Part shown: one piece after another, positions 1 to 64,000 of the stretch
How positions within the stretch are numbered: the stretch's first letter is position 1
Layout: every line of letters starts with the position of its first letter
Source of the DNA: Roseobacter sinensis
Lineage (GTDB): Bacteria > Pseudomonadota > Alphaproteobacteria > Rhodobacterales > Rhodobacteraceae
NCBI RefSeq assembly: GCF_025755255.1
Contig: NZ_JALIEB010000010.1
Span: 48,902-112,901, forward strand
Reading direction: 5' to 3'
DNA length: 64,000 nucleotides
Translations under genes and position numbers: made by a program
The notes under the pieces: model-generated
Seen by the model: only the letters and a program-made list of their open reading frames with translations
The model's database searches: none
Told to the model about the DNA's origin: nothing

Positions 1-650
1 TCACCGGCGACGTGCTGAACGAGATCAAGCTCGATCTGGACGGCGGCGACGGTGTGGATACGCTGGATCTGAGCCAGGCCGCAGAGGCGGTCAAGGTGAA
101 CCTCAAGAAAGGCACGCTGAACGACTCCCACGCCGTGAACTTCGAGAATGTCGTGGGCACCGCTTTCGACGACAAGATCGTCGGCGACAAGCAGGACAAC
201 GTTCTGTCGGGTCAAGACGGCGAGGACAAGATCTTCGGCAAGGGCGGTGACGACACCATCATCGGCAACAAGGGCAACGACGCGATGTTCGGCGGGCGTG
301 GCGACGACCTGCTGGTGTGGAACAACGGCGACGGCTCGGACCTGATGGATGGCGGCAAGGGCTATGACGTGCAGCAGGTCAACTTCGACACCGATCTGGT
401 GAACGACGACCTGCAGAACGACGACGTGGCCGAGTTCTCGGTGACCGACGAGGGCATCCAGTTCGCCCGGATCGAGGTGAACGGCCAGACCGAACGCGGT
501 CTCTTCCAGCTCGACATCCGCAACACCGAAGTGCAGGAAACCAACTTCGGCGGCGGCGAGGACACGGCGGTGATCACCGGCGACGTGCTGAACGAGATCA
601 AGCTCGATCTGGACGGCGGCGACGGTGTGGATACGCTGGATCTGAGCCAG
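1..650 (+). repeat. Direct repeat inside the RTX gene, 77 bp identical copies, period 573 bp
   Basis: Bases 1-77 and 574-650 are identical, encoding TGDVLNEIKLDLDGGDGVD and following residues in the same frame. The offset, 573 bp, is exactly 191 codons, so the gene is built of ~191-residue modules. Copy 1 is cut by the window edge, so the identical tract may extend further left. Identity at the DNA level points to recent duplication or gene conversion. Confidence 0.9.
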
Positions 651-1079
651 ACATCCGGCCCCGTCAGCGTGAACCTTGAAACCGGCGCGATCGAGATTGA
701 CAACGGGGCTGGTCAAGATGCCTCTGCGATCAACTTCGAGAATGTTACCGGGACCGACAGCAACGATGTCATCGTCGGCAACGATCAGGACAATGTCATT
801 CGCGGCGGTGCCGGGGATGACATCATGTCGGGTGGCGAGGGGGCCGACACCTTTGTCTTCTTTGAAGACGACATTGGCGTCGATGTCATCCTCGACTTCG
901 AGGTTGGTGTCGACCAGCTGGCTTTCGTGACCACGAACCCCGACGTGACGACCGAAAACCTGCTCGGAAACATGACCCAGGTCGGCGACGATGTGGAGCT
1001 GACCGTCAACAATAAGGTGATCACGTTCGAGGATACACTCGTCACAGACTTCAGCGCCGATGATTTCATGATTGCGTAG
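1..1079 (+). CDS. RTX (haemolysin-type calcium-binding) protein, 3' end only
   Basis: The reading frame is open from the first complete codon at position 3, so the gene begins outside the window; about 358 residues are present. Glycine/aspartate-rich nonapeptides of the GGxGxDxux type are visible (for example around LSGQDGEDKIFGKGGDD and IRGGAGDDIMSGGEGAD), which in this family form Ca2+-binding parallel beta rolls after secretion. The last ~60 residues are acidic and hydrophobic without repeats, as expected for a C-terminal type I secretion signal. It carries a repeated module of 191 residues (see repeat entry). Role beyond being a secreted, calcium-binding surface or extracellular protein cannot be told from this fragment. 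A hairpin terminator follows the stop. Confidence 0.9.
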   Translation, partial: TGDVLNEIKLDLDGGDGVDTLDLSQAAEAVKVNLKKGTLNDSHAVNFENVVGTAFDDKIVGDKQDNVLSGQDGEDKIFGKGGDDTIIGNKGNDAMFGGRGDDLLVWNNGDGSDLMDGGKGYDVQQVNFDTDLVNDDLQNDDVAEFSVTDEGIQFARIEVNGQTERGLFQLDIRNTEVQETNFGGGEDTAVITGDVLNEIKLDLDGGDGVDTLDLSQTSGPVSVNLETGAIEIDNGAGQDASAINFENVTGTDSNDVIVGNDQDNVIRGGAGDDIMSGGEGADTFVFFEDDIGVDVILDFEVGVDQLAFVTTNPDVTTENLLGNMTQVGDDVELTVNNKVITFEDTLVTDFSADDFMIA

Positions 1080-1105
1080 GTAAATGTCGCATCTGAGGCG
1101 TGCAG

Positions 1106-1133
1106 CCCCGCCAGCGTGCAGCTGGCGGGGTTT
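1106..1133 (+). terminator. Rho-independent terminator after the RTX gene
   Basis: Perfect 10-bp stem CCCCGCCAGC / GCTGGCGGGG (1106-1115 with 1121-1130), 5-nt loop GTGCA, followed by TTT; it begins 27 nt after the stop codon of the RTX gene. Confidence 0.8.
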
Positions 1134-1257
1134 GTTGTGCCGACCCTCGGATGAACAAGAGTAAGGCTCTCTCCGACCGCCGCTCTGATCGAACGCGAGA
1201 ATCAAGCGCGCGTGTCAGTTTATACGCGGGGGGTCCAAGCGCTGAGTTGGCGCAGGC

Positions 1258-2424
1258 TCATTCGCCGCAAATGCCTTCGGCCAGGGCAAGCCCATATCCG
1301 AACATCCTGTCACGCCCTGTGGGGCCGAGCTCGGCGCTTGTTTCCGCAAGCCGCGCGCGGGCCTCAGACACATCGCGCGCGGTGGCCACCGACGGGTCCG
1401 CCGCCAGACGGGCGGTGACAAAGGGCGTGGCAATCGACGTGCCGGTGACAAAGCGCGGGCGTTCGCTGGTCGCAATGATAACGTCGACACCGGGGGCTGC
1501 CACATCCACATGAGGCCCGTGGACCGCATTGCTGTAGATGCGGCCCTCCACATCGACCGCTGTGACGGCGATCACCTCCTCGAAGCCTGCTGGATAGAGC
1601 GGATCGACGGTCGGCCCCTCGTTGCCGACGGCGGCGACCAGAATGAGGCCGCGCGCTGCGGCCCGCTCGACCGCCAGGTTCAAGAGTTTGTTGTAGGGGC
1701 CTGCAAGGGCGAGATTCACAAGGCGCACATCCTCGTCCGCCAACCAATCGAGCGCCCGCACCAATGCATCCGCCCCGGCGACGAGATCTGCGGCATCGGG
1801 CTCGCCGAATACATTCGCGCCGTAGAGCGTCACACCCTGCAGACGATCCGGATCGGCCAGAACGGCGGCCACGTCGGTGCCATGCGTTGTCTCGGCCGCA
1901 GGGCCGTCAAAGAATGTTTTCGTGATCACCCGCGTGCCAGCGAGGGCCGGAGAGGTGGTGTCGATGGCCGTATCGATCACACCAATTGGCATGCGTGCGC
2001 GGCATCCGCCTGCGTTCCAGCGCATCATTGCGTCCGCGTACTCCAGAGCCTGCGCCGCGCCAGCTTGCTGCTGCAGACGGTAGGCGTGGTTCACGCCCAC
2101 CGTCGAGGTGGGCACCGCCGCCTCCAGTGCTGCGATGGCCTGCGGGCCCGTAACGCCATCCGGCATCCGATAGCTGAGCATCGTCAGGTCAAGCCCGTCG
2201 AGACGGGTCACGTCAAGCTCTTGATATCCCGCCGATTGCGTTGCCTGGCCCATCTGCGCGACGCTTTGGCGGTCGGGCACCAGCGCAATGATCGTGCGCG
2301 GCCCAACCACGTCGGCCGGGCCTGAGCCGGGTGCAGCCGCGTCCTGCAAGCTGGCGCAGCCCACCAGCGCAGCGGCAAGGCCTACCCCTGCCAAGCCCCG
2401 AACGAGATGTGCAAATTGACTCAT
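1258..2424 (-). CDS. S8 (subtilisin-like) serine protease, lipoprotein
   Basis: 388 residues. Residues 1-23 form a lipoprotein signal (hydrophobic stretch then LVGC, lipidated Cys23), so it should be anchored in a periplasm-facing membrane. Residues ~42-120 look like a subtilase prodomain. The catalytic triad is complete: Asp151 in PIGVIDTAID, His181 in TTHGTDVAAV, Ser330 in GTSIATPF, with oxyanion Asn268 in VGNEG. The gene is divergent from the anti-sigma factor gene at 2584 (160 nt between starts). The neighbourhood suggests a role in envelope stress signalling or in processing of exported proteins; that is inference. Substrate unknown. Confidence 0.9.
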   Translation of the reverse strand: MSQFAHLVRGLAGVGLAAALVGCASLQDAAAPGSGPADVVGPRTIIALVPDRQSVAQMGQATQSAGYQELDVTRLDGLDLTMLSYRMPDGVTGPQAIAALEAAVPTSTVGVNHAYRLQQQAGAAQALEYADAMMRWNAGGCRARMPIGVIDTAIDTTSPALAGTRVITKTFFDGPAAETTHGTDVAAVLADPDRLQGVTLYGANVFGEPDAADLVAGADALVRALDWLADEDVRLVNLALAGPYNKLLNLAVERAAARGLILVAAVGNEGPTVDPLYPAGFEEVIAVTAVDVEGRIYSNAVHGPHVDVAAPGVDVIIATSERPRFVTGTSIATPFVTARLAADPSVATARDVSEARARLAETSAELGPTGRDRMFGYGLALAEGICGE

Positions 2425-2583
2425 GCTATACCTTCCTCAGCAACAGTCGGTGTATCCGGTGCAGGGCCGGGCACACGCAGGTCGTGTTGAACGACGGGTT
2501 GGTTCAACCGGCGGCCATAAAATGGCCACCCACCACAATAACTTTGAACCATGCAGCGAGATCGTGCGACAAAGAAGTGAACA

Positions 2584-3174
2584 TTGCAACGATATGGGCG
2601 TGAAAGCGTGGATCGCGACCAAAACATACTCGACTATCTGCAGGACCGGCTGACAGCGGCCGACCGAGAGGCATTCGAAGCCGCGATGGCGCAAGACGGG
2701 TCTCTGGCTGCGGAAGTGAGCGTCATGCGGTCCGTTCGGGCGCAGTTGGCCGCGGCCCCCAAACACGAAAGCGCCGATGCCGTCTGGCAGCGGCTTTCGG
2801 CTGAAATGGAGAGCAGACCGCCCGCTGCAAACGACGACCGCCCGCCGTGGCAGCAGTTGCTCAAATACGCGGCCGTCGCGGTGCTCGCTGTTGCTGCCTG
2901 GCAGGTCACGATTGTCCCCCGGATGGGCGAGGCGCCCGGTGGTTTCCGCACCGCCAGTGAGCAGCCTGCCGCCTTCACGTTCCAGGTGAAGTTCGTTGAA
3001 AGTGCGACGCTTGGCGAGATTGCCGCTGTGCTCGGTCCGCTGGGTGGAACAATCACGGATGGCCCAAGCGCGCTTGGCCTCGTGCGTCTCTCCTTCGCGG
3101 AGGCCGGCTTGCGCGACGAGGCGCTGAAGGCCTTGGAAGGCCAAGTTGAGCTTGTGGAGTTTGTCGCAGACTAG
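2584..3174 (+). CDS. Membrane anti-sigma factor with periplasmic prodomain-like C-terminus
   Basis: 196 residues from a TTG with GAAG 6 nt upstream; a GTG at 2608 (VDRDQNILDYL...) is the main alternative. The N-terminal ~90 residues are the usual cytoplasmic anti-sigma helical region (ILDYLQDRLTAADREAFE). A single membrane helix lies near residues 95-113 (LLKYAAVAVLAVAAWQVTIV). The periplasmic ~65 residues (QVKFVESATLGEIAAVLGPL onward to the end) resemble the beta-alpha-beta fold of subtilase prodomains. It converges with the ECF sigma gene at 3259-3819, its likely partner, and is divergent from an S8 protease. No zinc-binding HxxxCxxC motif is present, so it is not a ZAS-type anti-sigma factor. 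Confidence 0.75.
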   Translation: MQRYGRESVDRDQNILDYLQDRLTAADREAFEAAMAQDGSLAAEVSVMRSVRAQLAAAPKHESADAVWQRLSAEMESRPPAANDDRPPWQQLLKYAAVAVLAVAAWQVTIVPRMGEAPGGFRTASEQPAAFTFQVKFVESATLGEIAAVLGPLGGTITDGPSALGLVRLSFAEAGLRDEALKALEGQVELVEFVAD

Positions 3175-3258
3175 ATCATTTTGCCTTGAGTCGGAGACAG
3201 GGTGTCTCACCTACTATGTTGATTTCATTGAGATCAGGCAGCGACAGGTGATTCAGGT

Positions 3259-3819
3259 CTAAGGCGAATTGCTCGAACGCGGTTTTACGCGCAGTCCCAG
3301 TTCGAGACACCGCATCAGGGCCTGTTTGGCATGGTGAATGCGCGTCTTGATGGTGCCGACCGGGACCGCTTCGATATCTGCGATCTCCGGATAGCTCAGG
3401 TCTTCCAGAAACGCGAGCCGGATGGCGGCCTTTTGGGGTCCCGGCAGGCGTTCGATGCAACCGCGCAGCCGCGTGTTTTCCGCCGCAGCGATGGCCGCTG
3501 CCTCGGGGTTCGGCGCGGTGTCCTCATGCTCAGGAACCGCCTCGACATAGGACAGCTTGCCGCGCTTTCGCAGCGCATCAACCAGCTTGTTGCGCGCAAT
3601 CGAGAAGAGCCAGGTCTTGACGCTCGACTTGCCGGCGAAGCGGCCAGCGGTCCGCCAAACGTCCAGCATGGCGTCGTGGACACAGTCCGACGCCAGCTCT
3701 GCATTCTGACACCGCGACAGGGCAAAGGCGTACACCGCGTCGTTGTGGCGGAGGTAGAAGGTATGCATCGCGCGTTTGTCGCCAGATCCGATTTGCTTGA
3801 CCAGATCAGTGTCATCCAT
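3259..3819 (-). CDS. ECF-family RNA polymerase sigma factor
   Basis: 186 residues from the ATG at 3819 (MDDTDLVKQIGSGDK); the frame extends 17 codons further up but that extension lacks family similarity. Region 2 is seen as DAVYAFALSRCQNAELASDCVHDAMLDVWRTAGRF with KTWLFSIARNKLVDALRKR, and region 4 as LPGPQKAAIRLAFLEDLSYPEIA followed by VPVGTIKTRIHHAKQAL, the helix-turn-helix that reads the -35 box. The gene converges on the anti-sigma gene (2584-3174), an unusual orientation because sigma and anti-sigma genes are commonly co-transcribed. Targets are unknown; the flanking S8 proteases are candidates. Confidence 0.92.
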   Translation of the reverse strand: MDDTDLVKQIGSGDKRAMHTFYLRHNDAVYAFALSRCQNAELASDCVHDAMLDVWRTAGRFAGKSSVKTWLFSIARNKLVDALRKRGKLSYVEAVPEHEDTAPNPEAAAIAAAENTRLRGCIERLPGPQKAAIRLAFLEDLSYPEIADIEAVPVGTIKTRIHHAKQALMRCLELGLRVKPRSSNSP

Positions 3820-4374
3820 GGCCGCTGTTCCATACCTGACCGAAAGTGGCTTTCGTACAGCGCATGCCATTCGGCAGATACATGATCAACACCAAACTTT
3901 TGTACTTTGAGCCGCACTGCTCCGCGCGCAAGGCGTTGCTTCTCCTCGATCAGAACCGGCGAACGAAGGGACGTTGGCCGCACCTGCAACGGGGAAGCTG
4001 CCGGTCATGCGTCGCTCTTGCACAACCGATCACCTTTCTCCTGATGTCTCAAGATCTGCCGTCTTGCCATCTGACGGGGCGCCCCTCGGTCAAGCCAAAA
4101 GGTCCGAGCCGATTACCCATGCAGTGCTCTCATCCTTCACGTCTGTTGAGCCGCTTGGGTGGGGCCCGGACGCCGAGATACACCCTTTCAGGCGCGCAGA
4201 TCGCAGGACCGACCATGGGCCACAAAACTGGCGTGCAGGATGATCTGATCTACAGGCTTGATCCGCCTGACACGATGTGTCTCTGAAAGGGGGACCGCTT
4301 CAACCACGATTGCTTTTCGGACCGAGGAGCACCGGTTCGTTGAGCAATGATGAGGCCAACCGCTGCAAAAAGTG
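3820..4374. other. 555-nt stretch without a convincing gene
   Basis: This holds the upstream region of the sigma gene (right after 3819) and the downstream region of the second S8 protease (ends at 4375). Short open frames exist on both strands but none has a ribosome site, family similarity or the codon pattern of the neighbours. No clear hairpin terminator or repeat was found. Confidence 0.5.
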
Positions 4375-5712
4375 TCAGACCTGCTCGAGTCTCTCCAGAC
4401 AGTCGGCCAGTGCCGCGCAGTCGATGATCCCAGAGCCAAATCGCCACTCGGCGGGCGTCGTCCGGCCGCTTCCTTCGGTATAGCCTTCGCGGCGGGCCGT
4501 CTCTCGGATCTTGTCGATGAGAGCGGCGGGTGAGAGTAGATCGGCGGGAACACGTGTCCGAACAGCGGCGACAACGCCGGCCGCAACGGCGCAGGCGCCC
4601 GATGTGCCGGTGAACGCCGCATGCCTGTTGTCAGTCTCGCGAAACCAGCTTGGCGCGCAGACGTCGGGCTTGCGTGCTTCGGGTCCGATGGCGGGTGATC
4701 GCAGGCCTGCTGGTTCAGGCCCCTGCGCGCTTTCGCCGATCCATTGGCCAATCGCATCGACGGCGCCCACGGTCAGAACTGTACCAAGCCCATTTGACCC
4801 CATGATGCTTTGGAAGGGCCCGCGATCGGTCGGGCCGCTGCGTGGGTCCGGCCAGAACATCCCGTTGTTCCCGGCCGAAAAGATCACGTCGACATTTTTC
4901 GAGACCAGATACTCAAGCACGACCGAAAGCGGATGTCTCCGATCATCCGCGTAGGTGCCGAGAAACCGATCGTATTTGCGATCCAGAAGACCCCAAGCAC
5001 AGACCACGACCCAGGATTCGTCCTGTCGGCTCCCGATAAGATCCAACAGGCGAAAAATCAGTTCGATGACCCGCGATGCAAAGAGATCGGCGTTCTCGAT
5101 CCGGTCCGGCAGGATGGGCGCGTCAACGAGCTTCACATCCGGCGCAATCGATAGAACGCTCCGCGCGACAGCATTGGCGTGTCGCCGGGTTTCCTGGACA
5201 TGTGGCTGGGTCTTGGATCCCATCAGATTCGGGATCGCTTCCACACCTTTTGTGTAGCCGATGCTGCTCAGATACCCTTCGTCCAGCCCGCCATCGACGA
5301 TGACGACGTTCACGGGTTGACAGCCAGATGCCGAAAACGCCCGGAGCGCGTCGGCATCGATCAGCGTTTCGGCCCGGAGCCGGTCGAAGGCTGGCGCCGC
5401 TGGCGGCACGTTGCGCCGACCACCGTGTTCAGCCAGCGCAATGGGCGCATCAACGCCCAGCAGGAACTGTCCACCGAGGTTGAATTGGCTGCGTGTCTTG
5501 GTCTCTTGAGGAACGACGATTTGCCCCTCCTCGAAGGATGGGAAGCTGCTCCGAATGTCTTCCTCGGTCACGAAAACGACCGCAAACTCATCGGTCACTC
5601 GGGTCATCTCCTGTTCGTATTCGAATGAGATCGCGATCAGCTTGCGGACCTCATCGTCGAAACCGGCAACCCCGCGCCAGATGAAATATCGGTGTCGCTC
5701 AGACATGGTCAT
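4375..5712 (-). CDS. S8 (subtilisin-like) serine protease, no signal peptide
   Basis: 445 residues. The N-terminal ~125 residues are a non-catalytic extension without a signal peptide or membrane helix, so the enzyme is probably cytoplasmic or exported by an unusual route. Catalytic residues: Asp140 in VNVVIVDGG, His178 in RRHANAVARS, Ser371 in FTGTSGACAVAAG, with Asn282 in SAGNNG. The motif around Asp (VDGG) and His (RHAN) departs from classical subtilisin (DTGI, HGT), so this is a divergent subtilase. A second ATG at 5706 has the better-spaced GAGG and may be the real start. It is the second S8 gene in 4.5 kb, separated from the first by the sigma/anti-sigma pair. Confidence 0.85.
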   Translation of the reverse strand: MTMSERHRYFIWRGVAGFDDEVRKLIAISFEYEQEMTRVTDEFAVVFVTEEDIRSSFPSFEEGQIVVPQETKTRSQFNLGGQFLLGVDAPIALAEHGGRRNVPPAAPAFDRLRAETLIDADALRAFSASGCQPVNVVIVDGGLDEGYLSSIGYTKGVEAIPNLMGSKTQPHVQETRRHANAVARSVLSIAPDVKLVDAPILPDRIENADLFASRVIELIFRLLDLIGSRQDESWVVVCAWGLLDRKYDRFLGTYADDRRHPLSVVLEYLVSKNVDVIFSAGNNGMFWPDPRSGPTDRGPFQSIMGSNGLGTVLTVGAVDAIGQWIGESAQGPEPAGLRSPAIGPEARKPDVCAPSWFRETDNRHAAFTGTSGACAVAAGVVAAVRTRVPADLLSPAALIDKIRETARREGYTEGSGRTTPAEWRFGSGIIDCAALADCLERLEQV

Positions 5713-5814
5713 GGCCTCGCAAAGGCGGTCAAACGTTAACTTTTGTCGAAATTACTTTTGGGATAGTGTAAGGATAGCAGGCCCTTGAATCAATCATAAG
5801 GCCCAGCAACACCC

Positions 5815-7614
5815 GTGGCCGCACGAGCAATGTTAACACAGGCCACCGATGCAGTGGCGTCGCGCCCCGCAAAGCGCCTCGCGGCGATCATGTTCGCGGA
5901 TGCGGTCGATTTCACCGCGTTCACTTCGCGGGATGAAGATCATGCCATTGCGGTCCTGCACGACTTTCTGACGTCAACGGCGCACCCTCTGTTGGATGAG
6001 TTGAAGGCCGAGACGCGCAAAGATCTGGGCGACGGTCTCTTGGCCACATTCCAGAGCGTCGAGACAGCGGTGCACTGCGCCGAACGTCTTCAGGCCGTGC
6101 TCGCTGCGGAGCGCGCTGAAAATCACCCGCGGTGGGAGGGCCTCCGGTTTCGGATCGCCGTCCATTTTTCGGATGTGCAATATGTGGGCGGTGACGTGTT
6201 CGGCGAAGGGGTCAATCTGGCAAAGCGACTGCAGGAGGCTGCGGCGACCGATGCGGTGATCCTGTCGCACGCCGTTTGCGAGAGTATCCGGCCGACCCGT
6301 GCATCCGAGATACGAGACTTGGGCTTCGTCGCCCTGAAGGGATTTGAGCGGCCGGTGCGTGCCTATGATTTGATCTCGGGGCCGTCTTCTTCCTTGCGGG
6401 TCTTGCGCGCCGAAGAAGAGATACCGTCAATCGCCGTTCTGCCCTTCGAGAACCTCGGCGCGTCCGAGCGTGACGCGTATTTCGCGGATGGCCTTGTGGA
6501 GGACATCATCGGGTCCTTGTCGGGACTGCGCGAGATGGTGGTCATCGCGCGGGGCTCGACCCTTGGTTTCAGGGAACGCCATATCGATCCGCTGGACGCG
6601 CGGCGTGTTCTCGGGGTGCGCTACGTTCTGCAAGGCACCATCCGGCGTTGGCAAGGGGCCATTCGTCTCTCCGCGACACTCAGCGACACCGAGACCGGTG
6701 GAACCATGTTTTCCACACGATCCGACATTCGCGAGGACCAGCTCTTCAAGCAGCAGGACCGGATCGTGTCGGAAATCGTCACCAGCATCGCGCCGCAGGT
6801 GCGTCAGGCGGAACTGAAGCGCGCCATCCGCAAACCGCCCGAGGTATTCTCGGCATACGACTGCCTGCTGAAGGCGCTCGACCTGATGCGCCAACTGACG
6901 CCGGAGCGCTATGACGAGGCGCGCCGGTTTTTGGATCAGGCGGTTGCGGAAGACGTCAACTTCGCCGCTGCCTACGGCTGGCGGGCTGCGTGGTGGATCA
7001 TGATGGTGGTCCAGGGCTGGACTGACGATCGGGATCTCGCGACCTCCGAAGCGGAACGCGATGCGAAACGGGCGGTGAAGCTTGACGGCGCCAACGCACA
7101 GGCGCTCGCGATACTGGCGCAAACCAAGGCCTTCATGCGGGGGGATCACGAAGCCGCACTTGAGCTGATGGAGCGCGCGCGTCGCGCCGGGCCCGGCAAT
7201 ACATTTGTGCTCATGATCTCCGCGGGGACCATGGCCTACGTGGGGCGTGGCCAAGACGCGGTCAAATACGCAGAGCAGGCGCATCAGCTTGTGCCGCTCG
7301 ATCAGATTCCGTTCCGCGAGTTCGATTGGCTCGCGCTGGCGCATTACTCAGCCGGCAATTACGAGCGCGCGACCTACTGGGCCCGCCGCGCGCTCGATGA
7401 GCAAAAAGGGCACTTGCCCTCTTTGCGATTGCTGGCAGCCTCGCTTGCCGCAGATGGCAAGTTGGATGCCGCGCGGGAAACCGCGGAAATCCTGCTGTCC
7501 AATGCGCCGGAGTTTCGGCTAAGCGAGTATGCGAAAGCGCACGCGACCTTCGCGGACGCGGGGCTGCAAAAGGGCTGGATCGACCATCTGCGCGCCGCCG
7601 GTCTTCCGGACTGA
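5815..7614 (+). CDS. Class III adenylate/guanylate cyclase with TolB-like and TPR regions
   Basis: 599 residues from GTG (ATG at 5830 is an alternative). Residues ~20-185 are a class III nucleotidyl cyclase domain: metal Asp in FADAVDF (Asp29) and KDLGDGLLATF (Asp73), then YVGGDVFGEGVNLAKRL. Residues ~205-340 (IAVLPFENLGASERDAYFAD...) form the TolB-like N-terminal domain often coupled to these cyclases, and the rest to the end is helical TPR-type repeat. No membrane segment is visible, so it is probably cytoplasmic, making cAMP or cGMP in response to a protein or ligand bound by the C-terminal half. The haloperoxidase-like gene starts 27 nt after its stop and is likely co-transcribed. Confidence 0.9.
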   Translation: MAARAMLTQATDAVASRPAKRLAAIMFADAVDFTAFTSRDEDHAIAVLHDFLTSTAHPLLDELKAETRKDLGDGLLATFQSVETAVHCAERLQAVLAAERAENHPRWEGLRFRIAVHFSDVQYVGGDVFGEGVNLAKRLQEAAATDAVILSHAVCESIRPTRASEIRDLGFVALKGFERPVRAYDLISGPSSSLRVLRAEEEIPSIAVLPFENLGASERDAYFADGLVEDIIGSLSGLREMVVIARGSTLGFRERHIDPLDARRVLGVRYVLQGTIRRWQGAIRLSATLSDTETGGTMFSTRSDIREDQLFKQQDRIVSEIVTSIAPQVRQAELKRAIRKPPEVFSAYDCLLKALDLMRQLTPERYDEARRFLDQAVAEDVNFAAAYGWRAAWWIMMVVQGWTDDRDLATSEAERDAKRAVKLDGANAQALAILAQTKAFMRGDHEAALELMERARRAGPGNTFVLMISAGTMAYVGRGQDAVKYAEQAHQLVPLDQIPFREFDWLALAHYSAGNYERATYWARRALDEQKGHLPSLRLLAASLAADGKLDAARETAEILLSNAPEFRLSEYAKAHATFADAGLQKGWIDHLRAAGLPD

Positions 7615-7641
7615 GACCATTCTTTGTAAGGAGATTGCCAC

Positions 7642-8817
7642 ATGCACAATTCGAACAACTCCAATAACTCGAACAATTCAAACAATTCGAACAATTCCAA
7701 TAACTCGAACAATTCGAACAACTCCAACGCCTCGATGACGGGATCGTCCGGAAGTGCGGGCGGCGGGCGCACGCTTGGCATCACCGCGAATATCGAGCGT
7801 GCGAACATGCCCGATGTCCCGGATGATCCGAGCCTCTGGTGGTGGCGCGGCCAGGCCTGGCCGCATGTTGACCCGAGCATCACCCATACCAAGAACCCCG
7901 ATCCGGCCCGCCCGCTGCGCCTGCACGAGTATTACAATCTGAACATCGGTGGTGTGTGGACCGATGCGCATTGGGGGCCGTTTCCCTACGCTCGCAGCCT
8001 GTTGCCCGAGCTTTCACACCATATCCAATCCTGGGCCCCCTTCGATGGGCCTCCTCAATCGCTCGGGTTTCCGGCCACGGGAGCGGAGCCTTTTGACTTC
8101 GACGCGGTCGCGGCAGCCGATGCTCCCTTCGAGGCGCTTGAGGCCTGGCCGGCAACGGTAGCGCAGGATCTTTCCGTACTTGAGCAGGAATTGATCGAGC
8201 TGGTCGGGCTCATCGAGTATCGGGCGGGCGTTCTGGCCGAAGCTCTCGAACAGGCGGTGTCGATCGATCAGTGCTTCAGCGGGATCATCACGTTCAACCG
8301 GATCACCCATCCGAACACCGCGAAACTGACGGCTTTCGCCATCGAAGCCGGTACCCATATCGCGATGCTGTTCAAGGCCTTCTACAACCGTCCGCGCCCG
8401 TCGCAGCTGTGTCCGACACTGTTGCCGCCGATCGATCCGCCCGAGCATGCGTCGTTTCCCAGCGGGCACGCGACCCAAGCGTGGCTGACCGCGCTGCTTT
8501 TGGACGCTGCAATGGGCGGCCAGTTGCAGCCGCAACCGATCCCCGATGTCACCTTCTCGAAGGAGCGGACAAATCCGCTGTTCGACATGGCGCGCCGCAT
8601 CGCCCGAAACCGCGAAATCCTCGGGTTGCACTACCCGTCGGACAGCGAAGCCGGGCGCAGGCTGGCGCATGCCGCCTATGCGACGATCATACGGGTGGAC
8701 TCCGGCCGCATCCGAGACCTCATGACGGCCGCGCGGCAGGAATGGGGCAACGGCCCGCTTGAGGTCCCGGAAACAGAATGGCCCGCGCAGGAGACGGAAG
8801 AGCAGGAGGAGTGCTAG
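7642..8817 (+). CDS. PAP2 / vanadium-dependent haloperoxidase-type protein with SNN-repeat N-terminus
   Basis: 391 residues, AAGGAGA ribosome site 9 nt upstream of the ATG. Residues 3-29 are an uninterrupted Asn/Ser triplet repeat; residues ~60 to the end are the enzyme domain. The three phosphate/vanadate-binding motifs are present: K245-x6-R252-P253 (KAFYNRPRP), P273-S-G-H276, and R324-x5-H330-x3-D334 (RNREILGLHYPSD). These are shared by PAP2 acid phosphatases and vanadium haloperoxidases; the soluble character and the GTHIAMLFKAFYNRPRP context favour the haloperoxidase branch. No signal peptide is apparent. Co-transcription with the cyclase upstream is likely. Actual reaction (halide oxidation or phosphoester hydrolysis) cannot be decided from sequence alone. 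Confidence 0.8.
   Translation: MHNSNNSNNSNNSNNSNNSNNSNNSNNSNASMTGSSGSAGGGRTLGITANIERANMPDVPDDPSLWWWRGQAWPHVDPSITHTKNPDPARPLRLHEYYNLNIGGVWTDAHWGPFPYARSLLPELSHHIQSWAPFDGPPQSLGFPATGAEPFDFDAVAAADAPFEALEAWPATVAQDLSVLEQELIELVGLIEYRAGVLAEALEQAVSIDQCFSGIITFNRITHPNTAKLTAFAIEAGTHIAMLFKAFYNRPRPSQLCPTLLPPIDPPEHASFPSGHATQAWLTALLLDAAMGGQLQPQPIPDVTFSKERTNPLFDMARRIARNREILGLHYPSDSEAGRRLAHAAYATIIRVDSGRIRDLMTAARQEWGNGPLEVPETEWPAQETEEQEEC
7648..7728 (+). repeat. Nine-nucleotide (Asn-Ser-Asn) tandem coding repeat
   Basis: Nine consecutive 9-nt units encode N-S-N at the start of the haloperoxidase-like gene. Codons for Asn (AAC/AAT) and Ser (TCG/TCC/TCA) vary among units, so the repeat is kept at protein level although units are similar enough to expand or contract by slippage. 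The tract is much richer in A than its surroundings. Confidence 0.9.
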
Positions 8818-9072
8818 AGCTTTGAAAGGCCGAGACGCCTGAGGGCGCACTGCAAGCTTTTCGGAAGGCGGATTCCATATTCGCTGTGACGCATTGGAAC
8901 AGCGTCAGTCGGCGCGGCACCGCCGGGCTTCGCCGGGAGCGGCTTTGGGCTGGCTGCCGCCACCTGACCGGGACTGCCAGATGACGGCGCGAGAGCCCCC
9001 CGCATCCGAGTTTCTGCGGGATTGCAAGTCTTGCCATTTATCATCCACCGAGTTGCCGCTAGCGTTCCGAAC

Positions 9073-10005
9073 ATGACCGGCCGTTCCGATAAGACGTCTC
9101 AGGACAATGTGCCATTGGGGGTGGCAACAATCGTTGGGACGGTCCTCGCCCTTTCGCTCGGCGATGCCCTGATCAAGTCACTCGGCGGGGGCGGCGGCAT
9201 GGGGCTCTGGCAGCTGTTCGCCGTGCGGTCCGCACTTGCCGTCCCGGTTCTTCTGATCGCGGCGCTCGTTGTGTTCGGAGCGCGCCGTCTCGTGCCACGC
9301 TCGATGGCCTGGATCATGATACGATCCGCATTGCTGGCGTGTATGTGGATCGCCTACTACGTTTCGCTTCCGCTTCTCCCCCTGGCAGTCGCCGCGGCTG
9401 CGTATTACACGTTGCCGCTGTTCATCGTTGCCTTTGCTGCCGTATTCGGTGGCGAGGCGGTCGGACGGATGCAGTGGGTGGGCGTTGTCCTGGGATTTCT
9501 GGGCATTCTGCTCGTGTTGAGACCGGGCGGTGAGGCGTTTCAATGGGCCGCACTTCTGCCGATCTTCTCCGCCGTGCTGTATGCTGCGGCCATGATCCTG
9601 ACGCGGACCAAATGCCTGCATGAGCACCCTGCAACACTTGCGTTGGGCCTTAATGCGACCTTCATCGTCTTGGGGATCGCTGGGCTATTGGTGGGGTCGT
9701 TGTTTCACGTCGATGCATCGGGGTTCTTGACGACATCATGGACGGCCATGTCGTCGGTGGAGTGGCGGAACGTCGCGATCTTGGCCGCTCTGATCCTCGT
9801 CGCATCCGTCGGCACGGCAGTGGCATATCAGGCCGCCCCTGCCTCGACCGTCGGCACCTTCGACTTCGCGTATGTTGGTTTTGCCTTGATCTGGGGTGCG
9901 CTGTTCTTCGATGAACGACCTGATACATTTGCTCTGATTGGAATAGCACTCATAGTTCTGGCCGGCCTGTTGGCGGTTCGGCGGCCCAAGACACCCATGA
10001 ACTGA
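9073..10005 (+). CDS. DMT-superfamily (EamA) transporter
   Basis: 310 residues from the ATG at 9073; an in-frame TTG at 9022 would add 17 unlikely residues. About ten hydrophobic helices in two EamA repeats are visible (ATIVGTVLALSLGDALIKSL at the start, GTFDFAYVGFALIWGALFFDE near the end of the second repeat). Family members are inner-membrane exporters or facilitators of amino acids and other small metabolites; the substrate cannot be named. The gene stands alone, downstream of a 255-nt region with no obvious gene and followed by a 322-nt gap. Confidence 0.88.
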   Translation: MTGRSDKTSQDNVPLGVATIVGTVLALSLGDALIKSLGGGGGMGLWQLFAVRSALAVPVLLIAALVVFGARRLVPRSMAWIMIRSALLACMWIAYYVSLPLLPLAVAAAAYYTLPLFIVAFAAVFGGEAVGRMQWVGVVLGFLGILLVLRPGGEAFQWAALLPIFSAVLYAAAMILTRTKCLHEHPATLALGLNATFIVLGIAGLLVGSLFHVDASGFLTTSWTAMSSVEWRNVAILAALILVASVGTAVAYQAAPASTVGTFDFAYVGFALIWGALFFDERPDTFALIGIALIVLAGLLAVRRPKTPMN

Positions 10006-10327
10006 GGTTCGGAACATCCGTGCAAGGGTTGGTTTGGCCCCGAACATGGCCTGCTGAGCGTTGACGGCCATGTGCACTCGGGATCACATGCCGCCACTTG
10101 ACCAGTCTGCTCTGCGCCTGCAGCGCGCCGCCGTAGCGTAAAGTATGTGTTGCGCAGAAAAACATCTTTTGTAGCCTACATGCGGGATCCCTGTGCACGT
10201 CGGGCGATCAACTTGCCTTTGGCCGCGCGGGCTCTTCGGGTGGGAGGGGTTTTGCACCACTCTTCACTTCAGACGCGCATCTCGCCGCTCCGAACAGATC
10301 CGCGCAAAACACGAGAGGGAGACAGAC
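10006..10327 (+). other. 322-nt intergenic region upstream of the secreted amidase
   Basis: No gene is supported here. It contains the promoter region of the amidase gene; the GAGAGGGAGACAG ribosome site lies just before its ATG at 10328. No clear terminator for the EamA gene was found, although 10139-10165 is locally A/T-rich and could carry a promoter. Confidence 0.45.
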
Positions 10328-11581
10328 ATGACATCGCATTACGTCCGGATCGCAGGCTGTTGCCTTGCCGCATTGGCGGCACCGGTGATGGCCGACACCA
10401 CAGAGGTGACCTGGAAGACGGAGGTCGTGGTCGCGAAGGAGGGCGCGTTCTGCTCGGACGACCCGAACTGCTTCAATCGCTACCACCCCGACATCCCTGC
10501 GGTTGCGACGGCGTCGCCGGGCGATTTCATTATCTTCGAGACGCGGGATGCGCTGGACAGCGACCTGACGCTGGACTCCAACGCCGACGATGTCGCGGCC
10601 CTGGATCTATCCGGCGTGCATCCGATGACAGGCCCGGTTGCGATCGAAGGTGCGGAACGCGGCGATGTGCTCGCCGTGACGGTCGTCGACATCAACCCCG
10701 ACCAGTTCGGATATACGGTGATCGTGCCGGGCTTTGGCTTCCTGCGCGACGAGTTCACCGAACCCTATTTCGTCGGCTGGAAGCAGAGCCGCACGCACGC
10801 CGTCTCCGATGCGATGCCGGGGATCGCGATCCCCTACGAAGCCTTCACGGGCTCCATCGGCACGATGCCGGGTGAGCCCGAAGTTGACGCATGGCTCGCC
10901 CGCGAGACCGCCCTCGCCGCGGTGGGCGGCATCGCGCTGCCGCCCGAGCCCACCGGCGCGCATCCAGCCGCGATCTGCGGTGCAGGCGGCACTCAGGAGC
11001 AACGCTGCCTGCGGACCGTGCCGCCGCGTGAAAACGGTGGCAACATGGACGTGCAGCAGATGCAGGTGGGGACCACGATCCTGATCCCGTGCTTCGTCGA
11101 CGGCTGCAACCTCTTCGTCGGTGATGTGCACTACGCCCAAGGGGATGGTGAGGTGTCCGGCACGGCGATCGAAACCGGCGCTGTGGTCACGGTCACCACC
11201 CAGATCCGAAAGGGCCAGGGCGAATTCATCACCAGCCCGCAGGTCGAAGGCGGCCAGCAGATCAAGGATATCGAACCTTCCGCCTTCCACCAGACAATCG
11301 GCTATCCGTTCAAGGAGACCGGTACGGTTCCGACGTACCACACCTATCTCGAAAGCGAAGTCATCGAGGATTTGCCCCAGCTGTCCGAAGACCTGACGCT
11401 GGCCGCGCGCCATGCGCTGACGCAGATGATCGATCACATCACGCGGACCTACGATCTGACTCGGGAACAGGCCTATGTGCTCGCCTCGGTTGCGGTGGAC
11501 CTGCGCGTTGGCCAAGTGGTCGACGTGCCGAACTACATCATCACGGCGGTGCTCAACAAGGACGTCTTCGTCGATGAATAG
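10328..11581 (+). CDS. Acetamidase/formamidase family protein with signal peptide
   Basis: 417 residues; start chosen at 10328 because of the strong upstream GGGAGA and because the first 22 residues then form a Sec signal (IAGCCLAALAAPVMA). Family signature regions: DFIIFETRDALDSDLTLDS, VHPMTGPVAIEGAERGDVLAV, ENGGNMDVQQMQVGTTILIP, GDVHYAQGDGE and the C-terminal YVLASVAVDLRVGQVVDVPN. The family hydrolyses formamide or acetamide to ammonia and the acid, and is normally cytoplasmic; export is unusual. Cysteines (CSDDPNC, CGAGGTQEQRC, CFVDGC) could form disulfides outside the cytoplasm. It overlaps the next gene by 8 nt, so the two are translationally coupled. Compare with the signal-less FmdA at 59181. 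Confidence 0.88.
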   Translation: MTSHYVRIAGCCLAALAAPVMADTTEVTWKTEVVVAKEGAFCSDDPNCFNRYHPDIPAVATASPGDFIIFETRDALDSDLTLDSNADDVAALDLSGVHPMTGPVAIEGAERGDVLAVTVVDINPDQFGYTVIVPGFGFLRDEFTEPYFVGWKQSRTHAVSDAMPGIAIPYEAFTGSIGTMPGEPEVDAWLARETALAAVGGIALPPEPTGAHPAAICGAGGTQEQRCLRTVPPRENGGNMDVQQMQVGTTILIPCFVDGCNLFVGDVHYAQGDGEVSGTAIETGAVVTVTTQIRKGQGEFITSPQVEGGQQIKDIEPSAFHQTIGYPFKETGTVPTYHTYLESEVIEDLPQLSEDLTLAARHALTQMIDHITRTYDLTREQAYVLASVAVDLRVGQVVDVPNYIITAVLNKDVFVDE

Positions 11582-12077
11582 AAGAGGCTTTCTGGCTCTG
11601 GCGGGAGCTGCGCTGGCCGCGCCCGCCTCCGCCCACACGCCTTACGGTCAGTGGGTGGTCTATCGGCAGAAGCACCTTCTGGTCGGTGCGCATCGGGGCG
11701 ATCTGCGCACCTACGATTTGGCAAAGGCCGTGGTTGGGGCATTGGCCGAGGAATTGCCCGAGGCACAGGCACGCGTGGCGCGCGGGCCGCGGCCGCAGCG
11801 GATTGCATCGCTGATGGGCACCGGCCAGCTGTTTCTGGCGGTTCTCTCTGCGGATGAGGCTGCGCGGATGGCGCGCGCCGAGGCTCCGTTCGAAGGCTAT
11901 CGTCCGACACCGGTGCACGCGGTGGCGGCCCTCGATGCCGAGTACCTGCTGTTCGCGGCCCCGGAATTCCCTCTGGATCACGGACGGCTCATCGCGCAAG
12001 CGGTGGATCACGCCGGGTTGGGTCTTCGACCAACCGGGCAGACGATGCATGCCGGTGCTGCTGCCTATTGGGGCTGA
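11574..12077 (+). CDS. Small Tat-signal protein coupled to the secreted amidase
   Basis: 167 residues, starting with the ATG inside ATGAATAG, which overlaps the amidase stop region by 8 nt. Residues 1-22 (MNRRGFLALAGAALAAPASA) are a short twin-arginine-like signal peptide. The mature part (WVVYRQKHLLVGAHRGD..., ending LRPTGQTMHAGAAAYWG) has no cysteine motif or enzyme signature I recognise. Coupling suggests it acts with the exported amidase, for example as a binding or maturation partner, but that is inference. Length and family are otherwise unassigned. Confidence 0.75.
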   Translation: MNRRGFLALAGAALAAPASAHTPYGQWVVYRQKHLLVGAHRGDLRTYDLAKAVVGALAEELPEAQARVARGPRPQRIASLMGTGQLFLAVLSADEAARMARAEAPFEGYRPTPVHAVAALDAEYLLFAAPEFPLDHGRLIAQAVDHAGLGLRPTGQTMHAGAAAYWG

Positions 12078-12104
12078 TTTGGACGTTGCCAGCGCAACAG
12101 CGCA

Positions 12105-12120
12105 TTGGACTTGCGTCCAA
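12105..12120 (+). terminator. Weak hairpin between convergent genes
   Basis: TTGGAC (12105-12110), 4-nt loop TTGC, GTCCAA (12115-12120), 27 nt beyond the stop at 12077. There is no T tract, so termination activity is uncertain. Confidence 0.35.
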
Positions 12121-12182
12121 CCAGCATGAGTCCGCTGTCGCTGATTTCAAAAATGCCCAGACAGCCGGAACGACGCTTGGCG

Positions 12183-12623
12183 CTAGCTTAGCCGTGATGT
12201 CGGGCCATCGACGGGCCGTCCCTCAATGAGACGCGACACCGTGTCAATCAGTTGGACATCATTGAAAGGCTTCTCAAGGCAGGCGTCGGCCCCCAACGAC
12301 CGGGCCATGTCTAGAAGATGATACAGCCCGGGCTGTTTTGTCGCGCCGCTGACACAAAGGATCGGGATGGCGCGAAGGGCCTCGTTCTTCTGCGCGGGCG
12401 ATTTCAGCCAGCTGATCAGGATCACGCCGCCATCGGTCGAGGGGCGCTCGTCCTCGTAGATGATGAGGTCCACGATGACCAGATCATAAGTTTCTGATTC
12501 GAAACACTTTATGGCATCACTGGCAACAGTTCGAACATCCACGTCCATGCCGTGTTCGGTCAGCAGCGCCTTGATGTTGAAAGACAGGGAAAAGTCGTCT
12601 TCCAGCAGCAGAACACGTGTCAT
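12183..12623 (-). CDS. Single-domain response regulator
   Basis: 146 residues consisting only of a receiver domain: acidic pair LLEDD (Asp9, Asp10), phospho-acceptor Asp52 in DLVIVDLI, Ser/Thr in ILCVSGATK, and Lys118 in CLEKPF. No output domain follows. It is divergent from the bacteriophytochrome kinase (126 nt between starts), whose HWE/HisKA_2-type kinase is the probable phosphodonor; stand-alone receivers next to phytochromes are common in this group. Confidence 0.92.
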   Translation of the reverse strand: MTRVLLLEDDFSLSFNIKALLTEHGMDVDVRTVASDAIKCFESETYDLVIVDLIIYEDERPSTDGGVILISWLKSPAQKNEALRAIPILCVSGATKQPGLYHLLDMARSLGADACLEKPFNDVQLIDTVSRLIEGRPVDGPTSRLS

Positions 12624-12748
12624 CTCGCTTCCTCCAGGTCCGCGTCAAAGAGAACGGCGTGTAAAGAAAGTCTTACACATTCCTGTAGCATTGGTCTAAA
12701 CGTCAATGTAGTCCCCGGATCTTACCAACTTCTCTAAGGATAGCGCTC

Positions 12749-15301
12749 ATGACGTCCAACCTGTCCAGTCAGGAAGTCTTGGAAGCTCTGGAGTCATGCG
12801 CCTCGGAGCCCATCCATATTCCCGGCATTGTTCAGCCATTTGGATGCCTTCTGGCTGTCGACAAGCAGAGCATGACACTGGTCACCGCCAGTACCAATAC
12901 AGAGCAATTCCTCAGTTTGCCATACCAGGCGCTGCTGGGACGGAAGCTGAACGATATTCTGGGGTCCGAAGCCTGGCACGAATTGCGCAACGTGCAGACG
13001 CAGGAAGACCTGCTGAATTCCTCCGTGATCGTTGGCGATTTTCAGATGGGAGAGCAGCTACTGACCCTGCATGCCTCCGAACAAGAGGGCATGTTGATCC
13101 TTGAGTTCGAAAAGGCCGGCGCGCCCGAGTTTTCAGGCTCCAACATCCTCAAAACGATTAGTTTTTTGACACGCAAGATCGAAGCCTGCGACTCCGAGCA
13201 GGCGTTGTTCGATATCTCGACCCGCCTGTTGCGCCACCTCACCGAGTATGATCGCGTGATGATCTACCGGTTCGACAGCGCGTTCAACGGTGAAGTTCTG
13301 GCCGAAGATCGCCACCGCGCCATGCCCAGCTTTGAAGGTCTGCGGTTTCCGCACTGGGACATACCGCCACAAGCCCGCGCGATGATGGAGAAGATCCCGC
13401 TTCGCTTCATCGTGGACGCGCATCAGGAGCCTGTTTCCCTTGCCTCTTCGGATCCGGAGGCGGATCCGCTCGACATCAGCCTCGCTGTGACGCGCGGCGT
13501 CTCGAGCGTGCATATGGAGTACCTCCACAACATGGGGGTCGAGTCCACGATGACGCTGACGATCAAGCTCGAAGATCAGCTTTGGGGGATCATCTCGTTC
13601 CACCACCGCACACCGCGGCTGATCTCGGCGCAGCTCCGAGCCGTGCTGATCAGTGTCGCGCGGATGTTTTCGGCCAAGCTGCAGGTTTTACAGCAAAAAT
13701 CCTATCTCGCGATGGTCTCAAGGGTCGACGACTACAAGGATGAGATCCTGGGCAACCTCACGAATGATTCGGGGTTCGAAAAATTCGGCAGCATGGTGGT
13801 CGACATCTTGGGGGCCTGTGGTCTGATCGTCGTCCAAGCAGATCAGCAACGCGCGTTCGGAACCGTCCCCAGCGCCGAGGTCTGCGCGGCCCTTGAAGCA
13901 ACGCTCGCCGATGATGTGGACTTCGGCCAGTTCGAGAACCTGGAGAGCGTTTTTCCGGACCTCAGCGACCATCTCAACGGCTGCGCCGGCGCGCTTGTGT
14001 TCTCCCCGTCGTCCGATCGCACTCTGTTCGTCTTCCGAGAGGAAATCGAACGGCAAGTCTCCTGGGCGGGCGATCCGGTCAAGCACGCCCAGACCCATCA
14101 GCGGCGCCTGAGGCTGTCGCCCAGAGGGTCATTTGCAACCTATCTTGAAAACGTGCGCGGCATGTCGGCCCCCTGGTCCGCTCAGGACCTCTATTTTGCC
14201 AGACGTGTCTGGACCCTGATCAATTCGATGGACCGAAGCGAGCTCATTTCGTCCCTGAACCGTCAACAGAAGATCATGATTGATGAGTTGAACCACCGGG
14301 TTCGCAACATTCTGTCGCTTGTTCGCTCTGTCTCGCAGCAGGCGCAGAACAGCAGCTATGGATCGCTCAACTCCTACTCGCGTTCGCTCGAGGCACGCAT
14401 CGAAGCTCTGGCCGCCTCTCATGATCTGGCCTCCGGCAGTCTGACGTCCGCGGTTCCCGTCGAAGAACTCGTCCGGCGGGAGTTCGAGCCCTATCTGGTC
14501 CAGAACTCCGGTCGACTGTTATTGTCGGGCGAAAGCCGGGACATTCGCCCGGACATCTCGCCGATCTTTTCCCTCGTGATCCATGAGTTGGTCACAAATG
14601 CGGTGAAATATGGCGCGCTCTCGACGCAGGATGGTGAAGTGGCCATTCGCCTCGAACGCGCGTCTGACGGTTTGCTGGTTCATTGGGTGGAAACGGGCGG
14701 GCCGTCTGTGCAAGCGCCGAACGCCCTTGGGTTTGGAACCACCTTGATCCGCGAGGCGATCCCCTTCGAGTTGAACGGGGAGGCCGAGTTGGACTTCGAA
14801 GCCGCTGGTGTCACGGCGCGTCTAAAGTTGCCGGACGCGTGCTTTGAGTTAGGCCATGTCGAGATCGATAAGAGCACTCGGCGTGATCTGACCTCCATGT
14901 CCGACAACCACTTCAGAGAAATTTCAGATACAGCGTCCTGTCTGCTGCTGGAGGACAATTTCGTCATCGCCATGGGGACGAGCGACCAAATACAGAAGCT
15001 TGGTGTCGAGACGGTCGACGTGGTGGCCAATGTGGCCGCGGCCATCGAATACCTCGAGGCGCTTGAGCCCACCTTTGCCATTCTGGACATCAGCCTGGCG
15101 GGCGGTGAAACGAGTATCCCCTTCGCCGAGATCCTCGCGAAGCGGCGGATCCCGTTCATCTTCGTGACCGGCTTCGGAGACAGTGATCAGTTGCCTGTAG
15201 CGCTGAAAGACACCATCAAGCTGACCAAGCCGGCCACGGATGCGGAGCTGCGAGATGCAATCGGAGAACTGTTGCTCAGGAAAAGCGGAGCGTTGAGTTG
15301 A
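12749..15301 (+). CDS. Bacteriophytochrome hybrid histidine kinase
   Basis: 850 residues. PAS_2 (~20-120), GAF (~150-290), PHY (~300-490), HisKA_2/HWE-type kinase (~505-700), receiver (~730-850). Biliverdin-attachment Cys17 lies in ESCASEPIHIPG. In the GAF domain Asp204 sits in FPHWDIPPQAR (canonical SDIP is HWDIP here), His255 in SSVHMEYLHNMG, and FHH at 284-286. The kinase phospho-His is His516 in DELNHRVRNIL. The C-terminal receiver has Asp780 in FAILDISLAGG. The protein should be a red/far-red photoreceptor in the cytoplasm. The heme oxygenase gene overlaps its stop by 4 nt, and a single-domain receiver is divergent. Confidence 0.94.
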   Translation: MTSNLSSQEVLEALESCASEPIHIPGIVQPFGCLLAVDKQSMTLVTASTNTEQFLSLPYQALLGRKLNDILGSEAWHELRNVQTQEDLLNSSVIVGDFQMGEQLLTLHASEQEGMLILEFEKAGAPEFSGSNILKTISFLTRKIEACDSEQALFDISTRLLRHLTEYDRVMIYRFDSAFNGEVLAEDRHRAMPSFEGLRFPHWDIPPQARAMMEKIPLRFIVDAHQEPVSLASSDPEADPLDISLAVTRGVSSVHMEYLHNMGVESTMTLTIKLEDQLWGIISFHHRTPRLISAQLRAVLISVARMFSAKLQVLQQKSYLAMVSRVDDYKDEILGNLTNDSGFEKFGSMVVDILGACGLIVVQADQQRAFGTVPSAEVCAALEATLADDVDFGQFENLESVFPDLSDHLNGCAGALVFSPSSDRTLFVFREEIERQVSWAGDPVKHAQTHQRRLRLSPRGSFATYLENVRGMSAPWSAQDLYFARRVWTLINSMDRSELISSLNRQQKIMIDELNHRVRNILSLVRSVSQQAQNSSYGSLNSYSRSLEARIEALAASHDLASGSLTSAVPVEELVRREFEPYLVQNSGRLLLSGESRDIRPDISPIFSLVIHELVTNAVKYGALSTQDGEVAIRLERASDGLLVHWVETGGPSVQAPNALGFGTTLIREAIPFELNGEAELDFEAAGVTARLKLPDACFELGHVEIDKSTRRDLTSMSDNHFREISDTASCLLLEDNFVIAMGTSDQIQKLGVETVDVVANVAAAIEYLEALEPTFAILDISLAGGETSIPFAEILAKRRIPFIFVTGFGDSDQLPVALKDTIKLTKPATDAELRDAIGELLLRKSGALS

Positions 15302-15855
15302 GCGTCATTTGGCCCATCGAGACCAATCGCGCGGTCCTGCGCCGCCGGACCCGAAACTGCCACGAGAGGGCAGAAGAGGCGTGGTTCAGAGGCGGCGAAT
15401 TCGGCTCGCGCCTGAGCTATGAGGGCTGGCTGGCAGCCCTTTGCCGGGCACATTCGGAGCTCGGTCTGCCCTCCGCACGGAGGCTCGGAGACGATCAGTA
15501 CATCGCGATCGAGTGCGGCAGATGTTTGGCGCTGAACGAAGACCTGGGCACGACCGGTGCCGTGACAGGGCAGGCGGTGCAGCGCACCACCTCCTGGGCA
15601 TGGGGCGTGCAATACGCGCTGAACGGCTCCGCACTGGGCGCATCGGTTCTCTTGAAGTCGGGCGCGTTGCAAGACGGCTGGCCCCGGGCGTATCTGACGC
15701 AGATGCAGGCGTTTGCGACCTCGGGCGCGCTCAAGCGGTTCTTTGCAACCCTTGATGCGCTCGACCTGGATATCCGGGAGGCCGAAGCGGGCGCCGAGCG
15801 CGTCTTTTCATCGCTCAGCGAGCACTCCTCCGAGAAGGTCGCACGGTCGAGGTAG
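15298..15855 (+). CDS. Heme oxygenase-like protein (biliverdin supply for phytochrome)
   Basis: 185 residues from TTG in TTGA, overlapping the phytochrome stop, with GGAG 7 nt upstream. The candidate proximal haem ligand is the His in RNCHERAEEAW near the N-terminus; the distal-helix glycine region is seen as VQYALNGSALGASVLLK, which matches the LEGSxLGG pattern of BphO-type heme oxygenases. Such enzymes open haem to biliverdin, CO and iron, giving the chromophore that binds Cys17 of the upstream kinase. Similarity is moderate, but the coupling to a phytochrome gene makes the assignment good. The mid-region Cys-rich CGRCLAL is not typical. Confidence 0.8.
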   Translation: MSVIWPIETNRAVLRRRTRNCHERAEEAWFRGGEFGSRLSYEGWLAALCRAHSELGLPSARRLGDDQYIAIECGRCLALNEDLGTTGAVTGQAVQRTTSWAWGVQYALNGSALGASVLLKSGALQDGWPRAYLTQMQAFATSGALKRFFATLDALDLDIREAEAGAERVFSSLSEHSSEKVARSR

Positions 15856-15873
15856 CTTCGGACCGCTGAGAGG

Positions 15874-16356
15874 TCAGGACACTTCCACCAGCGACCTGCT
15901 GCTGATGAGAACGCCATCGGCGTCGGCGTAGGCCCAATGTCCCGGAGCCACGGCAGCGCCACCGACATCGATCCTGACGCTGGCCTCTCCCCAGCCTTTC
16001 TTGGCGCTTTTGACCGGGCTTGTGGCCAGCGCGAAGACCAATGTGTTCATCTCAGCGATTTCCGCGCTGTCCCGAATGGCGCCGTTCAGAACGATACCGG
16101 CCCATCCGTTGTCGATCGCCTGCTGCGCGAGCATGTCACCAAGCAGCGCGATGCGGGTCGATCCGCCTCCATCGACGACCAGGATCCGGCCGTCGCCCGG
16201 GGTGTCCAGTTGCGCCCGCACGAAGGTGTTGTCTTCAAAACACTTTACGGTCTGCACCGGTCCGGCAATATGCGTCTTCGTTCCGAACCTCCGGAAGGGC
16301 AGGTGCACCAGTGTCAGATCGCTTGCATGGCTGTCGATCAGGTCGGCGGTTTTCAT
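15874..16356 (-). CDS. rraA: RraA-family protein (aldolase/decarboxylase-like)
   Basis: 160 residues. Typical RraA core: VVDGGGSTRIALLGDMLAQQA and WAGIVLNGAIRDSAEI, with the Arg-Asp pair (GAIRD) that binds divalent metal in 4-hydroxy-4-methyl-2-oxoglutarate aldolase relatives. RraA was named as an RNase E inhibitor, but many members are class II pyruvate aldolases or oxaloacetate decarboxylases. Here it is the last gene of a sugar-acid operon and overlaps the kinase gene by 4 nt, so an enzymatic role in that pathway is more likely than RNA regulation; this is inference. Confidence 0.88.
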   Translation of the reverse strand: MKTADLIDSHASDLTLVHLPFRRFGTKTHIAGPVQTVKCFEDNTFVRAQLDTPGDGRILVVDGGGSTRIALLGDMLAQQAIDNGWAGIVLNGAIRDSAEIAEMNTLVFALATSPVKSAKKGWGEASVRIDVGGAAVAPGHWAYADADGVLISSRSLVEVS

Positions 16357-17675
16357 CGGATTCTGGCCTGCGCCAAGCGGGCGGCACGAGCGGCGGGTTC
16401 CTGATGGCCGCTTTCCATAACGCGCAAGGCTTTCTGAAAGACGTCGATGCCGCCGAAGTTCCCGGATTTCAGCGCGAGGGCCACGGGTGCGTCATCTCCC
16501 ACGGTCAGGACCGGAATGCCGGGGTCGATCTCGGGGCCGATGGTCATTGCAGGGGCCTTCAGGGTGGCCGCGACCGATTGTGCGACCGCGCCCGACGTCT
16601 CGCCGCCTGCGACCACGAGCCTGCGGTACCCGCTGCGGACAAGGGCGCTGGCGGTCTGGGCAAAGAGCGTATCGAGGCGTGCGGCAAGCGCGTCGCGCCC
16701 GAACTCGGCTTGCAGGGCGCGGACCTCCGCAGGTGTTGCGGAAGAGTAGGCCAGCGGGGCGCGACCGACATTGGCATCGAAGAAGCCGGTCAGCGACTTG
16801 ACGGTGACTGTTCCCGCCATGACGCCGCGCACGTCGATGGGCAGGGTCGGGTGCGCCGCCGCATGGGCCTCCACCTGCGCGCGCGTCGCACCCGAGCAGG
16901 AGCCGGCCAGAATCGCTTCCGGGCCGGTGACCCCGGCATAGGCCGCCGCCGCCCGGCCCGTTGCCCTCGGGATGAAGTGCCGCGGCAGGCCCTGGGCGAT
17001 TCCCGATCCGCCGGTGATCAGCGGCGCATCGGCGAGCGCGGCGCCCAAGTCCATGAGATTGTCCTCCGAGATGGCATCGGCAATCAGGAAGCGCGCGTCT
17101 GCCGCGTCGAGCGCACAGCGGATGGCGGATGGACCGCGGCGCACGATGTCGATGGGCAGGTGCCCGACGGCTGCACGTGTCTGGGACTGAAGCCAACGCC
17201 GGATGTCTGGATCGGTCATGGGTGTCAGCGGGTGATCGGCCATCCCCGACCGGTCCAGCGGCGTGTCGTGCACAAAAAGATGCCCCTGATAGACTGTTCG
17301 CCCCGTCGCCGGGAACGCGGGGCAGAAGACGACCTTGGTTGCCCCAAGCTCGTCTGCCAGTGCTTCGGCGACCGGGCCGATATTGCCCTCCGGCGTCGAA
17401 TCGAAGGTGGAGCAATACTTGAAGACGATCTGCCGACAGCCCTGAGCACGTAGCCAGCGCAGGGCGGTCCGGCTCTCGTCCACGGCTGCGGCGCGCGGCG
17501 CGGTGCGGCTCTTGAGCGAGATTACCCCAGCCTCGATCTCGGAGGGTGCCGGATCGGTCGGAATGCCGGCGAACTGCGCGGTGCGTAAGCCGCCGTCCGG
17601 CGCGACCCCGCGGGCCAGCGTGTTGGCGATGTCGCTGGCGCCGGTGAAGTCATCTGCAATGACACCGATCAGCAT
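16353..17675 (-). CDS. otnK: Four-carbon acid sugar kinase (OtnK-type)
   Basis: 440 residues. N-terminal signature MLIGVIADDFTGASDIANTLA and the conserved KYCSTFDSTPEGNIGP identify the DUF1537 kinase family; the C-terminal nucleotide-binding half has LVVAGGETSGAVAQS and GIPVLTVGDDAPVALALKSGNFGG. OtnK phosphorylates 3-oxo-tetronates, while relatives use tetronates, erythronate or ketoacids. It overlaps the racemase-like gene by 7 nt upstream and rraA by 4 nt downstream, indicating one operon. A partner OtnC aldolase is not present in the window. Confidence 0.88.
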   Translation of the reverse strand: MLIGVIADDFTGASDIANTLARGVAPDGGLRTAQFAGIPTDPAPSEIEAGVISLKSRTAPRAAAVDESRTALRWLRAQGCRQIVFKYCSTFDSTPEGNIGPVAEALADELGATKVVFCPAFPATGRTVYQGHLFVHDTPLDRSGMADHPLTPMTDPDIRRWLQSQTRAAVGHLPIDIVRRGPSAIRCALDAADARFLIADAISEDNLMDLGAALADAPLITGGSGIAQGLPRHFIPRATGRAAAAYAGVTGPEAILAGSCSGATRAQVEAHAAAHPTLPIDVRGVMAGTVTVKSLTGFFDANVGRAPLAYSSATPAEVRALQAEFGRDALAARLDTLFAQTASALVRSGYRRLVVAGGETSGAVAQSVAATLKAPAMTIGPEIDPGIPVLTVGDDAPVALALKSGNFGGIDVFQKALRVMESGHQEPAARAARLAQARIR

Positions 17676-18355
17676 GTCAGAAGACCTTTGCGGCTGGCCT
17701 CGACGCGGTGGCGTAGGGCCGTCATGGCGGCCTCGGGGCTGGTCAGGACGGGCAGGGTGGTCTGCGCGCGTACCGCCGGGGCAGCGCTCGCCATCGAGAA
17801 TTGGGCCAGCATAATCACATCGGCCTCGGTGATGCTTGCGGCTGCTTCTGCCACGCGCTGGTCGTGCGCCGCTTCGTTGCCGGCCCGCTTGGCGTCCAAG
17901 GCGCCCTCGGCGAAGACGCAGCGCAGCGTCGCGGGGCTGCCGCGTTCTGCGGCTGCGCTGCGGAACTCGGCCTCCATGCTCGCTGCAGCGGGCGCGAACG
18001 TGTAGATCATCGCAACGCGGTGCCCGTAGGCGAAAGCAGCATCGAACATCGCCTCATTCGGTTTGATCACGGGTACGTCCAGGATTGCATCGGCCGCTTC
18101 GATCGCGGCCCCGAATGCAGAGCACGTAAAGAGGATGCCCTTCGCGCCGACGTCCTTTGCGTGCCGGGCCAGAGCCAGGATACGGCTTTCCAGGGCCTCG
18201 GTCATCTGTCCTGCCCGTGCGCGATCAATCTCGAGGCTTTCATCCATGAGCGAGACGGTTTCTGCTTTGGGCCATAGTGATCTGGCGGCCGTCTCGATGG
18301 GCGCGATGGCGATCCGGGTGGCATGGATCAAGGCAATGCGGGGGTGTTCGGTCAT
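17669..18355 (-). CDS. Asp/Glu racemase superfamily protein
   Basis: 228 residues with the two-lobed PLP-independent racemase fold. The first catalytic Cys is in ILFTCSAFGA; the second site reads IMLAQFSMASAA, with no cysteine, so classical two-Cys racemisation is unlikely. One-Cys members include arylmalonate decarboxylase and maleate isomerase relatives. Located between the kinase and dehydrogenase genes of the acid-sugar operon; it may act as an isomerase, epimerase or decarboxylase on the imported acid. Substrate is unknown. Confidence 0.8.
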   Translation of the reverse strand: MTEHPRIALIHATRIAIAPIETAARSLWPKAETVSLMDESLEIDRARAGQMTEALESRILALARHAKDVGAKGILFTCSAFGAAIEAADAILDVPVIKPNEAMFDAAFAYGHRVAMIYTFAPAAASMEAEFRSAAAERGSPATLRCVFAEGALDAKRAGNEAAHDQRVAEAAASITEADVIMLAQFSMASAAPAVRAQTTLPVLTSPEAAMTALRHRVEASRKGLLTC

Positions 18356-18442
18356 GGGTCAACTCCCTCGATGGGACGTGGTGGCGCTGTGGAAGGACAG
18401 CGCCACCAGATGTGCGACGGGACAGCTTCGCCGCGGGCGGTC

Positions 18443-19528
18443 TCAAGCCGCGACCGCTTCGCGGGTGACGGCCTCGGCGACCAGCCGGCCGAAGGCATCG
18501 GTGTTCACGGTGCCACCAAGATCGCGGGTGCGTTTGGCGGGGTCGTCGATCGTGCGGTCGACCGCGTCTGCAATGGCTTGTCCTGCGTCCATCAGCACCT
18601 TGCGGCCGCGCTGCTCGCCCAGCCAGGTCAGCATCATCGCGGCCGACAGGATCAGCGAGGTTGGGTTGGCGACGTTCTGCCCCGCGATATCCGGCGCTGA
18701 GCCGTGCTGCGCCTGCGCGCAGCAGAGTCCGGTCTCGGCATTGGCATTGATCGAGCCTGCCAAGCCCAGCGAGCCCGAGAGCTCGGATGCGAGATCGGAG
18801 AGAATGTCGCCATAAAAGTTGGTCGCCACAACGACGTCGTATCTCTCGGGCTGGCGCACCAAGAGGGCCGCAAAAGCGTCCACGATCAGCTCTTCGGTCT
18901 CGACCTCCGGATAGTTCTTGGCCACGTCGCGGAAGCATTCGAGGAAGAGCCCATCCGTCATCAAAAAGGAGTTGGCCTTGTGGATGGCCGCGACCTTCTT
19001 GTCGCGCTGCATGGCGAGCTTGAACGCTTCGCGGCAGATCCGCATCGAGCCATGCCGGGTGATCTTGCGCACCGAGAGCGCCATGTCCGGGTCGGGCATC
19101 ATCTCGCCCACGCCCTTGTGCATGTTGCGGTCCGGATAGAACCCTTCGGTCGCTTCCCGCATGATCACAAGATCCATCCCCGGCGCCTTGCTTGGCAGGA
19201 CGTCTCGGCTGCGTGCGGGGCGCACATTGGCATAGAGATCGAGGCCGATCCGGAAGCCCGCCGAGACGTTGCGTCCGCCCTCTGACAGCGGCGGATAGTC
19301 CATATGAGACTGGGTGCCCAGGATCACGCCATCAAATTCGGTGCGGGCGCGCTCGAGCACGTCGTCGCGCAGAGTGATGCCATGCGCGCGCAGGCTGGCG
19401 AAACCGGAGAGCTCCTCGTGGAAGCTCAACCCGAGGCCGAAGCGCGCGTTTGCTGCATTCATCACCTCCAGAGTGGCCGCCGTGATCTCGGGCCCGATGC
19501 CATCGCACGGCAATACCATGATCTTCAT
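18443..19528 (-). CDS. Isocitrate/isopropylmalate/tartrate dehydrogenase family
   Basis: 361 residues from the ATG at 19528, preceded by GGAGATGCAAGG. Signature regions of the beta-decarboxylating dehydrogenase family: MVLPCDGIGPEITAATL at the start, IMREATEGFYPDRN, KVAAIHKANSFLMTDGLF (Lys catalytic) and VVATNFYGDILSDLASELSG with the metal-binding aspartates. Because it stands with an acid-sugar kinase rather than leucine or TCA genes, a tartrate or D-malate type substrate is more likely than isopropylmalate. First gene of the minus-strand operon, divergent from tctC. Confidence 0.87.
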   Translation of the reverse strand: MKIMVLPCDGIGPEITAATLEVMNAANARFGLGLSFHEELSGFASLRAHGITLRDDVLERARTEFDGVILGTQSHMDYPPLSEGGRNVSAGFRIGLDLYANVRPARSRDVLPSKAPGMDLVIMREATEGFYPDRNMHKGVGEMMPDPDMALSVRKITRHGSMRICREAFKLAMQRDKKVAAIHKANSFLMTDGLFLECFRDVAKNYPEVETEELIVDAFAALLVRQPERYDVVVATNFYGDILSDLASELSGSLGLAGSINANAETGLCCAQAQHGSAPDIAGQNVANPTSLILSAAMMLTWLGEQRGRKVLMDAGQAIADAVDRTIDDPAKRTRDLGGTVNTDAFGRLVAEAVTREAVAA

Positions 19529-19574
19529 CCTTGCATCTCCTCTGGGCCGCTGGCCGCATCTTTGATGTATCAAT

Positions 19575-19614
19575 ATTGGTCTTTATGATTTATAGATGCA
19601 ATATACAAGACCAA
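19575..19614. promoter_or_regulatory. Inverted repeat upstream of the dehydrogenase operon
   Basis: TTGGTCTT (19575-19582) and AAGACCAA (19607-19614) are exact inverted copies 24 bp apart, in an A/T-rich stretch 47 nt upstream of the dehydrogenase ATG. Likely an operator for the GntR regulator at 23093 or a promoter element. Confidence 0.5.
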
Positions 19615-19721
19615 AAATGCAGACCAGGAAGCGCGGCCGGCTGCGCTAAGCTATACGAGAGCGAACTTAATCCGAGATACTGGATATCAGCATGAATAGG
19701 ATTCAGAAGGAGATTTAGAAG

Positions 19722-19790
19722 TTTTGCATTTTAAATTGACAAGGTGCAATATTTCGATTTATTGCACCAATCAGATTAAAAATGCAAAAT
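19722..19790. promoter_or_regulatory. Nested palindromes upstream of tctC
   Basis: GGTGCAATA (19743-19751) and TATTGCACC (19760-19768) form a perfect 9-bp inverted repeat with an 8-bp centre. They are flanked by a second pair, TTTTGCATTTT (from 19722) and AAAATGCAAAA (ending near 19790). TGCAATA/TGCA units recur at 19596-19603 (ATGCAATA). The arrangement resembles several operator sites for one dimeric regulator covering the promoter of the tctCBA operon. Confidence 0.6.
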
Positions 19791-19809
19791 GATCAAGGGA
19801 GGACACCAC

Positions 19810-20775
19810 ATGATCACGCGTCGAACCTTTTCCGCGCTGGCGGTTGCAACGGCCGTCTGCGCGCTGGCGGGGCCTGCGACTGCGGCCGACTATCCATCGG
19901 AGCGGCTGACCTATACGATTGCCTTCGGCCCGGGCGGCGGGAATGATCGGATGTCGCGCACGGTCGTGGATATCCTGCGCAAGTATGATCTCTATGCCGG
20001 CGATATCGTCGTCGAGAACCGCGAAGGTGGCAGCGGCGCGGTCGGCTTCAGCTATGTCAGCCAGCAGGCTGGCGACCCTTACCGGCTGACCTCGACCAGC
20101 GGCAACTTCATCGGCACGCCGCTTGTGGCCGACACCGACTGGACCTACGCGGACTTCACGCCCATCGGCCTTCTCGCCAGTGACGCGATGCTTCTGGTCG
20201 TGCGGGCCGATTCCGATGTCACTGATGTCGATGCCTTTGTGGAGGCGGCGAAGGCCGGCCGGGTCACGATCGCCGGTAGCGGCTCTGCCGGGCCGGAGCG
20301 TGTGACGGCGGCGCTGTTCGCCAAGGCCGCGGGGATTGAGTTCGAATATGTGCCCATCGGCTCTGGCGGAGAGTTGGTCACGGCGCTGACCTCGGGCAGC
20401 GTCGACGCGGTGGTGGCCAACCCTTCCGAAGTGGCGGGCCAACTGGACGCCGGCACCCTTGAAGCGCTTGCTTTCTCGGACAACGCGCGCAGCACGAACA
20501 ACCCCGATGTGCCAACATTCAAGGAGTTGGGCTATGACTTCAGTTTCTCGCTCCCGCGCGGCGTGGTGATGCCGTCTGGTCTCGCACCCGAGGTGCAGGA
20601 TTGGTGGATCGCGACGCTGAAGCAGGTGATCGAAACGCCGGAGTGGCAAGAGTATCTGGTCAAGAACGGAATGTCGGGCAATCCGATCTGGGGTGCGGAG
20701 TTTGCAGCCTATCTCGAAGAGACCAGCGCCCAATACCGGGCTGTCCTGGTCGAGATCGGAGCGATTGAAGGCTAG
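19810..20775 (+). CDS. tctC: TTT-family periplasmic substrate-binding protein
   Basis: 321 residues from the ATG at 19810, which has GGGAGG upstream; the in-frame ATG at 19789 lies before that ribosome site. Signal peptide residues 1-25 (FSALAVATAVCALAGPATAA). Bug/TctC family features: IAFGPGGGNDRMSR near the start, ENREGGSGAVGFSYV, and VDAVVANPSEVAGQLDAG. Binds a carboxylic acid in the periplasm and passes it to TctA/TctB. The neighbouring catabolic operon suggests a four-carbon sugar acid as ligand. Confidence 0.93.
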   Translation: MITRRTFSALAVATAVCALAGPATAADYPSERLTYTIAFGPGGGNDRMSRTVVDILRKYDLYAGDIVVENREGGSGAVGFSYVSQQAGDPYRLTSTSGNFIGTPLVADTDWTYADFTPIGLLASDAMLLVVRADSDVTDVDAFVEAAKAGRVTIAGSGSAGPERVTAALFAKAAGIEFEYVPIGSGGELVTALTSGSVDAVVANPSEVAGQLDAGTLEALAFSDNARSTNNPDVPTFKELGYDFSFSLPRGVVMPSGLAPEVQDWWIATLKQVIETPEWQEYLVKNGMSGNPIWGAEFAAYLEETSAQYRAVLVEIGAIEG

Positions 20776-20853
20776 TTTGCGCGAGAGGCCCTCGGGCGCG
20801 GACACCCCGTGCCCGAAGGCGCACATCGCGGATCGATCGGGAGGGGAGGTCCA

Positions 20854-21381
20854 ATGAAGACACTGTTTGCCGCGGGGCTGCTGATCCTGGCGATCGGCTA
20901 CACCGCATACGGGGTGACGACGCTGACGCTGCTGACCTCGTCCGGCCGTCCGGCTGCGGGTTTCTTCCCGCTGGTCGTAGGCATGCTTCTCATCCTCTCC
21001 TGCGCGATCAACCTCTGGGGGGACTGGCGGGCCTGGCTGACCGAGCGACGCACCGGCATCGCGCCGCTGCATCAGGCCGAACCGGAAGCCGAGGCGAAGG
21101 CCGACACCCTCGGTGTCCATGCTCATGCCATCGACGGCGGGCCGGAATTTGGGCGCGATGTGCTGATCGTCTTCGGCTACATCTGCGGCTTTGTCGCGGT
21201 CATGACTTTCGTCGGCGCGCTGCTCGCGATGGTGCTCTTCATGCTGGTCTTCCTCTTCACCTTCAACCGCGGGCATCCGCTGGGCAATTTGGTCTACAGC
21301 CTGGCCTTGCCGGCCTGTCTCTATGGTCTCTTCAAGGTTCTTCTGAACGCGTCACTGCCCATTGGGCCCCTCGGTCTCTGA
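20854..21381 (+). CDS. tctB: TTT-family small membrane subunit
   Basis: 175 residues, GGGAGGGGAGG upstream of the ATG. Four hydrophobic helices: ~4-25, ~35-52, then after a hydrophilic linker ~115-140 and ~150-165. The length, topology and position between tctC and tctA identify TctB, the less conserved membrane subunit of the tripartite tricarboxylate transporter. Acts with TctA and TctC in sodium- or proton-driven uptake. Confidence 0.9.
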   Translation: MKTLFAAGLLILAIGYTAYGVTTLTLLTSSGRPAAGFFPLVVGMLLILSCAINLWGDWRAWLTERRTGIAPLHQAEPEAEAKADTLGVHAHAIDGGPEFGRDVLIVFGYICGFVAVMTFVGALLAMVLFMLVFLFTFNRGHPLGNLVYSLALPACLYGLFKVLLNASLPIGPLGL

Positions 21382-21409
21382 CCCGGGGACGGACGAAAGG
21401 AAATTCCCG

Positions 21410-22939
21410 ATGCTTGGTGAAATCGCATCAAACCTGTCACTCGGTCTGAGTGTCGCGGCCTCGCCGGAAGGCTTCCTCTTCCTCGTTTTGGGCGCGTTTC
21501 TGGGCATGATCGTGGGCCTTTTCCCCGGCTTCGGTCCTGCCGCCGGGATCGCGGTGCTGATCCCGATGACCTTCGGCCTGCAGCCGACCATCGCGATCAT
21601 CATGCTGGCGGGTATCTACTATGGATCGATGTATGGCGGGACGATCACGTCGATCCTGATCAATACGCCGGGCGAGTCGGCCACCGTCGCCTCGACGATC
21701 GACGGCTACCCGCTGGCGCAGAAGGGGCGCGCGGGGCCGGCGCTGGTCATGCAGGCGATAGCATCCTTCTTCGGGGGTACCGTGGGGGTAATTCTGATCA
21801 CCGCGCTCGCCCCGTCGCTGGCCGATTTCGCCGCTTCCTTCGGACCGTCGGAGTACTTCCTGATCATCGCGGTCGGGTTGCTGATGCTGACAACGATGAT
21901 GGGCGACAATAAGTTCAAAGGGTTCATCTCGGCCCTGATCGGCTTTGCGATCGGCACGGTCGGCGTCGATGTGATGAGCGGTCAGCAGCGCTATACCTTC
22001 GGCTCGCCGGAGTTGATTGGCGGGGTCTATTTCGTCGCCGTGGCTATTGGCCTCTTCGGGATCGGAGAGCTGTTGCATTGCATTTTCAACGGCCAGCATC
22101 GCCAGCCCGCCAAGCGGCTGCGGATCAGTTTCCGCGACAAGGAATTCTGGCCGTCGAGGCAGGATTACTACGAGTCCCGCTTCACCTTCTGGCGCGGCTC
22201 GGCCATTGGGTTCATCGCCGGCGTGCTGCCCGGGTCCGGCGCCACGCTCGGCTCGATCATCGGCTATTCGGTGGAGAAGAAGGTGGCCAAGGATCCCGAG
22301 AAGTTCGGCAAGGGCGAGATGCGCGGGCTGGTCGCCCCTGAGGCGGCGAACAACGCCGCCTCAGCGGGCGCGATGGTGCCGCTGCTGTCGCTCGGGATAC
22401 CGGGGTCGGGGGCCACGGCTGTGCTTCTCGGGGCGTTCCTGATGTGGGGGCTGCAACCGGGGCCGCTGCTGATCGTGAACGACCCCGAGTTCGTCTGGGG
22501 CCTGATTGCCAGCATGTACCTGGGCAACATGATCCTCATCGCGATGAGCATCTTTGCCATACCGCTTTTCGTGAAGTTTCTCGACATACCTTATGTGAAC
22601 GTGGTGCCGGTGATCGTGCTGCTCTGTGTCGTCGGTGCGTTCGCGATCAACGCAAGCATCGTCGAAACCTGGATCCTCGTGGGCAGCGGTCTGCTTGGCT
22701 TTGCGATGAAGCGATACGGCTATTCCCCGGCGGCGACGGTTCTGGCGCTGGTTCTGGGCTCCATGGCCGAGGAGACTTTCCTGCAGACCTATATTATCTC
22801 GCAGGGCACGATGAGCCTCTTCTGGGAGCGGCCCGTGTCGCTGGTGCTCTCGGTCATCCTGCTGACCATCGTTCTGGTGCCGGCGGCGTTGGCGGTGATG
22901 CGGCCCCGCAAGGCCCAGGCTGCGGGCGAGGCACGCTAG
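21410..22939 (+). CDS. tctA: TTT-family large membrane subunit
   Basis: 509 residues from the ATG at 21410 (GAAAGGA upstream). Around 11-12 membrane helices; family motifs include GLFPGFGPAAGIAVLIPMTF, YYGSMYGGTITSILINTPGE near residues 80-100, LPGSGATLGSIIGYSVEKK and PEAANNAASAGAMVPLLSLG. It forms the translocation path for the substrate bound by TctC. Last gene of the plus-strand tctCBA operon; about 150 nt separate it from the GntR gene. Confidence 0.95.
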   Translation: MLGEIASNLSLGLSVAASPEGFLFLVLGAFLGMIVGLFPGFGPAAGIAVLIPMTFGLQPTIAIIMLAGIYYGSMYGGTITSILINTPGESATVASTIDGYPLAQKGRAGPALVMQAIASFFGGTVGVILITALAPSLADFAASFGPSEYFLIIAVGLLMLTTMMGDNKFKGFISALIGFAIGTVGVDVMSGQQRYTFGSPELIGGVYFVAVAIGLFGIGELLHCIFNGQHRQPAKRLRISFRDKEFWPSRQDYYESRFTFWRGSAIGFIAGVLPGSGATLGSIIGYSVEKKVAKDPEKFGKGEMRGLVAPEAANNAASAGAMVPLLSLGIPGSGATAVLLGAFLMWGLQPGPLLIVNDPEFVWGLIASMYLGNMILIAMSIFAIPLFVKFLDIPYVNVVPVIVLLCVVGAFAINASIVETWILVGSGLLGFAMKRYGYSPAATVLALVLGSMAEETFLQTYIISQGTMSLFWERPVSLVLSVILLTIVLVPAALAVMRPRKAQAAGEAR

Positions 22940-23092
22940 GCGTGCGGCCGCCTCCGGCCAATTGCCGGTCATCGCTGCGGCGGGAAAAGCCGAATTCGGC
23001 TGACATGTCGGCGGCAAACGTGCAAACTCGGCCTTGTAGAGCGGTGATCGGAATCCGGAAAAGAGAATGAAATCTGAGGTTTGGCTTAAAGA

Positions 23093-24010
23093 ATGAGGAC
23101 GAGCGATCTTCCGCAACGTATCTCTCGACGCCTGTTGCAGGATATTGCGACGGGTGGCATCCAAGCCGGCCAGCACCTGGGCGCACAGCAGCTTGCGGAT
23201 CGCTATGGCGTGTCGCGCACACCGGTGCGCGAAGCCATGAACCTGCTTGAGACGAAGGGGTTTCTGGTCCGGGAGGAGAACCGCGGCTACTTCGTGGCCG
23301 AACCCGACCGCGATGCGCTGAGCCAGCTGCTCGACGAACAGCCCGCCTCTCTGAACGATGAGTACCACAAGCTGGCCGAACACTGGCTGACCGGACAGCT
23401 GCCCGAAGACGTGACCGAGCAGTTCTTACGCCAGCACTACGGCTGGTCGAAAGCCCGCGCCAACGAGATCCTGGTGCGCGCGACCCGCGAAGGCTGGGTC
23501 GAGCGCAAGGAGGGTTATGGCTGGCGGTTTCTGCCCGTGGCCAACACGCCAGAGGCCTTTGACGAGATCTACCGGTTTCGCATGGCGATCGAGCCGGCCG
23601 CCATGCTGGAGCCGTCCTTCGCGCTCGACCGCAAGATCCTGGCGGAGCAGCGCCGGATCCAGGAAGGGATGTTGGAGATGGATTTCAGTTCTGTCCCGGC
23701 GGAGTCGCTGTTGGAGAACGGCGCGCTCTTTCACGAAGAGATCATCAAGCTCTCTGGCAACCCCTACTTCCTGATGGCGTTGCAGAGGGTGAACCGGATG
23801 CGGCGGCTCATGGAGTATCGCGCAGAGGTCAACCACGAGCGCCTCGTGGAGCAATGCAGCGAGCATCTGGAGATCCTCGACATGCTGGAAGCGGGCGACA
23901 ACCTCGACGCGTCGCACCGGATGCGTCAGCACCTGAGCGGCGCGCTGAAGCGCAAATCGCCCCTGACATGGACCTGGGCGGCGGACGCACGGAAGGCGGG
24001 CGACGCATGA
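23093..24010 (+). CDS. GntR-family regulator with two winged-helix regions
   Basis: 305 residues. Residues ~1-75 are a GntR winged helix (GAQQLADRYGVSRTPVREAMNLLETKGFLVR). Residues ~90-150 look like a second winged helix (WLTGQLPEDVTEQFLRQHYG ... EGWVERKEGYGWRFLP). The rest is an FCD-type helical ligand domain (FRMAIEPAAMLEP, LFHEEIIKLSGNPYF). It follows tctA and probably controls both divergent operons from the palindromes at 19575-19790, with an imported acid or its metabolite as effector; this is inference from position. Confidence 0.85.
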   Translation: MRTSDLPQRISRRLLQDIATGGIQAGQHLGAQQLADRYGVSRTPVREAMNLLETKGFLVREENRGYFVAEPDRDALSQLLDEQPASLNDEYHKLAEHWLTGQLPEDVTEQFLRQHYGWSKARANEILVRATREGWVERKEGYGWRFLPVANTPEAFDEIYRFRMAIEPAAMLEPSFALDRKILAEQRRIQEGMLEMDFSSVPAESLLENGALFHEEIIKLSGNPYFLMALQRVNRMRRLMEYRAEVNHERLVEQCSEHLEILDMLEAGDNLDASHRMRQHLSGALKRKSPLTWTWAADARKAGDA

Positions 24011-24041
24011 TCGCGCTTGAGGACACGAGAGGTATCGGACG

Positions 24042-24446
24042 GTGCCGTCGCTAGCGCTGGTGGCGCACGACCAGAAGAAGGATCAGATGATCGCATGGGT
24101 CAAGGCCCATGAGGCCGCCCTGGAGCCGTTCAGGCTCTACGCGACCGGAACGACAGGTGGGCGTATCGTTGCGGAGACCGGGCTGCGGGTCGAACGGCTC
24201 AAGAGCGGGCCGCTCGGAGGCGACGCGCAGATCGGAGCGATGATCGCGGAAGGCAAGCTGGATGCGCTTGTGTTCTTCATCGATCCGTTGTCGGCACTGC
24301 CGCATGATGTGGATGTAAAGTCGCTTCTGCGGTTGGCGATCCTCTATGACACGCTTCTGGCCGTGAACGAGGCGACGGCTTCGCGGCTCCTCGAAGCGGC
24401 GGCAACCGGTTCGAACGGCTCGGAGACGCTGTCACCCCAGACCTGA
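24042..24446 (+). CDS. mgsA: Methylglyoxal synthase
   Basis: 134 residues from a GTG 31 nt after the GntR stop. MgsA motifs: IALVAHDxxK seen as [23 protein letters not shown] for phosphate binding, and [17 protein letters not shown] with the catalytic Asp, followed by [20 protein letters not shown]. Converts dihydroxyacetone phosphate to methylglyoxal and phosphate in the cytoplasm. Its place after the sugar-acid cluster is notable because OtnK-type pathways end in dihydroxyacetone phosphate. No GTG-linked strong ribosome site is visible; translation may be coupled to the upstream gene. Confidence 0.93.
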
Positions 24447-24672
24447 CGCCCGTTCGGGTAAACTGCCGGTCAATTGGATGTCTGGTTGAGAGGTCGGGCA
24501 GGTCCGACGTCCCCTCGCAGTCTCCGAATGCTTTTGAGTGCCCAGCCCAGACGCAACCTTGGCTGATCGTCTCATGCACGTGGGCTGAAACCACCGTTGC
24601 CTTCGGCGATTTGACCTTCATGATGGCGCAGAGCGGATGCAGGCGCCCGCGGCGTGGCAGAGGAGGTGGAGT

Positions 24673-26064
24673 ATGGTGTCTTCGACAGTAGCAGTGGTGC
24701 GGCGGCGTCTGGCTTGGCTGGTGGTTTGCGGCGCGGTTCTGGCCGCGGGAGCGGCGTTCGACGCAGCCGCACAGACCCGCGAGGCGCCGACGCAGGCCGA
24801 GCCCATCTCCACTGAGCAGCAGGTCGACATCGAACCGGTCGCTGCCGATGATCGGATCGCGGACCGTATCGCTCGTATTCTGAGGGCGACGGGGTGGTAC
24901 CGCGATGTTGCCGTCGAGGTGGACGAGGGTGTGGCCTTTCTGGACGGGGTGTCCGAGACGGAGGCACAGCGCACATGGGCGCAGAACCTCGCCGCCAAGA
25001 CCACGGGCGTGGTGGCCGTGGTGAACCGCATTCAGGTCGACAACACGGTGGAATGGTCCTTCGATCCGGCACTCGCCGAGTTGAATCGGCTGGTCCAGGA
25101 TACGGTGGCTGCCCTGCCGCTCTTCATCCTGGCGGTGCTGGTGCTGCCGCTCGCATGGTACGCGGCCAAGCTCGTGGCGCGGCTGGTGCGGTGGCTTCTA
25201 GGCGCGCGCGTGCCATCGCCCTTCCTGCGATCGGTGATTTCGCGGATCGTGGCGTTCCCGGTGTTCCTGGTGGGGCTCTACATCGTCCTGCAGGTGGCGG
25301 GGCTGACCCAACTGGCGCTGTCGCTGGTCGGCGGTGCGGGCGTGGTCGGTATCGTCATCGGCTTTGCGTTCCGTGACATTGTCGAGAACTTCCTGGCAAG
25401 CCTGATCCTCAGCGTGCGCCGTCCGTTCCAGCGGGGCGACTTCATCGAAGTTGCGGGTCTGTCCGGAACCGTCAAGAGCATGACGACCCGCAGTACGCTG
25501 CTCTCCTCGGTCGAGGGCAACCAGATCCATATTCCCAATGCCACGGTGTTCAAGAACGTGATCGAGAATTTCACCTCCTCGCCCAGTCGCCGGGGCGATT
25601 TTGTCGTGGGCGTCGGCTATGACGCGGCGGTCCCCGAGGTTCAGTCGATCGTCCTTGAGTGCCTGCAAAGCCATCCGGCGGTTCTGGCGGACCCAGAGCC
25701 CATGGTGCTGGTGGACGAGCTTGGGGCGTCGACCGTCAATATCCGCACCTACTACTGGTACAACGGTCACATTATTTCCCCGATCAAGCTGAAGTCCGCA
25801 CTTCTGAGAACCGTGAAGACCGCGCTGATGACCGCGGGCGTGTCGCTGCCGGATGAGGCGCGAGAGGTGATCTTCCCGCAGGGGGTGCATGTGATCACCG
25901 GAACGGAGGCGTCGCCGCCGCCCGCACCGGACGAGGATCTGCGCACGCCCGGCCCGCCCGAACCGGATGCCACCGAGTCCGAGGGCGACCTGCTCACAGA
26001 AACGGGCCCAGACGAAGAGATCGTGACCGACGACACCGAACCGGACCTTCTCGGATCACGCTGA
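24673..26064 (+). CDS. MscS-family mechanosensitive channel with BON domain
   Basis: 463 residues from the ATG at 24673, preceded by GGAGGTGGAGT. Signal peptide ~1-35, then a BON-type domain ~60-125 (DRIARILRATGWYRDVAVEV ... VVAVVNRIQVDN). Membrane helices ~150-175, ~205-228 and the pore-lining helix ~235-260 (LVGGAGVVGIVIGFAFRDIV), then the MscS beta domain (LSVRRPFQRGDFIEVAGLSG, NQIHIPNATVFKNVI). The C-terminal ~50 residues are acidic and proline-rich. Opens on membrane tension to release solutes during osmotic downshock. A periplasmic BON domain may bind lipid or other envelope partners. Confidence 0.92.
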   Translation: MVSSTVAVVRRRLAWLVVCGAVLAAGAAFDAAAQTREAPTQAEPISTEQQVDIEPVAADDRIADRIARILRATGWYRDVAVEVDEGVAFLDGVSETEAQRTWAQNLAAKTTGVVAVVNRIQVDNTVEWSFDPALAELNRLVQDTVAALPLFILAVLVLPLAWYAAKLVARLVRWLLGARVPSPFLRSVISRIVAFPVFLVGLYIVLQVAGLTQLALSLVGGAGVVGIVIGFAFRDIVENFLASLILSVRRPFQRGDFIEVAGLSGTVKSMTTRSTLLSSVEGNQIHIPNATVFKNVIENFTSSPSRRGDFVVGVGYDAAVPEVQSIVLECLQSHPAVLADPEPMVLVDELGASTVNIRTYYWYNGHIISPIKLKSALLRTVKTALMTAGVSLPDEAREVIFPQGVHVITGTEASPPPAPDEDLRTPGPPEPDATESEGDLLTETGPDEEIVTDDTEPDLLGSR

Positions 26065-26213
26065 GCGGGCGCCTGCGCGGGCGCGCACACTTGGCCGCAG
26101 GAACGAAGTCGCGGCCCAGGCGTTCATGACATCAAGGAAATTGCCGCTTGCGTCTTGCGGGCAACACAGACGCGCCCGTTGATGAAAGCGGCGGCCACGA
26201 CAGGAGACCGCAG

Positions 26214-26426
26214 ATGGCAATCGAAACCGGAGACAAGGTGCAGTGGAAGTGGGGCGAGGGGACAGCCTCGGGCACCGTCCAGAAGACCTATGCCGAGTCC
26301 GTCACCCGCACGATCAAGGGCACGGACGTGACCCGCAACGGATCGAGCGACGACAAGGCGCTCTACATCGAACAGGACGACGGCGACGCGGTTCTGAAGC
26401 TCGCCTCCGAGGTCACAAAGGCCTGA
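26214..26426 (+). CDS. DUF2945 small protein
   Basis: 70 residues, AGGAGA upstream of the ATG. The sequence GDKVQWKWGEGTASGTVQKT and ALYIEQDDGDAVLKLASEV matches the small Tudor-like DUF2945 (hypervirulence-associated TUDOR domain) family. Function is not established. It ends 2 nt before the topoisomerase IB gene and is surely co-transcribed; that pairing is common enough to suggest a nucleic-acid-related role, as inference. Confidence 0.85.
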   Translation: MAIETGDKVQWKWGEGTASGTVQKTYAESVTRTIKGTDVTRNGSSDDKALYIEQDDGDAVLKLASEVTKA

Positions 26427-26428
26427 GC

Positions 26429-27385
26429 ATGCCACAGCTGGTCTACTATCCTGACGATCAGCCCGGGATCTCGCGTCGCAAATGTGGGCGCGGGTTCCGC
26501 TACATCGGTCCCGACGGCACCGCGATCGACGACCAGACCGAACGCCAACGCCTCGCGGCGCTGGCCGTGCCGCCCGCCTATGACGATGTCTGGATGTGTC
26601 CACTGCCGAACGGACATCTGCTGGCCACGGGCCGCGACGCGCGGCAGCGCAAGCAGTATCGCTACCACCCCGATTGGACGTCGGAGCGGGCGAAGACCAA
26701 GTTCGACATGCTGGCCGACTTCGGGCGGCGGCTGCCGCGCATCCGGCGCAGGGTGAGGCGCGATCTCGCGGGCGATGCGGGCGCCAAGCGCTTTGCACTG
26801 GCCAGCGCGGTGACGCTGATCGACCGGGCGGCCCTGCGGGTCGGCAGCGATGAATATGTGCGCGAAAACGGAAGCTATGGCGCCCTGACGCTGCGCCGCC
26901 GGCACGTGAGCCTCAGGGGCAACCGGATCAAGCTCGACTACACGGCCAAGGGAGGCAAACGGGTGCGCAAGCAAATCGCCGACCGCACGCTGGCGCGCAT
27001 GTTGAACAAGATTGGCGATCTGCCGGGCGCGTCCCTGCTCACCTGGCTGGACGACGACGGCGCGCCGCGGACCCTGAGCTCGCAGGCGCTCAACGCCTAT
27101 ATCGCCTCGGCTGCTGGCCGCGATGAGGTCACCGCAAAGACCTTTCGGACCTGGGCGGGCACCTTGGCGGCCTTCGAGGTGGCGCAGGCTGGGCCTACGA
27201 CGATCAAGGAGCTGTCGAACGCCGCCGCCAGACGGTTGCACAATACGCCGAGCATCGCGCGCGACAGCTATATCCATCCGGAGGTGATCGCGCTGGCGCG
27301 CGGCGGCCGCAGCATACCGGACCCGGTCGAGCTGCGGGACCTCCGGGCGGCAGAGCAGCACCTTCTGGGGCTTCTGGACCGCTAG
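26429..27385 (+). CDS. DNA topoisomerase IB (poxvirus-like bacterial type)
   Basis: 318 residues. The N-terminal ~80 residues are the IB clamp domain (GRGFRYIGPDG, YDDVWMCPLPNGHLLATGRD, RKQYRYHPDW). Catalytic set: Arg in LRVGSDEYVRENGSYGALTL, Lys in DYTAKGGK, Arg/His in AKTFRTWAGTL, and nucleophile Tyr281 in ARDSYIHP. Relaxes supercoils through a 3'-phosphotyrosyl intermediate. Starts 2 nt after the DUF2945 stop. A GC-rich hairpin lies 15 nt downstream. Confidence 0.95.
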   Translation: MPQLVYYPDDQPGISRRKCGRGFRYIGPDGTAIDDQTERQRLAALAVPPAYDDVWMCPLPNGHLLATGRDARQRKQYRYHPDWTSERAKTKFDMLADFGRRLPRIRRRVRRDLAGDAGAKRFALASAVTLIDRAALRVGSDEYVRENGSYGALTLRRRHVSLRGNRIKLDYTAKGGKRVRKQIADRTLARMLNKIGDLPGASLLTWLDDDGAPRTLSSQALNAYIASAAGRDEVTAKTFRTWAGTLAAFEVAQAGPTTIKELSNAAARRLHNTPSIARDSYIHPEVIALARGGRSIPDPVELRDLRAAEQHLLGLLDR

Positions 27386-27690
27386 CCGAAACAGCGAGAC
27401 CGGGGCGAGATCGCGCCCCGACACCCGCGACCAAAGACTGCCTTGGACCGGTCGCCGGGGGCCGGGGTATGCTCCTCCTGAACCGCCTTTATGGCCTCGA
27501 ATTGGCGGTCGCCTGTGCCGTTTTTGACCGCCGCGCTCCACCTCGTTTCGGTGTCTCTCGAATGCTGAATGTGGAGGCCACGGATCTGTCCGTGGGCGCA
27601 GCGGATGGCACCTCTCCGAGCGGGAAGGTTGCCCGAATCGCCCAAAAGTTGTAATTTATCTATATTTTTTAAGGATTTTGGAGAATGATC
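27386..27690 (+). promoter_or_regulatory. 305-nt leader and promoter region of the W-x-N peptide operon
   Basis: No gene is supported. A perfect 7-bp hairpin with a 4-nt loop lies at 27578-27595 (CCACGGA TCTG TCCGTGG). At 27648-27676 the sequence turns strongly A/T-rich (TTGTAATTTATCTATATTTT), the best promoter candidate, with TATATT at 27661-27666 as a possible -10 box. GGAG at 27680-27683 is spaced 7 nt from the ATG at 27691 and only 1 nt from the ATG at 27685, which decides the start of the peptide gene. Confidence 0.55.
27401..27420 (+). terminator. GC-rich hairpin after topoisomerase IB
   Basis: CGGGGCG (27401-27407) pairs with CGCCCCG (27414-27420) over a 6-nt loop; no T tract follows, so this may be a Rho-assisted or weak terminator. 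Confidence 0.5.
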
Positions 27691-27957
27691 ATGCGCAGAA
27701 TGACCGTACGCCTGATCGCAATTGTTCTGGCTTCACTGGTTTCGGTCTTTGGACAGATGACGAGCGCGACGGCCCGACCGGACAGCGCGATGATGTCGGA
27801 AAAGCGGCACTTGCAAAGCAGGCTCGATGCGTTGAGCCGGGCCGAAAGCCCGGACGATGTGGGGGCAGAGGAGCGCGCGAAACCGCGGCTCGCGCAGTGG
27901 TTCAACTGGAACAACTGGGGCAATTGGAGCAACTGGAACAACTGGGTGAACTGGTAG
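27691..27957 (+). CDS. Exported precursor peptide with six tandem W-x-N triplets (triceptide-type RiPP)
   Basis: 88 residues. Residues 1-28 are a Sec signal peptide with basic start (MRRMTVRLIA), hydrophobic core and an ATA cleavage site before Arg29. Residues ~30-69 are a charged leader-like spacer. Residues 70-88 consist of WFN, WNN, WGN, WSN, WNN, WVN and a final W. W-x-N is the aromatic-x-(Asn/Asp/Arg/Lys) pattern used by radical SAM enzymes that form three-residue cyclophanes, and the next gene, 12 nt downstream, encodes such an enzyme. In the known GrrA/OscA group the modified region is Gly-rich; here it is Asn/Trp only. The mature peptide should be periplasmic or secreted. Biological role unknown. 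Confidence 0.85.
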   Translation: MRRMTVRLIAIVLASLVSVFGQMTSATARPDSAMMSEKRHLQSRLDALSRAESPDDVGAEERAKPRLAQWFNWNNWGNWSNWNNWVNW

Positions 27958-27969
27958 GGCGATTGTTCG

Positions 27970-29127
27970 ATGCCCGCCTTGTCCAAGCTCGATCTTCTGG
28001 TGTTGCAGCCAACGCCGTTCTGCAACCTGGATTGCCGGTATTGCTATCTGCCTCATCGCAGCCAGACCGCGCGGATGGATGACGACACCCTGCGCGCGGT
28101 GGGCCGAACGATCATGGCGAGCCCCTGCACGACGGCGGATACGACGCTTCTGTGGCATGCAGGCGAGCCCTGTGTGCTTCCCGCGACCTGGTATCGCGAG
28201 GCCTGCCTCCGGCTGGAGGAGGGCGGTGGGCGTGCGGTCGGACGGCAGGCGTTCCAGACCAACGCGACGCGGATCGATGACGCCTGGCTCGACTATTTCG
28301 CTCAGCCCGGCGTCTCGGTGGGTGTCAGCCTGGATGGGCCGGCCGAGATCAACGACCACTGGCGGGTGGATCGGCGCGGCCGCGGCAGTTTCGCCCGGAC
28401 GATGCAAGGGATTGCGGCGCTGCGCGGGGCGGGCATCCCGTTTCACGTGATCTGCGTGGTGACGGCGGCGTCGCTCGATCATCCGGAACGGATTGCGCAT
28501 GCTCTGGCGGAGACCGGCGCGCATTCGATCGGCCTGAACGTCGAGGAGGTCGACGGCATTCACGCGCGCTCCAGCCTGACCCGCGTCGAAGAGGCGCAAT
28601 ACCAGCAGTTCCTGTGCCGCTTTTCCGAGGCGCTCGCCACGCATGACCCCGCGCCACGCTTGCGCGAGGCGGATCGGGTGCGCTCGGCCGTGACCGCCTG
28701 GCAACAGGGCCAGGGGCTGCGCAGCCAGGAAAACACGCCGGGTGCGATCATCTCGGTCGGGGTGCGTGGTGACATCTCAAGCTTTTCGCCGGAGTTGCTC
28801 GGGCTGACCTCCGAGGCCTACGACGACTTCCGGTTTGGCAATGTCCACGAGATCGGTGAATTGAGCGAGATCTTTCTGTCGCGGGCGTTTCTGCGCTGCC
28901 AGCGCGACATCAGCCGGGGGGTGGCGCGGTGCCGCAAGAGCTGTGCCTACTTCGGGCTCTGTGGCGGCGGGTCTCCGTCGAACAAGCTGGGCGAGACTGG
29001 GCGCTTCGATGCCACCGAAACGCGCCACTGCCGACTGAGCGTGAAGGCCACAGTCGACACCTTGCTGGACCGGTTGGAGACGACCTCAGCCCCCAAGATG
29101 CAGGAGAGACGCCATGCCATCGGATAA
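27970..29127 (+). CDS. Radical SAM/SPASM enzyme, GrrM-like (three-residue cyclophane former)
   Basis: 385 residues. The [4Fe-4S]-SAM motif is C18-x3-C22-x2-C25 (CNLDCRYCY). The C-terminal SPASM region holds C310, C321, C325, C331 and C354, with YFGLCGGGSPSNKLGE and ATETRHCRL, a pattern I recognise from GRRM-system maturases. It lies 12 nt after the precursor gene and overlaps the large membrane-anchored gene by 14 nt. Expected role: cytoplasmic C-C crosslinking of Trp side chains to the beta carbon of Asn two positions later in the W-x-N triplets, before export. Enzyme class is clear; the specific reaction is inference from the precursor. Confidence 0.87.
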   Translation: MPALSKLDLLVLQPTPFCNLDCRYCYLPHRSQTARMDDDTLRAVGRTIMASPCTTADTTLLWHAGEPCVLPATWYREACLRLEEGGGRAVGRQAFQTNATRIDDAWLDYFAQPGVSVGVSLDGPAEINDHWRVDRRGRGSFARTMQGIAALRGAGIPFHVICVVTAASLDHPERIAHALAETGAHSIGLNVEEVDGIHARSSLTRVEEAQYQQFLCRFSEALATHDPAPRLREADRVRSAVTAWQQGQGLRSQENTPGAIISVGVRGDISSFSPELLGLTSEAYDDFRFGNVHEIGELSEIFLSRAFLRCQRDISRGVARCRKSCAYFGLCGGGSPSNKLGETGRFDATETRHCRLSVKATVDTLLDRLETTSAPKMQERRHAIG

Positions 29128-32100
29128 CTCGGGTCAGCCCGCAACACCGTCCCGGATGCGTCGGATGCTTGGCCGGCTCCGCCGCACGGTGATCCACGTG
29201 GGCACGATGCTGACGGTGCGCGCCGCGTTCATTTTGACCTTTGCGCTGCTCTTTTTGTGGTTGCCTGCGCCCTGGCTGTGGCAGTTCGTGCAAACTCGCC
29301 TCGATGATCAGGCCTGGCTGTACGATGCGTCGAAAGAGGGGCTGATCGTGGTCGACTCGCCGCAGATCTTCACCCGGGAGCGGCTGGTCAATCAACGTTT
29401 GCGCGACAGCGACTGGATCGACCGGCAGCTATTGGCGGTCGACGAGAAGCTCAAGAAAGGCGAGTTCGGAACGCCCGACACGATCAGCGCGTCGCAGCGG
29501 TTGCTGAAGATCTACCAGGAGGCGGCGCAGGCTCAGACCCCCGGTGCCGGGGCCGTGGATCTGGACAAGTTGCAGGCGATGATGCGGCCCGACCCATTGA
29601 CCGTCTTCGAAGACGCGCAGATGTACCGCGAGATGCTGACACAGAACCGGTATGAGACGATCCTCGACGATGCCCATGACATCGGCTCCAACACCTTGCA
29701 GCGCCTCAATTTCCGGATGACGCTGTCGCCCGCGCGGGCCATGAGCGATTCGCTCGCCGCGGTCACGATCACCATCGACGAACCTGCCGAGCCGGAATGG
29801 CTGTTTCACCATTACGGGCGCCTGTTGGTCGAAACACGCGAAGAGCTCGAAGAGACGGTTGCCCGGCTGGTGGCGGACCGGTCGCGGATTTTCACGCAGC
29901 AGATGGGCGTCTACGGTCTGCACCCGAAGAGCGAGGCGGCAAAGAATGCAATCTTCGCGCGCGTCTTCACGGCACTTTACGCGCCGGGTCAGGACGGGGC
30001 CGCCACCACCCAGCGCAGTGCGCAGAGTTATCAGCGCGATCTGATCGCTCTGGTGCTTGACTACCAGCGGCAGGCGGAGACCCAGCAGATCGAAGCGCTG
30101 GTCGTGGATTATGTGACCAATTCCGCGCCCTGGACGGGCTTGGGTGACAAGCTTCTGGCCCGCAGCCGTCCGCGCGACTTCCTCAGCAGCGCAACAGAGG
30201 TGCTGAAAGGTAGCTGCGATCAGCCTGTCAGCCTGTGGATGCTGGCGGCGGATCATCTGAAAGACCCTGTCTTTTACAACGAATTGCTTCAGGACTATGC
30301 GCGGGTGCAGCCGCTGAAAGACAGCCTGCGCCCGTCGGGTCCGCCTGCGGCGCCGGAGCCTGCGGCCGTGAGCGTTCCTCGGCCCACCGCTGTCCCCACG
30401 TCGGTCGACATGCGCAGCGAGGCCCAGTTCCGTGAGTTTCTGCACAGGTTTCTGCCGCCCATTCCGTGCCGGCGGGACCTTGCACTCGATCTGCCGCGTG
30501 CCAAGTTGCAGCTTGTGGGCATCATGGAGATTGTAAACGGCGTTCTGGCGCAGGACCCGCTGTGCGCCGGTCGCCCGCCTGCCGACCGCCATCACGCTAT
30601 CCGCGCGGCGGCCCATGTGTTGATGAGCCCCGATCCGGCGCGGCTGGAGACCGACCAGGATGTTCCGCAGGCCTGCAGGGGTCTGGTGCAAGAGGTTCGG
30701 GCAATGACCGATCTGATGGTGGACGACCGGACAAAAGCCTCCGGGCTTCAGCGCATCGGCGTGGCGCATATGATCCTGGAAGAGTTGCAAGAGACTGCCG
30801 GCGATACGGTTGCTCGCCGGCGCGGACTGGCCGATTACTTCGATATCGGCATCGACACCTGCGATCTGACCAGCTGCAACATCGCCGTCCGCACATTCGC
30901 CGAGGCGCATCTGCAAGGGATCCGGCGTGCGTTGGACCCGATGCCCGATGCGGCCGATCCGAAGGCTGACCTGCTGGCCGATGCCCCTGCGGACAAGGCG
31001 GTGCCGCAGCCCGCGGTGCAGGGCGCAGGATCGCTCTCGGCGCAGGCAGGCCCGCGGCGCGAGCTTGGGAAACTCGCTGGATCGGACGGGGATCCCGGGC
31101 TCATGGCAGAGCGGATCGGCCGCGAGGAAGCGCTGCGCCTCTTTGCCGAGCTGTCCTGCTTTTCGACCGCGCGCAGCTATACCGTCTGGCCGCGCACCGG
31201 CGCGCGCCAGCAGATGCTGCAGACCGAGCAAGACGGTGTGTCGCTGATCAGCCAGGCGCTCAACCCCCTGGGTGTCGCCGCCGATGCGCAGAGCAGCGTG
31301 ACGCGGCGCCGGCACATCGACAAGGTGTTCGGGATCGGCGATGGCGGCCAGCCGGTCGATACGCCGTTCCGCGAATGCGACGGCCCGTTCTTCTGGATGC
31401 TGAACATGCTGCAACCCGACGGGCGCTTCATCGAACGCTATCTTGACAAGGGGACCTGGAACGGCGCCGACAGCGCCATTCTGGCTTGGCGCGATCAGCG
31501 GACGTGCCTTCTGGGCGTCGCGAGCCGGATCGCGCCCTGGTATGACCTGGAGCTGACCCGCCCCGATGGGCGCGCCTTTGCCAGCGAGGAGGCGCGGGTG
31601 GCCGCACTTGTTGCCCGCTGCGCCGACCCGGCTTCGGTCGGCGAGGTGCCGAAGGAGGCGACGGACCGGCTCGTCAAATCGGCACGGCTGCACGATGTGG
31701 CGACATACACGCGCAGGCTTCGGCAGCGGGACACCAACATCTCGTGGATCGTGGCACCGGAGCAAATGGCGGCGCTGTCGCCATCGGCCCATGTGGCGCG
31801 CAGCATCCCGCTTTCGGCCATCGTCTCGGTGCCCAGCTGGTGGCCCAGTGCGCGGATCACCATCCGCACCTGTTGGCTGCGGCCGGCGGATCTGATGCGG
31901 CAGACACAAGGGGCGGACTTTTGCAGAGCGGACCCGATGGAGGACAAGCGCACGGGCTTCCAACTGCTCGACCGGCGGATCGAGCGATTGGCTGCAGCAG
32001 GTCGCACGGAAACCACGGTGACGATCCCGTTGCCCAGCAATGCGCAGGACGTTCTGCCGAAACTGGGCTTCTTCCTCATCCGGGCGCCTTATCTCGACCA

Positions 32101-32587
32101 GTGGGAGTTCGGTCCGATCGAGGTCGAATCCGGGCGGTCCGCGCAGATCCGCCTAACTGGTAGCCGGTTGTGGAAGAACCCGCGCGTACGTCTGGGCGCG
32201 CAGTGGCATGACAAGATCGAGGTGCTGCCCGACATGAAGGGGATCATCGCGACCTTCAACTGCGTGACGCAGATCGAGAGCGCGACGAAAGCGCGGGTGC
32301 ATCTGTCGAGCGAGCCGCTGATCAAGGTGCCTACCGACAGGACGGTGCCGGATGGCACCTATGAGGCCATTCAGAAGCGGCTGCCACCCCCCGGGATCGT
32401 GCCGGCCGAAGCCTATACGGCCGACCGCCAGGCCCAAGTGTGGACCAGCGAGGGCGTGACCGGCAATACGCTGGTGAAGGTTCGGGCCTTCCGGCCCAGC
32501 TATCTCAAGGATGGTGGGTTCGAACAGCCCTGCTGGGCCAATCCCGACGAGTTGGACGACAAGTCGGGTCGTGGCACGAACGACTAA
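29114..32587 (+). CDS. Large membrane-anchored protein of unknown function in the W-x-N peptide operon
   Basis: 1157 residues, start with GGAGAGACGCC upstream and a 14-nt overlap with the radical SAM gene. N-terminal ~35 residues are basic (RMRRMLGRLRRT), followed by one membrane helix ~36-58 (AAFILTFALLFLWLPAPWLW); the remaining ~1100 residues should face the periplasm. The region ~60-400 is helical and charged; ~415-440 is Pro/Ala-rich linker; ~470-720 contains scattered Cys (PIPCRRDL, DPLCAGRP, QACRGL, DTCDLTSCN). The C-terminal ~350 residues look beta-rich with Cys (IRTCWLRP, ADFCRADP). I recognise no catalytic motif and no known family. Codon use matches the neighbours. As the only large partner of a modified exported peptide it may bind, process, present or be inhibited by it. 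Confidence 0.85.
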   Translation: MPSDNSGQPATPSRMRRMLGRLRRTVIHVGTMLTVRAAFILTFALLFLWLPAPWLWQFVQTRLDDQAWLYDASKEGLIVVDSPQIFTRERLVNQRLRDSDWIDRQLLAVDEKLKKGEFGTPDTISASQRLLKIYQEAAQAQTPGAGAVDLDKLQAMMRPDPLTVFEDAQMYREMLTQNRYETILDDAHDIGSNTLQRLNFRMTLSPARAMSDSLAAVTITIDEPAEPEWLFHHYGRLLVETREELEETVARLVADRSRIFTQQMGVYGLHPKSEAAKNAIFARVFTALYAPGQDGAATTQRSAQSYQRDLIALVLDYQRQAETQQIEALVVDYVTNSAPWTGLGDKLLARSRPRDFLSSATEVLKGSCDQPVSLWMLAADHLKDPVFYNELLQDYARVQPLKDSLRPSGPPAAPEPAAVSVPRPTAVPTSVDMRSEAQFREFLHRFLPPIPCRRDLALDLPRAKLQLVGIMEIVNGVLAQDPLCAGRPPADRHHAIRAAAHVLMSPDPARLETDQDVPQACRGLVQEVRAMTDLMVDDRTKASGLQRIGVAHMILEELQETAGDTVARRRGLADYFDIGIDTCDLTSCNIAVRTFAEAHLQGIRRALDPMPDAADPKADLLADAPADKAVPQPAVQGAGSLSAQAGPRRELGKLAGSDGDPGLMAERIGREEALRLFAELSCFSTARSYTVWPRTGARQQMLQTEQDGVSLISQALNPLGVAADAQSSVTRRRHIDKVFGIGDGGQPVDTPFRECDGPFFWMLNMLQPDGRFIERYLDKGTWNGADSAILAWRDQRTCLLGVASRIAPWYDLELTRPDGRAFASEEARVAALVARCADPASVGEVPKEATDRLVKSARLHDVATYTRRLRQRDTNISWIVAPEQMAALSPSAHVARSIPLSAIVSVPSWWPSARITIRTCWLRPADLMRQTQGADFCRADPMEDKRTGFQLLDRRIERLAAAGRTETTVTIPLPSNAQDVLPKLGFFLIRAPYLDQWEFGPIEVESGRSAQIRLTGSRLWKNPRVRLGAQWHDKIEVLPDMKGIIATFNCVTQIESATKARVHLSSEPLIKVPTDRTVPDGTYEAIQKRLPPPGIVPAEAYTADRQAQVWTSEGVTGNTLVKVRAFRPSYLKDGGFEQPCWANPDELDDKSGRGTND

Positions 32588-32650
32588 GGCGGATCGACGC
32601 GCCTGCCCGTCCGTGCAGCGCCGATGCGCCAGTCCGCCGCGCGCGCCAGG

Positions 32651-33706
32651 CTATTCCGCCGGGGCGAAACCCTCGATGAGCTGTCGCAGCCCAAGTGCGG
32701 CCCCGAGGAAGATCGCGATGAAGGCGACGGGCGCGCTGTAGGCCAGCACGGAGAAGGCCGAGATCCCCTGTCCCACGCTGCACCCGACCGCCAGGATGGC
32801 GCCGGGGCCCATGAGTGCTGCGCCGATGATCTGGCGGCGCAACTCGCGCGGGTCTTCGCAGGCCTCCCAGCGGAAATGACCCTTCGAGTAGGAGCCGAGG
32901 ACGGCGCCGATCAGCACGCCGGCCACCGAACCGACGCTGAAGGAAAGCGTATTGCCCGAGGCGGTCATCGCATAGTAGATCGTGTCGCCAATCGGGGCTG
33001 CGAAAGAGTGTGTCTCGATGGGCTCGGCTTCGAAGCCGGCTGTGGCGACCCAGGAGGTGCCGACCCAGCCCGACAGGATGGCAAGGCCGACCATGATGCC
33101 CCAGAAGATGTGGCCGCGCGACCGGCGGATCTCGGAGGAGCTGAGCGCAACGGCGAGAAGCACGCCGCCGATGGCCAGACCGGTGAGCACAGGCGGTACG
33201 CCGAGACGCTGCTCGGCCAGCTGGCTGAAGCCCTGCGGCGACGTGGCGCCCAGCTCGACCGGGAAGAGCCAGACCCGCAGATGCGCCAGCGGTCCGGACA
33301 TCACGAAGTAGGCGGAGAGGCCCATCACCAGCACGATCACGAAGGCCCGCATGTCGCCGCCACCCAGGCGCGCGAGAGCGCCGTAGCCGCAGTTGCCGCT
33401 GAGCGCCATGCCGTAGCCAAACATCAGCCCTCCGATGATGGTACCCAGCGGGGTCCATCGGCGATCGAGATAGGCGGTCTCAGTACCTGCCAGCCAACCG
33501 GCCGACATGGCCACATGAGTGCCGATGATCGCGACGGCGATGGCGATGCCCCACATACGAAGCCGCCGGTCGTCGGAGCCGTAGAGCATGTCTTCGATGG
33601 CGCCGAGAGTGCAGAAGCGCCCCACGCGTGCGGCAAGCCCAAGTGCTATGCCACCGATCAGCCCGATCAGCGCAACGGTGTTGGCTTCGCCAACGAGATC
33701 GATCAT
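32651..33706 (-). CDS. soxT: SoxT-type YeeE/YedE membrane transporter
   Basis: 351 residues from the ATG at 33706 (GGGAGGAAGC upstream). Two YeeE/YedE halves, about ten membrane helices, with the paired Cys motifs: GRFCTLGAIEDML, ALSGNCGYGALARLGGG and ALMGPGAILAVGCSVGQGIS. Homologues import thiosulfate or sulfur-bearing species (TsuA) or act in Sox regulation (SoxT of Paracoccus). Last gene of the soxS-soxR-soxT minus-strand operon, convergent with the large orphan protein gene. Confidence 0.87.
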   Translation of the reverse strand: MIDLVGEANTVALIGLIGGIALGLAARVGRFCTLGAIEDMLYGSDDRRLRMWGIAIAVAIIGTHVAMSAGWLAGTETAYLDRRWTPLGTIIGGLMFGYGMALSGNCGYGALARLGGGDMRAFVIVLVMGLSAYFVMSGPLAHLRVWLFPVELGATSPQGFSQLAEQRLGVPPVLTGLAIGGVLLAVALSSSEIRRSRGHIFWGIMVGLAILSGWVGTSWVATAGFEAEPIETHSFAAPIGDTIYYAMTASGNTLSFSVGSVAGVLIGAVLGSYSKGHFRWEACEDPRELRRQIIGAALMGPGAILAVGCSVGQGISAFSVLAYSAPVAFIAIFLGAALGLRQLIEGFAPAE

Positions 33707-33747
33707 GCCAGCTTCCTCCCGAAGACCGGCGCTTGGCAAAAGACCGG

Positions 33748-34119
33748 TCAGTCCTGCCTGCAAAACAGGTCGTAGACCACTTCCATGATTTGCCTCGGCC
33801 GGTCGTCTGTCAAGCTGTAGTAGATGGCCTTGCCCTCGCGGCGCGGTGTCACGAGCCCCTCCAGCCGCAGGCGCGAGAGCTGTTGCGACACCGCCGCCTG
33901 GCGCGCCGAGAGCAGGTCTTCAAGCTCGGTCACGGATTTCTCGCCCGAGGCCAGGTGGCACAGGATCATCAGGCGGCCCTCATGGCTGATCGCCTTGAGG
34001 AAGTTGGACGCGGCCTGCGCGTTCTTCATCATGCGATCCATGTCCTCAGGGCACATGTTCGGATCGAACACCGGCAGGCGTGAGGGCGATTCAGGCTCTT
34101 GAGGTGCGTCAAGTGTCAT
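33748..34119 (-). CDS. soxR: ArsR-family sulfur-responsive repressor SoxR
   Basis: 123 residues. Winged helix LKAISHEGRLMILCHLASGEKSVTELEDLLSA with recognition helix QAAVSQQLSRLRLEGLVTPRR. Conserved cysteines: Cys22 in DPNMCPED, Cys54 in MILCHL and Cys120 near the C-terminus (DLFCRQD); in SqrR/BigR-type repressors a Cys pair forms a persulfide or polysulfide bridge that releases DNA. It lies between soxS and soxT and divergent from soxV; ATTC-N8-GAAT-type sites are seen upstream of soxV and soxX (see operators). Confidence 0.92.
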   Translation of the reverse strand: MTLDAPQEPESPSRLPVFDPNMCPEDMDRMMKNAQAASNFLKAISHEGRLMILCHLASGEKSVTELEDLLSARQAAVSQQLSRLRLEGLVTPRREGKAIYYSLTDDRPRQIMEVVYDLFCRQD

Positions 34120-34125
34120 TGCAAG

Positions 34126-34494
34126 TTATCCCGTCTGGTCCAAGTCGATGCTCGCTGTCTCGAACATCTTGGTCAACAACCCCCAAAAGAAGTCTTCTCC
34201 CGGATAGCCTTCGATCCGGCCAACCTCAATCCCGTCTTCGATGAGCAGGAATGTCGGCGTGAAGCGCACCTTGCCGGTCAGCTCCACATTCGGCGTATCG
34301 TCATGCAGATCGTACCGGCGGAGCGGTGCGGTCCGGCCTTGGGCCGTCTTGGGGTAGATATGAGCGATTTCCGCGTTCCAGCGGGCGCACCAGAAACAGC
34401 CTTTCTCTTCTGCCATCAGCAGATAGGTCTCCGCGGCCAGCGGCAGGGGCAGCCACGTGGCGATCATGAATACGAAAAGCCGCAAGCGCGCCAC
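34126..34494 (-). CDS. soxS: Periplasmic thioredoxin SoxS
   Basis: 122 residues with signal peptide ~1-21 (FMIATWLPLPLAA). Active site KGCFWCARW near residues 32-37; TPTFLLIEDG carries the cis-Pro. In Paracoccus SoxS reduces and reactivates the SoxYZ swinging-arm Cys. Here it is 6 nt upstream of soxR and is the first gene of the soxSRT operon, divergent from soxV. Confidence 0.9.
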   Translation of the reverse strand: MARLRLFVFMIATWLPLPLAAETYLLMAEEKGCFWCARWNAEIAHIYPKTAQGRTAPLRRYDLHDDTPNVELTGKVRFTPTFLLIEDGIEVGRIEGYPGEDFFWGLLTKMFETASIDLDQTG

Positions 34495-34531
34495 GTCGAA
34501 CTCCGATTGACGAGAACCTCGTCCTGATCAT

Positions 34532-34547
34532 AATCTAATATTTGAAT
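34532..34547. promoter_or_regulatory. Candidate SoxR operator between soxS and soxV
   Basis: AATC-TAATATTT-GAAT (34532-34547) matches the ATTC-N8-GAAT pattern of SqrR/BigR-type repressors with one mismatch; it lies in the only A/T-rich part of the 80-nt divergent spacer, where it could block both promoters. Confidence 0.6.
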
Positions 34548-34574
34548 ACTTCAAGGTTCGCAGACAGGACCGCC

Positions 34575-35315
34575 ATGTTCGATGTGACATATTTCGGCGC
34601 TCTGCTCGCCGGTCTGCTGTCTTTTTTGTCACCCTGCGTCTTGCCGATGGTGCCGTTCTACCTGAGCTATCTGGCCGGCGTTGGCATGAACGAGGTGACA
34701 GCGGGCGGCACGGCCAGCGCTGCGGTGCGCGGACGCGCGGCGCTCACATCGGTCTGTTTCGCGCTGGGCGTGATCACCGTTTTCGTCGGCCTGGGTGCGA
34801 CCGCGACAGTCTTCGGCCAGATGGTGCGCGAGTATTTCGACGTGCTGCGCTGGGTGGCGGCGGGGATCATCATCGCCATGGGGCTGCACTTTCTGGGCGT
34901 GATCCGGATCAGCGCGCTCTATCGCCAGTTTCGCGCAGATGCGGGCGATACTGCGCATGTGGGGCTTCTGGGCGCCTATGTGATCGGGCTCGCCTTTGCC
35001 TTCGGCTGGACGCCTTGCGTGGGTCCGGTTCTGGCCGCAATCCTGTTCACCGCCGCCGGTCAGGAGACGGCCGGGCAGGGGGCCACGCTGCTCTTCACCT
35101 ATGGGCTCGGAATGACGCTGCCCTTCGTGGCTGCGGCCCTCTTCATTGGCCCTTTCATGTCGTGGATGGCGCGGTTTCGGCGCCACCTCGGTCTGGTCGA
35201 GAAGCTCATGGGCGCGCTTCTGCTGCTCTTCGGTGTGCTGATCGCGACCAATTCCATCAACATCATCGCCCAATGGATGCTGGAGCACATTCCGTGGTTC
35301 AGCACGATTGGCTAG
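34575..35315 (+). CDS. soxV: CcdA-family thiol transporter SoxV
   Basis: 246 residues from the ATG at 34575 (AGGACC upstream); an earlier in-frame TTG is less likely. Six membrane helices with the paired redox Cys in LSFLSPCVLPMVPF and FGWTPCVGPVLA. CcdA-type proteins move electrons from cytoplasmic thioredoxin to periplasmic partners; in Sox systems SoxV feeds SoxW (and thereby keeps SoxYZ active). First gene of the main plus-strand sox operon, followed 15 nt later by soxW. Confidence 0.93.
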   Translation: MFDVTYFGALLAGLLSFLSPCVLPMVPFYLSYLAGVGMNEVTAGGTASAAVRGRAALTSVCFALGVITVFVGLGATATVFGQMVREYFDVLRWVAAGIIIAMGLHFLGVIRISALYRQFRADAGDTAHVGLLGAYVIGLAFAFGWTPCVGPVLAAILFTAAGQETAGQGATLLFTYGLGMTLPFVAAALFIGPFMSWMARFRRHLGLVEKLMGALLLLFGVLIATNSINIIAQWMLEHIPWFSTIG

Positions 35316-35330
35316 CCTGGGAGACTTGAG

Positions 35331-35891
35331 ATGACCCGCCTGATCGCTGCTGTGTTTGCAACCCTGACTGCCCTTCAAGGGCTCGCGGCCGAGATCGGCG
35401 ACGACGGCCTGCACAAGGCGCCGTGGATGCGGGACACCTTCAAAGACCTGAGCGAGGACCTGGCCGAGGCGACCGCTGAGGGCAAGCGGTTGATGGTGCT
35501 GATCGAGCAGCGCGGCTGCATCTACTGCCAGAAGATGCACGAGGAGATCTTCGTGATCCCCGAGGTGGCTGATTACATCATGGAGAACTTTTTCGTCGTC
35601 CAGATCAACATGTTCGGCGACGTGGAGGTGACCGACTTCGACGGTGAGGCACTTCCCGAGAAGGACATGGTGAGGCGCTGGGGTGCCCTTTTCACGCCCA
35701 CGATCCTGTTCTTCCCGGAGGAGGTGGCTGAAGGTGTCACGGCCTCGGAGGCCGCGGTTGCCACGATGCCGGGCGCCTTCGAGCGCTGGACCACCTACAA
35801 CATGCTCACCTGGGTGGTCGAGAAGGGCTATGAGACGGACGAGCCGTTCCAGAAGTACCACGCGCGCAAGTTCGAGACACAGGGCGGCTGA
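35331..35891 (+). CDS. soxW: Periplasmic thioredoxin SoxW
   Basis: 186 residues, signal peptide ~1-20 (LIAAVFATLTALQGLA). Redox motif GCIYCQKMHEEIF near residues 63-70 and FTPTILFFPEE with the cis-Pro. The longer SoxW/DsbDgamma-like family differs from SoxS; it accepts electrons from SoxV. Followed by a 141-nt spacer holding the soxX operator. Confidence 0.92.
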   Translation: MTRLIAAVFATLTALQGLAAEIGDDGLHKAPWMRDTFKDLSEDLAEATAEGKRLMVLIEQRGCIYCQKMHEEIFVIPEVADYIMENFFVVQINMFGDVEVTDFDGEALPEKDMVRRWGALFTPTILFFPEEVAEGVTASEAAVATMPGAFERWTTYNMLTWVVEKGYETDEPFQKYHARKFETQGG

Positions 35892-35952
35892 ATGCCGACC
35901 CGTTTGCGAAATGTCTCGCATGTTTTTGCTGCATCTGCGAACAGATCTAAAA

Positions 35953-35968
35953 ATTCACTTAGTTGAAT
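35953..35968. promoter_or_regulatory. Candidate SoxR operator between soxW and soxX
   Basis: Exact ATTC-ACTTAGTT-GAAT (35953-35968), 65 nt upstream of the soxX ATG. In Paracoccus-type clusters SoxR is known to bind the soxS-soxV and soxW-soxX spacers, the same two positions found here. Confidence 0.68.
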
Positions 35969-36032
35969 TTGATGTTGCGTGAATCGGAATTGTGTGCGCA
36001 AGTATGCAGGAAACGGTCACATGGGAGGGGTC

Positions 36033-36506
36033 ATGACACGTTTCGCCATATTCGCCGCAACAGCCAGCTTATGCGCGACCAGTGCGGCAGCGGAGATCGT
36101 CAAGCCGACGGATGTTACATTTGTCGATGGTGTGATCGAAGCCTCCCTGACCGGTACGCCGGGTGACCCGGCGGCTGGTGCGGAGATCATGGACAAGGGG
36201 GCCGGCAACTGCATCGCCTGCCACGCCGTGACGGAGCTCGACCACCTGGGCTTTCACGGCGAGATCGGACCCCCTCTCGATGGCGCGGCCGACCGCTGGA
36301 GCGAAGCGGAGCTGCGCGGGATCGTGGCGGATGCAAAGCAGATGTTCGATGGCACGATGATGCCATCGTTCTACAGGGTGGATGGCTTCATCCGGCTGGG
36401 CGACGCCTATACGGGCGACGCGCATCAGGGCGAGGTGGAACCGCTCTTGACCGCGCAGCAGATCGAAGACGTCGTCGCCTATCTGATGACGCTCAAGGAC
36501 GAGTGA
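36033..36506 (+). CDS. soxX: Cytochrome c subunit SoxX
   Basis: 157 residues from the ATG at 36033, which follows GGGAGGGG; upstream in-frame ATGs at 35979 and 36021 lie before that site. Signal peptide ~1-20 (FAIFAATASLCATSAAA). Single haem site GNCIACHAVTE near residue 62, and distal Met ligand candidate in GTMMPSFYRVDGF. Pairs with SoxA to attach thiosulfate oxidatively to SoxYZ in the periplasm. Confidence 0.95.
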   Translation: MTRFAIFAATASLCATSAAAEIVKPTDVTFVDGVIEASLTGTPGDPAAGAEIMDKGAGNCIACHAVTELDHLGFHGEIGPPLDGAADRWSEAELRGIVADAKQMFDGTMMPSFYRVDGFIRLGDAYTGDAHQGEVEPLLTAQQIEDVVAYLMTLKDE

Positions 36507-36527
36507 CACGAAAGACGGGAGAAGCTC

Positions 36528-36950
36528 ATGGAACTGACACGACGGAATGTAATGTTGCTTGGCTCGGCGGCACTGGCCGCGACCGGGCTGGGTGCCTTGC
36601 CGGCGTCCGCCTCGCTGGCCGAGGACGAGATCGCGAAGCTGACCGGTGGGGCTGAAACAGGTGCGGGAGATCTCAAGATCACCGCGCCGGAGATCGCGGA
36701 GAACGGCAACACCGTGCCCATCGACGTGAGCGCGCCGGGCGCCGTGATGGTGGCGCTTTTTGCTGATGGAAATCCGACGCCTGCGGTTGCGACCATCAAG
36801 TTCGGGCCGCTGAACCCTTCGCACGAGGCGTCGACGCGGATCCGGCTTGCCGAGACGCAGAACGTCATCGCCATCGCGCAGATGGAGGACGGCTCGTTCC
36901 AGCGCGCCTCCGCGGAGGTCAAGGTCACCATCGGCGGCTGCGGCGGCTGA
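36528..36950 (+). CDS. soxY: Sulfur-carrier protein SoxY
   Basis: 140 residues. Tat signal (LTRRNVMLLGSAALAATGLG). The mature beta-sandwich ends in VTIGGCGG, the swinging arm whose Cys carries the sulfur intermediates. Partners with SoxZ, encoded 21 nt downstream; exported as a folded complex with it. Confidence 0.96.
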   Translation: MELTRRNVMLLGSAALAATGLGALPASASLAEDEIAKLTGGAETGAGDLKITAPEIAENGNTVPIDVSAPGAVMVALFADGNPTPAVATIKFGPLNPSHEASTRIRLAETQNVIAIAQMEDGSFQRASAEVKVTIGGCGG

Positions 36951-36971
36951 TCAGAGACGAGGAGAGAAGAT

Positions 36972-37301
36972 ATGGCATCTGGAGTGAAACCCCGGGTCAA
37001 GGTCCCGAAAACCGCATCCGCCGGTGAGACGATCACGATCAAGACGCTGATCAGCCACAAGATGGAGAGCGGCCAGCGCAAGGATGACGACGGCAATGTG
37101 ATCCCGCGTTCGATCATCAACCGGTTCGTCGCCGACTTCAACGGCCAGAACATCATCGACGTGACGCTGGAGCCTGCGATATCGACCAACCCCTACTTCC
37201 AGTTCGAGGCGATCGTGCCGGAGTCGGGCGAGTTCCAGTTCACCTGGTACGACGACGACGGGTCGGTCTACGAAACGTCGAAAGCCATCGAGGTTTCCTG
37301 A
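36972..37301 (+). CDS. soxZ: SoxZ, partner of SoxY
   Basis: 109 residues, GAGGAGAGAAG upstream of the ATG. Fn3-like fold signature VKVPKTASAGETITIKTLIS and ATSNPYFQFEAIVPESGEF-type region (seen as ISTNPYFQFEAIVPESGEF). No signal peptide; it travels through Tat with SoxY. Gives SoxYZ its binding surface for SoxAX, SoxB and SoxCD. Confidence 0.96.
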   Translation: MASGVKPRVKVPKTASAGETITIKTLISHKMESGQRKDDDGNVIPRSIINRFVADFNGQNIIDVTLEPAISTNPYFQFEAIVPESGEFQFTWYDDDGSVYETSKAIEVS

Positions 37302-37328
37302 AGAACGACGCGCAGAGGGAGGGGACAG

Positions 37329-38189
37329 ATGACAAGACAGACGAGAGTGCGCGCCGGTGCAGCGATCGGGGTCGTGGCGGGCGTTTTGGCCGTAGCGGCA
37401 CACGCAGGACCCGATGACGATGATCTGGTGATCAACGGCGAGATCGAGATCGTGACCGAGACGGCCGCGCCCGAGCACATAGAACACGTGGGTACGATCT
37501 ACTCGGGCTGGCGCTTTCGCTCGGACGAAACCCAGGCGTTTCAGGTCGACGACTTCGACAATCCTTCGATGATCTGGGTGGAGCAGGCCGAGGAGGTCTG
37601 GAACACGGCCGAGGGGGCTGCGGGCAAGTCCTGTGCCTCCTGCCACGACGGCTCGGACAGCATGGCCGGGGTGCGGGCGGTCTATCCGAAGTGGAACGAG
37701 GACGCGGGTGAGGTTCGCACGCTCGAGATGCAGATCAACGATTGTCGCGAAAATCGGATGCAGGCCGAGACCTGGAAGTACACCGGCGGCGAGATGGTGA
37801 ACATGGTGGCGCTGCTCTCGGCGGTGTCGCGCGGCATCCCCGTGAATGTGGCCATCGACGGCCCGGCCCAGTCGACCTGGGAAATGGGCAAGGACATCTA
37901 CTATACCCGCTATGGCCAGCTGGAGCTGTCCTGCGCCAATTGTCACGAAGACAACTATGGCAACATGATCCGCGCCGATCACCTGAGCCAGGGCCAGATC
38001 AACGGGTTTCCGACCTACCGGCTGAAGAACACCAAGCTGAATGCGGTGCACGCGCGGTTCAAGGGCTGCGTGCGTGACACGCGCGCAGAGACCTTCGCGC
38101 CCGGCTCGCCCGAGTTCGTCGCACTAGAGCTTTACGTCGCCTCGCGCGGCAACGGGCTGAGCGTCGAGGGCCCCTCGGTCCGCAACTGA
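37329..38189 (+). CDS. soxA: Dihaem cytochrome c subunit SoxA
   Basis: 286 residues, signal peptide ~1-28. Two haem c sites: SCASCHDGSD near residue 101 and LSCANCHEDNYG near 202. The active-site Cys ligand is in ARFKGCVRDTRAE near residue 243, which becomes modified by persulfide in catalysis. With SoxX it forms the c-type cytochrome that conjugates thiosulfate to SoxY. The second site keeps CxxCH, so this is the dihaem form. Confidence 0.95.
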   Translation: MTRQTRVRAGAAIGVVAGVLAVAAHAGPDDDDLVINGEIEIVTETAAPEHIEHVGTIYSGWRFRSDETQAFQVDDFDNPSMIWVEQAEEVWNTAEGAAGKSCASCHDGSDSMAGVRAVYPKWNEDAGEVRTLEMQINDCRENRMQAETWKYTGGEMVNMVALLSAVSRGIPVNVAIDGPAQSTWEMGKDIYYTRYGQLELSCANCHEDNYGNMIRADHLSQGQINGFPTYRLKNTKLNAVHARFKGCVRDTRAETFAPGSPEFVALELYVASRGNGLSVEGPSVRN

Positions 38190-38243
38190 ACCTCTGGGCC
38201 TCGCGCGGCGGTGCGGGGCCTTTCCCGTGCGCTTGAAATTCAA

Positions 38244-38255
38244 ATATGCGCATAT
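38244..38255. promoter_or_regulatory. Palindrome between soxA and soxB
   Basis: ATATGCGCATAT is a perfect 12-bp palindrome, next to TTGAAATTCAA (38233-38243), in an A/T-rich island 20 nt before the soxB ATG. Could be an internal operator or promoter element. Confidence 0.4.
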
Positions 38256-38275
38256 GTCTGGGGAGTAGATATCGC

Positions 38276-39973
38276 ATGATCTCACGCCGTGATTTTCTGC
38301 AAGTGGGCATGGCGGCCTCGGCCCTGCTCGGCGCATCGGGGGTCGGCAACTGGTCGCGCCTTGCAGCCCAGCAAGCGCTCACGCAGGAGCAGTTGCTGGA
38401 ATTCGACACCTTCGGGAACGTCTCGCTGATCCATGTCACTGACATCCACGCACAGCTGAAGCCGATCTACTTCCGCGAGCCCTCGGTGAACATGGGGGTT
38501 GGTGACAACAAGGGAGCGGTGCCGCATGTGACCGGGGCGGAGTTCCGCAAGCTCTATGGCATCGCCGATGGCAGCCCGAGCCACTATGCGCTGAGCTCCG
38601 GTGATTTCTCGGCCCTTGCGCAGGCGTATGGCCGGGTGGGCGGACTGGACCGGGTGGCGACGGTGATCAAGGCGATCCGGGCCGACCGGCCCGATGCGAT
38701 CCTGCTCGATGGCGGTGACACCTGGCATGGCTCCTATACCTGCTATCACACCAAAGGCCAGGACATGGTCAATGTGATGAACGCGCTGCAGCCCGACGCG
38801 ATGACCTTCCACTGGGAGTTCACGCTCGGCAGCGACCGGGTGGCCGAGATTGTCGAAGCGCTGCCCTTTGCGGCTCTTGGTCAGAACATTTTCGACGCGG
38901 AATGGGATGAGCCGACCGAGCTCTTCCCGCCCTACAAGATGTTCGAGCGCGCAGGCACCAAGATCGCGGTGATCGGTCAGGCCTTCCCCTACATGCCCAT
39001 CGCGAACCCGCGCTGGATGTTCCCTGAATATGCCTTTGGTATCCGGGACGAGAACATGCAGGCGATGGTGGACGAGGTGCGCAGCCAAGGCGCGGACTGT
39101 GTCGTGGTGCTGAGCCACAACGGCTTTGACGTCGACAAGAAGATGGCCACTGTGGTGAGCGGCATCGACGTGATTCTGTCGGGCCACACTCACGATGCGC
39201 TGCCCGAGCCGGTGCTGGCGGGTGAGACGATCATCGTGCCCTCGGGCTCGAACGGCAAATTCGTCTCCCGCGTTGACCTCGACGTGCGGGACGGGCGCAT
39301 GATGGGGTACCGGCACAAGCTGATCCCGATCTTTGCGGATGTGATCGAACCCGACCCGGAGATGGCGGCGCTCATCGATGCGCAGCGTGCGCCCTTCGAG
39401 GCGCAGCTCACGGAAGTGATCGGCCAGACCGAGGGGTTGCTCTACCGCCGCGGCAACTTCAACGGCACCTGGGACGATCTGATCTGCGATGCGCTGCTGT
39501 CCGAGCGCGATGCCGAAATCGCGCTCAGCCCCGGCGTGCGCTGGGGGCCTTCGCTGCTGCCCGGGCAGGACATCACCCGCGAGGACATCTGGAACGTGAC
39601 CTCGATGAGCTATGGCGAGGCCTATCGCACGGAGATGACGGGCGAGTTTCTGAAAGTCGTCCTGGAGGATGTGGCTGACAACATCTTCAACCCCGACCCC
39701 TACTATCAGCAAGGCGGCGACATGGTGCGGACAGGCGGCATCGGCTACCGCATCGATGTGTCGAAGCCGCAAGGCGACCGGATCAGTGACCTGACGCTTC
39801 TGAGGTCGGGCGAGGCGATTGATCCGAACCGCTCCTACGTTGTGGCGGGCTGGGCTTCGGTCAACGAAGGCACCGAAGGTCCGCAGATCTGGGATGTGGT
39901 CGAGAGCCATATCGCCAAGCAAGGCACCGTCTCGGTGCAGCCAAACACCAGCGTCGAGGTTGTCGGCGCATGA
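38276..39973 (+). CDS. soxB: Thiosulfohydrolase SoxB
   Basis: 565 residues from the ATG at 38276 (GGGGAGTAG upstream). Tat signal (ISRRDFLQVGMAASALLGAS). Metallophosphatase core: Asp/His in HVTDIHAQLKPIYFRE, DGGDTWHGSYTCYHTKGQD, NVMNALQPDAMTFHWEF, LSHNGFD and DVILSGHTHDALPEP bind two Mn2+. The 5'-nucleotidase-type C-terminal domain follows (~380-565). Hydrolyses the terminal sulfone of SoxY-bound intermediates, releasing sulfate. Its stop overlaps the longest possible soxC start by 4 nt. Confidence 0.96.
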   Translation: MISRRDFLQVGMAASALLGASGVGNWSRLAAQQALTQEQLLEFDTFGNVSLIHVTDIHAQLKPIYFREPSVNMGVGDNKGAVPHVTGAEFRKLYGIADGSPSHYALSSGDFSALAQAYGRVGGLDRVATVIKAIRADRPDAILLDGGDTWHGSYTCYHTKGQDMVNVMNALQPDAMTFHWEFTLGSDRVAEIVEALPFAALGQNIFDAEWDEPTELFPPYKMFERAGTKIAVIGQAFPYMPIANPRWMFPEYAFGIRDENMQAMVDEVRSQGADCVVVLSHNGFDVDKKMATVVSGIDVILSGHTHDALPEPVLAGETIIVPSGSNGKFVSRVDLDVRDGRMMGYRHKLIPIFADVIEPDPEMAALIDAQRAPFEAQLTEVIGQTEGLLYRRGNFNGTWDDLICDALLSERDAEIALSPGVRWGPSLLPGQDITREDIWNVTSMSYGEAYRTEMTGEFLKVVLEDVADNIFNPDPYYQQGGDMVRTGGIGYRIDVSKPQGDRISDLTLLRSGEAIDPNRSYVVAGWASVNEGTEGPQIWDVVESHIAKQGTVSVQPNTSVEVVGA

Positions 39974-40002
39974 GCAGGGAGACCCGAGATATGGAGGATG
40001 CC

Positions 40003-41268
40003 ATGAGAGCACCGTCGCGCCGCGCGTTCCTGCGAGGCAGCGCGGCGGCCGTTGCGGGCACGGTCGCGGGGGCTGCCGCGGCGCAGCAGCCCGACCCGCT
40101 GATCACCGAAGTTCAAACCTGGGCATCGGCCACCGGAGAGGGTGTGGATGCCACACCCTATGGCCTGCCCATCGAGTTCGAGAAGGACGTGGTGCGGCGC
40201 AACGTGCCCTGGCTGACGGCTGATCCGATCTCATCGATCAACTTCACGCCGATCCATGCGCTTGATGGCACGATCACGCCGCAGGGCTGCGCCTTCGAGC
40301 GGCATCACTCGGGTGCGATCGAACTGCGCAAGGAGGATTACCGGCTGATGATCAACGGGTTGGTCGACACGCCGCTGGTCTTCACCTATGCGGATCTGGA
40401 GCGCTTTCCGCGCGAGAACCACGTCTATTTCTGCGAATGTGCCGCCAATACCGGCATGGAGTGGGCGGGCGCGCAGCTCAATGGGGTGCAATTCACCCAC
40501 GGCATGATCCACAACATGGAGTATTCAGGCGTGCCGCTCCGCACGCTGCTGGAGGAAGCCGGGCTTGAGGCTGCCGGGGATCTTGCCGACAAGTGGATCT
40601 ACGTCGAGGGGGCCGATGCCTCCTCCAACGGACGCTCGATCCCGATGGAGAAGGCGCTGGATGATGTGCTCGTTGCCTTCAAGGCCAACGGCGAGGCGCT
40701 GCGTATGGAGCACGGCTACCCGGTCCGGCTGGTGGTGCCTGGCTGGGAGGGCAACATGTGGGTCAAATGGTTGCGCCGGATCGAGGTGCTCGATGGCCCG
40801 GTGGAGAGCCGCGAGGAAACCTCGAAGTATACCGATGTGCTGGAGGATGGCACCGCGCGCAAGTGGACTTGGGTGATGGATGCAAAATCCGTCATCACCT
40901 CGCCCAGCCCGCAGGCGCCGATCACCCATGGACCCGGGGCGCTGGTGATCACCGGGCTGGCGTGGTCCGGCCACGGGCGGATCACCCGGGTCGATGTCTC
41001 GAAGGATGGTGGGATCACCTGGGAGACGGCACGGCTGGGCACGACCCAGGGCGACAGCAAGGCGCTGACCCGGTTCTACCTCGACACCGAATGGGCGGGC
41101 GAGGAGTGGCTCTTGCAGGCGCGGGCGATGGATGACACCGGCTACGTCCAGCCCACCAAGGCGCAACTGCGTGCGATGCGGGGCGAGAACTCGATCTACC
41201 ACAACAACTGCATCCAGACCTGGCATGTCAAGGCAAACGGGGAGGCGGAAAATGTCGAAGTGTCTTAA
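40003..41268 (+). CDS. soxC: Molybdoenzyme subunit SoxC (sulfane dehydrogenase)
   Basis: 421 residues from the ATG at 40003, which has GGAG 6 nt upstream; in-frame ATGs at 39970 and 39991 are possible. Tat signal SRRAFLRGSAAAVAGTVAG. Mo-cofactor core with the ligating Cys in HVYFCECAANTGMEWAG; dimerisation domain with GPGALVITGLAWSGHGRITRV. Works with SoxD to oxidise the SoxY-bound sulfane sulfur, a six-electron step. SoxD starts 17 nt before its end. Confidence 0.93.
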   Translation: MRAPSRRAFLRGSAAAVAGTVAGAAAAQQPDPLITEVQTWASATGEGVDATPYGLPIEFEKDVVRRNVPWLTADPISSINFTPIHALDGTITPQGCAFERHHSGAIELRKEDYRLMINGLVDTPLVFTYADLERFPRENHVYFCECAANTGMEWAGAQLNGVQFTHGMIHNMEYSGVPLRTLLEEAGLEAAGDLADKWIYVEGADASSNGRSIPMEKALDDVLVAFKANGEALRMEHGYPVRLVVPGWEGNMWVKWLRRIEVLDGPVESREETSKYTDVLEDGTARKWTWVMDAKSVITSPSPQAPITHGPGALVITGLAWSGHGRITRVDVSKDGGITWETARLGTTQGDSKALTRFYLDTEWAGEEWLLQARAMDDTGYVQPTKAQLRAMRGENSIYHNNCIQTWHVKANGEAENVEVS

Positions 41269-42280
41269 GGGCCTCGCACTCTCAACGCTGCTGGCGAGCC
41301 CGGTTCTGGCGGACGGCTACGGGCTGGGCCGACCCGCACTGCCCGAAGAGATTGCGGCGTGGGACATCGATGTCCGCCCCGGCGGGCAGGGCCTGCCGGA
41401 AGGCCGCGGCGACGTCTTCACTGGCGAGGAGGTGTTTGCGGATTACTGCGCCTCCTGCCATGGCGATTTCGCCGAAGGTGTCGACAACTGGCCGGTGCTC
41501 GCGGGCGGGTTCGACACGCTTGGTGACAAGGACCCGGTGAAGACCGTGGGCTCCTACTGGCCGCATCTCTCCACCGTCTGGGACTATGTGAACCGGTCCA
41601 TGCCGTTTGGAAGTGCGCAGACGCTGGAGGCGGATGAGGTTTATGCGATTGTGGCCTACATCCTCTATTCCAATGATCTGGTGGATGACGAGTTCGAACT
41701 GAGCCACGAGAACTTCGCAGAGTTCGAGATGTACAATGCCGATGGGTTCATCGTCGATGACCGGGCCGAGACGGAATATCCGCAATGGCGCGTCGCGCCC
41801 TGCATGCAGGACTGCAAGGAGAGCGTCGAGATTACGATGCGCGCCTCGGTGCTGGACGTGACCCCGGATCAGGGAGAAGATGAGGCCGCAATGAGTGATG
41901 CAGCAGATGGCACAAGCGATGCAGCAGCAGTGACCGAGGTGGCCATGGCTGCGCTCGACCCGGAATTGGTCGACGCGGGCGAGACGGTCTTCCGCAAGTG
42001 CAGGGCCTGCCACCAGATCGGCGAGGGGGCCAAGAACAAGTCGGGCCCGCACCTCAATGGCGTCATGGGCGGGCCGGTCGCATCGAACCCAGACTTCAAG
42101 TACTCCGACGTGTTTCTGGCCGCGGGGGCGGATGGGCTTGTCTGGGACGAAGCTGCGATGGCAGAGTTCCTTGCCAAGCCGCGCGCCTACATGAAGGGTA
42201 CCAAGATGGGCTTTGCCGGGTTGAAGAAAGAGGCCGACATCGAAGCTGTCATCGCCTATCTCAAGAGCTTTGACGGGTAG
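41252..42280 (+). CDS. soxD: Dihaem cytochrome c subunit SoxD
   Basis: 342 residues, GGGGAGGCGG upstream; overlaps soxC by 17 nt. Signal peptide ~1-21. Two haem sites: DYCASCHGDFAEG near residue 65 and KCRACHQIGEGAKNKSGPHL near residue 250; methionine ligands in the RSMPFGSAQ and GTKMGFAG regions. An Ala/Asp-rich linker joins the two cytochrome domains. Receives electrons from SoxC. Confidence 0.93.
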   Translation: MSKCLKGLALSTLLASPVLADGYGLGRPALPEEIAAWDIDVRPGGQGLPEGRGDVFTGEEVFADYCASCHGDFAEGVDNWPVLAGGFDTLGDKDPVKTVGSYWPHLSTVWDYVNRSMPFGSAQTLEADEVYAIVAYILYSNDLVDDEFELSHENFAEFEMYNADGFIVDDRAETEYPQWRVAPCMQDCKESVEITMRASVLDVTPDQGEDEAAMSDAADGTSDAAAVTEVAMAALDPELVDAGETVFRKCRACHQIGEGAKNKSGPHLNGVMGGPVASNPDFKYSDVFLAAGADGLVWDEAAMAEFLAKPRAYMKGTKMGFAGLKKEADIEAVIAYLKSFDG

Positions 42281-42284
42281 TGTG

Positions 42285-42986
42285 ATGCGCTGGCGCCTCG
42301 CAGCCCTGGGTGTCGCGCTCTGCCTCGCCGGCGGGATAGGTCGGGCCGAGAGCGGCGACGCCGAGGCGGGGGCCGTGGTCTTCCAGAAGTGCAGTGGCTG
42401 CCATCAGATCGGCGCCGGGGCCGAACACCGCATCGGGCCGCATCTCAATGGGATCTTTGGGCGCGTGGCGGCGAGTCACGGGGATTTCAGCTATTCCAAG
42501 AGCTTCCAGCGCGCCGGTGCCGGCGGGCTGGAGTGGCATGCCGAAACCCTCGATGTGTTTCTGGAAAACCCCCGCGCGATCACCAGCGGAACACGGATGA
42601 GCTTTCGCGGAATCAAGGATGCGAAGGATCGCCGCGACCTGATCGCTTACATGCGGCGGTTTTCCGACAACCCGGCTGACATCCCCGAAGCGGACCCGAC
42701 CGCCGCGGCCACCAGCCACGATGTCGACCCGGCCATCCTCGCGCTGGTCGGGGATCCGGACTACGGGGAGTACCTGAGCGGCGAATGCACCACCTGCCAC
42801 CAGGCCGAGGGCGGCGACGACGGCATTCCCTCGATCGTGCTCTGGCCCGAAGAAGACTTCGTGGTCGCGATGCACGCCTACAAGAGCAAGACACGCAATC
42901 ACCCGGTGATGCAGATGGTGGCCGGGCGGCTGGGCGATGAGGAGATCGCGGCGCTGGCGGCGTATTTTGCCCGGCTGCCGGACTAG
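42285..42986 (+). CDS. soxE: Dihaem cytochrome c, SoxE
   Basis: 233 residues, ATG 4 nt after the soxD stop. Signal ~1-22. Haem 1 in CSGCHQIGAGAEHRIGPHLNG, very similar to the C-terminal domain of SoxD, so the gene may have arisen from it; haem 2 in GECTTCHQAEGG. SoxE of Paracoccus is a dihaem c cytochrome that pairs with flavoprotein SoxF, encoded next. Confidence 0.9.
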   Translation: MRWRLAALGVALCLAGGIGRAESGDAEAGAVVFQKCSGCHQIGAGAEHRIGPHLNGIFGRVAASHGDFSYSKSFQRAGAGGLEWHAETLDVFLENPRAITSGTRMSFRGIKDAKDRRDLIAYMRRFSDNPADIPEADPTAAATSHDVDPAILALVGDPDYGEYLSGECTTCHQAEGGDDGIPSIVLWPEEDFVVAMHAYKSKTRNHPVMQMVAGRLGDEEIAALAAYFARLPD

Positions 42987-43010
42987 GGATTAACAGGGAG
43001 GAAGAACAAG

Positions 43011-44270
43011 ATGACATTGAACAGAAGGAATTTCATAGGAGTCGCTGCGGCGAGCGCCCTGGCGGCACCGCATGTTCTCGCCGACGGCCACGGAAAACCG
43101 CGCGTGGTGGTGATTGGCGGCGGGGCCGGCGGGGCGACGGCGGCGCGCTACATCGCCAAGGACAGCGACGGCGGTGTCGACGTCACGCTGATCGAGCCCT
43201 CGCGCACCTATTTCACCTGCTTCTTCTCCAACCTCTACCTCGGTGGCTTCAAGGAGATGGGCGAGCTGGGCCACACCTATGGCAAGCTGGCCGCTGCTGG
43301 GGTGAACGTGGTGCATGACTGGGCCGTGGGCGTCGATCGCGATGCCAAGACGGTCACGCTCGCGGGCGGCGGACACCTTGGCTATGATAAGCTGATCCTC
43401 AGTCCGGGCATCGATTTCGTCGAGGGGGCAGTGCCGGGTTGGGATCTCGGCGCGCAGAACGCGATGCCGCATGCCTACAAGGCGGGCTCGCAGACCGAGC
43501 TTCTGCGCGCGCAGATCGCTGCGATGCCGGAGGGCGGAACCTTTGCGATGATCGCGCCGCCCAACCCTTTCCGCTGCCCGCCCGGACCATACGAGCGCGT
43601 ATCCATGGTGGCGCATGTGCTCAAGCAGTCGAACCCTACCGCCAAGATCATCGTGGCCGACCCCAAGCCCAAGTTCTCGAAGATGTCGCTTTTTCAGGAG
43701 GGATGGGCCAATCACTACGAGGGCATGATCGACTGGATCGGCGAAGACTTCGGCGGCGGTGAGGTTTCCGTCGATCCGGCCAGTATGATCGTGACGATCG
43801 ACGGCGAGGAAACCCCGGTGGACGTCTGCAACGTGATCCCGGCCATGAAGGCGGGCCGGATCGCTGAAATCGCGGGTGTGACCGACGGCAACTGGGCGCC
43901 GGTGAATGCCGCCGACATGTCGTCGAAGGCCGATCCGGACGTCTATGTTCTGGGCGATGCCAGCCAGCAGGGTGACATGCCCAAGTCCGGGTTCTCGGCC
44001 AACAGCCAGGCCAAGGTCTGCGCCAACGCGGTGCGCGGGGCGCTGACCGGCTCCAAGGTCTTCCCGGCCAAGTTCTCCAACACCTGCTGGTCGCTGATCG
44101 CCGCCGATGACGGCGTCAAGGTTGGCGCCACCTACGAGGCGACGGAGGAAAAGATCGCCAAGGTCGACGGCTTCATCTCCGAAACCGGAGAGGACTCGGC
44201 GACGCGCAAGGCGACCTATGAGGAGTCCGAGGGCTGGTACACCGGTATCACGGCCGACATGATGGGCTGA
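43011..44270 (+). CDS. soxF: Flavoprotein SoxF (sulfide dehydrogenase flavin subunit)
   Basis: 419 residues, GGGAGGAAG upstream. Tat-type signal LNRRNFIGVAAASALAAP. FAD-binding VVVIGGGAGGATAARYIAKD, second FAD site DVYVLGDASQQGDMPKSGFSANSQAK; redox Cys in TYFTCFFSNLYLGG and NTCWSLIAADDG. The flavin subunit of flavocytochrome c sulfide dehydrogenase type: oxidises sulfide or stimulates thiosulfate oxidation with SoxE. Last gene of the core sox operon. Confidence 0.94.
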   Translation: MTLNRRNFIGVAAASALAAPHVLADGHGKPRVVVIGGGAGGATAARYIAKDSDGGVDVTLIEPSRTYFTCFFSNLYLGGFKEMGELGHTYGKLAAAGVNVVHDWAVGVDRDAKTVTLAGGGHLGYDKLILSPGIDFVEGAVPGWDLGAQNAMPHAYKAGSQTELLRAQIAAMPEGGTFAMIAPPNPFRCPPGPYERVSMVAHVLKQSNPTAKIIVADPKPKFSKMSLFQEGWANHYEGMIDWIGEDFGGGEVSVDPASMIVTIDGEETPVDVCNVIPAMKAGRIAEIAGVTDGNWAPVNAADMSSKADPDVYVLGDASQQGDMPKSGFSANSQAKVCANAVRGALTGSKVFPAKFSNTCWSLIAADDGVKVGATYEATEEKIAKVDGFISETGEDSATRKATYEESEGWYTGITADMMG

Positions 44271-44282
44271 GCCATGCGCGCT

Positions 44283-44312
44283 CCCGGCTCTTGATCTTTC
44301 TCAAGAGCCGGG
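44283..44312 (+). terminator. Perfect 12-bp hairpin after soxF
   Basis: CCCGGCTCTTGA pairs exactly with TCAAGAGCCGGG over a 6-nt loop TCTTTC. There is no T tract. The inner part is also a TTGA-N6-TCAA element (44291-44304), so this may be a transcription-factor site as well as, or in place of, a terminator. Confidence 0.6.
44291..44304. promoter_or_regulatory. Crp/Fnr-type box upstream of the DUF302 gene
   Basis: TTGA-TCTTTC-TCAA, the spacing of Crp/Fnr-superfamily sites, 57 nt upstream of the ATG at 44361. A near copy lies at 45984-45997 and the Crp/Fnr-family gene is at 46295-46918. Confidence 0.55.
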
Positions 44313-44360
44313 ATGCCGTCTCGTGCAACCCTGCAGCCAGGGACAGAAGGAGACCAGATC

Positions 44361-44789
44361 ATGAGACACCTGATTATCGCAGCGTCGCTCGGCGTGGCGG
44401 CGGCCGCGTCAGCCAATGAGGCGATCACGGTGCCCTTCGACGGGAGTTTCGAAGATGCCGCCTTTGCCGTCGAAAGCGCGATCGTGGGCCAAGGGTTGGT
44501 CATCGACTATGTCAGCCACACGGGCGAGATGCTGAGCCGGACCGCTGGCGATGTCGGCAGCGAGGTTGAGCTCTTCAAGGAGGCGGATATCTTCTTGTTC
44601 TGCTCGGCGATTGTCTCGCGCGAGGTGATGGAGGCGGATCCGATGAACATCGCGCATTGTCCCTACGGTGTCTTCGTCGCGGAGGATGCAGATGGGGTGA
44701 TGATCGGCTACCGGTCATACCCCGAAGGCGAGATGCAGAAAGTACAGGCTCTGCTGGCCGAGATCGTCGCCGAGGCTGCGGAGAACTGA
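44361..44789 (+). CDS. Periplasmic DUF302 protein
   Basis: 142 residues, GAAGGAGA upstream. Signal peptide ~1-18 (LIIAASLGVAAAASA). DUF302 pattern: AFAVESAIVGQGLVIDYVSH and HCPYGVFVAEDADGVMIGYR, with Cys in LFCSAIV and AHCPYG. DUF302 proteins are common beside sulfur-oxidation and haem genes; their biochemical role is not established. It sits between soxF and the YeeE gene with a Crp/Fnr-like box upstream. Confidence 0.85.
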   Translation: MRHLIIAASLGVAAAASANEAITVPFDGSFEDAAFAVESAIVGQGLVIDYVSHTGEMLSRTAGDVGSEVELFKEADIFLFCSAIVSREVMEADPMNIAHCPYGVFVAEDADGVMIGYRSYPEGEMQKVQALLAEIVAEAAEN

Positions 44790-44859
44790 AGCGTTGTGTG
44801 GTCGCACTCGGGCCGTCCGAAACGAGAGACGTCGGGCGACACCCTCTTGATGAAAGCCC

Positions 44860-45924
44860 TCAGCGGGCTGTGGCGGGCCAGCCCGGGCGCGCGCGAAGCA
44901 GAAGCTCTGTGGCCACCGCACCAATCCACATGCAGAGTACCGCAACCCAGGCGGTGGTCGCAAGGATAGCCCCGCCCGAGAGACCGGCGCCCACTGCACA
45001 GCCGCCCGCGAGCATGCTGCCGAAGCCCATGAGCACTCCGCCCATGAGATAGCGCTCCATCGGGGTGTCGGGTCCGAACCTCTGGACCCGCGCTTCGCCC
45101 TTGGCGAAGGCTGTAACCATTGCGCCAAAGACAACGCCCGGCACCAGCCCGATGCCGAAGCCGGGCGGGAGACTGCTGGCGTTGACCAGCGCCATCAGCG
45201 TGTCAGTCGACGGGCCGGAGAACGTGATCGACTGGACCGCGATCACCTCAAAGGACGCTCTCGAGATCGCGAAGGTGAGTTGCCAGCCGCCGAAGATGGC
45301 AAGGCCCACGATCGCGGCGGCGATCAGTTCAGAGGCGCGGACGCGCTGCCGCAGGCCAAAGACCAGGGCAAGGATCAGGGCAATGAGGGCGCCGACTGCC
45401 ACCCAATGGGCAAATGCGCCTCCTGCGCCGATCAGGCTGCGCGCGGCACCGCCCGGCAACGTCCAGATCCCCGCGAGCGTCTCCCTCAGGGGCGCAAGAC
45501 TGCCGCGAAGAGAGGCCTGGGCCGTGAGCGTCAGCACAAGCCCGGTCACGATGGCGCGCAGATTGCCTGAGGCCGACAGCACCAGCAGGCGGCTCGCGCA
45601 TCCCCGCGCGAGGATCATCCCGCAGCCAAAGAGCAGCCCCCCGATGATTGCGCCCGAGAGGCTACCGGTGGTCGCAAGCTGGCGTGCCGCGCTCACGTCA
45701 AGCCCGCCCGCGAGGATCGCGGCCTGGACGGCGGCCAACGCCGAGAAAAAGGCAACAAGCCAGACGGCGAGGCGCGGCCCCAGACGGCCACCTGCCACCT
45801 CGGCCGTCGCCGCGCGCAGGCAAAAACGCGCGTGATATGCGGCACATCCGAAGACGACGCCGAGGCCCACACCCGAGACCAGCAGCAGCCGGCCTTCGCC
45901 AAGGCGGTCGATCAGCGGTTCCAT
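44860..45924 (-). CDS. YeeE/YedE-family sulfur transporter
   Basis: 354 residues, about ten membrane helices in two halves. Conserved Cys: FGCAAYHARFCLRAA, LFGCGMILARGCASRLL and MLAGGCAVGAGLSGGA, as in thiosulfate-importing TsuA. Divergent in sequence from SoxT (32651), so not a recent duplicate. A TTGA-N6-TCAA box lies 60 nt upstream of its start. Probably brings thiosulfate or persulfide sulfur into the cell. Confidence 0.85.
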   Translation of the reverse strand: MEPLIDRLGEGRLLLVSGVGLGVVFGCAAYHARFCLRAATAEVAGGRLGPRLAVWLVAFFSALAAVQAAILAGGLDVSAARQLATTGSLSGAIIGGLLFGCGMILARGCASRLLVLSASGNLRAIVTGLVLTLTAQASLRGSLAPLRETLAGIWTLPGGAARSLIGAGGAFAHWVAVGALIALILALVFGLRQRVRASELIAAAIVGLAIFGGWQLTFAISRASFEVIAVQSITFSGPSTDTLMALVNASSLPPGFGIGLVPGVVFGAMVTAFAKGEARVQRFGPDTPMERYLMGGVLMGFGSMLAGGCAVGAGLSGGAILATTAWVAVLCMWIGAVATELLLRARPGWPATAR

Positions 45925-45983
45925 GAGGTGGCGCAGCGGTTGGTCATTCAGGCGACTATGGTTGAGCTGCTGGCCGGCAGTCT

Positions 45984-45997
45984 TTGACCTGTCTCAA
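45984..45997. promoter_or_regulatory. Crp/Fnr-type box upstream of the YeeE gene
   Basis: TTGA-CCTGTC-TCAA, 59 nt before the ATG of the minus-strand YeeE gene; compare TTGA-TCTTTC-TCAA at 44291. Confidence 0.5.
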
Positions 45998-46037
45998 GTT
46001 GCCGCGCCGCCTCGGGGATGCGCCGACGTGCGGCAGG

Positions 46038-46226
46038 CTAGCACTCGGTACAGGTTTTGAGGCCGACAAGGCGATAGATCGGGCAGAAGCTGATAAAGGC
46101 GGTCACCACCAGGATCACCCCGATGTAGCCCCAGAGGCCGATAGTGCCCAGAACGGCAAGCAGGATCAGAAGCGCACCGACGGCAAAGCGCGCAAGGCGG
46201 TCGTAGAGTCCAAGGTTCCGTGTCAT
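46038..46226 (-). CDS. DUF2892 (YgaP-type) small membrane protein
   Basis: 62 residues from the ATG at 46226. Two membrane helices (~12-30 and ~34-52) in the pattern LGLYDRLARFAVGALLILLA ... LWGYIGVILVVTAFISFCP, ending LVGLKTCTEC. DUF2892 is the membrane half of YgaP-type rhodanese proteins and often stands alone near sulfur genes. Three Cys near the C-terminus could carry sulfur. Located between YeeE and the Crp/Fnr regulator. Confidence 0.85.
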   Translation of the reverse strand: MTRNLGLYDRLARFAVGALLILLAVLGTIGLWGYIGVILVVTAFISFCPIYRLVGLKTCTEC

Positions 46227-46294
46227 GGCATGTCTCCTGTTATGAAGGTCTGTAGTCACTCTGATCTGGGATTCGGCGGTGGTCAGTGACCCTG

Positions 46295-46918
46295 TCACAA
46301 AGAATCGCGGTCCGCGTAGGTTTTCAGTGCTGCGGAATCCATGAGCGCAATCTTCCCGCGCCCGAGCTCGATCCAGCCGTTGCGCTCGAACGACTTCAGC
46401 GTGCGCGAGACCACCTCGCGCGCAGTGCCGAGCTCCTGTGCGATGTCTTCATGTGTCAGATGCAGCACCGTCTCGGGTTGCCGGGCGAGCCAACGCGCGA
46501 GCCTCAGATCAGTCCGGTGCAGGAGCAACTCGTCGATGACGTCGGTCAGCTCCCCGACGCGGAGCGCGAGGCTGTGAAAGACCAGCTCCCGAAACCGCGC
46601 ATCGCGCGCGAGAAGCGCCTGGAACCGCGGCGCCGGAATGGCTAGCGCCTGCAGCGGGCCTTCGGCATAGCCATAGCCCGAATAGGGGCGCCCGGACAGA
46701 AGACCGGTGGTGGTCAGCACGCAGCTGTCCCCCGCAAGAACACGGTAGAGCACGACCGTGCGCCCTGCCGCATTGGTCTGTTCCACCCGCACTGCGCCAC
46801 TCAGCACGATAAGATAGGCAGCGCTCTCGTCCCCGGGTTGGAAGAGGCAGGCGCCATCGGGCGCAGTGATCAGGTCGCCCTCATCGCGATAGTCGACAAG
46901 AGAGGTCCCCCCGCTCAC
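46295..46918 (-). CDS. Crp/Fnr-family transcriptional regulator
   Basis: 207 residues. Cyclic-nucleotide-binding-like beta barrel ~10-120 (GACLFQPGDESAAYLIVLSG, VLAGDSCVLTTTGLL) then a winged helix (HLTHEDIAQELGTAREVVSRTLKSFERNGWIEL). The single Cys near residue 66 (DSCVLTT) and Cys24 may sense sulfur or redox state; the N-terminal Fnr 4-Cys cluster is absent, so it is not an oxygen-sensing Fe-S Fnr. Overlaps the SoxH-like gene by 4 nt upstream. Likely targets are the two TTGA-N6-TCAA boxes. Confidence 0.88.
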   Translation of the reverse strand: MSGGTSLVDYRDEGDLITAPDGACLFQPGDESAAYLIVLSGAVRVEQTNAAGRTVVLYRVLAGDSCVLTTTGLLSGRPYSGYGYAEGPLQALAIPAPRFQALLARDARFRELVFHSLALRVGELTDVIDELLLHRTDLRLARWLARQPETVLHLTHEDIAQELGTAREVVSRTLKSFERNGWIELGRGKIALMDSAALKTYADRDSL

Positions 46919-47862
46919 TCGAATTCCATCTGCTCATAGACGCGACCCGCGTTTTTCGTGGCCAGCTCCTCGAACGTGTCGAGATGTGCGTATGGCGACT
47001 GATCGACGTAATACGCCTCGGCGAGGTCACCGCCCGCCTCGAGATGCGCGCCGATCTGTTCGCGCAGATAGATCAGGTAGTCCTTCGTGTAGCGGCGCAC
47101 CTGATCCATATTCGTGGGGTGCCCGTGACCGGGGATCACATAGGTCGCCTGCAGCGGTTCGAAGGCGGCATCCCAGGTGTCGAGCCAGTCCAGCGTCATC
47201 GTATCTTCGAAGATCGGGAGCATCCGTTCGTGAAAGGCCATGTCGCCCGCAATGACCAGGCTCTGTTCGGGCAGCCAGACTGAGATGTCGCCGGGGCTGT
47301 GCGCCGGACCGAGGTAGAGCACCTCGATCCGGTAGTCACCCATCTCGACCACATGGCTGTCTTCAAAAGTCTGCGTCGGGCCCGAGAGATAGGTACCAGC
47401 GGCCTTATCCCGGTTGTAGCGCTTCATCGTCTCGAGGATCTGCGCGCCATACTCCTCGAACTGCTGTGCGGCCTCCACATGGGCGAGCGTCGGCACGCCC
47501 TGATCCGCCCAGTAGCTGTTGCCCAGCATTGCATGGCCCTGACCGTTTTCGTTGATCACCAGGCGCACCGGCTGATCCGTGATCGCCTTGATCTCGGCGT
47601 GCAGCGCCTCGGCCAGAACATAGGCCGCGCCACCGTTGATCACCACTACGCCGTCGCCGGTCACGATGAAGCTGAGGTTGTTGTTGTGGCCCGTGTTTTC
47701 GTAAGTCGGGGGCGCTGTGGCTCCGATGGCCGACCAGACGTTGGGGATCACCTCTACCGGTTTGGAGTAGAGCGGCGAGCCGGGGTATTGGTCGGCGATA
47801 TCTTCGCTGGCGAGGGCCGCCGCCGCGAGGCTCAAGGGCACGAGGGTCAGGGTCAGTCGCAT
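46915..47862 (-). CDS. soxH: SoxH-like metallo-beta-lactamase-fold protein with degenerate metal motif
   Basis: 315 residues, signal peptide ~1-18. The fold is that of the SoxH-type hydrolases of Paracoccus. The usual THxHxDH motif is replaced by N104-ENGQG-H110, so only the last His of the first cluster remains; His188 (GPAHSPGD), Asp207 (IAGDMAF) and His246 (PGHGHPT) are kept. Loss of those ligands suggests no, or a single, metal and altered chemistry. Starts at the stop of the soxG-like gene and overlaps the Crp/Fnr gene by 4 nt. Confidence 0.78.
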   Translation of the reverse strand: MRLTLTLVPLSLAAAALASEDIADQYPGSPLYSKPVEVIPNVWSAIGATAPPTYENTGHNNNLSFIVTGDGVVVINGGAAYVLAEALHAEIKAITDQPVRLVINENGQGHAMLGNSYWADQGVPTLAHVEAAQQFEEYGAQILETMKRYNRDKAAGTYLSGPTQTFEDSHVVEMGDYRIEVLYLGPAHSPGDISVWLPEQSLVIAGDMAFHERMLPIFEDTMTLDWLDTWDAAFEPLQATYVIPGHGHPTNMDQVRRYTKDYLIYLREQIGAHLEAGGDLAEAYYVDQSPYAHLDTFEELATKNAGRVYEQMEFE

Positions 47863-48776
47863 CAGGTCTCATCCTGCAAGAAGTGGTATCCATCTTCGGT
47901 TGCCTCTGCCCGACCGATGCCGCCGCCGGGCAGGTGAAAGCCGACCAGCTGCATCTTCTCCCGTGACAGCCGGTCGAGCAGCATCCGGCGCGTCTCGGCG
48001 GCCTGATCCATGTCCTGATCGGAGCCGCTGCGCCAGTCGGGCCGCCGGAAGGCGACGTGATGGTTTCCGATGGCATCGCCCACCACCATGGCGGCGTCCG
48101 GCCCGTTGCGCAGCTCGAAGCTCATGTGGCCGGGCGTATGACCGGGCGTGGCGACAGCGGCGATCCCCGGCAGGATCTCCTCGCCATCCTCGAAAAGCGT
48201 GACGCCCGCTTCGATGGTCTGCATCCGCCGCCGCGCGCCCACCGCGAAGGACATACGGTCCTCTGCGATGGTGTCGACGGTGCGTGGGTCCCACCAGTAA
48301 TCCCATTCCGCCCGGCCCATCATCATGTGCGCCGACGCGAAGACGGGGTCGTCGAACTCATCGAGCAGGCCCCAGATATGGTCGGGATGGGCGTGCGTGA
48401 AGAGCACATGCGTGATGTCGTCCGGCGTCAGCTCAACCGCGGCAAGACTGTCTTGGACCGCGCCCGCGCTTGGCATGAAGTCCGGCCCAGCCCCCACGTC
48501 GAAGAGGACCGTGTTTGTGCCATCGCGATAGAGCGCAAGGTTGCAGTCCGGTGTCAGGTGGCCGTCGGGCACGTCGAAGTCCTGCAAGATCGAGGTGAGT
48601 TCCTCGTCGGGCATATGCGAGAACAGGAAGCTGCGGGGCAGCACCAGATGGCCATCGCTTACGGTAGTCAGCGTGGCCGGACCCAGCGGCAGCTCGGCGA
48701 CGCTGCGGTGGGGCAGGGTAGTTGCGAGAGGAAGGCTGGCGCAGCGTGCGAGAAACGCCCTGCGGGTGAGTGACAT
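47862..48776 (-). CDS. soxG: SoxG-like metallo-beta-lactamase-fold hydrolase, Tat-exported
   Basis: 304 residues from the ATG at 48776 (GGGAGG 6 nt upstream; GTG at 48779 is also possible). Tat signal SLTRRAFLARCASLPLATTL. Intact zinc motif LFTHAHPDHIWGLLDEF and ATPGHTPGHMSFEL with GDAIGNHHV. Periplasmic thiol or sulfur-related hydrolase; in Paracoccus soxG and soxH follow soxF. The stop codon of this gene coincides with the start of the soxH-like gene. Confidence 0.8.
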   Translation of the reverse strand: MSLTRRAFLARCASLPLATTLPHRSVAELPLGPATLTTVSDGHLVLPRSFLFSHMPDEELTSILQDFDVPDGHLTPDCNLALYRDGTNTVLFDVGAGPDFMPSAGAVQDSLAAVELTPDDITHVLFTHAHPDHIWGLLDEFDDPVFASAHMMMGRAEWDYWWDPRTVDTIAEDRMSFAVGARRRMQTIEAGVTLFEDGEEILPGIAAVATPGHTPGHMSFELRNGPDAAMVVGDAIGNHHVAFRRPDWRSGSDQDMDQAAETRRMLLDRLSREKMQLVGFHLPGGGIGRAEATEDGYHFLQDET

Positions 48777-48793
48777 CACGAACCTCCCAATAA

Positions 48794-48809
48794 AATCTTA
48801 TATTAGAAT
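48794..48809. promoter_or_regulatory. Candidate SoxR-type operator upstream of the soxG-like gene
   Basis: AATC-TTATATTA-GAAT (48794-48809) is nearly the same as AATC-TAATATTT-GAAT in the soxS-soxV spacer; it lies 17 nt upstream of the ATG. Confidence 0.6.
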
Positions 48810-48889
48810 ATGAATGATTGATTAACGACTGGCAAGCCCGACCATTGACGTCTCTTTAGCGATGCGGGTTGTTTTTCGCTTTTTCATAG

Positions 48890-48905
48890 ATACATTCGAA
48901 TGTAT
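48890..48905. promoter_or_regulatory. Palindrome upstream of the split YeeE genes
   Basis: ATACATTCGAATGTAT is a perfect 16-bp palindrome, 36 nt before the start of the first half-YeeE gene; it contains both ATTC and GAAT elements and may be another form of the sulfur-repressor operator. Confidence 0.55.
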
Positions 48906-48940
48906 GTATAAGAAATGATCTGATGAGAAGGAGACGTGTT

Positions 48941-49372
48941 TTGGAAACGGAATTCACACCTCTGTGGTCTCTCGGGGGCGGGGTGTTGATCGGGCTTGCC
49001 GCGACGCTTCTGATGGCCACCCTCGGCCGGATCATGGGAGCCACCGGCATTCTTGCAGGCGCGCTGATGCCGCCGTCGAAGTCCGAATTTGCCTGGCGCG
49101 CCGCCGTTCTGGCCGGCATGATCTCGGGCCCGCTTGTCATTTTCGCACTGAGCGGCGCGATGCCGGTTGTGCAGATCCCCGTCTCGATAAGCATGCTGAC
49201 GCTCGGCGGGCTCGTCGTTGGTGTCGGCGTCACCTTCGCGTCCGGTTGTACCTCGGGCCACGGGGTGTGCGGTATGGCGCGCCTCTCGCCGCGGTCCTTG
49301 GTCGCAACGAGCACCTTCATGCTGTTCACCGGCGCCACCGTCTTCGCGGTCCGCCACCTCTGGGGAGGTTGA
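48941..49372 (+). CDS. YeeE/YedE-family half transporter, N-terminal half
   Basis: 143 residues from TTG at 48941, which has AAGGAG 7 nt upstream; the ATG at 48923 lies before that site. Four membrane helices. Cys in TFASGCTSGHGVCGMARLSP, the YeeE/YedE GCxxGHGxCG motif. The partner half is encoded 3 nt downstream, so the transporter is split into two polypeptides rather than one 350-residue chain like SoxT. Confidence 0.87.
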   Translation: METEFTPLWSLGGGVLIGLAATLLMATLGRIMGATGILAGALMPPSKSEFAWRAAVLAGMISGPLVIFALSGAMPVVQIPVSISMLTLGGLVVGVGVTFASGCTSGHGVCGMARLSPRSLVATSTFMLFTGATVFAVRHLWGG

Positions 49373-49375
49373 CCC

Positions 49376-49813
49376 ATGCGCATCATCATCGCCTATCTCG
49401 CCGGTCTTCTCTTCGGGATCGGAATCGCCATCTCCGGCATGGCCAATCCGGCGAAGGTTCTGAACTTCTTCGATGTCGCCGGCACCTGGGACCCGTCGCT
49501 CGGGTTGGTGATGGGGGGCGCGTTGCTGACCACGTTCGTCGGCTACCGGCTCGTCCTGCGCCGCGCCGGTCCGTGGCTTGGCCCGAGTTTCGCGCTGCCG
49601 ACACGGGCAGACATCGATCTGCGGCTGGTGGCCGGCGCCGCGCTGTTCGGTGTCGGTTGGGGCATTGCCGGGTTTTGCCCGGGCGGTGCGCTGCCCGCTT
49701 TGGGAACGGGGCGCATCGAGGTCTTTGCCTTCGTCGGCGCTCTGGTGGCGGGGATCTTCCTCGCCAAGGCCTTGCAATCGCTTGGTCAGCGCCTGAAACA
49801 TGCGGCGACCTGA
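49376..49813 (+). CDS. YeeE/YedE-family half transporter, C-terminal half (DUF6691)
   Basis: 145 residues, GGGAGG upstream. Four membrane helices: GLLFGIGIAISGMANPAKVLNF, GLVMGGALLTTFVGYRLV, LVAGAALFGVGWGIAGFCPGGALPAL. The FCPGGA motif supplies the second sulfur-binding Cys. Works with the preceding half as a sulfur (thiosulfate or persulfide) transporter. Convergent with the response regulator gene. Confidence 0.87.
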   Translation: MRIIIAYLAGLLFGIGIAISGMANPAKVLNFFDVAGTWDPSLGLVMGGALLTTFVGYRLVLRRAGPWLGPSFALPTRADIDLRLVAGAALFGVGWGIAGFCPGGALPALGTGRIEVFAFVGALVAGIFLAKALQSLGQRLKHAAT

Positions 49814-49851
49814 CCAGCCGATGGATTCAGCGGCGGTGAGAGCGGGCGTGG

Positions 49852-50748
49852 CTATTCAGCGTTCAGCACCCGATCGGCCATCACAGCCGCTGAGGTGCGG
49901 TTGTCGATCCCCATCTTCTGGAAAACCTGTTCGAGGTGCTTGTTCACCGTCCGCGCGCTGAGGCCGAGGATTGCGCTGATGTCGCGGTTGGTCTTGCCCA
50001 GGGTCAGCCAGAACAGCACCTCCGCCTCACGCGGGGTGAGGTTGAAGCTGCGGGCCAGCACGTCCTCCTTTCGGTCTGAACTGCGGCGGATCAGCTTCAC
50101 AAGCACCTCTGGAACGGGTGTCATCCCCATGAACTGAAAGGTCAGCGCACCCGCGTCATAGGGCGGAACGGCCGAGACCGGCTGGGCTCGGCATGCGGCA
50201 ATCCAGCTCGTCCAACCGGCGCGGTGGGATTTGAGGTCGAACGCGCCAAAGGCGTCGCGCGCCCTCTGCGAGCCCCACAGCAGGCGGCCTTCCGTATCGA
50301 AGGCCAGCACCGACCTCCCCGAGCTGTCCAGCGCGGTGCGTGCGCTTTGCAGCAGGCGCGAGTTGGCGATATGGGTGCTGAGCCGGGCGATCAGCTCCTC
50401 GACGACGACCGGTTTGGTGATGTAGTCCACGCCACCGGAGTTGAGGCCCTCGAGAATATGCTCCTTCTCGGTCAGCCCGGTCATGAAGACGATGGGCGTC
50501 ATCACCGCGTCAGGGCCGGACTTGAGCACCCGGCAGGTCTCGAACCCGTCGATGCCGGGCATGACCGCGTCCATCAGAATGACGTCAGGGTCGACCCGAT
50601 GCGCCAGATCGATGGCCGCCTGCCCGTCGGTTGCGATCAGCACCGTGATCCCGCTCTGCTCCAGCGCCATCGAAATCATGCCGAGCGCGTCGGGGTTGTC
50701 GTCCACGACCAGCGCGATGCACTTCTGGCCGGCATCAGTCAACTGCAT
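49852..50748 (-). CDS. LuxR-type response regulator of the amide/urea system
   Basis: 298 residues from the ATG at 50748, overlapping the sensor gene stop region by 14 nt. Receiver ~8-125 with Asp16/17 (VVDDN) and phospho-acceptor Asp60 (ILMDAVMPG), Lys in YITKPVVV. Central region ~135-225 has a PAS-like stretch (VLAFDTEGRLLWGSQRARDA). C-terminal LuxR helix-turn-helix: FNLTPREAEVLFWLTLGKTN ... SARTVNKHLEQVFQKMGI. Likely phosphorylated by the upstream permease-kinase and acting on the 54197-54216 palindrome to control urtA-fmdB; inference from position. Confidence 0.92.
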   Translation of the reverse strand: MQLTDAGQKCIALVVDDNPDALGMISMALEQSGITVLIATDGQAAIDLAHRVDPDVILMDAVMPGIDGFETCRVLKSGPDAVMTPIVFMTGLTEKEHILEGLNSGGVDYITKPVVVEELIARLSTHIANSRLLQSARTALDSSGRSVLAFDTEGRLLWGSQRARDAFGAFDLKSHRAGWTSWIAACRAQPVSAVPPYDAGALTFQFMGMTPVPEVLVKLIRRSSDRKEDVLARSFNLTPREAEVLFWLTLGKTNRDISAILGLSARTVNKHLEQVFQKMGIDNRTSAAVMADRVLNAE

Positions 50749-53700
50749 CTTCCACCGCCTCCAGAAGATGAAGGATCCCGGCCATGTCGAACTGCTCAAG
50801 GCAGATGTCCAGCCGGTCCAGAAGATCTGCATCGCACAGACGCCCGGCGCGCAGGTGGCTCAGCTGTTCGCGTACGCCTGCCACATGCCCAAGCTTGGCG
50901 CTGTCGATCAAGCGCGCGCGGTCCTCATCGGACAGCGCGGCGCGCACGGTGCGCGGCCTCTCGTCATCGGCCTTGCGCAGCAGTGTGACCTTCAGAAGTT
51001 CCGCGATCTGCGTCAGCAAATCGTCGAGGTTGAAAGGCTTGGCGAGGAAACCATCGTGCAGTGCCACCTTCGGACGGCTCATGCTCTCCTCGTCGGCGTG
51101 CCCCGAGATCACCACGATCGGCACATGCGGCCAATCCCCCAGCCGCAGATCGCGGGCAAAGGACCAGCCGTCCCGTTCAGGCATGTCGATGTCCAGAAGG
51201 ATGATGTCCGGGCTCGCCTCCTGTAGCATTTGCTCGGCCATGTCGGCGGAGGGCGCGATAAGGACCACGAAGCCGAGCTTGGTCAGGAACTGTTCGGCCA
51301 GCGACAGGTGATTGGTGTCGTCATCGACAATCAGCACCGTCTTGCGCGGTCCGGTGTAGCCGGTGAAGGCGGGCAGGGCCGCGTTATCGGTCAAACCTTC
51401 GGCATCGAAAACACCGGGCGCGATCGACGGCAACATCAGCTTGACCGAAAAGGTGCTGCCGCGGCCGGGCGTGCTCTCGACGTCGATCTCGCCGCCGAGG
51501 ATCTCGACCAGCAGCTTGGTGATCGTGAGGCCAAGGCCCGAGCCCTGCCGACCCGACTGGCCTGCCCGTTCGAAGGGGCGCCAGATCCGCGGGATGTTTT
51601 CGGGCGCAATGCCGATACCGGTGTCGGTCACGGTGATCAGCGCCACCTCGTTGCGGTAGGCCAGATCGAGCGAGACACGGCCCGCGTCGGTGTAGCGGAG
51701 CGCATTCGAGAGCAGATTGATGATGATCTGCCGCAGGCGCTTTTCGTCCGTCCCCACAAGCGTTGGAAGTCGGCCGTGAATGGACCAGTTGAAGGTGATG
51801 CCCTTGGCGGTGGCCTCGGCTTCGAAGATCGCCGCGACCTGATGCAGCAGCATGCGCAGATTGACCCGGTCGCGCATGATCTCCAGTCGCCCGGCCTCGA
51901 TCCGGGCGATGTCCAGCAGCCCGTCGATCAGCCCGGCGAGATGCTCCGACGAGCGGCGGATGCTAGCGATCGAATTGCGCCAGGGCGCAAGCTCCGGATC
52001 CTTCTCCAGCAGCTGCGCAAAGCCGTAGATGGCGTTCAGCGGCGTGCGCAGTTCGTGACTGAGCCCCGACATATAGCGGGTCTTGGCCAGGTTGGCGGCC
52101 TCGGCCTTCTCCTTGGCCTGCTGCAGGGCTTTGTCGGTCCGTTCATGGGCCCGGATCTCCTTGAGCAGCAGCTCGGTCTGCCGCTCCGCCTCGGCCATGG
52201 CATTGCGCTGGCTCTCACCGGCGAGGATGAACATCCAGACCGAGATCCCGATGACAATCAGAATCATGCAGAAGGTGATCGTCAGCACCGCGTCGAAGGT
52301 CTCGGCGCCGGCAAAGCCGCGGATGAAGAGCAGCAGGATGCCGAAGCTGAGCGAGATCGCACTCGTCGTGACCAGAAAGCGGGAGAGCCGCGACATCAGC
52401 GCATTGGCCACCGCTGCGGGCAGGTGGGCGTGAAGGGCCGTGCTCACCGTGTTGTCGAGCCGCCCGTGGGGTTTGCAGTGATCGTGACAGGCCGCATCCA
52501 AGCTGCAGCAAAGCGAGCAGATGCGCCCGAAGTGGAACGGGCAGTGGCTGGTGTCTTCGACATCGAAACGGTACTCGCAGACGGTGCAGGTCTGGAGCTC
52601 CTCTGTCGGTGGTGTCTCGGCGTCCTGGCGCGCAAGATAGTACCGCCCGCCGGTCACCCAGGCGAGGAGGGGCGCGAGCGTAAAGGCCGTCAACAGCGCC
52701 ACGAAGGAGGAAAACGCCTGCGCAAGCGTGCCCAGCAGCCCAGCATAGGCGATCAGCGAGACCACGCAGGCCACCACCATCGCGCCGATGCCCACGGGGT
52801 TCACGTCATAGAGATGCGAGCGGCGGAATTCGATGCCCTTCGGGCTGAGGCCCAGCGGCTTGTTCACCACCAGATCGGCCACCAGCGCCCCGATCCAGGC
52901 CACCGCCACATGGGAGTAGAGGCTGAGCACATGCTCCAGCCCGGTAAAGACGCCCAGTTCCATCAGCATCAGCGCAATCGCCACGTTGAAGACCAGCCAG
53001 ACCACCCGACCCGGATGGCTCTTCGTGAGGCGTGAGAAGAAATTCGACCAGGCGATAGAGCCCGCATAGGCGTTGGTCACGTTGATCTTGAGCTGCGACA
53101 GGATCACGAAGATCGCCGTCAGCCCCAGCACCAGCGCGGGCGAGCCCAACACCTGTTCGAAAGCGGTGTGATACATGCGCGTGGGGTCGGTAGCCTCTTC
53201 AGGGGCCACGTTCTCGCGGATGGCGAGGATGACCAGGTAGGAGCCCGCAAGCATCTTCAGCATGCCCAGCACCGACCAACCGGGACCGGCGCAGATCAGC
53301 GCCAGCCACCATTTGCGGCGGTCGGCACGGGTTTTCGGCTCGGGCAGAAAGCGCAGGAAATCCACCTGCTCGCCGATCTGGGCGACCAGGGAGAAGACCA
53401 CACCCGAGGCCGCGCCAAGCATCAGCAGGCGTGACGCGTCGGGCACGTCGGGGTTGGCCTCGAACCCTGTCCACATCTCGATGTCGTATCCGACGAACGC
53501 CAGCAGAATGAACGGCAGCGCGTGCAGCAGCACCCAGAGCGGCTGGGTCCAGGCCTGGAAGGTTGAAATCTTGGAAAAGCCATGCACCACCAATGGGATG
53601 ACGACGAGCGAACTGGCGACATAGCCGAGAAACAGCGGCACGCCGAGCGTGAATTTCAGCGCCAGCGCAAGGATCGCCGCCTCCAGCGCGAAGAAGATGA

Positions 53701-54079
53701 AGGTAAAGGAGGCGTAGATCAGCGAGGTGATCGTCGATCCGAGATACCCGAAGCCCGCGCCGCGCGTCATCAGATCGATATCAAGCCCGTATTTGGCAGC
53801 GTAGTACGAGATCGGGAAACCGGTCAGAAAGAGGATCGCGCCCACCAGCATGATGGCCGTGATCGCGGTATCGAACCCGTAGGTCAGCGTGATGGTCGCG
53901 CCAATGGCCTCAAGCGCGAGGAACGAGATCGATCCGATGGCCGTATTGGCAACGCGGCTATAGCTCCAGCGCCGTGCGCGCCGTGCCGTGTAGCGCAGGG
54001 CGAAGTCCTCCATCGTCTCGTTGGCCACCCAACGATTGTAGGTACGCTTTTCGCGTGTGGCTTTGAGATGTGCGACCAT
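50735..54079 (-). CDS. NCS1-type permease fused to a hybrid histidine kinase
   Basis: 1114 residues. Residues ~20-480 have ~12 membrane helices of the NCS1 (cytosine/allantoin/uracil permease) family (NTAIGSISFLALEAIGATIT, GAGFGYLGSTITSLIYASFT). Residues 498-535 hold eight Cys (498, 501, 513, 521, 524, 525, 531, 535) plus His, a zinc-finger-like cluster. Two more helices (~565-625) precede HisKA with phospho-His675 (GLSHELRTPLNAIYG), ATPase (NLLSNALRYTD, DTGIGIA, GSGLGLTI), receiver with Asp963 (ILLDIDMPERDGW) and a short C-terminal helical region. Divergent from urtA. Senses amides or urea, perhaps by transport, as CbrA does for histidine. Confidence 0.9.
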   Translation of the reverse strand: MVAHLKATREKRTYNRWVANETMEDFALRYTARRARRWSYSRVANTAIGSISFLALEAIGATITLTYGFDTAITAIMLVGAILFLTGFPISYYAAKYGLDIDLMTRGAGFGYLGSTITSLIYASFTFIFFALEAAILALALKFTLGVPLFLGYVASSLVVIPLVVHGFSKISTFQAWTQPLWVLLHALPFILLAFVGYDIEMWTGFEANPDVPDASRLLMLGAASGVVFSLVAQIGEQVDFLRFLPEPKTRADRRKWWLALICAGPGWSVLGMLKMLAGSYLVILAIRENVAPEEATDPTRMYHTAFEQVLGSPALVLGLTAIFVILSQLKINVTNAYAGSIAWSNFFSRLTKSHPGRVVWLVFNVAIALMLMELGVFTGLEHVLSLYSHVAVAWIGALVADLVVNKPLGLSPKGIEFRRSHLYDVNPVGIGAMVVACVVSLIAYAGLLGTLAQAFSSFVALLTAFTLAPLLAWVTGGRYYLARQDAETPPTEELQTCTVCEYRFDVEDTSHCPFHFGRICSLCCSLDAACHDHCKPHGRLDNTVSTALHAHLPAAVANALMSRLSRFLVTTSAISLSFGILLLFIRGFAGAETFDAVLTITFCMILIVIGISVWMFILAGESQRNAMAEAERQTELLLKEIRAHERTDKALQQAKEKAEAANLAKTRYMSGLSHELRTPLNAIYGFAQLLEKDPELAPWRNSIASIRRSSEHLAGLIDGLLDIARIEAGRLEIMRDRVNLRMLLHQVAAIFEAEATAKGITFNWSIHGRLPTLVGTDEKRLRQIIINLLSNALRYTDAGRVSLDLAYRNEVALITVTDTGIGIAPENIPRIWRPFERAGQSGRQGSGLGLTITKLLVEILGGEIDVESTPGRGSTFSVKLMLPSIAPGVFDAEGLTDNAALPAFTGYTGPRKTVLIVDDDTNHLSLAEQFLTKLGFVVLIAPSADMAEQMLQEASPDIILLDIDMPERDGWSFARDLRLGDWPHVPIVVISGHADEESMSRPKVALHDGFLAKPFNLDDLLTQIAELLKVTLLRKADDERPRTVRAALSDEDRARLIDSAKLGHVAGVREQLSHLRAGRLCDADLLDRLDICLEQFDMAGILHLLEAVEDAVD

Positions 54080-54196
54080 ATCGCTTCCATGCAGAAGGAG
54101 GTGCTCTGCCCATCGTCAGCGCGTCGCAATTGGTGGTCAGGCTCCCCCAGCCCAAAAACTTACTCATCGACCCTACGTGCACAAAACGCGCATCCC

Positions 54197-54216
54197 TATA
54201 CGTCATTTGACGTATA
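54197..54216. promoter_or_regulatory. Perfect 20-bp palindrome in the sensor-urtA divergent promoter
   Basis: TATACGTCA (54197-54205), TT, TGACGTATA (54208-54216). It lies 85 nt before the urtA ATG and 118 nt before the permease-kinase ATG. A dimeric LuxR-type regulator commonly binds a palindrome of this size; the neighbouring response regulator is the candidate. Confidence 0.65.
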
Positions 54217-54300
54217 CTGCGGCGCAGCATTGCCCGCGATCATTCCGGCAGCGGGTGATCTGGAATCGCCCATTTCTTGAGCAACTGACAAGGGGGCGAC

Positions 54301-55572
54301 ATGTCTGACGGAATTTCTAACAATAAAACCAAAGGAGTAAGCCGCAGGGCCGTGCTGGCCGGGGGCACGGCGCTGACCGCCTCGCTGTTCATGCCGAACG
54401 GTTTGCGCGCAGCGGATTTTCCGACAGCGGAGGTGAACACCACCGGTCTTGCGGTCACCGATGACGCGGTCACCATCGGTATTCTTCATTCGATCACCGG
54501 CACCATGGCGATCTCCGAGACCGGCTCGGTCCAGGCCGAGAAGCTGGCGATCGAGCAGATCAACGCGCAGGGCGGGATTCTGGGCCGCAAGATCGAGTAC
54601 ATCCAGGAGGACGGCGCCTCCGACTGGCCGACCTTCGCCGAGAAAGCGCGTAAGCTGCTGGTCAATGACAAGGTCGCCTCTGTCATGGGCTGCTGGACCT
54701 CGGCCTCCCGCAAGGCGGTGCTGCCGGTCTTCGAGCAGCACAATGGCTTTCTCTATTACCCGACATTTTATGAGGGTCTCGAAGAGAGCCCGAATGTCAT
54801 CTACACCGGCCAGGAGGCGACGCAGCAGATCATCGCGGGCCTCGATTGGGTCAACCAGACCAAGGGCGCCAAGACCTTCTATCTGCTGGGCTCTGACTAC
54901 ATCTGGCCGCGCACGTCCAACAAGATCGCGCGCAAGCACATCGAGAACTTCATGGACGGCTGCAAGGTCGTGGGCGAGGAATACTACCCGCTGGGCCATA
55001 CGCAATTCAACTCGGTCATCAACAAGATCCGGCTGCGCAAGCCGGATGTGATCTATGCCATCGTCGTGGGTGGCTCGAACGTGGCCTTCTACAAGCAGCT
55101 CAAGGCGGCAGGCATCGATATGACCAAGGAAAAGCCGCTCCTGCTGACGATCTCGGTCACCGAGGACGAAATCCGCGGCATCGGCGGCGAGAACATCGAC
55201 GGCGCATACGCCTGCATGAAGTATTTCCAGTCCCTGGAGAACGAGAACAACCTCGCCTTCGTCAAGGCCTTCAAGGAGATGTGGGGCGACGACATGGTGA
55301 TCGGCGATGTCACGCAGGCCGCCTATCTCGGCCCGTGGTTGTGGAAAGCGGCTGTGGAGAAGGCGGGCAGCTTCGATGTGGACAAGGTGCGCGAGGCCAG
55401 CCCGGGCATCGAACTGACCACAGCGCCAGAAGGCTACGTGAAAGTGCACGAGAACCATCACCTCTGGTCCAAGACCCGCGTGGGTCGCGCACAGGCCGAT
55501 GGCCAGTACGAAGTTGTCTTCGAGACTGCCGACCTGGTGGAGCCTGATCCCTTCCCCGAAGGCTACCAGTAA
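54301..55572 (+). CDS. urtA: Urea/amide ABC transporter substrate-binding protein (UrtA/FmdD-like)
   Basis: 423 residues. Tat signal KGVSRRAVLAGGTALTASLF. Family motifs: VTIGILHSITGTMAISETGS, EYIQEDGASDWPTFAEKARK, GCWTSASRKAVLPVFEQHNG, YYPTFYEGLEESPNVIYTGQE and YIWPRTSNKIARKH, all typical of UrtA/FmdD. Binds urea or short-chain amides (formamide, acetamide) in the periplasm. First gene of the urtABCDE-fmdAB operon; the presence of formamidase and absence of urease in the window favour amides. AAAGGAG precedes later codons, and the ATG follows GGGGGCGAC. Confidence 0.92.
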   Translation: MSDGISNNKTKGVSRRAVLAGGTALTASLFMPNGLRAADFPTAEVNTTGLAVTDDAVTIGILHSITGTMAISETGSVQAEKLAIEQINAQGGILGRKIEYIQEDGASDWPTFAEKARKLLVNDKVASVMGCWTSASRKAVLPVFEQHNGFLYYPTFYEGLEESPNVIYTGQEATQQIIAGLDWVNQTKGAKTFYLLGSDYIWPRTSNKIARKHIENFMDGCKVVGEEYYPLGHTQFNSVINKIRLRKPDVIYAIVVGGSNVAFYKQLKAAGIDMTKEKPLLLTISVTEDEIRGIGGENIDGAYACMKYFQSLENENNLAFVKAFKEMWGDDMVIGDVTQAAYLGPWLWKAAVEKAGSFDVDKVREASPGIELTTAPEGYVKVHENHHLWSKTRVGRAQADGQYEVVFETADLVEPDPFPEGYQ

Positions 55573-55645
55573 GGCTGGCCCAGCGGTCCGGGGTGCCAGT
55601 CCCGGGCCGCCTTTTCCCATTTCGCAAGACCACCGGAGGCATGAG

Positions 55646-56572
55646 ATGTTTGCCGATTATTCGATGGCCGAGCTTGGCGCGATTTTCGCCATGCAGGGCT
55701 TTGCAGGGCTGATCCTGTTTTCCGTTTTTGTGCTCATGGCTCTGGGTCTGGCGATCATCTTTGGCCAGATGGGCGTGATCAACATGGCGCATGGGGAGTT
55801 CATGATCCTCGGCGCCTATGTGACCTATCTGGTCTCGAACCTCTTTGCGGAGTACATGCCAGCGCTCTTCAGCATGTACTTCTTTGTGGCGATGATCTTC
55901 GCCTTCATCGCCTCGGGGCTGCTGGGCCTCTTTGTCGAATGGGCGATGATCCGGCACCTCTACAAGCGTCCGCTGGATACGCTCCTAGCCACTTGGGGGC
56001 TGAGCCTCATTCTGCAGCAGACCTACCGGTCCGTCTTCGGCGCGCGCGAGGTGGGCGTGAGCATCCCCGACTGGATGATGGGCTCCCTGCCACTCACGGA
56101 CCTGATCGAAGTGCCGATCAACGGCATCTTTGTCATGGTGCTGGCGGTGGGCATCTCACTGGCGGTCTACATCATGATGTTCCGTTCCCGCTGGGGAAAG
56201 CAGGTGCGCGCGATCAACCAGAACCGGGTGATGGCAGGCGCGGTGGGCATCAACACCGAATGGACGGACCGTCTGACCTTCGGCATCGGCTGCGGCGTCG
56301 CAGGCGTCGCCGGCTCGGCCTTCACCATGATCGGCTCCACCGGGCCGACGGCAGGGCAGCTCTACATCGTCGACACCTTCCTCGTGGTGGTCTTCGGCGG
56401 CGCGGGCTCGCTCCTCGGTACGATCGCCAGCGCCTTCTCGATCAGCCAGGCGCAGTCGATCATGGAGTTCTTCCTCTCCGGCTCCATGGCCAAGGTTCTG
56501 ACGCTGCTGGTGGTCGTGGGTATCCTGATGATCCGCCCGCAGGGCCTCTTCTCCCTCAAGCTGCGCAAGTAA
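55646..56572 (+). CDS. urtB: ABC transporter permease UrtB/FmdE-like
   Basis: 308 residues from the ATG at 55646 (CCGGAGG upstream). Branched-chain-type permease with ~8-9 helices: GLAIIFGQMGVINMAHGEFM near residue 35, RPLDTLLATWGLSLILQQTY, VVFGGAGSLLGTIASAFSI. Pairs with UrtC in the inner membrane. Confidence 0.93.
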   Translation: MFADYSMAELGAIFAMQGFAGLILFSVFVLMALGLAIIFGQMGVINMAHGEFMILGAYVTYLVSNLFAEYMPALFSMYFFVAMIFAFIASGLLGLFVEWAMIRHLYKRPLDTLLATWGLSLILQQTYRSVFGAREVGVSIPDWMMGSLPLTDLIEVPINGIFVMVLAVGISLAVYIMMFRSRWGKQVRAINQNRVMAGAVGINTEWTDRLTFGIGCGVAGVAGSAFTMIGSTGPTAGQLYIVDTFLVVVFGGAGSLLGTIASAFSISQAQSIMEFFLSGSMAKVLTLLVVVGILMIRPQGLFSLKLRK

Positions 56573-56579
56573 GGAGCCC

Positions 56580-57710
56580 ATGCCCGTGCAATCCTCCGCC
56601 TTCATGACCCGCAAGGACATCATCGGCTTCGCCATCCTTGCCGCGCTGATCTTCATTGTTTTCCCGATGGTTCTGGACAGCTTTCGCCTGAATCTCTTCG
56701 GCAAGTATCTGACCTACGCCTTCGTCGCCATTGGTCTCTCGCTCTGCTGGGGCGCAGGCGGCATCCTCAGCCTCGGGCAGGGCGTGTTCTTCGGTCTGGG
56801 CGGCTACTGCATGGCGATGTTTCTCAAGCTCGAAGCCTCGACGCCCGAGAACACGGCGATCCAATCCACCCCCGGCATCCCCGACTTCATGGACTGGAAC
56901 CAGCTGACCGAACTGCCCTGGTGGTGGGAGCCGTTCTACTCTCTGCCCCTTGCGCTGCTCGCTGTGGTCGCCGTCCCTGTCATGTTCGCCTTCATCATCG
57001 GCGTGGCGATGTTCACCCGGCGCGTGGGTGGCGTCTATTTCGCGATCATCACGCAGGCCTTCGCAGCAATCATGACGATCCTGATCATCGGCCAGCAAGG
57101 CTACACCGGCGGGGTCAATGGGATCACCGACCTGCGCACACTGATGGGCTGGGACATCCGCACCGACGAGGCCAAGACGACGCTTTACTTCGTGAACGGC
57201 GTGCTGCTCTTCGCAGTGCTGTTCGCAGCGCAGTACGTGCGTAAATCCAAGCTGGGGCGGCTGCTGATCGCCATGCGCGATCAGGAGGACCGGGTGCGGT
57301 TCTCCGGCTACAACGTGGCGAACTTCAAGATCTTCATCTTCTGTTTGGGTGCGGCCTTCGCGGGCATCGGTGGGGCCATGTTCACGCTGCAGGTGGGCTT
57401 CATGTCGCCGACGCTCGTGGGCATCGTGCCTTCGATTGAAATGGTGATCTTCTGCGCCGTGGGCGGGCGGCTGTCGATCCTCGGTGCGGTCTACGGCGCG
57501 CTGCTGGTCAACTGGGCCAAGACCACCTTCTCCGAAAGCTTCCCGGAACTCTGGCTGCTTGGCCTCGGCGGGCTCTTCATCGCGGTGGTGATGCTCTTCC
57601 CGAACGGCTTGGCGGGCGTGTGGTCCGAGAAGGTCGAGCCGCGGCTGATGGCCCTCTTCGGCAAATCCCGTGAGGACAAACCCGCGCCCGATGGCGCCCC
57701 AGCGGAGTGA
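56580..57710 (+). CDS. urtC: ABC transporter permease UrtC/FmdF-like
   Basis: 376 residues, AAGGAG overlapping the start region, 7 nt after urtB. About ten helices; LivM-family motifs LGQGVFFGLGGYCMAMFLKL, GGVNGITDLRTLMGWDI and AMRDQEDRVRFSGYNVANFK. An internal ~60-residue insertion (STPENTAIQSTPGIPDFMDW) is characteristic of UrtC. C-terminal tail is charged and cytoplasmic. Confidence 0.93.
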   Translation: MPVQSSAFMTRKDIIGFAILAALIFIVFPMVLDSFRLNLFGKYLTYAFVAIGLSLCWGAGGILSLGQGVFFGLGGYCMAMFLKLEASTPENTAIQSTPGIPDFMDWNQLTELPWWWEPFYSLPLALLAVVAVPVMFAFIIGVAMFTRRVGGVYFAIITQAFAAIMTILIIGQQGYTGGVNGITDLRTLMGWDIRTDEAKTTLYFVNGVLLFAVLFAAQYVRKSKLGRLLIAMRDQEDRVRFSGYNVANFKIFIFCLGAAFAGIGGAMFTLQVGFMSPTLVGIVPSIEMVIFCAVGGRLSILGAVYGALLVNWAKTTFSESFPELWLLGLGGLFIAVVMLFPNGLAGVWSEKVEPRLMALFGKSREDKPAPDGAPAE

Positions 57711-57715
57711 GCGAG

Positions 57716-58456
57716 ATGCAGGAGCGATTCATTCTCCAGGTGGAAGACCTCACCGTGTCCTTCGATGGGTTCAAGGCGGTCGACGCACTGAGCTTCTACG
57801 TCGAGCCCAACGAGTGCCGCGTGATCATCGGGCCCAATGGCGCGGGCAAGACCACGGTGCTGGACCTCATCTGTGGGCGCACCAAGGCGACGGCCGGGTC
57901 GGTCAAGTTCCACGATCAGGAGCTTCTGACCATGCGCGAAGACCAGATCGTGAATGCGGGTGTCGGCCGCAAATTCCAGACGCCCTCGGTCTATGAAGAC
58001 CTCACGGTTTTTGAGAACCTCGAACTAAGCTATCCCAAGGGCCACAGCGTCTTCGGCGCGCTCGCCTTCAAGCGCGATGCGGAGGTGCGGGAGCGGATTG
58101 AAGAGATCGCGGGCACGATCTTCCTTGGCGATCAATTGGACGAGAAGGCCGCCTTCCTCAGCCACGGGCAGAAGCAATGGCTGGAGATCGGCATGCTGCT
58201 GATCCAGGACCCGGAGCTTCTGATGCTGGACGAACCCGTGGCCGGCATGTCGGTGGCCGAGCGCAAGAAGACCGCCGAACTGCTCAACCGGATCATCCAG
58301 GACCGCTCCGTCATCGTGATCGAGCATGACATGGGCTTCGTCGCCGACATCGCCACCCGCGTGACCGTGCTGCACCAGGGCAAGACGCTTTCCGAAGGCT
58401 CCATGGAGCGGGTGCAGAACGACCCCAAGGTCGTCGAAGTCTACCTGGGCCATTGA
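57716..58456 (+). CDS. urtD: ABC transporter ATPase UrtD
   Basis: 246 residues (GTG at 57707 is an alternative start). Walker A GPNGAGKTT, signature LSHGQKQWLEIGML, Walker B LLMLDEPVAG. LivG-type ATPase with the UrtD-like VNAGVGRKFQTPSVYEDLT stretch. Drives uptake with UrtE. Confidence 0.94.
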   Translation: MQERFILQVEDLTVSFDGFKAVDALSFYVEPNECRVIIGPNGAGKTTVLDLICGRTKATAGSVKFHDQELLTMREDQIVNAGVGRKFQTPSVYEDLTVFENLELSYPKGHSVFGALAFKRDAEVRERIEEIAGTIFLGDQLDEKAAFLSHGQKQWLEIGMLLIQDPELLMLDEPVAGMSVAERKKTAELLNRIIQDRSVIVIEHDMGFVADIATRVTVLHQGKTLSEGSMERVQNDPKVVEVYLGH

Positions 58457-58469
58457 AGGAGAGACCAAG

Positions 58470-59159
58470 ATGCTGAACGTGAAATCCCTCCGTGCGGCCT
58501 ACGGCGAAAGCGAGATCCTGCACAGTCTGAACCTCGATGTGGCGCCGGGCGAGATCGTGGCGATCATGGGCCGCAACGGCATGGGCAAGACCACACTCAT
58601 GAAGACGCTCATGGGCATCGTCCCGGAACGGGGTGGTGAAGTCACGGTGGGTGACCAGCCTGTCACCGGGCTGAAATCACACCAGCGCGTCGCGTGCGGC
58701 ATCGGCTATGTGCCGCAGGGGCGGATGATCTTCTCCGCCATGACCGTGCAGGAAAACGTCGAGACCGGGCTCACTGTGACCGGCAAATCGACCGTGCCCG
58801 AGGATATCTACGAACTTTTCCCGGTGCTGCTGGAGATGAAGGGCCGTCGGGGCGGCAACCTCTCGGGCGGGCAGCAGCAGCAGCTCGCCATCGCCCGCGC
58901 GCTGGCGTCGAACCCCAAGGTGCTGCTGCTCGATGAGCCGACCGAAGGCATCCAGCCGTCGATCATTCGCGAGATGGCCCGCACCCTGCGCCGCATCCGT
59001 GACGAGAAGGGCCTCAGCATCGTCGTCTCTGAACAGGTGCTGAGCTTCGCGCTCGACGTGGCCGACCGGGTCATGGTGATCGAAAACGGCACCTTCGTAC
59101 ACGACAGCCCGCGCGACGGCATCGACGAGGCCAAGGTCTCGAAATTCCTATCCGTATGA
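58470..59159 (+). CDS. urtE: ABC transporter ATPase UrtE
   Basis: 229 residues, GAAGGAGAGA upstream. Walker A GRNGMGKTT, signature LSGGQQQQLAIARAL, Walker B VLLLDEPTEG, UrtE-typical GIQPSIIREMARTLRRIRDE. LivF-type partner of UrtD. Followed 21 nt later by fmdA. Confidence 0.94.
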   Translation: MLNVKSLRAAYGESEILHSLNLDVAPGEIVAIMGRNGMGKTTLMKTLMGIVPERGGEVTVGDQPVTGLKSHQRVACGIGYVPQGRMIFSAMTVQENVETGLTVTGKSTVPEDIYELFPVLLEMKGRRGGNLSGGQQQQLAIARALASNPKVLLLDEPTEGIQPSIIREMARTLRRIRDEKGLSIVVSEQVLSFALDVADRVMVIENGTFVHDSPRDGIDEAKVSKFLSV

Positions 59160-59180
59160 CAACCAACCTGGGAGGCTGAT

Positions 59181-60443
59181 ATGCCAGATACATTGCAGAG
59201 CCACACATCGACCGCGTCGAACACGCTGATTTCCGTCGATCTGAGTGAGAGCCCGCACACCAACGAAAACGTCCACAACCGCTGGCATCCGGACATCCCG
59301 ATCAACGTCTGGGTCGAGCCGGGCGACGACTTCCGCATCGAGACCTACGACTGGACCGGCGGGCAGATCAAGAACGACGACGATGCCTCGGACGTGCGCG
59401 ATGTGGAACTGGAGCAGGTGCATTATCTCTCCGGCCCCATTGGCGTGAAGGGCGCGGAGCCGGGCGACCTGCTGGTGGTCGATATCCTCGACATCGGCGC
59501 CAAGGAGGAGATGCTCTGGGGCTTCAACGGGTTCTTCTCCAAGCAGAATGGCGGCGGCTTTCTGACCGAGCATTTCCCCGAGGCGCAGAAGTCGATCTGG
59601 GACATCGAGGGTATGTTCACCAAATCGCGTCACGTGCCGGGGGTGAAATACGCGGGGCTGATCCACCCCGGGCTGATCGGCTGTCTGCCGGACCGCAAGA
59701 TGCTGGATATGTGGAACAGCCGCGAGACAGCGCTCTTCAACACCGATCCCGACCGCACGCCGCCCTTGGCAGCCCTGCCCAACACGCAGAGCGCGCATAT
59801 GGGGGCGATGAAGGGCGAGGCGCGGGATGCGGCCGCCGCTGAAGCCGCGCGCACCGTGCCCCCGCGCGAGCATGGCGGGAACTGCGACATCAAGGATCTC
59901 AGCCGTGGCTCCAAGATCTACTTCCCCGTCTATGTGGACGGCGCGGGGCTTTCGATGGGCGATCTGCACTTCAGCCAGGGCGATGGCGAGATCACCTTCT
60001 GCGGCGCCATCGAGATGGCGGGCTGGCTGCATCTGAAGGTTGAGCTGATCAAAGACGGCATGTCCAAATACGGGGTCAAGAACCCGATCTTCAAACCCTC
60101 GCCGATCACACCCGCCTATAACGACTATCTGATTTTCGAAGGCATTTCGGTCGATGAAGAGGGCGAGCAGCATTATCTCGATGTGCATATCGCCTACCGG
60201 CAGGCGTGCCTCAACGCGATCGAGTATCTGAAGAAATTCGGCTACTCCGGCGCGCAGGCCTATGCGATCCTCGGCACGGCGCCGGTACAGGGGCATATCT
60301 CGGGCGTCGTGGATATTCCAAATGCCTGTGCGACGCTTTGGCTGCCGAATGACATCTTCGAGTGGGACATGATGCCCAATGCCGATGGGCCGACGAAGTA
60401 CCTCGACGGCAGCATCGACGTGCCGCTGGCGCCTGATCTCTAA
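59181..60443 (+). CDS. fmdA: Formamidase
   Basis: 420 residues, GGGAGG upstream. No signal peptide. FmdA_AmdA family: HNRWHPDIPINVWVEPGDDF, GPIGVKGAEPGDLLVVDILD, VPPREHGGNCDIKDLSRGSK, LSMGDLHFSQGDGEITFCGA and YAILGTAPVQGHISGVVDIP. Hydrolyses formamide to formate and ammonia in the cytoplasm, the end of the uptake pathway encoded by urtABCDE. Distant from the secreted homologue at 10328. Confidence 0.94.
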   Translation: MPDTLQSHTSTASNTLISVDLSESPHTNENVHNRWHPDIPINVWVEPGDDFRIETYDWTGGQIKNDDDASDVRDVELEQVHYLSGPIGVKGAEPGDLLVVDILDIGAKEEMLWGFNGFFSKQNGGGFLTEHFPEAQKSIWDIEGMFTKSRHVPGVKYAGLIHPGLIGCLPDRKMLDMWNSRETALFNTDPDRTPPLAALPNTQSAHMGAMKGEARDAAAAEAARTVPPREHGGNCDIKDLSRGSKIYFPVYVDGAGLSMGDLHFSQGDGEITFCGAIEMAGWLHLKVELIKDGMSKYGVKNPIFKPSPITPAYNDYLIFEGISVDEEGEQHYLDVHIAYRQACLNAIEYLKKFGYSGAQAYAILGTAPVQGHISGVVDIPNACATLWLPNDIFEWDMMPNADGPTKYLDGSIDVPLAPDL

Positions 60444-60496
60444 ACCATGTCTCGGCGTCGCATGGCGGCGCCGACATATTTTGCTGGAGCAGACCC

Positions 60497-60826
60497 ATGC
60501 CCATTTACGAATACCAATGCTCCGACTGCGGTGTCTTTGAGGAGACTGCGCCCATGTCGGCCTTCGCGGACCCTTGCCAGTGCCCCGACTGCGGGCAGTC
60601 CGCCGCGCGCGTGATGTTTTCCGTTCCGCATATCTCCGGGATGGCGTCGAGCACACGTCGGGCGCATGAGACCAACGAGCGCGCTGCCGACAGCCCGAAA
60701 CGCAGCGCCCATGGCCCAGGCTGTGGGTGCTGCGGTGGTGGCAAAAAGACAGCCGGCAAAACACTTTACCGGCCGGATGGTTCCAAGAGCTTCCCGACAA
60801 AAAGGCCGTGGATGATCTCGCATTGA
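60497..60826 (+). CDS. fmdB: FmdB zinc-ribbon regulator
   Basis: 109 residues. N-terminal FmdB ribbon MPIYEYQCSDCGVFEE ... PCQCPDCGQSA supplies four Cys for one zinc. The C-terminal half is Gly/Cys-rich (GPGCGCCGGGKKT) and variable. In Methylophilus FmdB regulates the amide operon. Last gene before a strong hairpin that includes its stop codon. Confidence 0.9.
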   Translation: MPIYEYQCSDCGVFEETAPMSAFADPCQCPDCGQSAARVMFSVPHISGMASSTRRAHETNERAADSPKRSAHGPGCGCCGGGKKTAGKTLYRPDGSKSFPTKRPWMISH

Positions 60827-60844
60827 GCGAGGTCCTCCACGGCC
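60804..60844. terminator. Two-part hairpin at the fmdB stop, probably bidirectional
   Basis: GGCCGTGGA (60804-60812) pairs with TCCACGGCC (60836-60844), and the loop holds an inner stem CTCGC (60817-60821) / GCGAG (60827-60831) with an ATTGA loop that carries the fmdB stop codon. It sits between convergent fmdB and the DUF3179 gene (60867). Confidence 0.6.
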
Positions 60845-60866
60845 CGGGGGGGGCCCAAGCGCTGCT

Positions 60867-62249
60867 CTACTCGGGCCAGAGTACCGTTTGCGGATGGAAC
60901 TGCGACCAGGCGAACCAGAAGGCCTGGTGACTGCCGAGATCATTTCCCTCGGCATCGACGGCGCCGACCCCGCCTGCGTTGAGCTCAAGGCGCACGTTCT
61001 CGAACGCGATCTCCTGGCCCTGTTTCAACGCGGCGATGACCTTGCTGCGCTGGAAGGCGATGGGTTTGCCGGAGGCCGTGACGATCCCGATGATATCTTC
61101 GTGCACGGGTAGCCGCGGGTCGACATCGCCGACCGGGAAGATGGGGCCGTTCGCATCGCGCCCGTTGCGGAAGTCGAAGTCACGCCCCAGGGCCAGCGCT
61201 TCGATCAGAACCGTCGTCTCAGGGTACTCTTCTTTCCAGGTGCCCCAATCGGTGGTGATCACCGTCGCCTGTTCCAGATTCACGTCTTGCTCTGCCAGCG
61301 GGCCTGTGACGGCATGGCCGAGGAATGTGTCGAAAACGGAATAGGTGTTCACGTCATACATCACCTTGTTGGAGCGGATCAGCAGACCCGAGGTGCGCAG
61401 CACGGGCCGCTCGACGCCCTCCGGCAGACGGTCGGTGAAATAGGCCTGCGCGGCCCCGCAGAGCGTGCAATAGGGAATGCCCAGATCGCGCCCGCCCAGG
61501 GTGTCGTTGACCATCTCGCGCACTTCCATGATGCGCCGCGGATAGGCGCGGGCCTCGCCGTTGATCTCGATGCCGAAGACGATGTCGTCGTCCTTGAGCC
61601 AGGTCGCTTCTTCGGCGGTGCTGACCTCGGGGTTGTCGGCCGCGGGGATGCAGTTGCACGGATCCTGTGTGCGGTCATAGGCCCGGTCGTCGATCAGCAC
61701 GCCACCCCAGGAGACATGCCGCCAGTCAATGTTCCCTTCGACAAAGATCTGCTCCCAGCCCGGGATGATGCTGGTGAAGATGGCGCGTTTCACCGGCAGG
61801 TAGCCGGGAGGTTCGGGGATATCCCATGCAATCAGGTGATCGGTGATGGCACCCCAGCTGTTGCGATCTGATATCTCCTTGCCCAGCAGCCCTGACGCCG
61901 TGTTGGTGAGTGCGGCATTCAGATGCCGCTCCGAGACGAAACGCAGAAGATCGCTGATGATCCAGACCAGACGTGGATCCTCAGACGCTGCAATCGTCTC
62001 CAGCGCGGTTGTCTGATCGCGGCTCCAGGTTTCCTCAACAATGCTGTCGACAAAGGCCACCTGCACCGCGGTCTCCAACTCGGCCGACAATGGGCCGTCC
62101 GGCACCGCGGGCGGCGTTCCGTATTCCGCGACGATGTAGTCGGGCAGGGGGGTGGGCTGTGACTGGGCGGCAGCGGGTTGGACCAGCACCATGGTGATGG
62201 CCGCGGCCGTTGCAAGGATCCGGGTGCAGATGTGGGGTGCCGATAGCAT
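60867..62249 (-). CDS. Exported DUF3179 protein
   Basis: 460 residues, signal peptide ~1-28 (ILATAAAITMVLVQPAAAQ). The DUF3179 region is ~225-440: ARAYPRRIMEVREMVNDTLG, IPYCTLCGAAQAYF, LLIRSNKVMYDVNTYSVFDT, AFQRSKVIAALKQGQEIAFE. The PYCTLCGAA Cys pair is family-typical. Function is unknown, though the family is often linked to metalloproteins in the periplasm. Monocistronic and convergent with fmdB. Confidence 0.85.
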   Translation of the reverse strand: MLSAPHICTRILATAAAITMVLVQPAAAQSQPTPLPDYIVAEYGTPPAVPDGPLSAELETAVQVAFVDSIVEETWSRDQTTALETIAASEDPRLVWIISDLLRFVSERHLNAALTNTASGLLGKEISDRNSWGAITDHLIAWDIPEPPGYLPVKRAIFTSIIPGWEQIFVEGNIDWRHVSWGGVLIDDRAYDRTQDPCNCIPAADNPEVSTAEEATWLKDDDIVFGIEINGEARAYPRRIMEVREMVNDTLGGRDLGIPYCTLCGAAQAYFTDRLPEGVERPVLRTSGLLIRSNKVMYDVNTYSVFDTFLGHAVTGPLAEQDVNLEQATVITTDWGTWKEEYPETTVLIEALALGRDFDFRNGRDANGPIFPVGDVDPRLPVHEDIIGIVTASGKPIAFQRSKVIAALKQGQEIAFENVRLELNAGGVGAVDAEGNDLGSHQAFWFAWSQFHPQTVLWPE

Positions 62250-62511
62250 GGCGCGACCTCTCGCATGGGTGTTTCAGTGGCGGCAACTCGTGCTGCGAAG
62301 GCGTCAATCGATACCCGCCGCAGTGACCAAGGCGCCGTCCTGCCTGATACCGTCCTCGCAAAGCCCGGCATTTGCGAATCACGATTGCATCAAGTTTCCG
62401 TGCTGCCTTGTTCGAGAACGGGATCTGGCGGGTCCGCATTTGGGGCGTCGGTGTCCGGCACCTTTCGCCTATCTCAGCATGCCGTCGAGTGCGATCTCGT
62501 AAGCTCCGGAC

Positions 62512-63177
62512 CTACCCGCCCGCGTCTTCGGTTGGCACCGTCGTCTCAGGCCTGCGCTTCTGCGGTGCCCGGCGCTTCCGGCTTCGGATTGTGAGCAGGG
62601 CGGCGGCCATGGCGCCGATGACGAGTGCACAGAGAGCGGCTTTCGACAGCGTCTCCATCGTGCCTTCGATCAGCATCGTATGCAGCACGGCAGTGATCAC
62701 AACCGCCGTGGCCAAAGTGCGATGGGCCGCCCGCCAGGTGGTCGGCCGCAGTCGCAGCCTGCGCCGCAGCGCTGCCAGGGTCGCCGCGGCAAAAACGGCC
62801 CACATCGCAATCACGCCCCAGATGGAGAAGGGTGTGGGCGAGGCGAGCAGCAGAGCGTCGATCATGTCCGGGGGGCTGGTGATCCAGAGTGCCGCGACAT
62901 GAACGACGACGGCGCCGACCAGCGACCCTCCGACCCAGCGATGAACACGCCGCGCGCCCGCCTGTGAGAGACCGGGCAACACACCCGTGGCAAGCAACGG
63001 TTGCAACAGAAGCAAACTCATGGCGAGGATGCCGGCGAAACCGCCGGTGACATAGACCGGGTCACGCCAGGCGAGCAAAGGGCTGGCTGCGGCAAGGCCT
63101 ACGGGCGAGAGCATTGCGCCGGCCAGGGTAGCCCAGATCAGCCCCGTGCGCACGCGGTGCCGGTCGACCGCCGCCAT
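62512..63177 (-). CDS. Ferric reductase-like membrane protein
   Basis: 221 residues with ~6 membrane helices. His pairs spaced across helices (RRVHRWVGGSLVGAVVVHVA and RAAHRTLATAVVITAVLHTM) match the bis-haem pattern of ferric reductase-like transmembrane proteins. No flavin or NAD(P) domain is attached. Five nt after the dioxygenase-fold gene, so the two are co-transcribed; it may pass electrons to, or from, that periplasmic protein. Confidence 0.75.
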   Translation of the reverse strand: MAAVDRHRVRTGLIWATLAGAMLSPVGLAAASPLLAWRDPVYVTGGFAGILAMSLLLLQPLLATGVLPGLSQAGARRVHRWVGGSLVGAVVVHVAALWITSPPDMIDALLLASPTPFSIWGVIAMWAVFAAATLAALRRRLRLRPTTWRAAHRTLATAVVITAVLHTMLIEGTMETLSKAALCALVIGAMAAALLTIRSRKRRAPQKRRPETTVPTEDAGG

Positions 63178-63182
63178 ATGCG

Positions 63183-63671
63183 TCAGAGGGGCTGCAAGAC
63201 GAAATGGGCCTCGAGGCTTGTGTCGCTCGAGCTTGGCATCACAGGGCGCAGGAACACGGTGTCGAACTCGCCGCTGTCGTAGGCCAGATGCCCGTGCGGC
63301 TGGCCGAAGGCCGGAACGATCTGGGGCATTTCAAGCCGGAAAACGCCATTGGCGTCCGTGAGCGTCGCCCCGTGACTGTGCGGGTCACGCTCGTGGCCTT
63401 CGGTCGTGTGAGCCCAGATCTGGATCCGCTGCCCTGCAAGCGGCGCACCGTCGCCGGCGCGGCGCACCGTGCCTGTCATCCAGAAGCCGCCGCCACCGAT
63501 ACGGTCCACGACGGGGGCGCCGGGCAGGTAGTTGTTCGCGCCGCCGCGCATCGTGGGGGTTGGTGCCACGCCGGCAGCGCGGGCGGGTACCAAAAGGCCG
63601 GTGCCAAGTGTCGCCATGCCAGCGCTGCCGGCGGCAAGGAGGGATCGGCGGGTGAAAGTCCTATGTGGCAT
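63183..63671 (-). CDS. Tat-exported intradiol dioxygenase-fold protein
   Basis: 162 residues from the ATG at 63671 (AGGAGAAC upstream). Tat signal FTRRSLLAAGSAGMATLGTG. The mature part has the catechol-dioxygenase-like beta sandwich: GAPVVDRIGGGGFWMTGTVR, APLAGQRIQIWAHTTEGHER, SHGATLTDANGVFRLEMP, GQPHGHLAYDSGEFDTVFLR. His residues in SHG and HGHLAY could bind metal; the 2-Tyr-2-His set of true intradiol dioxygenases is not evident. Catalysis therefore uncertain. Confidence 0.7.
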   Translation of the reverse strand: MPHRTFTRRSLLAAGSAGMATLGTGLLVPARAAGVAPTPTMRGGANNYLPGAPVVDRIGGGGFWMTGTVRRAGDGAPLAGQRIQIWAHTTEGHERDPHSHGATLTDANGVFRLEMPQIVPAFGQPHGHLAYDSGEFDTVFLRPVMPSSSDTSLEAHFVLQPL

Positions 63672-63854
63672 CTGAAGTTCTCCTGTCGAACGAGGGCAAT
63701 AGGTGGCCCGAGGAGCGACCACCGCGGTCTTTGGGAACTTTGTGTGCTTTGAAATGTAGTCAGATGTGCCGTCTTGAAAACCCCCGCCACATGTTTGTGA
63801 TGGGCAAGGGCGACGTCGCCTCCGGCTGCGCGACGGTCTGGCACCACATCGCCG

Positions 63855-64000
63855 TTAGAGCAAGCGAATGCCGGGGCGCAGGCGCGTGTAAGGCAACCTC
63901 TCCAGATGGCACGGGTTGGCGCCCGGCGCTTCGGCGAAGAGGATGCGATCCGTGATGCGCAGATAGTCGGCCATGAAATGCACGCCCGATTTCACGCAGA
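63855..64000 (-). CDS. M81-family metallopeptidase (MlrC-like), 3' end only
   Basis: Only the last 47 complete codons are inside the window; the gene continues past its right edge. The tail reads VKSGVHFMADYLRITDRILF, then AEAPGANPCHLERLPYTRLR, ending PGIRLL. The VKSxxHF...APG...LPYxRLRPG pattern resembles the C-terminus of M81/microcystinase MlrC-type proteins. Assignment rests on this short tail. Confidence 0.6.
   Translation of the reverse strand, partial: CVKSGVHFMADYLRITDRILFAEAPGANPCHLERLPYTRLRPGIRLL

Follow-up and report, generated by a model that had tools for sequence, protein, structure and literature searches.

The chemistry of the triceptides is established while, to our knowledge, the roles of these peptides are mostly unknown. 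In quinohemoprotein amine dehydrogenase a small exported subunit is crosslinked by a radical SAM enzyme and stays in a periplasmic complex. The GRRM neighbourhood includes an orphan substrate-binding protein, which we take to be GrrP (TIGR04262). The closest described maturase is OscB, of the InterPro family (IPR026357) to which the enzyme studied here belongs; according to PMC11002830 it links C7 of Trp to C-beta of Asn or Asp, and C4 of Phe to C-beta of Asn, and its characterised substrates are W-x-N and F-x-N sequences, with Asp allowed at the third place. Among other radical SAM cyclophane peptides, darobactin and dynobactin are antibiotics.

We have analysed a window of DNA from Roseobacter sinensis (i.e. 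the whole stretch, of 64,000 nucleotides) in which a short peptide, a GrrM/OscB-family enzyme and a large partner protein are encoded side by side. The locus shares with OscB/OscA (GrrM/GrrA, TIGR04261/TIGR04260) the enzyme family, an aromatic-x-N core and a short leader ahead of the core, and, as in the triceptide class, a maturase of 3-CyFE type is encoded next to a precursor that has a leader and an aromatic-x-N core. It differs in having a contiguous ladder in place of Gly-spaced repeats, and in the large partner. As in the GRRM neighbourhood with its substrate-binding protein (an SBP_bac_3 protein at locus L034 of genome G126), an exported protein lies beside GrrM; here, however, it is a membrane-anchored protein of 1157 aa from another, unnamed family. 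The maturases XncB, MscB, FxsB, DynA and DarE are SPASM-type peptide-crosslinking relatives, and the models of several of them match below their cut-offs; they belong to other families, and the enzyme lies well below their curated thresholds. The likeness to quinohemoprotein amine dehydrogenase is one of logic only and not of relationship, the partner having no matching Pfam domain.

The triceptide chemistry is known. The families of the precursor and of the partner are new, as is the coupling of the two with no conserved transporter, protease or immunity gene alongside. Nothing was found on the partner or the ladder precursor in the literature covered; that coverage leaves out the greater part of the subscription journals, the main papers on triceptides among them, and these may contain a mention. 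With only three genes, the unit is minimal; its single partner is dedicated to it and unnamed, and solo relatives of that partner provide natural controls. Whether peptides crosslinked by radical SAM enzymes can act as cofactors or subunits for proteins of the envelope, and not as antibiotics, can be tested on it directly. The unit also defines two families, the ladder precursor and the partner, that the curated libraries searched here lack.

Organization of the locus

The three genes lie on the forward strand, in the order precursor peptide (27685..27957, 90 aa), radical SAM/SPASM enzyme (27970..29127, 385 aa) and partner (29114..32587, 1157 aa). There is a gap of 12 nt between the peptide ORF and the enzyme gene, and the enzyme and partner genes overlap by 14 nt. 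The earlier note had proposed a three-gene operon with this spacing and a partner of 1157 residues, and both agree with the coordinates on re-reading. It had also placed the start of the system at 27386. This position does lie just after the preceding stop codon, but the genes themselves begin at 27685 or 27691. A ribosome-binding-site-like GGAG (27680..27683, forward strand) is 1 nt from the first ATG and 7 nt from the ATG at 27691, so the latter, giving a peptide of 88 aa, is the likelier start. A promoter scan returned no sites and was uninformative. The host genome (4.9 Mb, 99.6% complete) contains one GrrM and one homologue of the partner.

The precursor peptide

The peptide begins with a signal-peptide-like region (27685..27774), comprising a hydrophobic run followed by ATA; the signal peptides of the precursors were judged by hydropathy alone, and the cleavage site is a putative one. 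This is followed by the sequence LQSRL (27811..27825), an example of a motif of form [LIVAM]xxR[LIMV] that is found in 20 of 21 leaders, compared with a mean of 6.2 and a maximum of 14 in 1000 shuffles. It is a candidate recognition site for the enzyme. The core (27898..27954, forward strand) has the sequence WFNWNNWGNWSNWNNWVNW, containing six overlapping W-x-N triplets and a terminal W. Six triplets had been counted in the earlier note, and these prove to be contiguous.

The comparison of precursors comprised 21 peptides, with that of L051 set aside and the start of that of L048 not settled. All 21 have a hydrophobic region at the start and the core at the end. The cores are 14-25 residues long and extend to the C terminus, with W or Y as last residue in 18 peptides. 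They are preceded by AQW in 19 cases and SQW in 2, the presence of QW being partly by construction because this string served to locate the cores. The peptide of the window matched no family of NCBIfam at E<=0.01 and is thus outside GrrA/OscA1 (TIGR04260), and those of L036, L037, L051, L054 and L089 had no match to TIGR04260 at E<=1. By contrast, the Gly-rich GrrA peptides of L087 and L088 match that family with 54.0 and 56.0 bits (cut-off 31). On sequence comparison the ladder precursor is a new family, which the curated libraries used in this analysis do not contain.

The composition of the ladder can vary. In L051 it is an F-x-N ladder, and in L050 it is mostly W-x-S. The earlier note had described an all-W/N core coupled to a large partner; the coupling is retained in 22 loci, but tryptophan is not obligatory. 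Since W-x-N triplets spaced by Gly are also present in the canonical GrrA peptides of L087 and L088, which have no partner, it is the contiguous ladder and not the triplet that goes with the partner. An F-x-N ladder is found both with the partner (L051) and without it (genome G673).

The DNA pattern encoding W-x-N-W-x-N-W occurs in the 4.9 Mb genome at this locus only, as five overlapping matches, compared with none for the reversed-pattern control. It is present somewhere in 89 of 394 genomes of the family, many of these matches probably being in other frames, so two repeats alone are not specific and the pattern was rejected as a stand-alone detector. Four or more matches were found in 7 of the 394 genomes, forming one overlapping run in 6 of these; the four matches of G190 are on four separate contigs. 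A single overlapping run together with enzyme and partner is found in G000, G171, G215 and G255. G188 has enzyme and partner and gave no match because its ladder is interrupted. In G105 and G370 the run consists of short tandem repeats, and GrrM and partner are absent from the stretch fetched. We note that an ORF of G105 (L126:4854-6020) contains at least nine W-E-N repeats near its start (MPFASLENWENWEN...), followed by sequence that by eye is phosphatase-like; there is no GrrM or partner near it within the 12 kb fetched.

Conservation of the three genes

The earlier note had suggested looking for co-occurrence of the three genes in relatives, and this search bore out their association. The partner was matched in 8 of the 394 genomes of the family. 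In G000, G171, G188, G215 and G255 the enzyme and a ladder peptide are directly upstream of it. G106 and G078 have short homologues of the partner with no GrrM in the stretch; a hidden peptide was first suspected beside these, and none passed the ladder filter. The match in G207 (E 7e-4, with one stop inside) was dropped as a doubtful fragment that the profile did not recover. A scan of genome contigs gave 47 partner loci (L036 and L037 being the same contigs as G171 and G215), with GrrM adjoining in 19 and absent beside 28. These 19, with the window, L020 and L022, make up 22 distinct GrrM-linked loci, and in all 22 the peptide, enzyme and partner occur together. The automatic ladder filter recognised the peptide in 20, and the two variant ladders of L050 and L051 were identified by eye. 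The trio is found mostly in Alphaproteobacteria, and also in Chromatiaceae and a Nitrospinota MAG. Neither GrrM nor partner is present in the single congener sampled (G266), so the cassette is patchily distributed.

TIGR04261 enzymes are themselves rare, occurring in 7/394, 5/385 and 2/398 genomes at the level of family, class and phylum; these samples overlap, giving 11 distinct GrrM genomes in all. Six have the partner, each with an aromatic-N ladder directly upstream. A profile search of the other five found no partner (the own genome, as positive control, gave 3e-169). Among the partnerless genomes, G670 and G747 have Gly-rich GrrA peptides that include W-x-N triplets spaced by Gly, and in G126, where the substrate-binding protein adjoins, no peptide of ladder or GrrA type was found. 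L089, in G673, encodes an FPN-ladder peptide with GrrM, the partner being absent from the genome. L033, in G330, is a distinct GrrM neighbourhood: upstream of the enzyme there is an acidic, aromatic peptide, and downstream lie genes for an unnamed protein and for a member of the tetrapyrrole-methylase family.

The trio is constant in the 22 loci, but the partner family also occurs solo, in genomes without GrrM. TIGR04261 gave no match over its cut-off in the 26 of 28 solo-partner genomes searched (all except L058 and L059), and one weaker match of 160.6 bits.

Clustering of ORFs of at least 90 aa within about 10 kb (shorter genes would escape) revealed no further same-strand neighbour that is conserved at a fixed place, and no conserved transporter, protease or immunity gene beside the trio. 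Only one large forward family emerged, a permease-like protein at 10 loci (7 GrrM-linked and 3 solo), lying 3-11 kb away on either strand, which we take to be a common ABC family joined by single linkage. Conserved reverse-strand ORFs opposite the enzyme and partner were judged to be antisense shadows. An anti-phage defence system was considered and rejected; with PADLOC the peptide, the partner and a solo relative had no match, and the enzyme matched nothing but a viperin model, weakly and generically (29.2 bits). In three related loci there is an extra open frame between enzyme and partner (L042:8162-8917, L045:9229-9981 and L051:9344-9886), encoding about 180-250 aa with no Pfam family. This is perhaps a further tailoring or binding protein.

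The partner protein

No Pfam or NCBIfam model matches more than one of 40 members of the partner family, which seems from these searches to be new, i.e. absent from the curated libraries used here. Its profile gave only two matches to PDB sequences, near E 0.5, which were taken as chance, and tblastn against plasmids found nothing. A putative membrane anchor spans residues 32-50 (29207..29263, forward strand), with a charge of +6 before it and -1 after. There is more positive charge before than after the anchor in 27 of 40 members and in 15 of 18 that are GrrM-linked, a modest bias. The N-termini of the solo proteins of L076 and L079 are lipoprotein-like by eye, which fits an extracytoplasmic body.

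GrrM-linked partners (930-1297 aa, compared with 700-1212 aa for solo rows) carry clade-specific cysteines and extra segments. C583 and C588, in the sequence CDLTSC (30860..30877, forward strand), are conserved in the GrrM-linked group and rare in the solo relatives. Among the 18 GrrM-linked rows of alignment A2, C583 is present in 18, C588 in 17, C920 in 18, C1050 in 16 and W910 in 18; each occurs in at most 16% of 19 solo rows (L046, L076 and L077 were left out of this comparison). The paired conserved cysteines would fit an oxidizing periplasm.

The model of the window partner has a mean pLDDT of 66.3 and a pTM of 0.61, and is weak over the extra segments; that of a solo relative is better (mean pLDDT 76.4, pTM 0.75). 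With Foldseek the window model had no PDB match at E<=0.001; a match to 3mqi_C has probability 1.00 and TMt 0.75, but E 0.12. The solo model had three at that threshold, of which two are Rel-type TIG proteins with probability 1.00; the match to 1imh_C has E 4.7e-4. Pfam TIG is found in 1 of 40 members at a weak E of 0.025, and comparison with viral models gave generic Ig and IPT/TIG matches only, none at E<=0.001. Taken together, the matches of the two models indicate that the beta-rich C-terminal part (residues 874-1124; 31733..32485, forward strand) is likely to be Ig-like, with a possible IPT/TIG-like domain at the end. Outside this part the models and Foldseek revealed no recognisable fold.

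A possible role for the crosslinked peptide

The presence of the trio side by side in distantly related bacteria suggests that the stapled peptide probably works with the partner at the cell envelope. The following scheme may be proposed. In the cytosol the enzyme would recognise the precursor by its leader and, with the chemistry of OscB, link every Trp to the Asn at position i+2, so that as many as six strained cyclophanes form a rigid ladder. The crosslinked precursor would then leave the cell by Sec, its signal presumably being removed by signal peptidase. The partner, anchored by one N-terminal helix and with its body in the periplasm, probably stabilized by disulfides, would bind the ladder and retain it permanently, as a ligand or a small subunit within an envelope complex, in place of its release as a free natural product. 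On this view the solo family is the older one, and its GrrM-linked branch would have acquired the additional segments and cysteines for binding the ladder. Genes that usually accompany a secreted RiPP are missing from the cassette, and this favours a retained ligand or subunit; we regard the reading as evenly balanced between right and wrong. The more particular idea that the ladder forms a built-in component of a periplasmic membrane machine, as a radical SAM-made prosthetic peptide plugged into the Ig-like end of an undescribed, widespread envelope family of which one branch has come to depend on it, is tentative, and we lean slightly against it.

The crosslinked peptide might instead be released as an antibacterial or signalling peptide, with the partner as an immunity, export or surface-display factor. 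Darobactin and dynobactin are precedents, and a membrane-anchored protein that looks Ig-like at its C-terminus could serve in this way. Yet the trio has neither a transporter nor a protease gene conserved next to it, and solo partners in genomes where no GrrM passes the cut-off (0/26) are a poor fit to a dedicated immunity protein, so we consider release unlikely. Somewhat less likely still is a role for the partner in processing, as an enzyme by which the exported peptide is trimmed, cyclised or attached. The partner is strictly paired with the precursor in 22 loci, and it has invariant polar residues including R88, E89, R90, D185, D186 and H188; but these are also conserved in the solo proteins, which have no peptide, and neither an enzyme family by sequence nor an enzyme fold among the leading structural matches was found.

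The radical SAM enzyme

The earlier note's assignment of the enzyme as GrrM-like was upheld, the best family being TIGR04261 (GrrM/OscB) with 363.1 bits against a curated cut-off of 310; AmcB and the other families were all under their cut-offs. There is a match to PF04055. The cysteines of a CxxxCxxC cluster (C18, C22 and C25) and C321, C325, C331 and C354 are shared by all 27 enzymes compared. The solved structures nearest in sequence are anaerobic sulfatase-maturating enzymes (E 4e-15). The enzyme very probably joins Trp residues of the peptide to Asn two residues on, a well-supported reading, and since OscB of the same InterPro family makes Trp-Asn links (PMC11002830), the predicted chemistry is known chemistry.

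A product other than i to i+2 Trp-Asn cyclophanes, such as another linkage or partial modification, could be imagined from the score, which exceeds the cut-off but is below the 381 to 481 bits of the canonical members found, and from the variation of the cores (W-x-S in L050). Against this, the catalytic cysteines are intact, and OscB acts on both W-x-N and F-x-N and tolerates Asp in the third position (PMC11002830), making such a product improbable.

Joint evolution of enzyme and partner

A tree of 43 partner rows (19 GrrM-linked and 24 solo, with partial rows dropped) requires only 2 changes of the GrrM-linked/solo label, compared with a shuffled mean of 14.3, and none of 500 shuffles was as low. 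The sole exception is L044 (a Crenothrix MAG), which lies inside the GrrM-linked group with GrrM absent from the genome. The distance matrices of enzyme and partner correlate with r 0.79 (0/2000 permutations as high) on 15 of the 22 loci, three near-duplicates and four loci absent from alignment A2 having been dropped. This indicates that enzyme and partner travel together; it is not evidence of contact, and joint inheritance would explain it as well as co-adaptation. In the tree of enzymes, 2 changes of the partner-linked label are needed, the partnerless L087 and L088 nesting inside with modest support. Solo homologues exist, but a passenger role for the partner, functionally unconnected with the peptide, is barely credible: the trio recurs at 22 loci in taxa far apart, its genes mostly overlapping or almost doing so, and GrrM-linked and solo partners separate on the tree.

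Flanking genes

The flanking genes scanned encode a topoisomerase IB and a sulfur transporter, and no substrate-binding protein adjoins the trio. Downstream (window 32651-36506) there are sulfur-related genes encoding a TsuA/YeeE-like transporter, a BigR-like regulator and a DsbD-like protein, together with thioredoxin-type and cytochrome-like proteins named by eye. On the other side an MscS-type channel with an N-terminal BON domain is encoded at 24637-26064.
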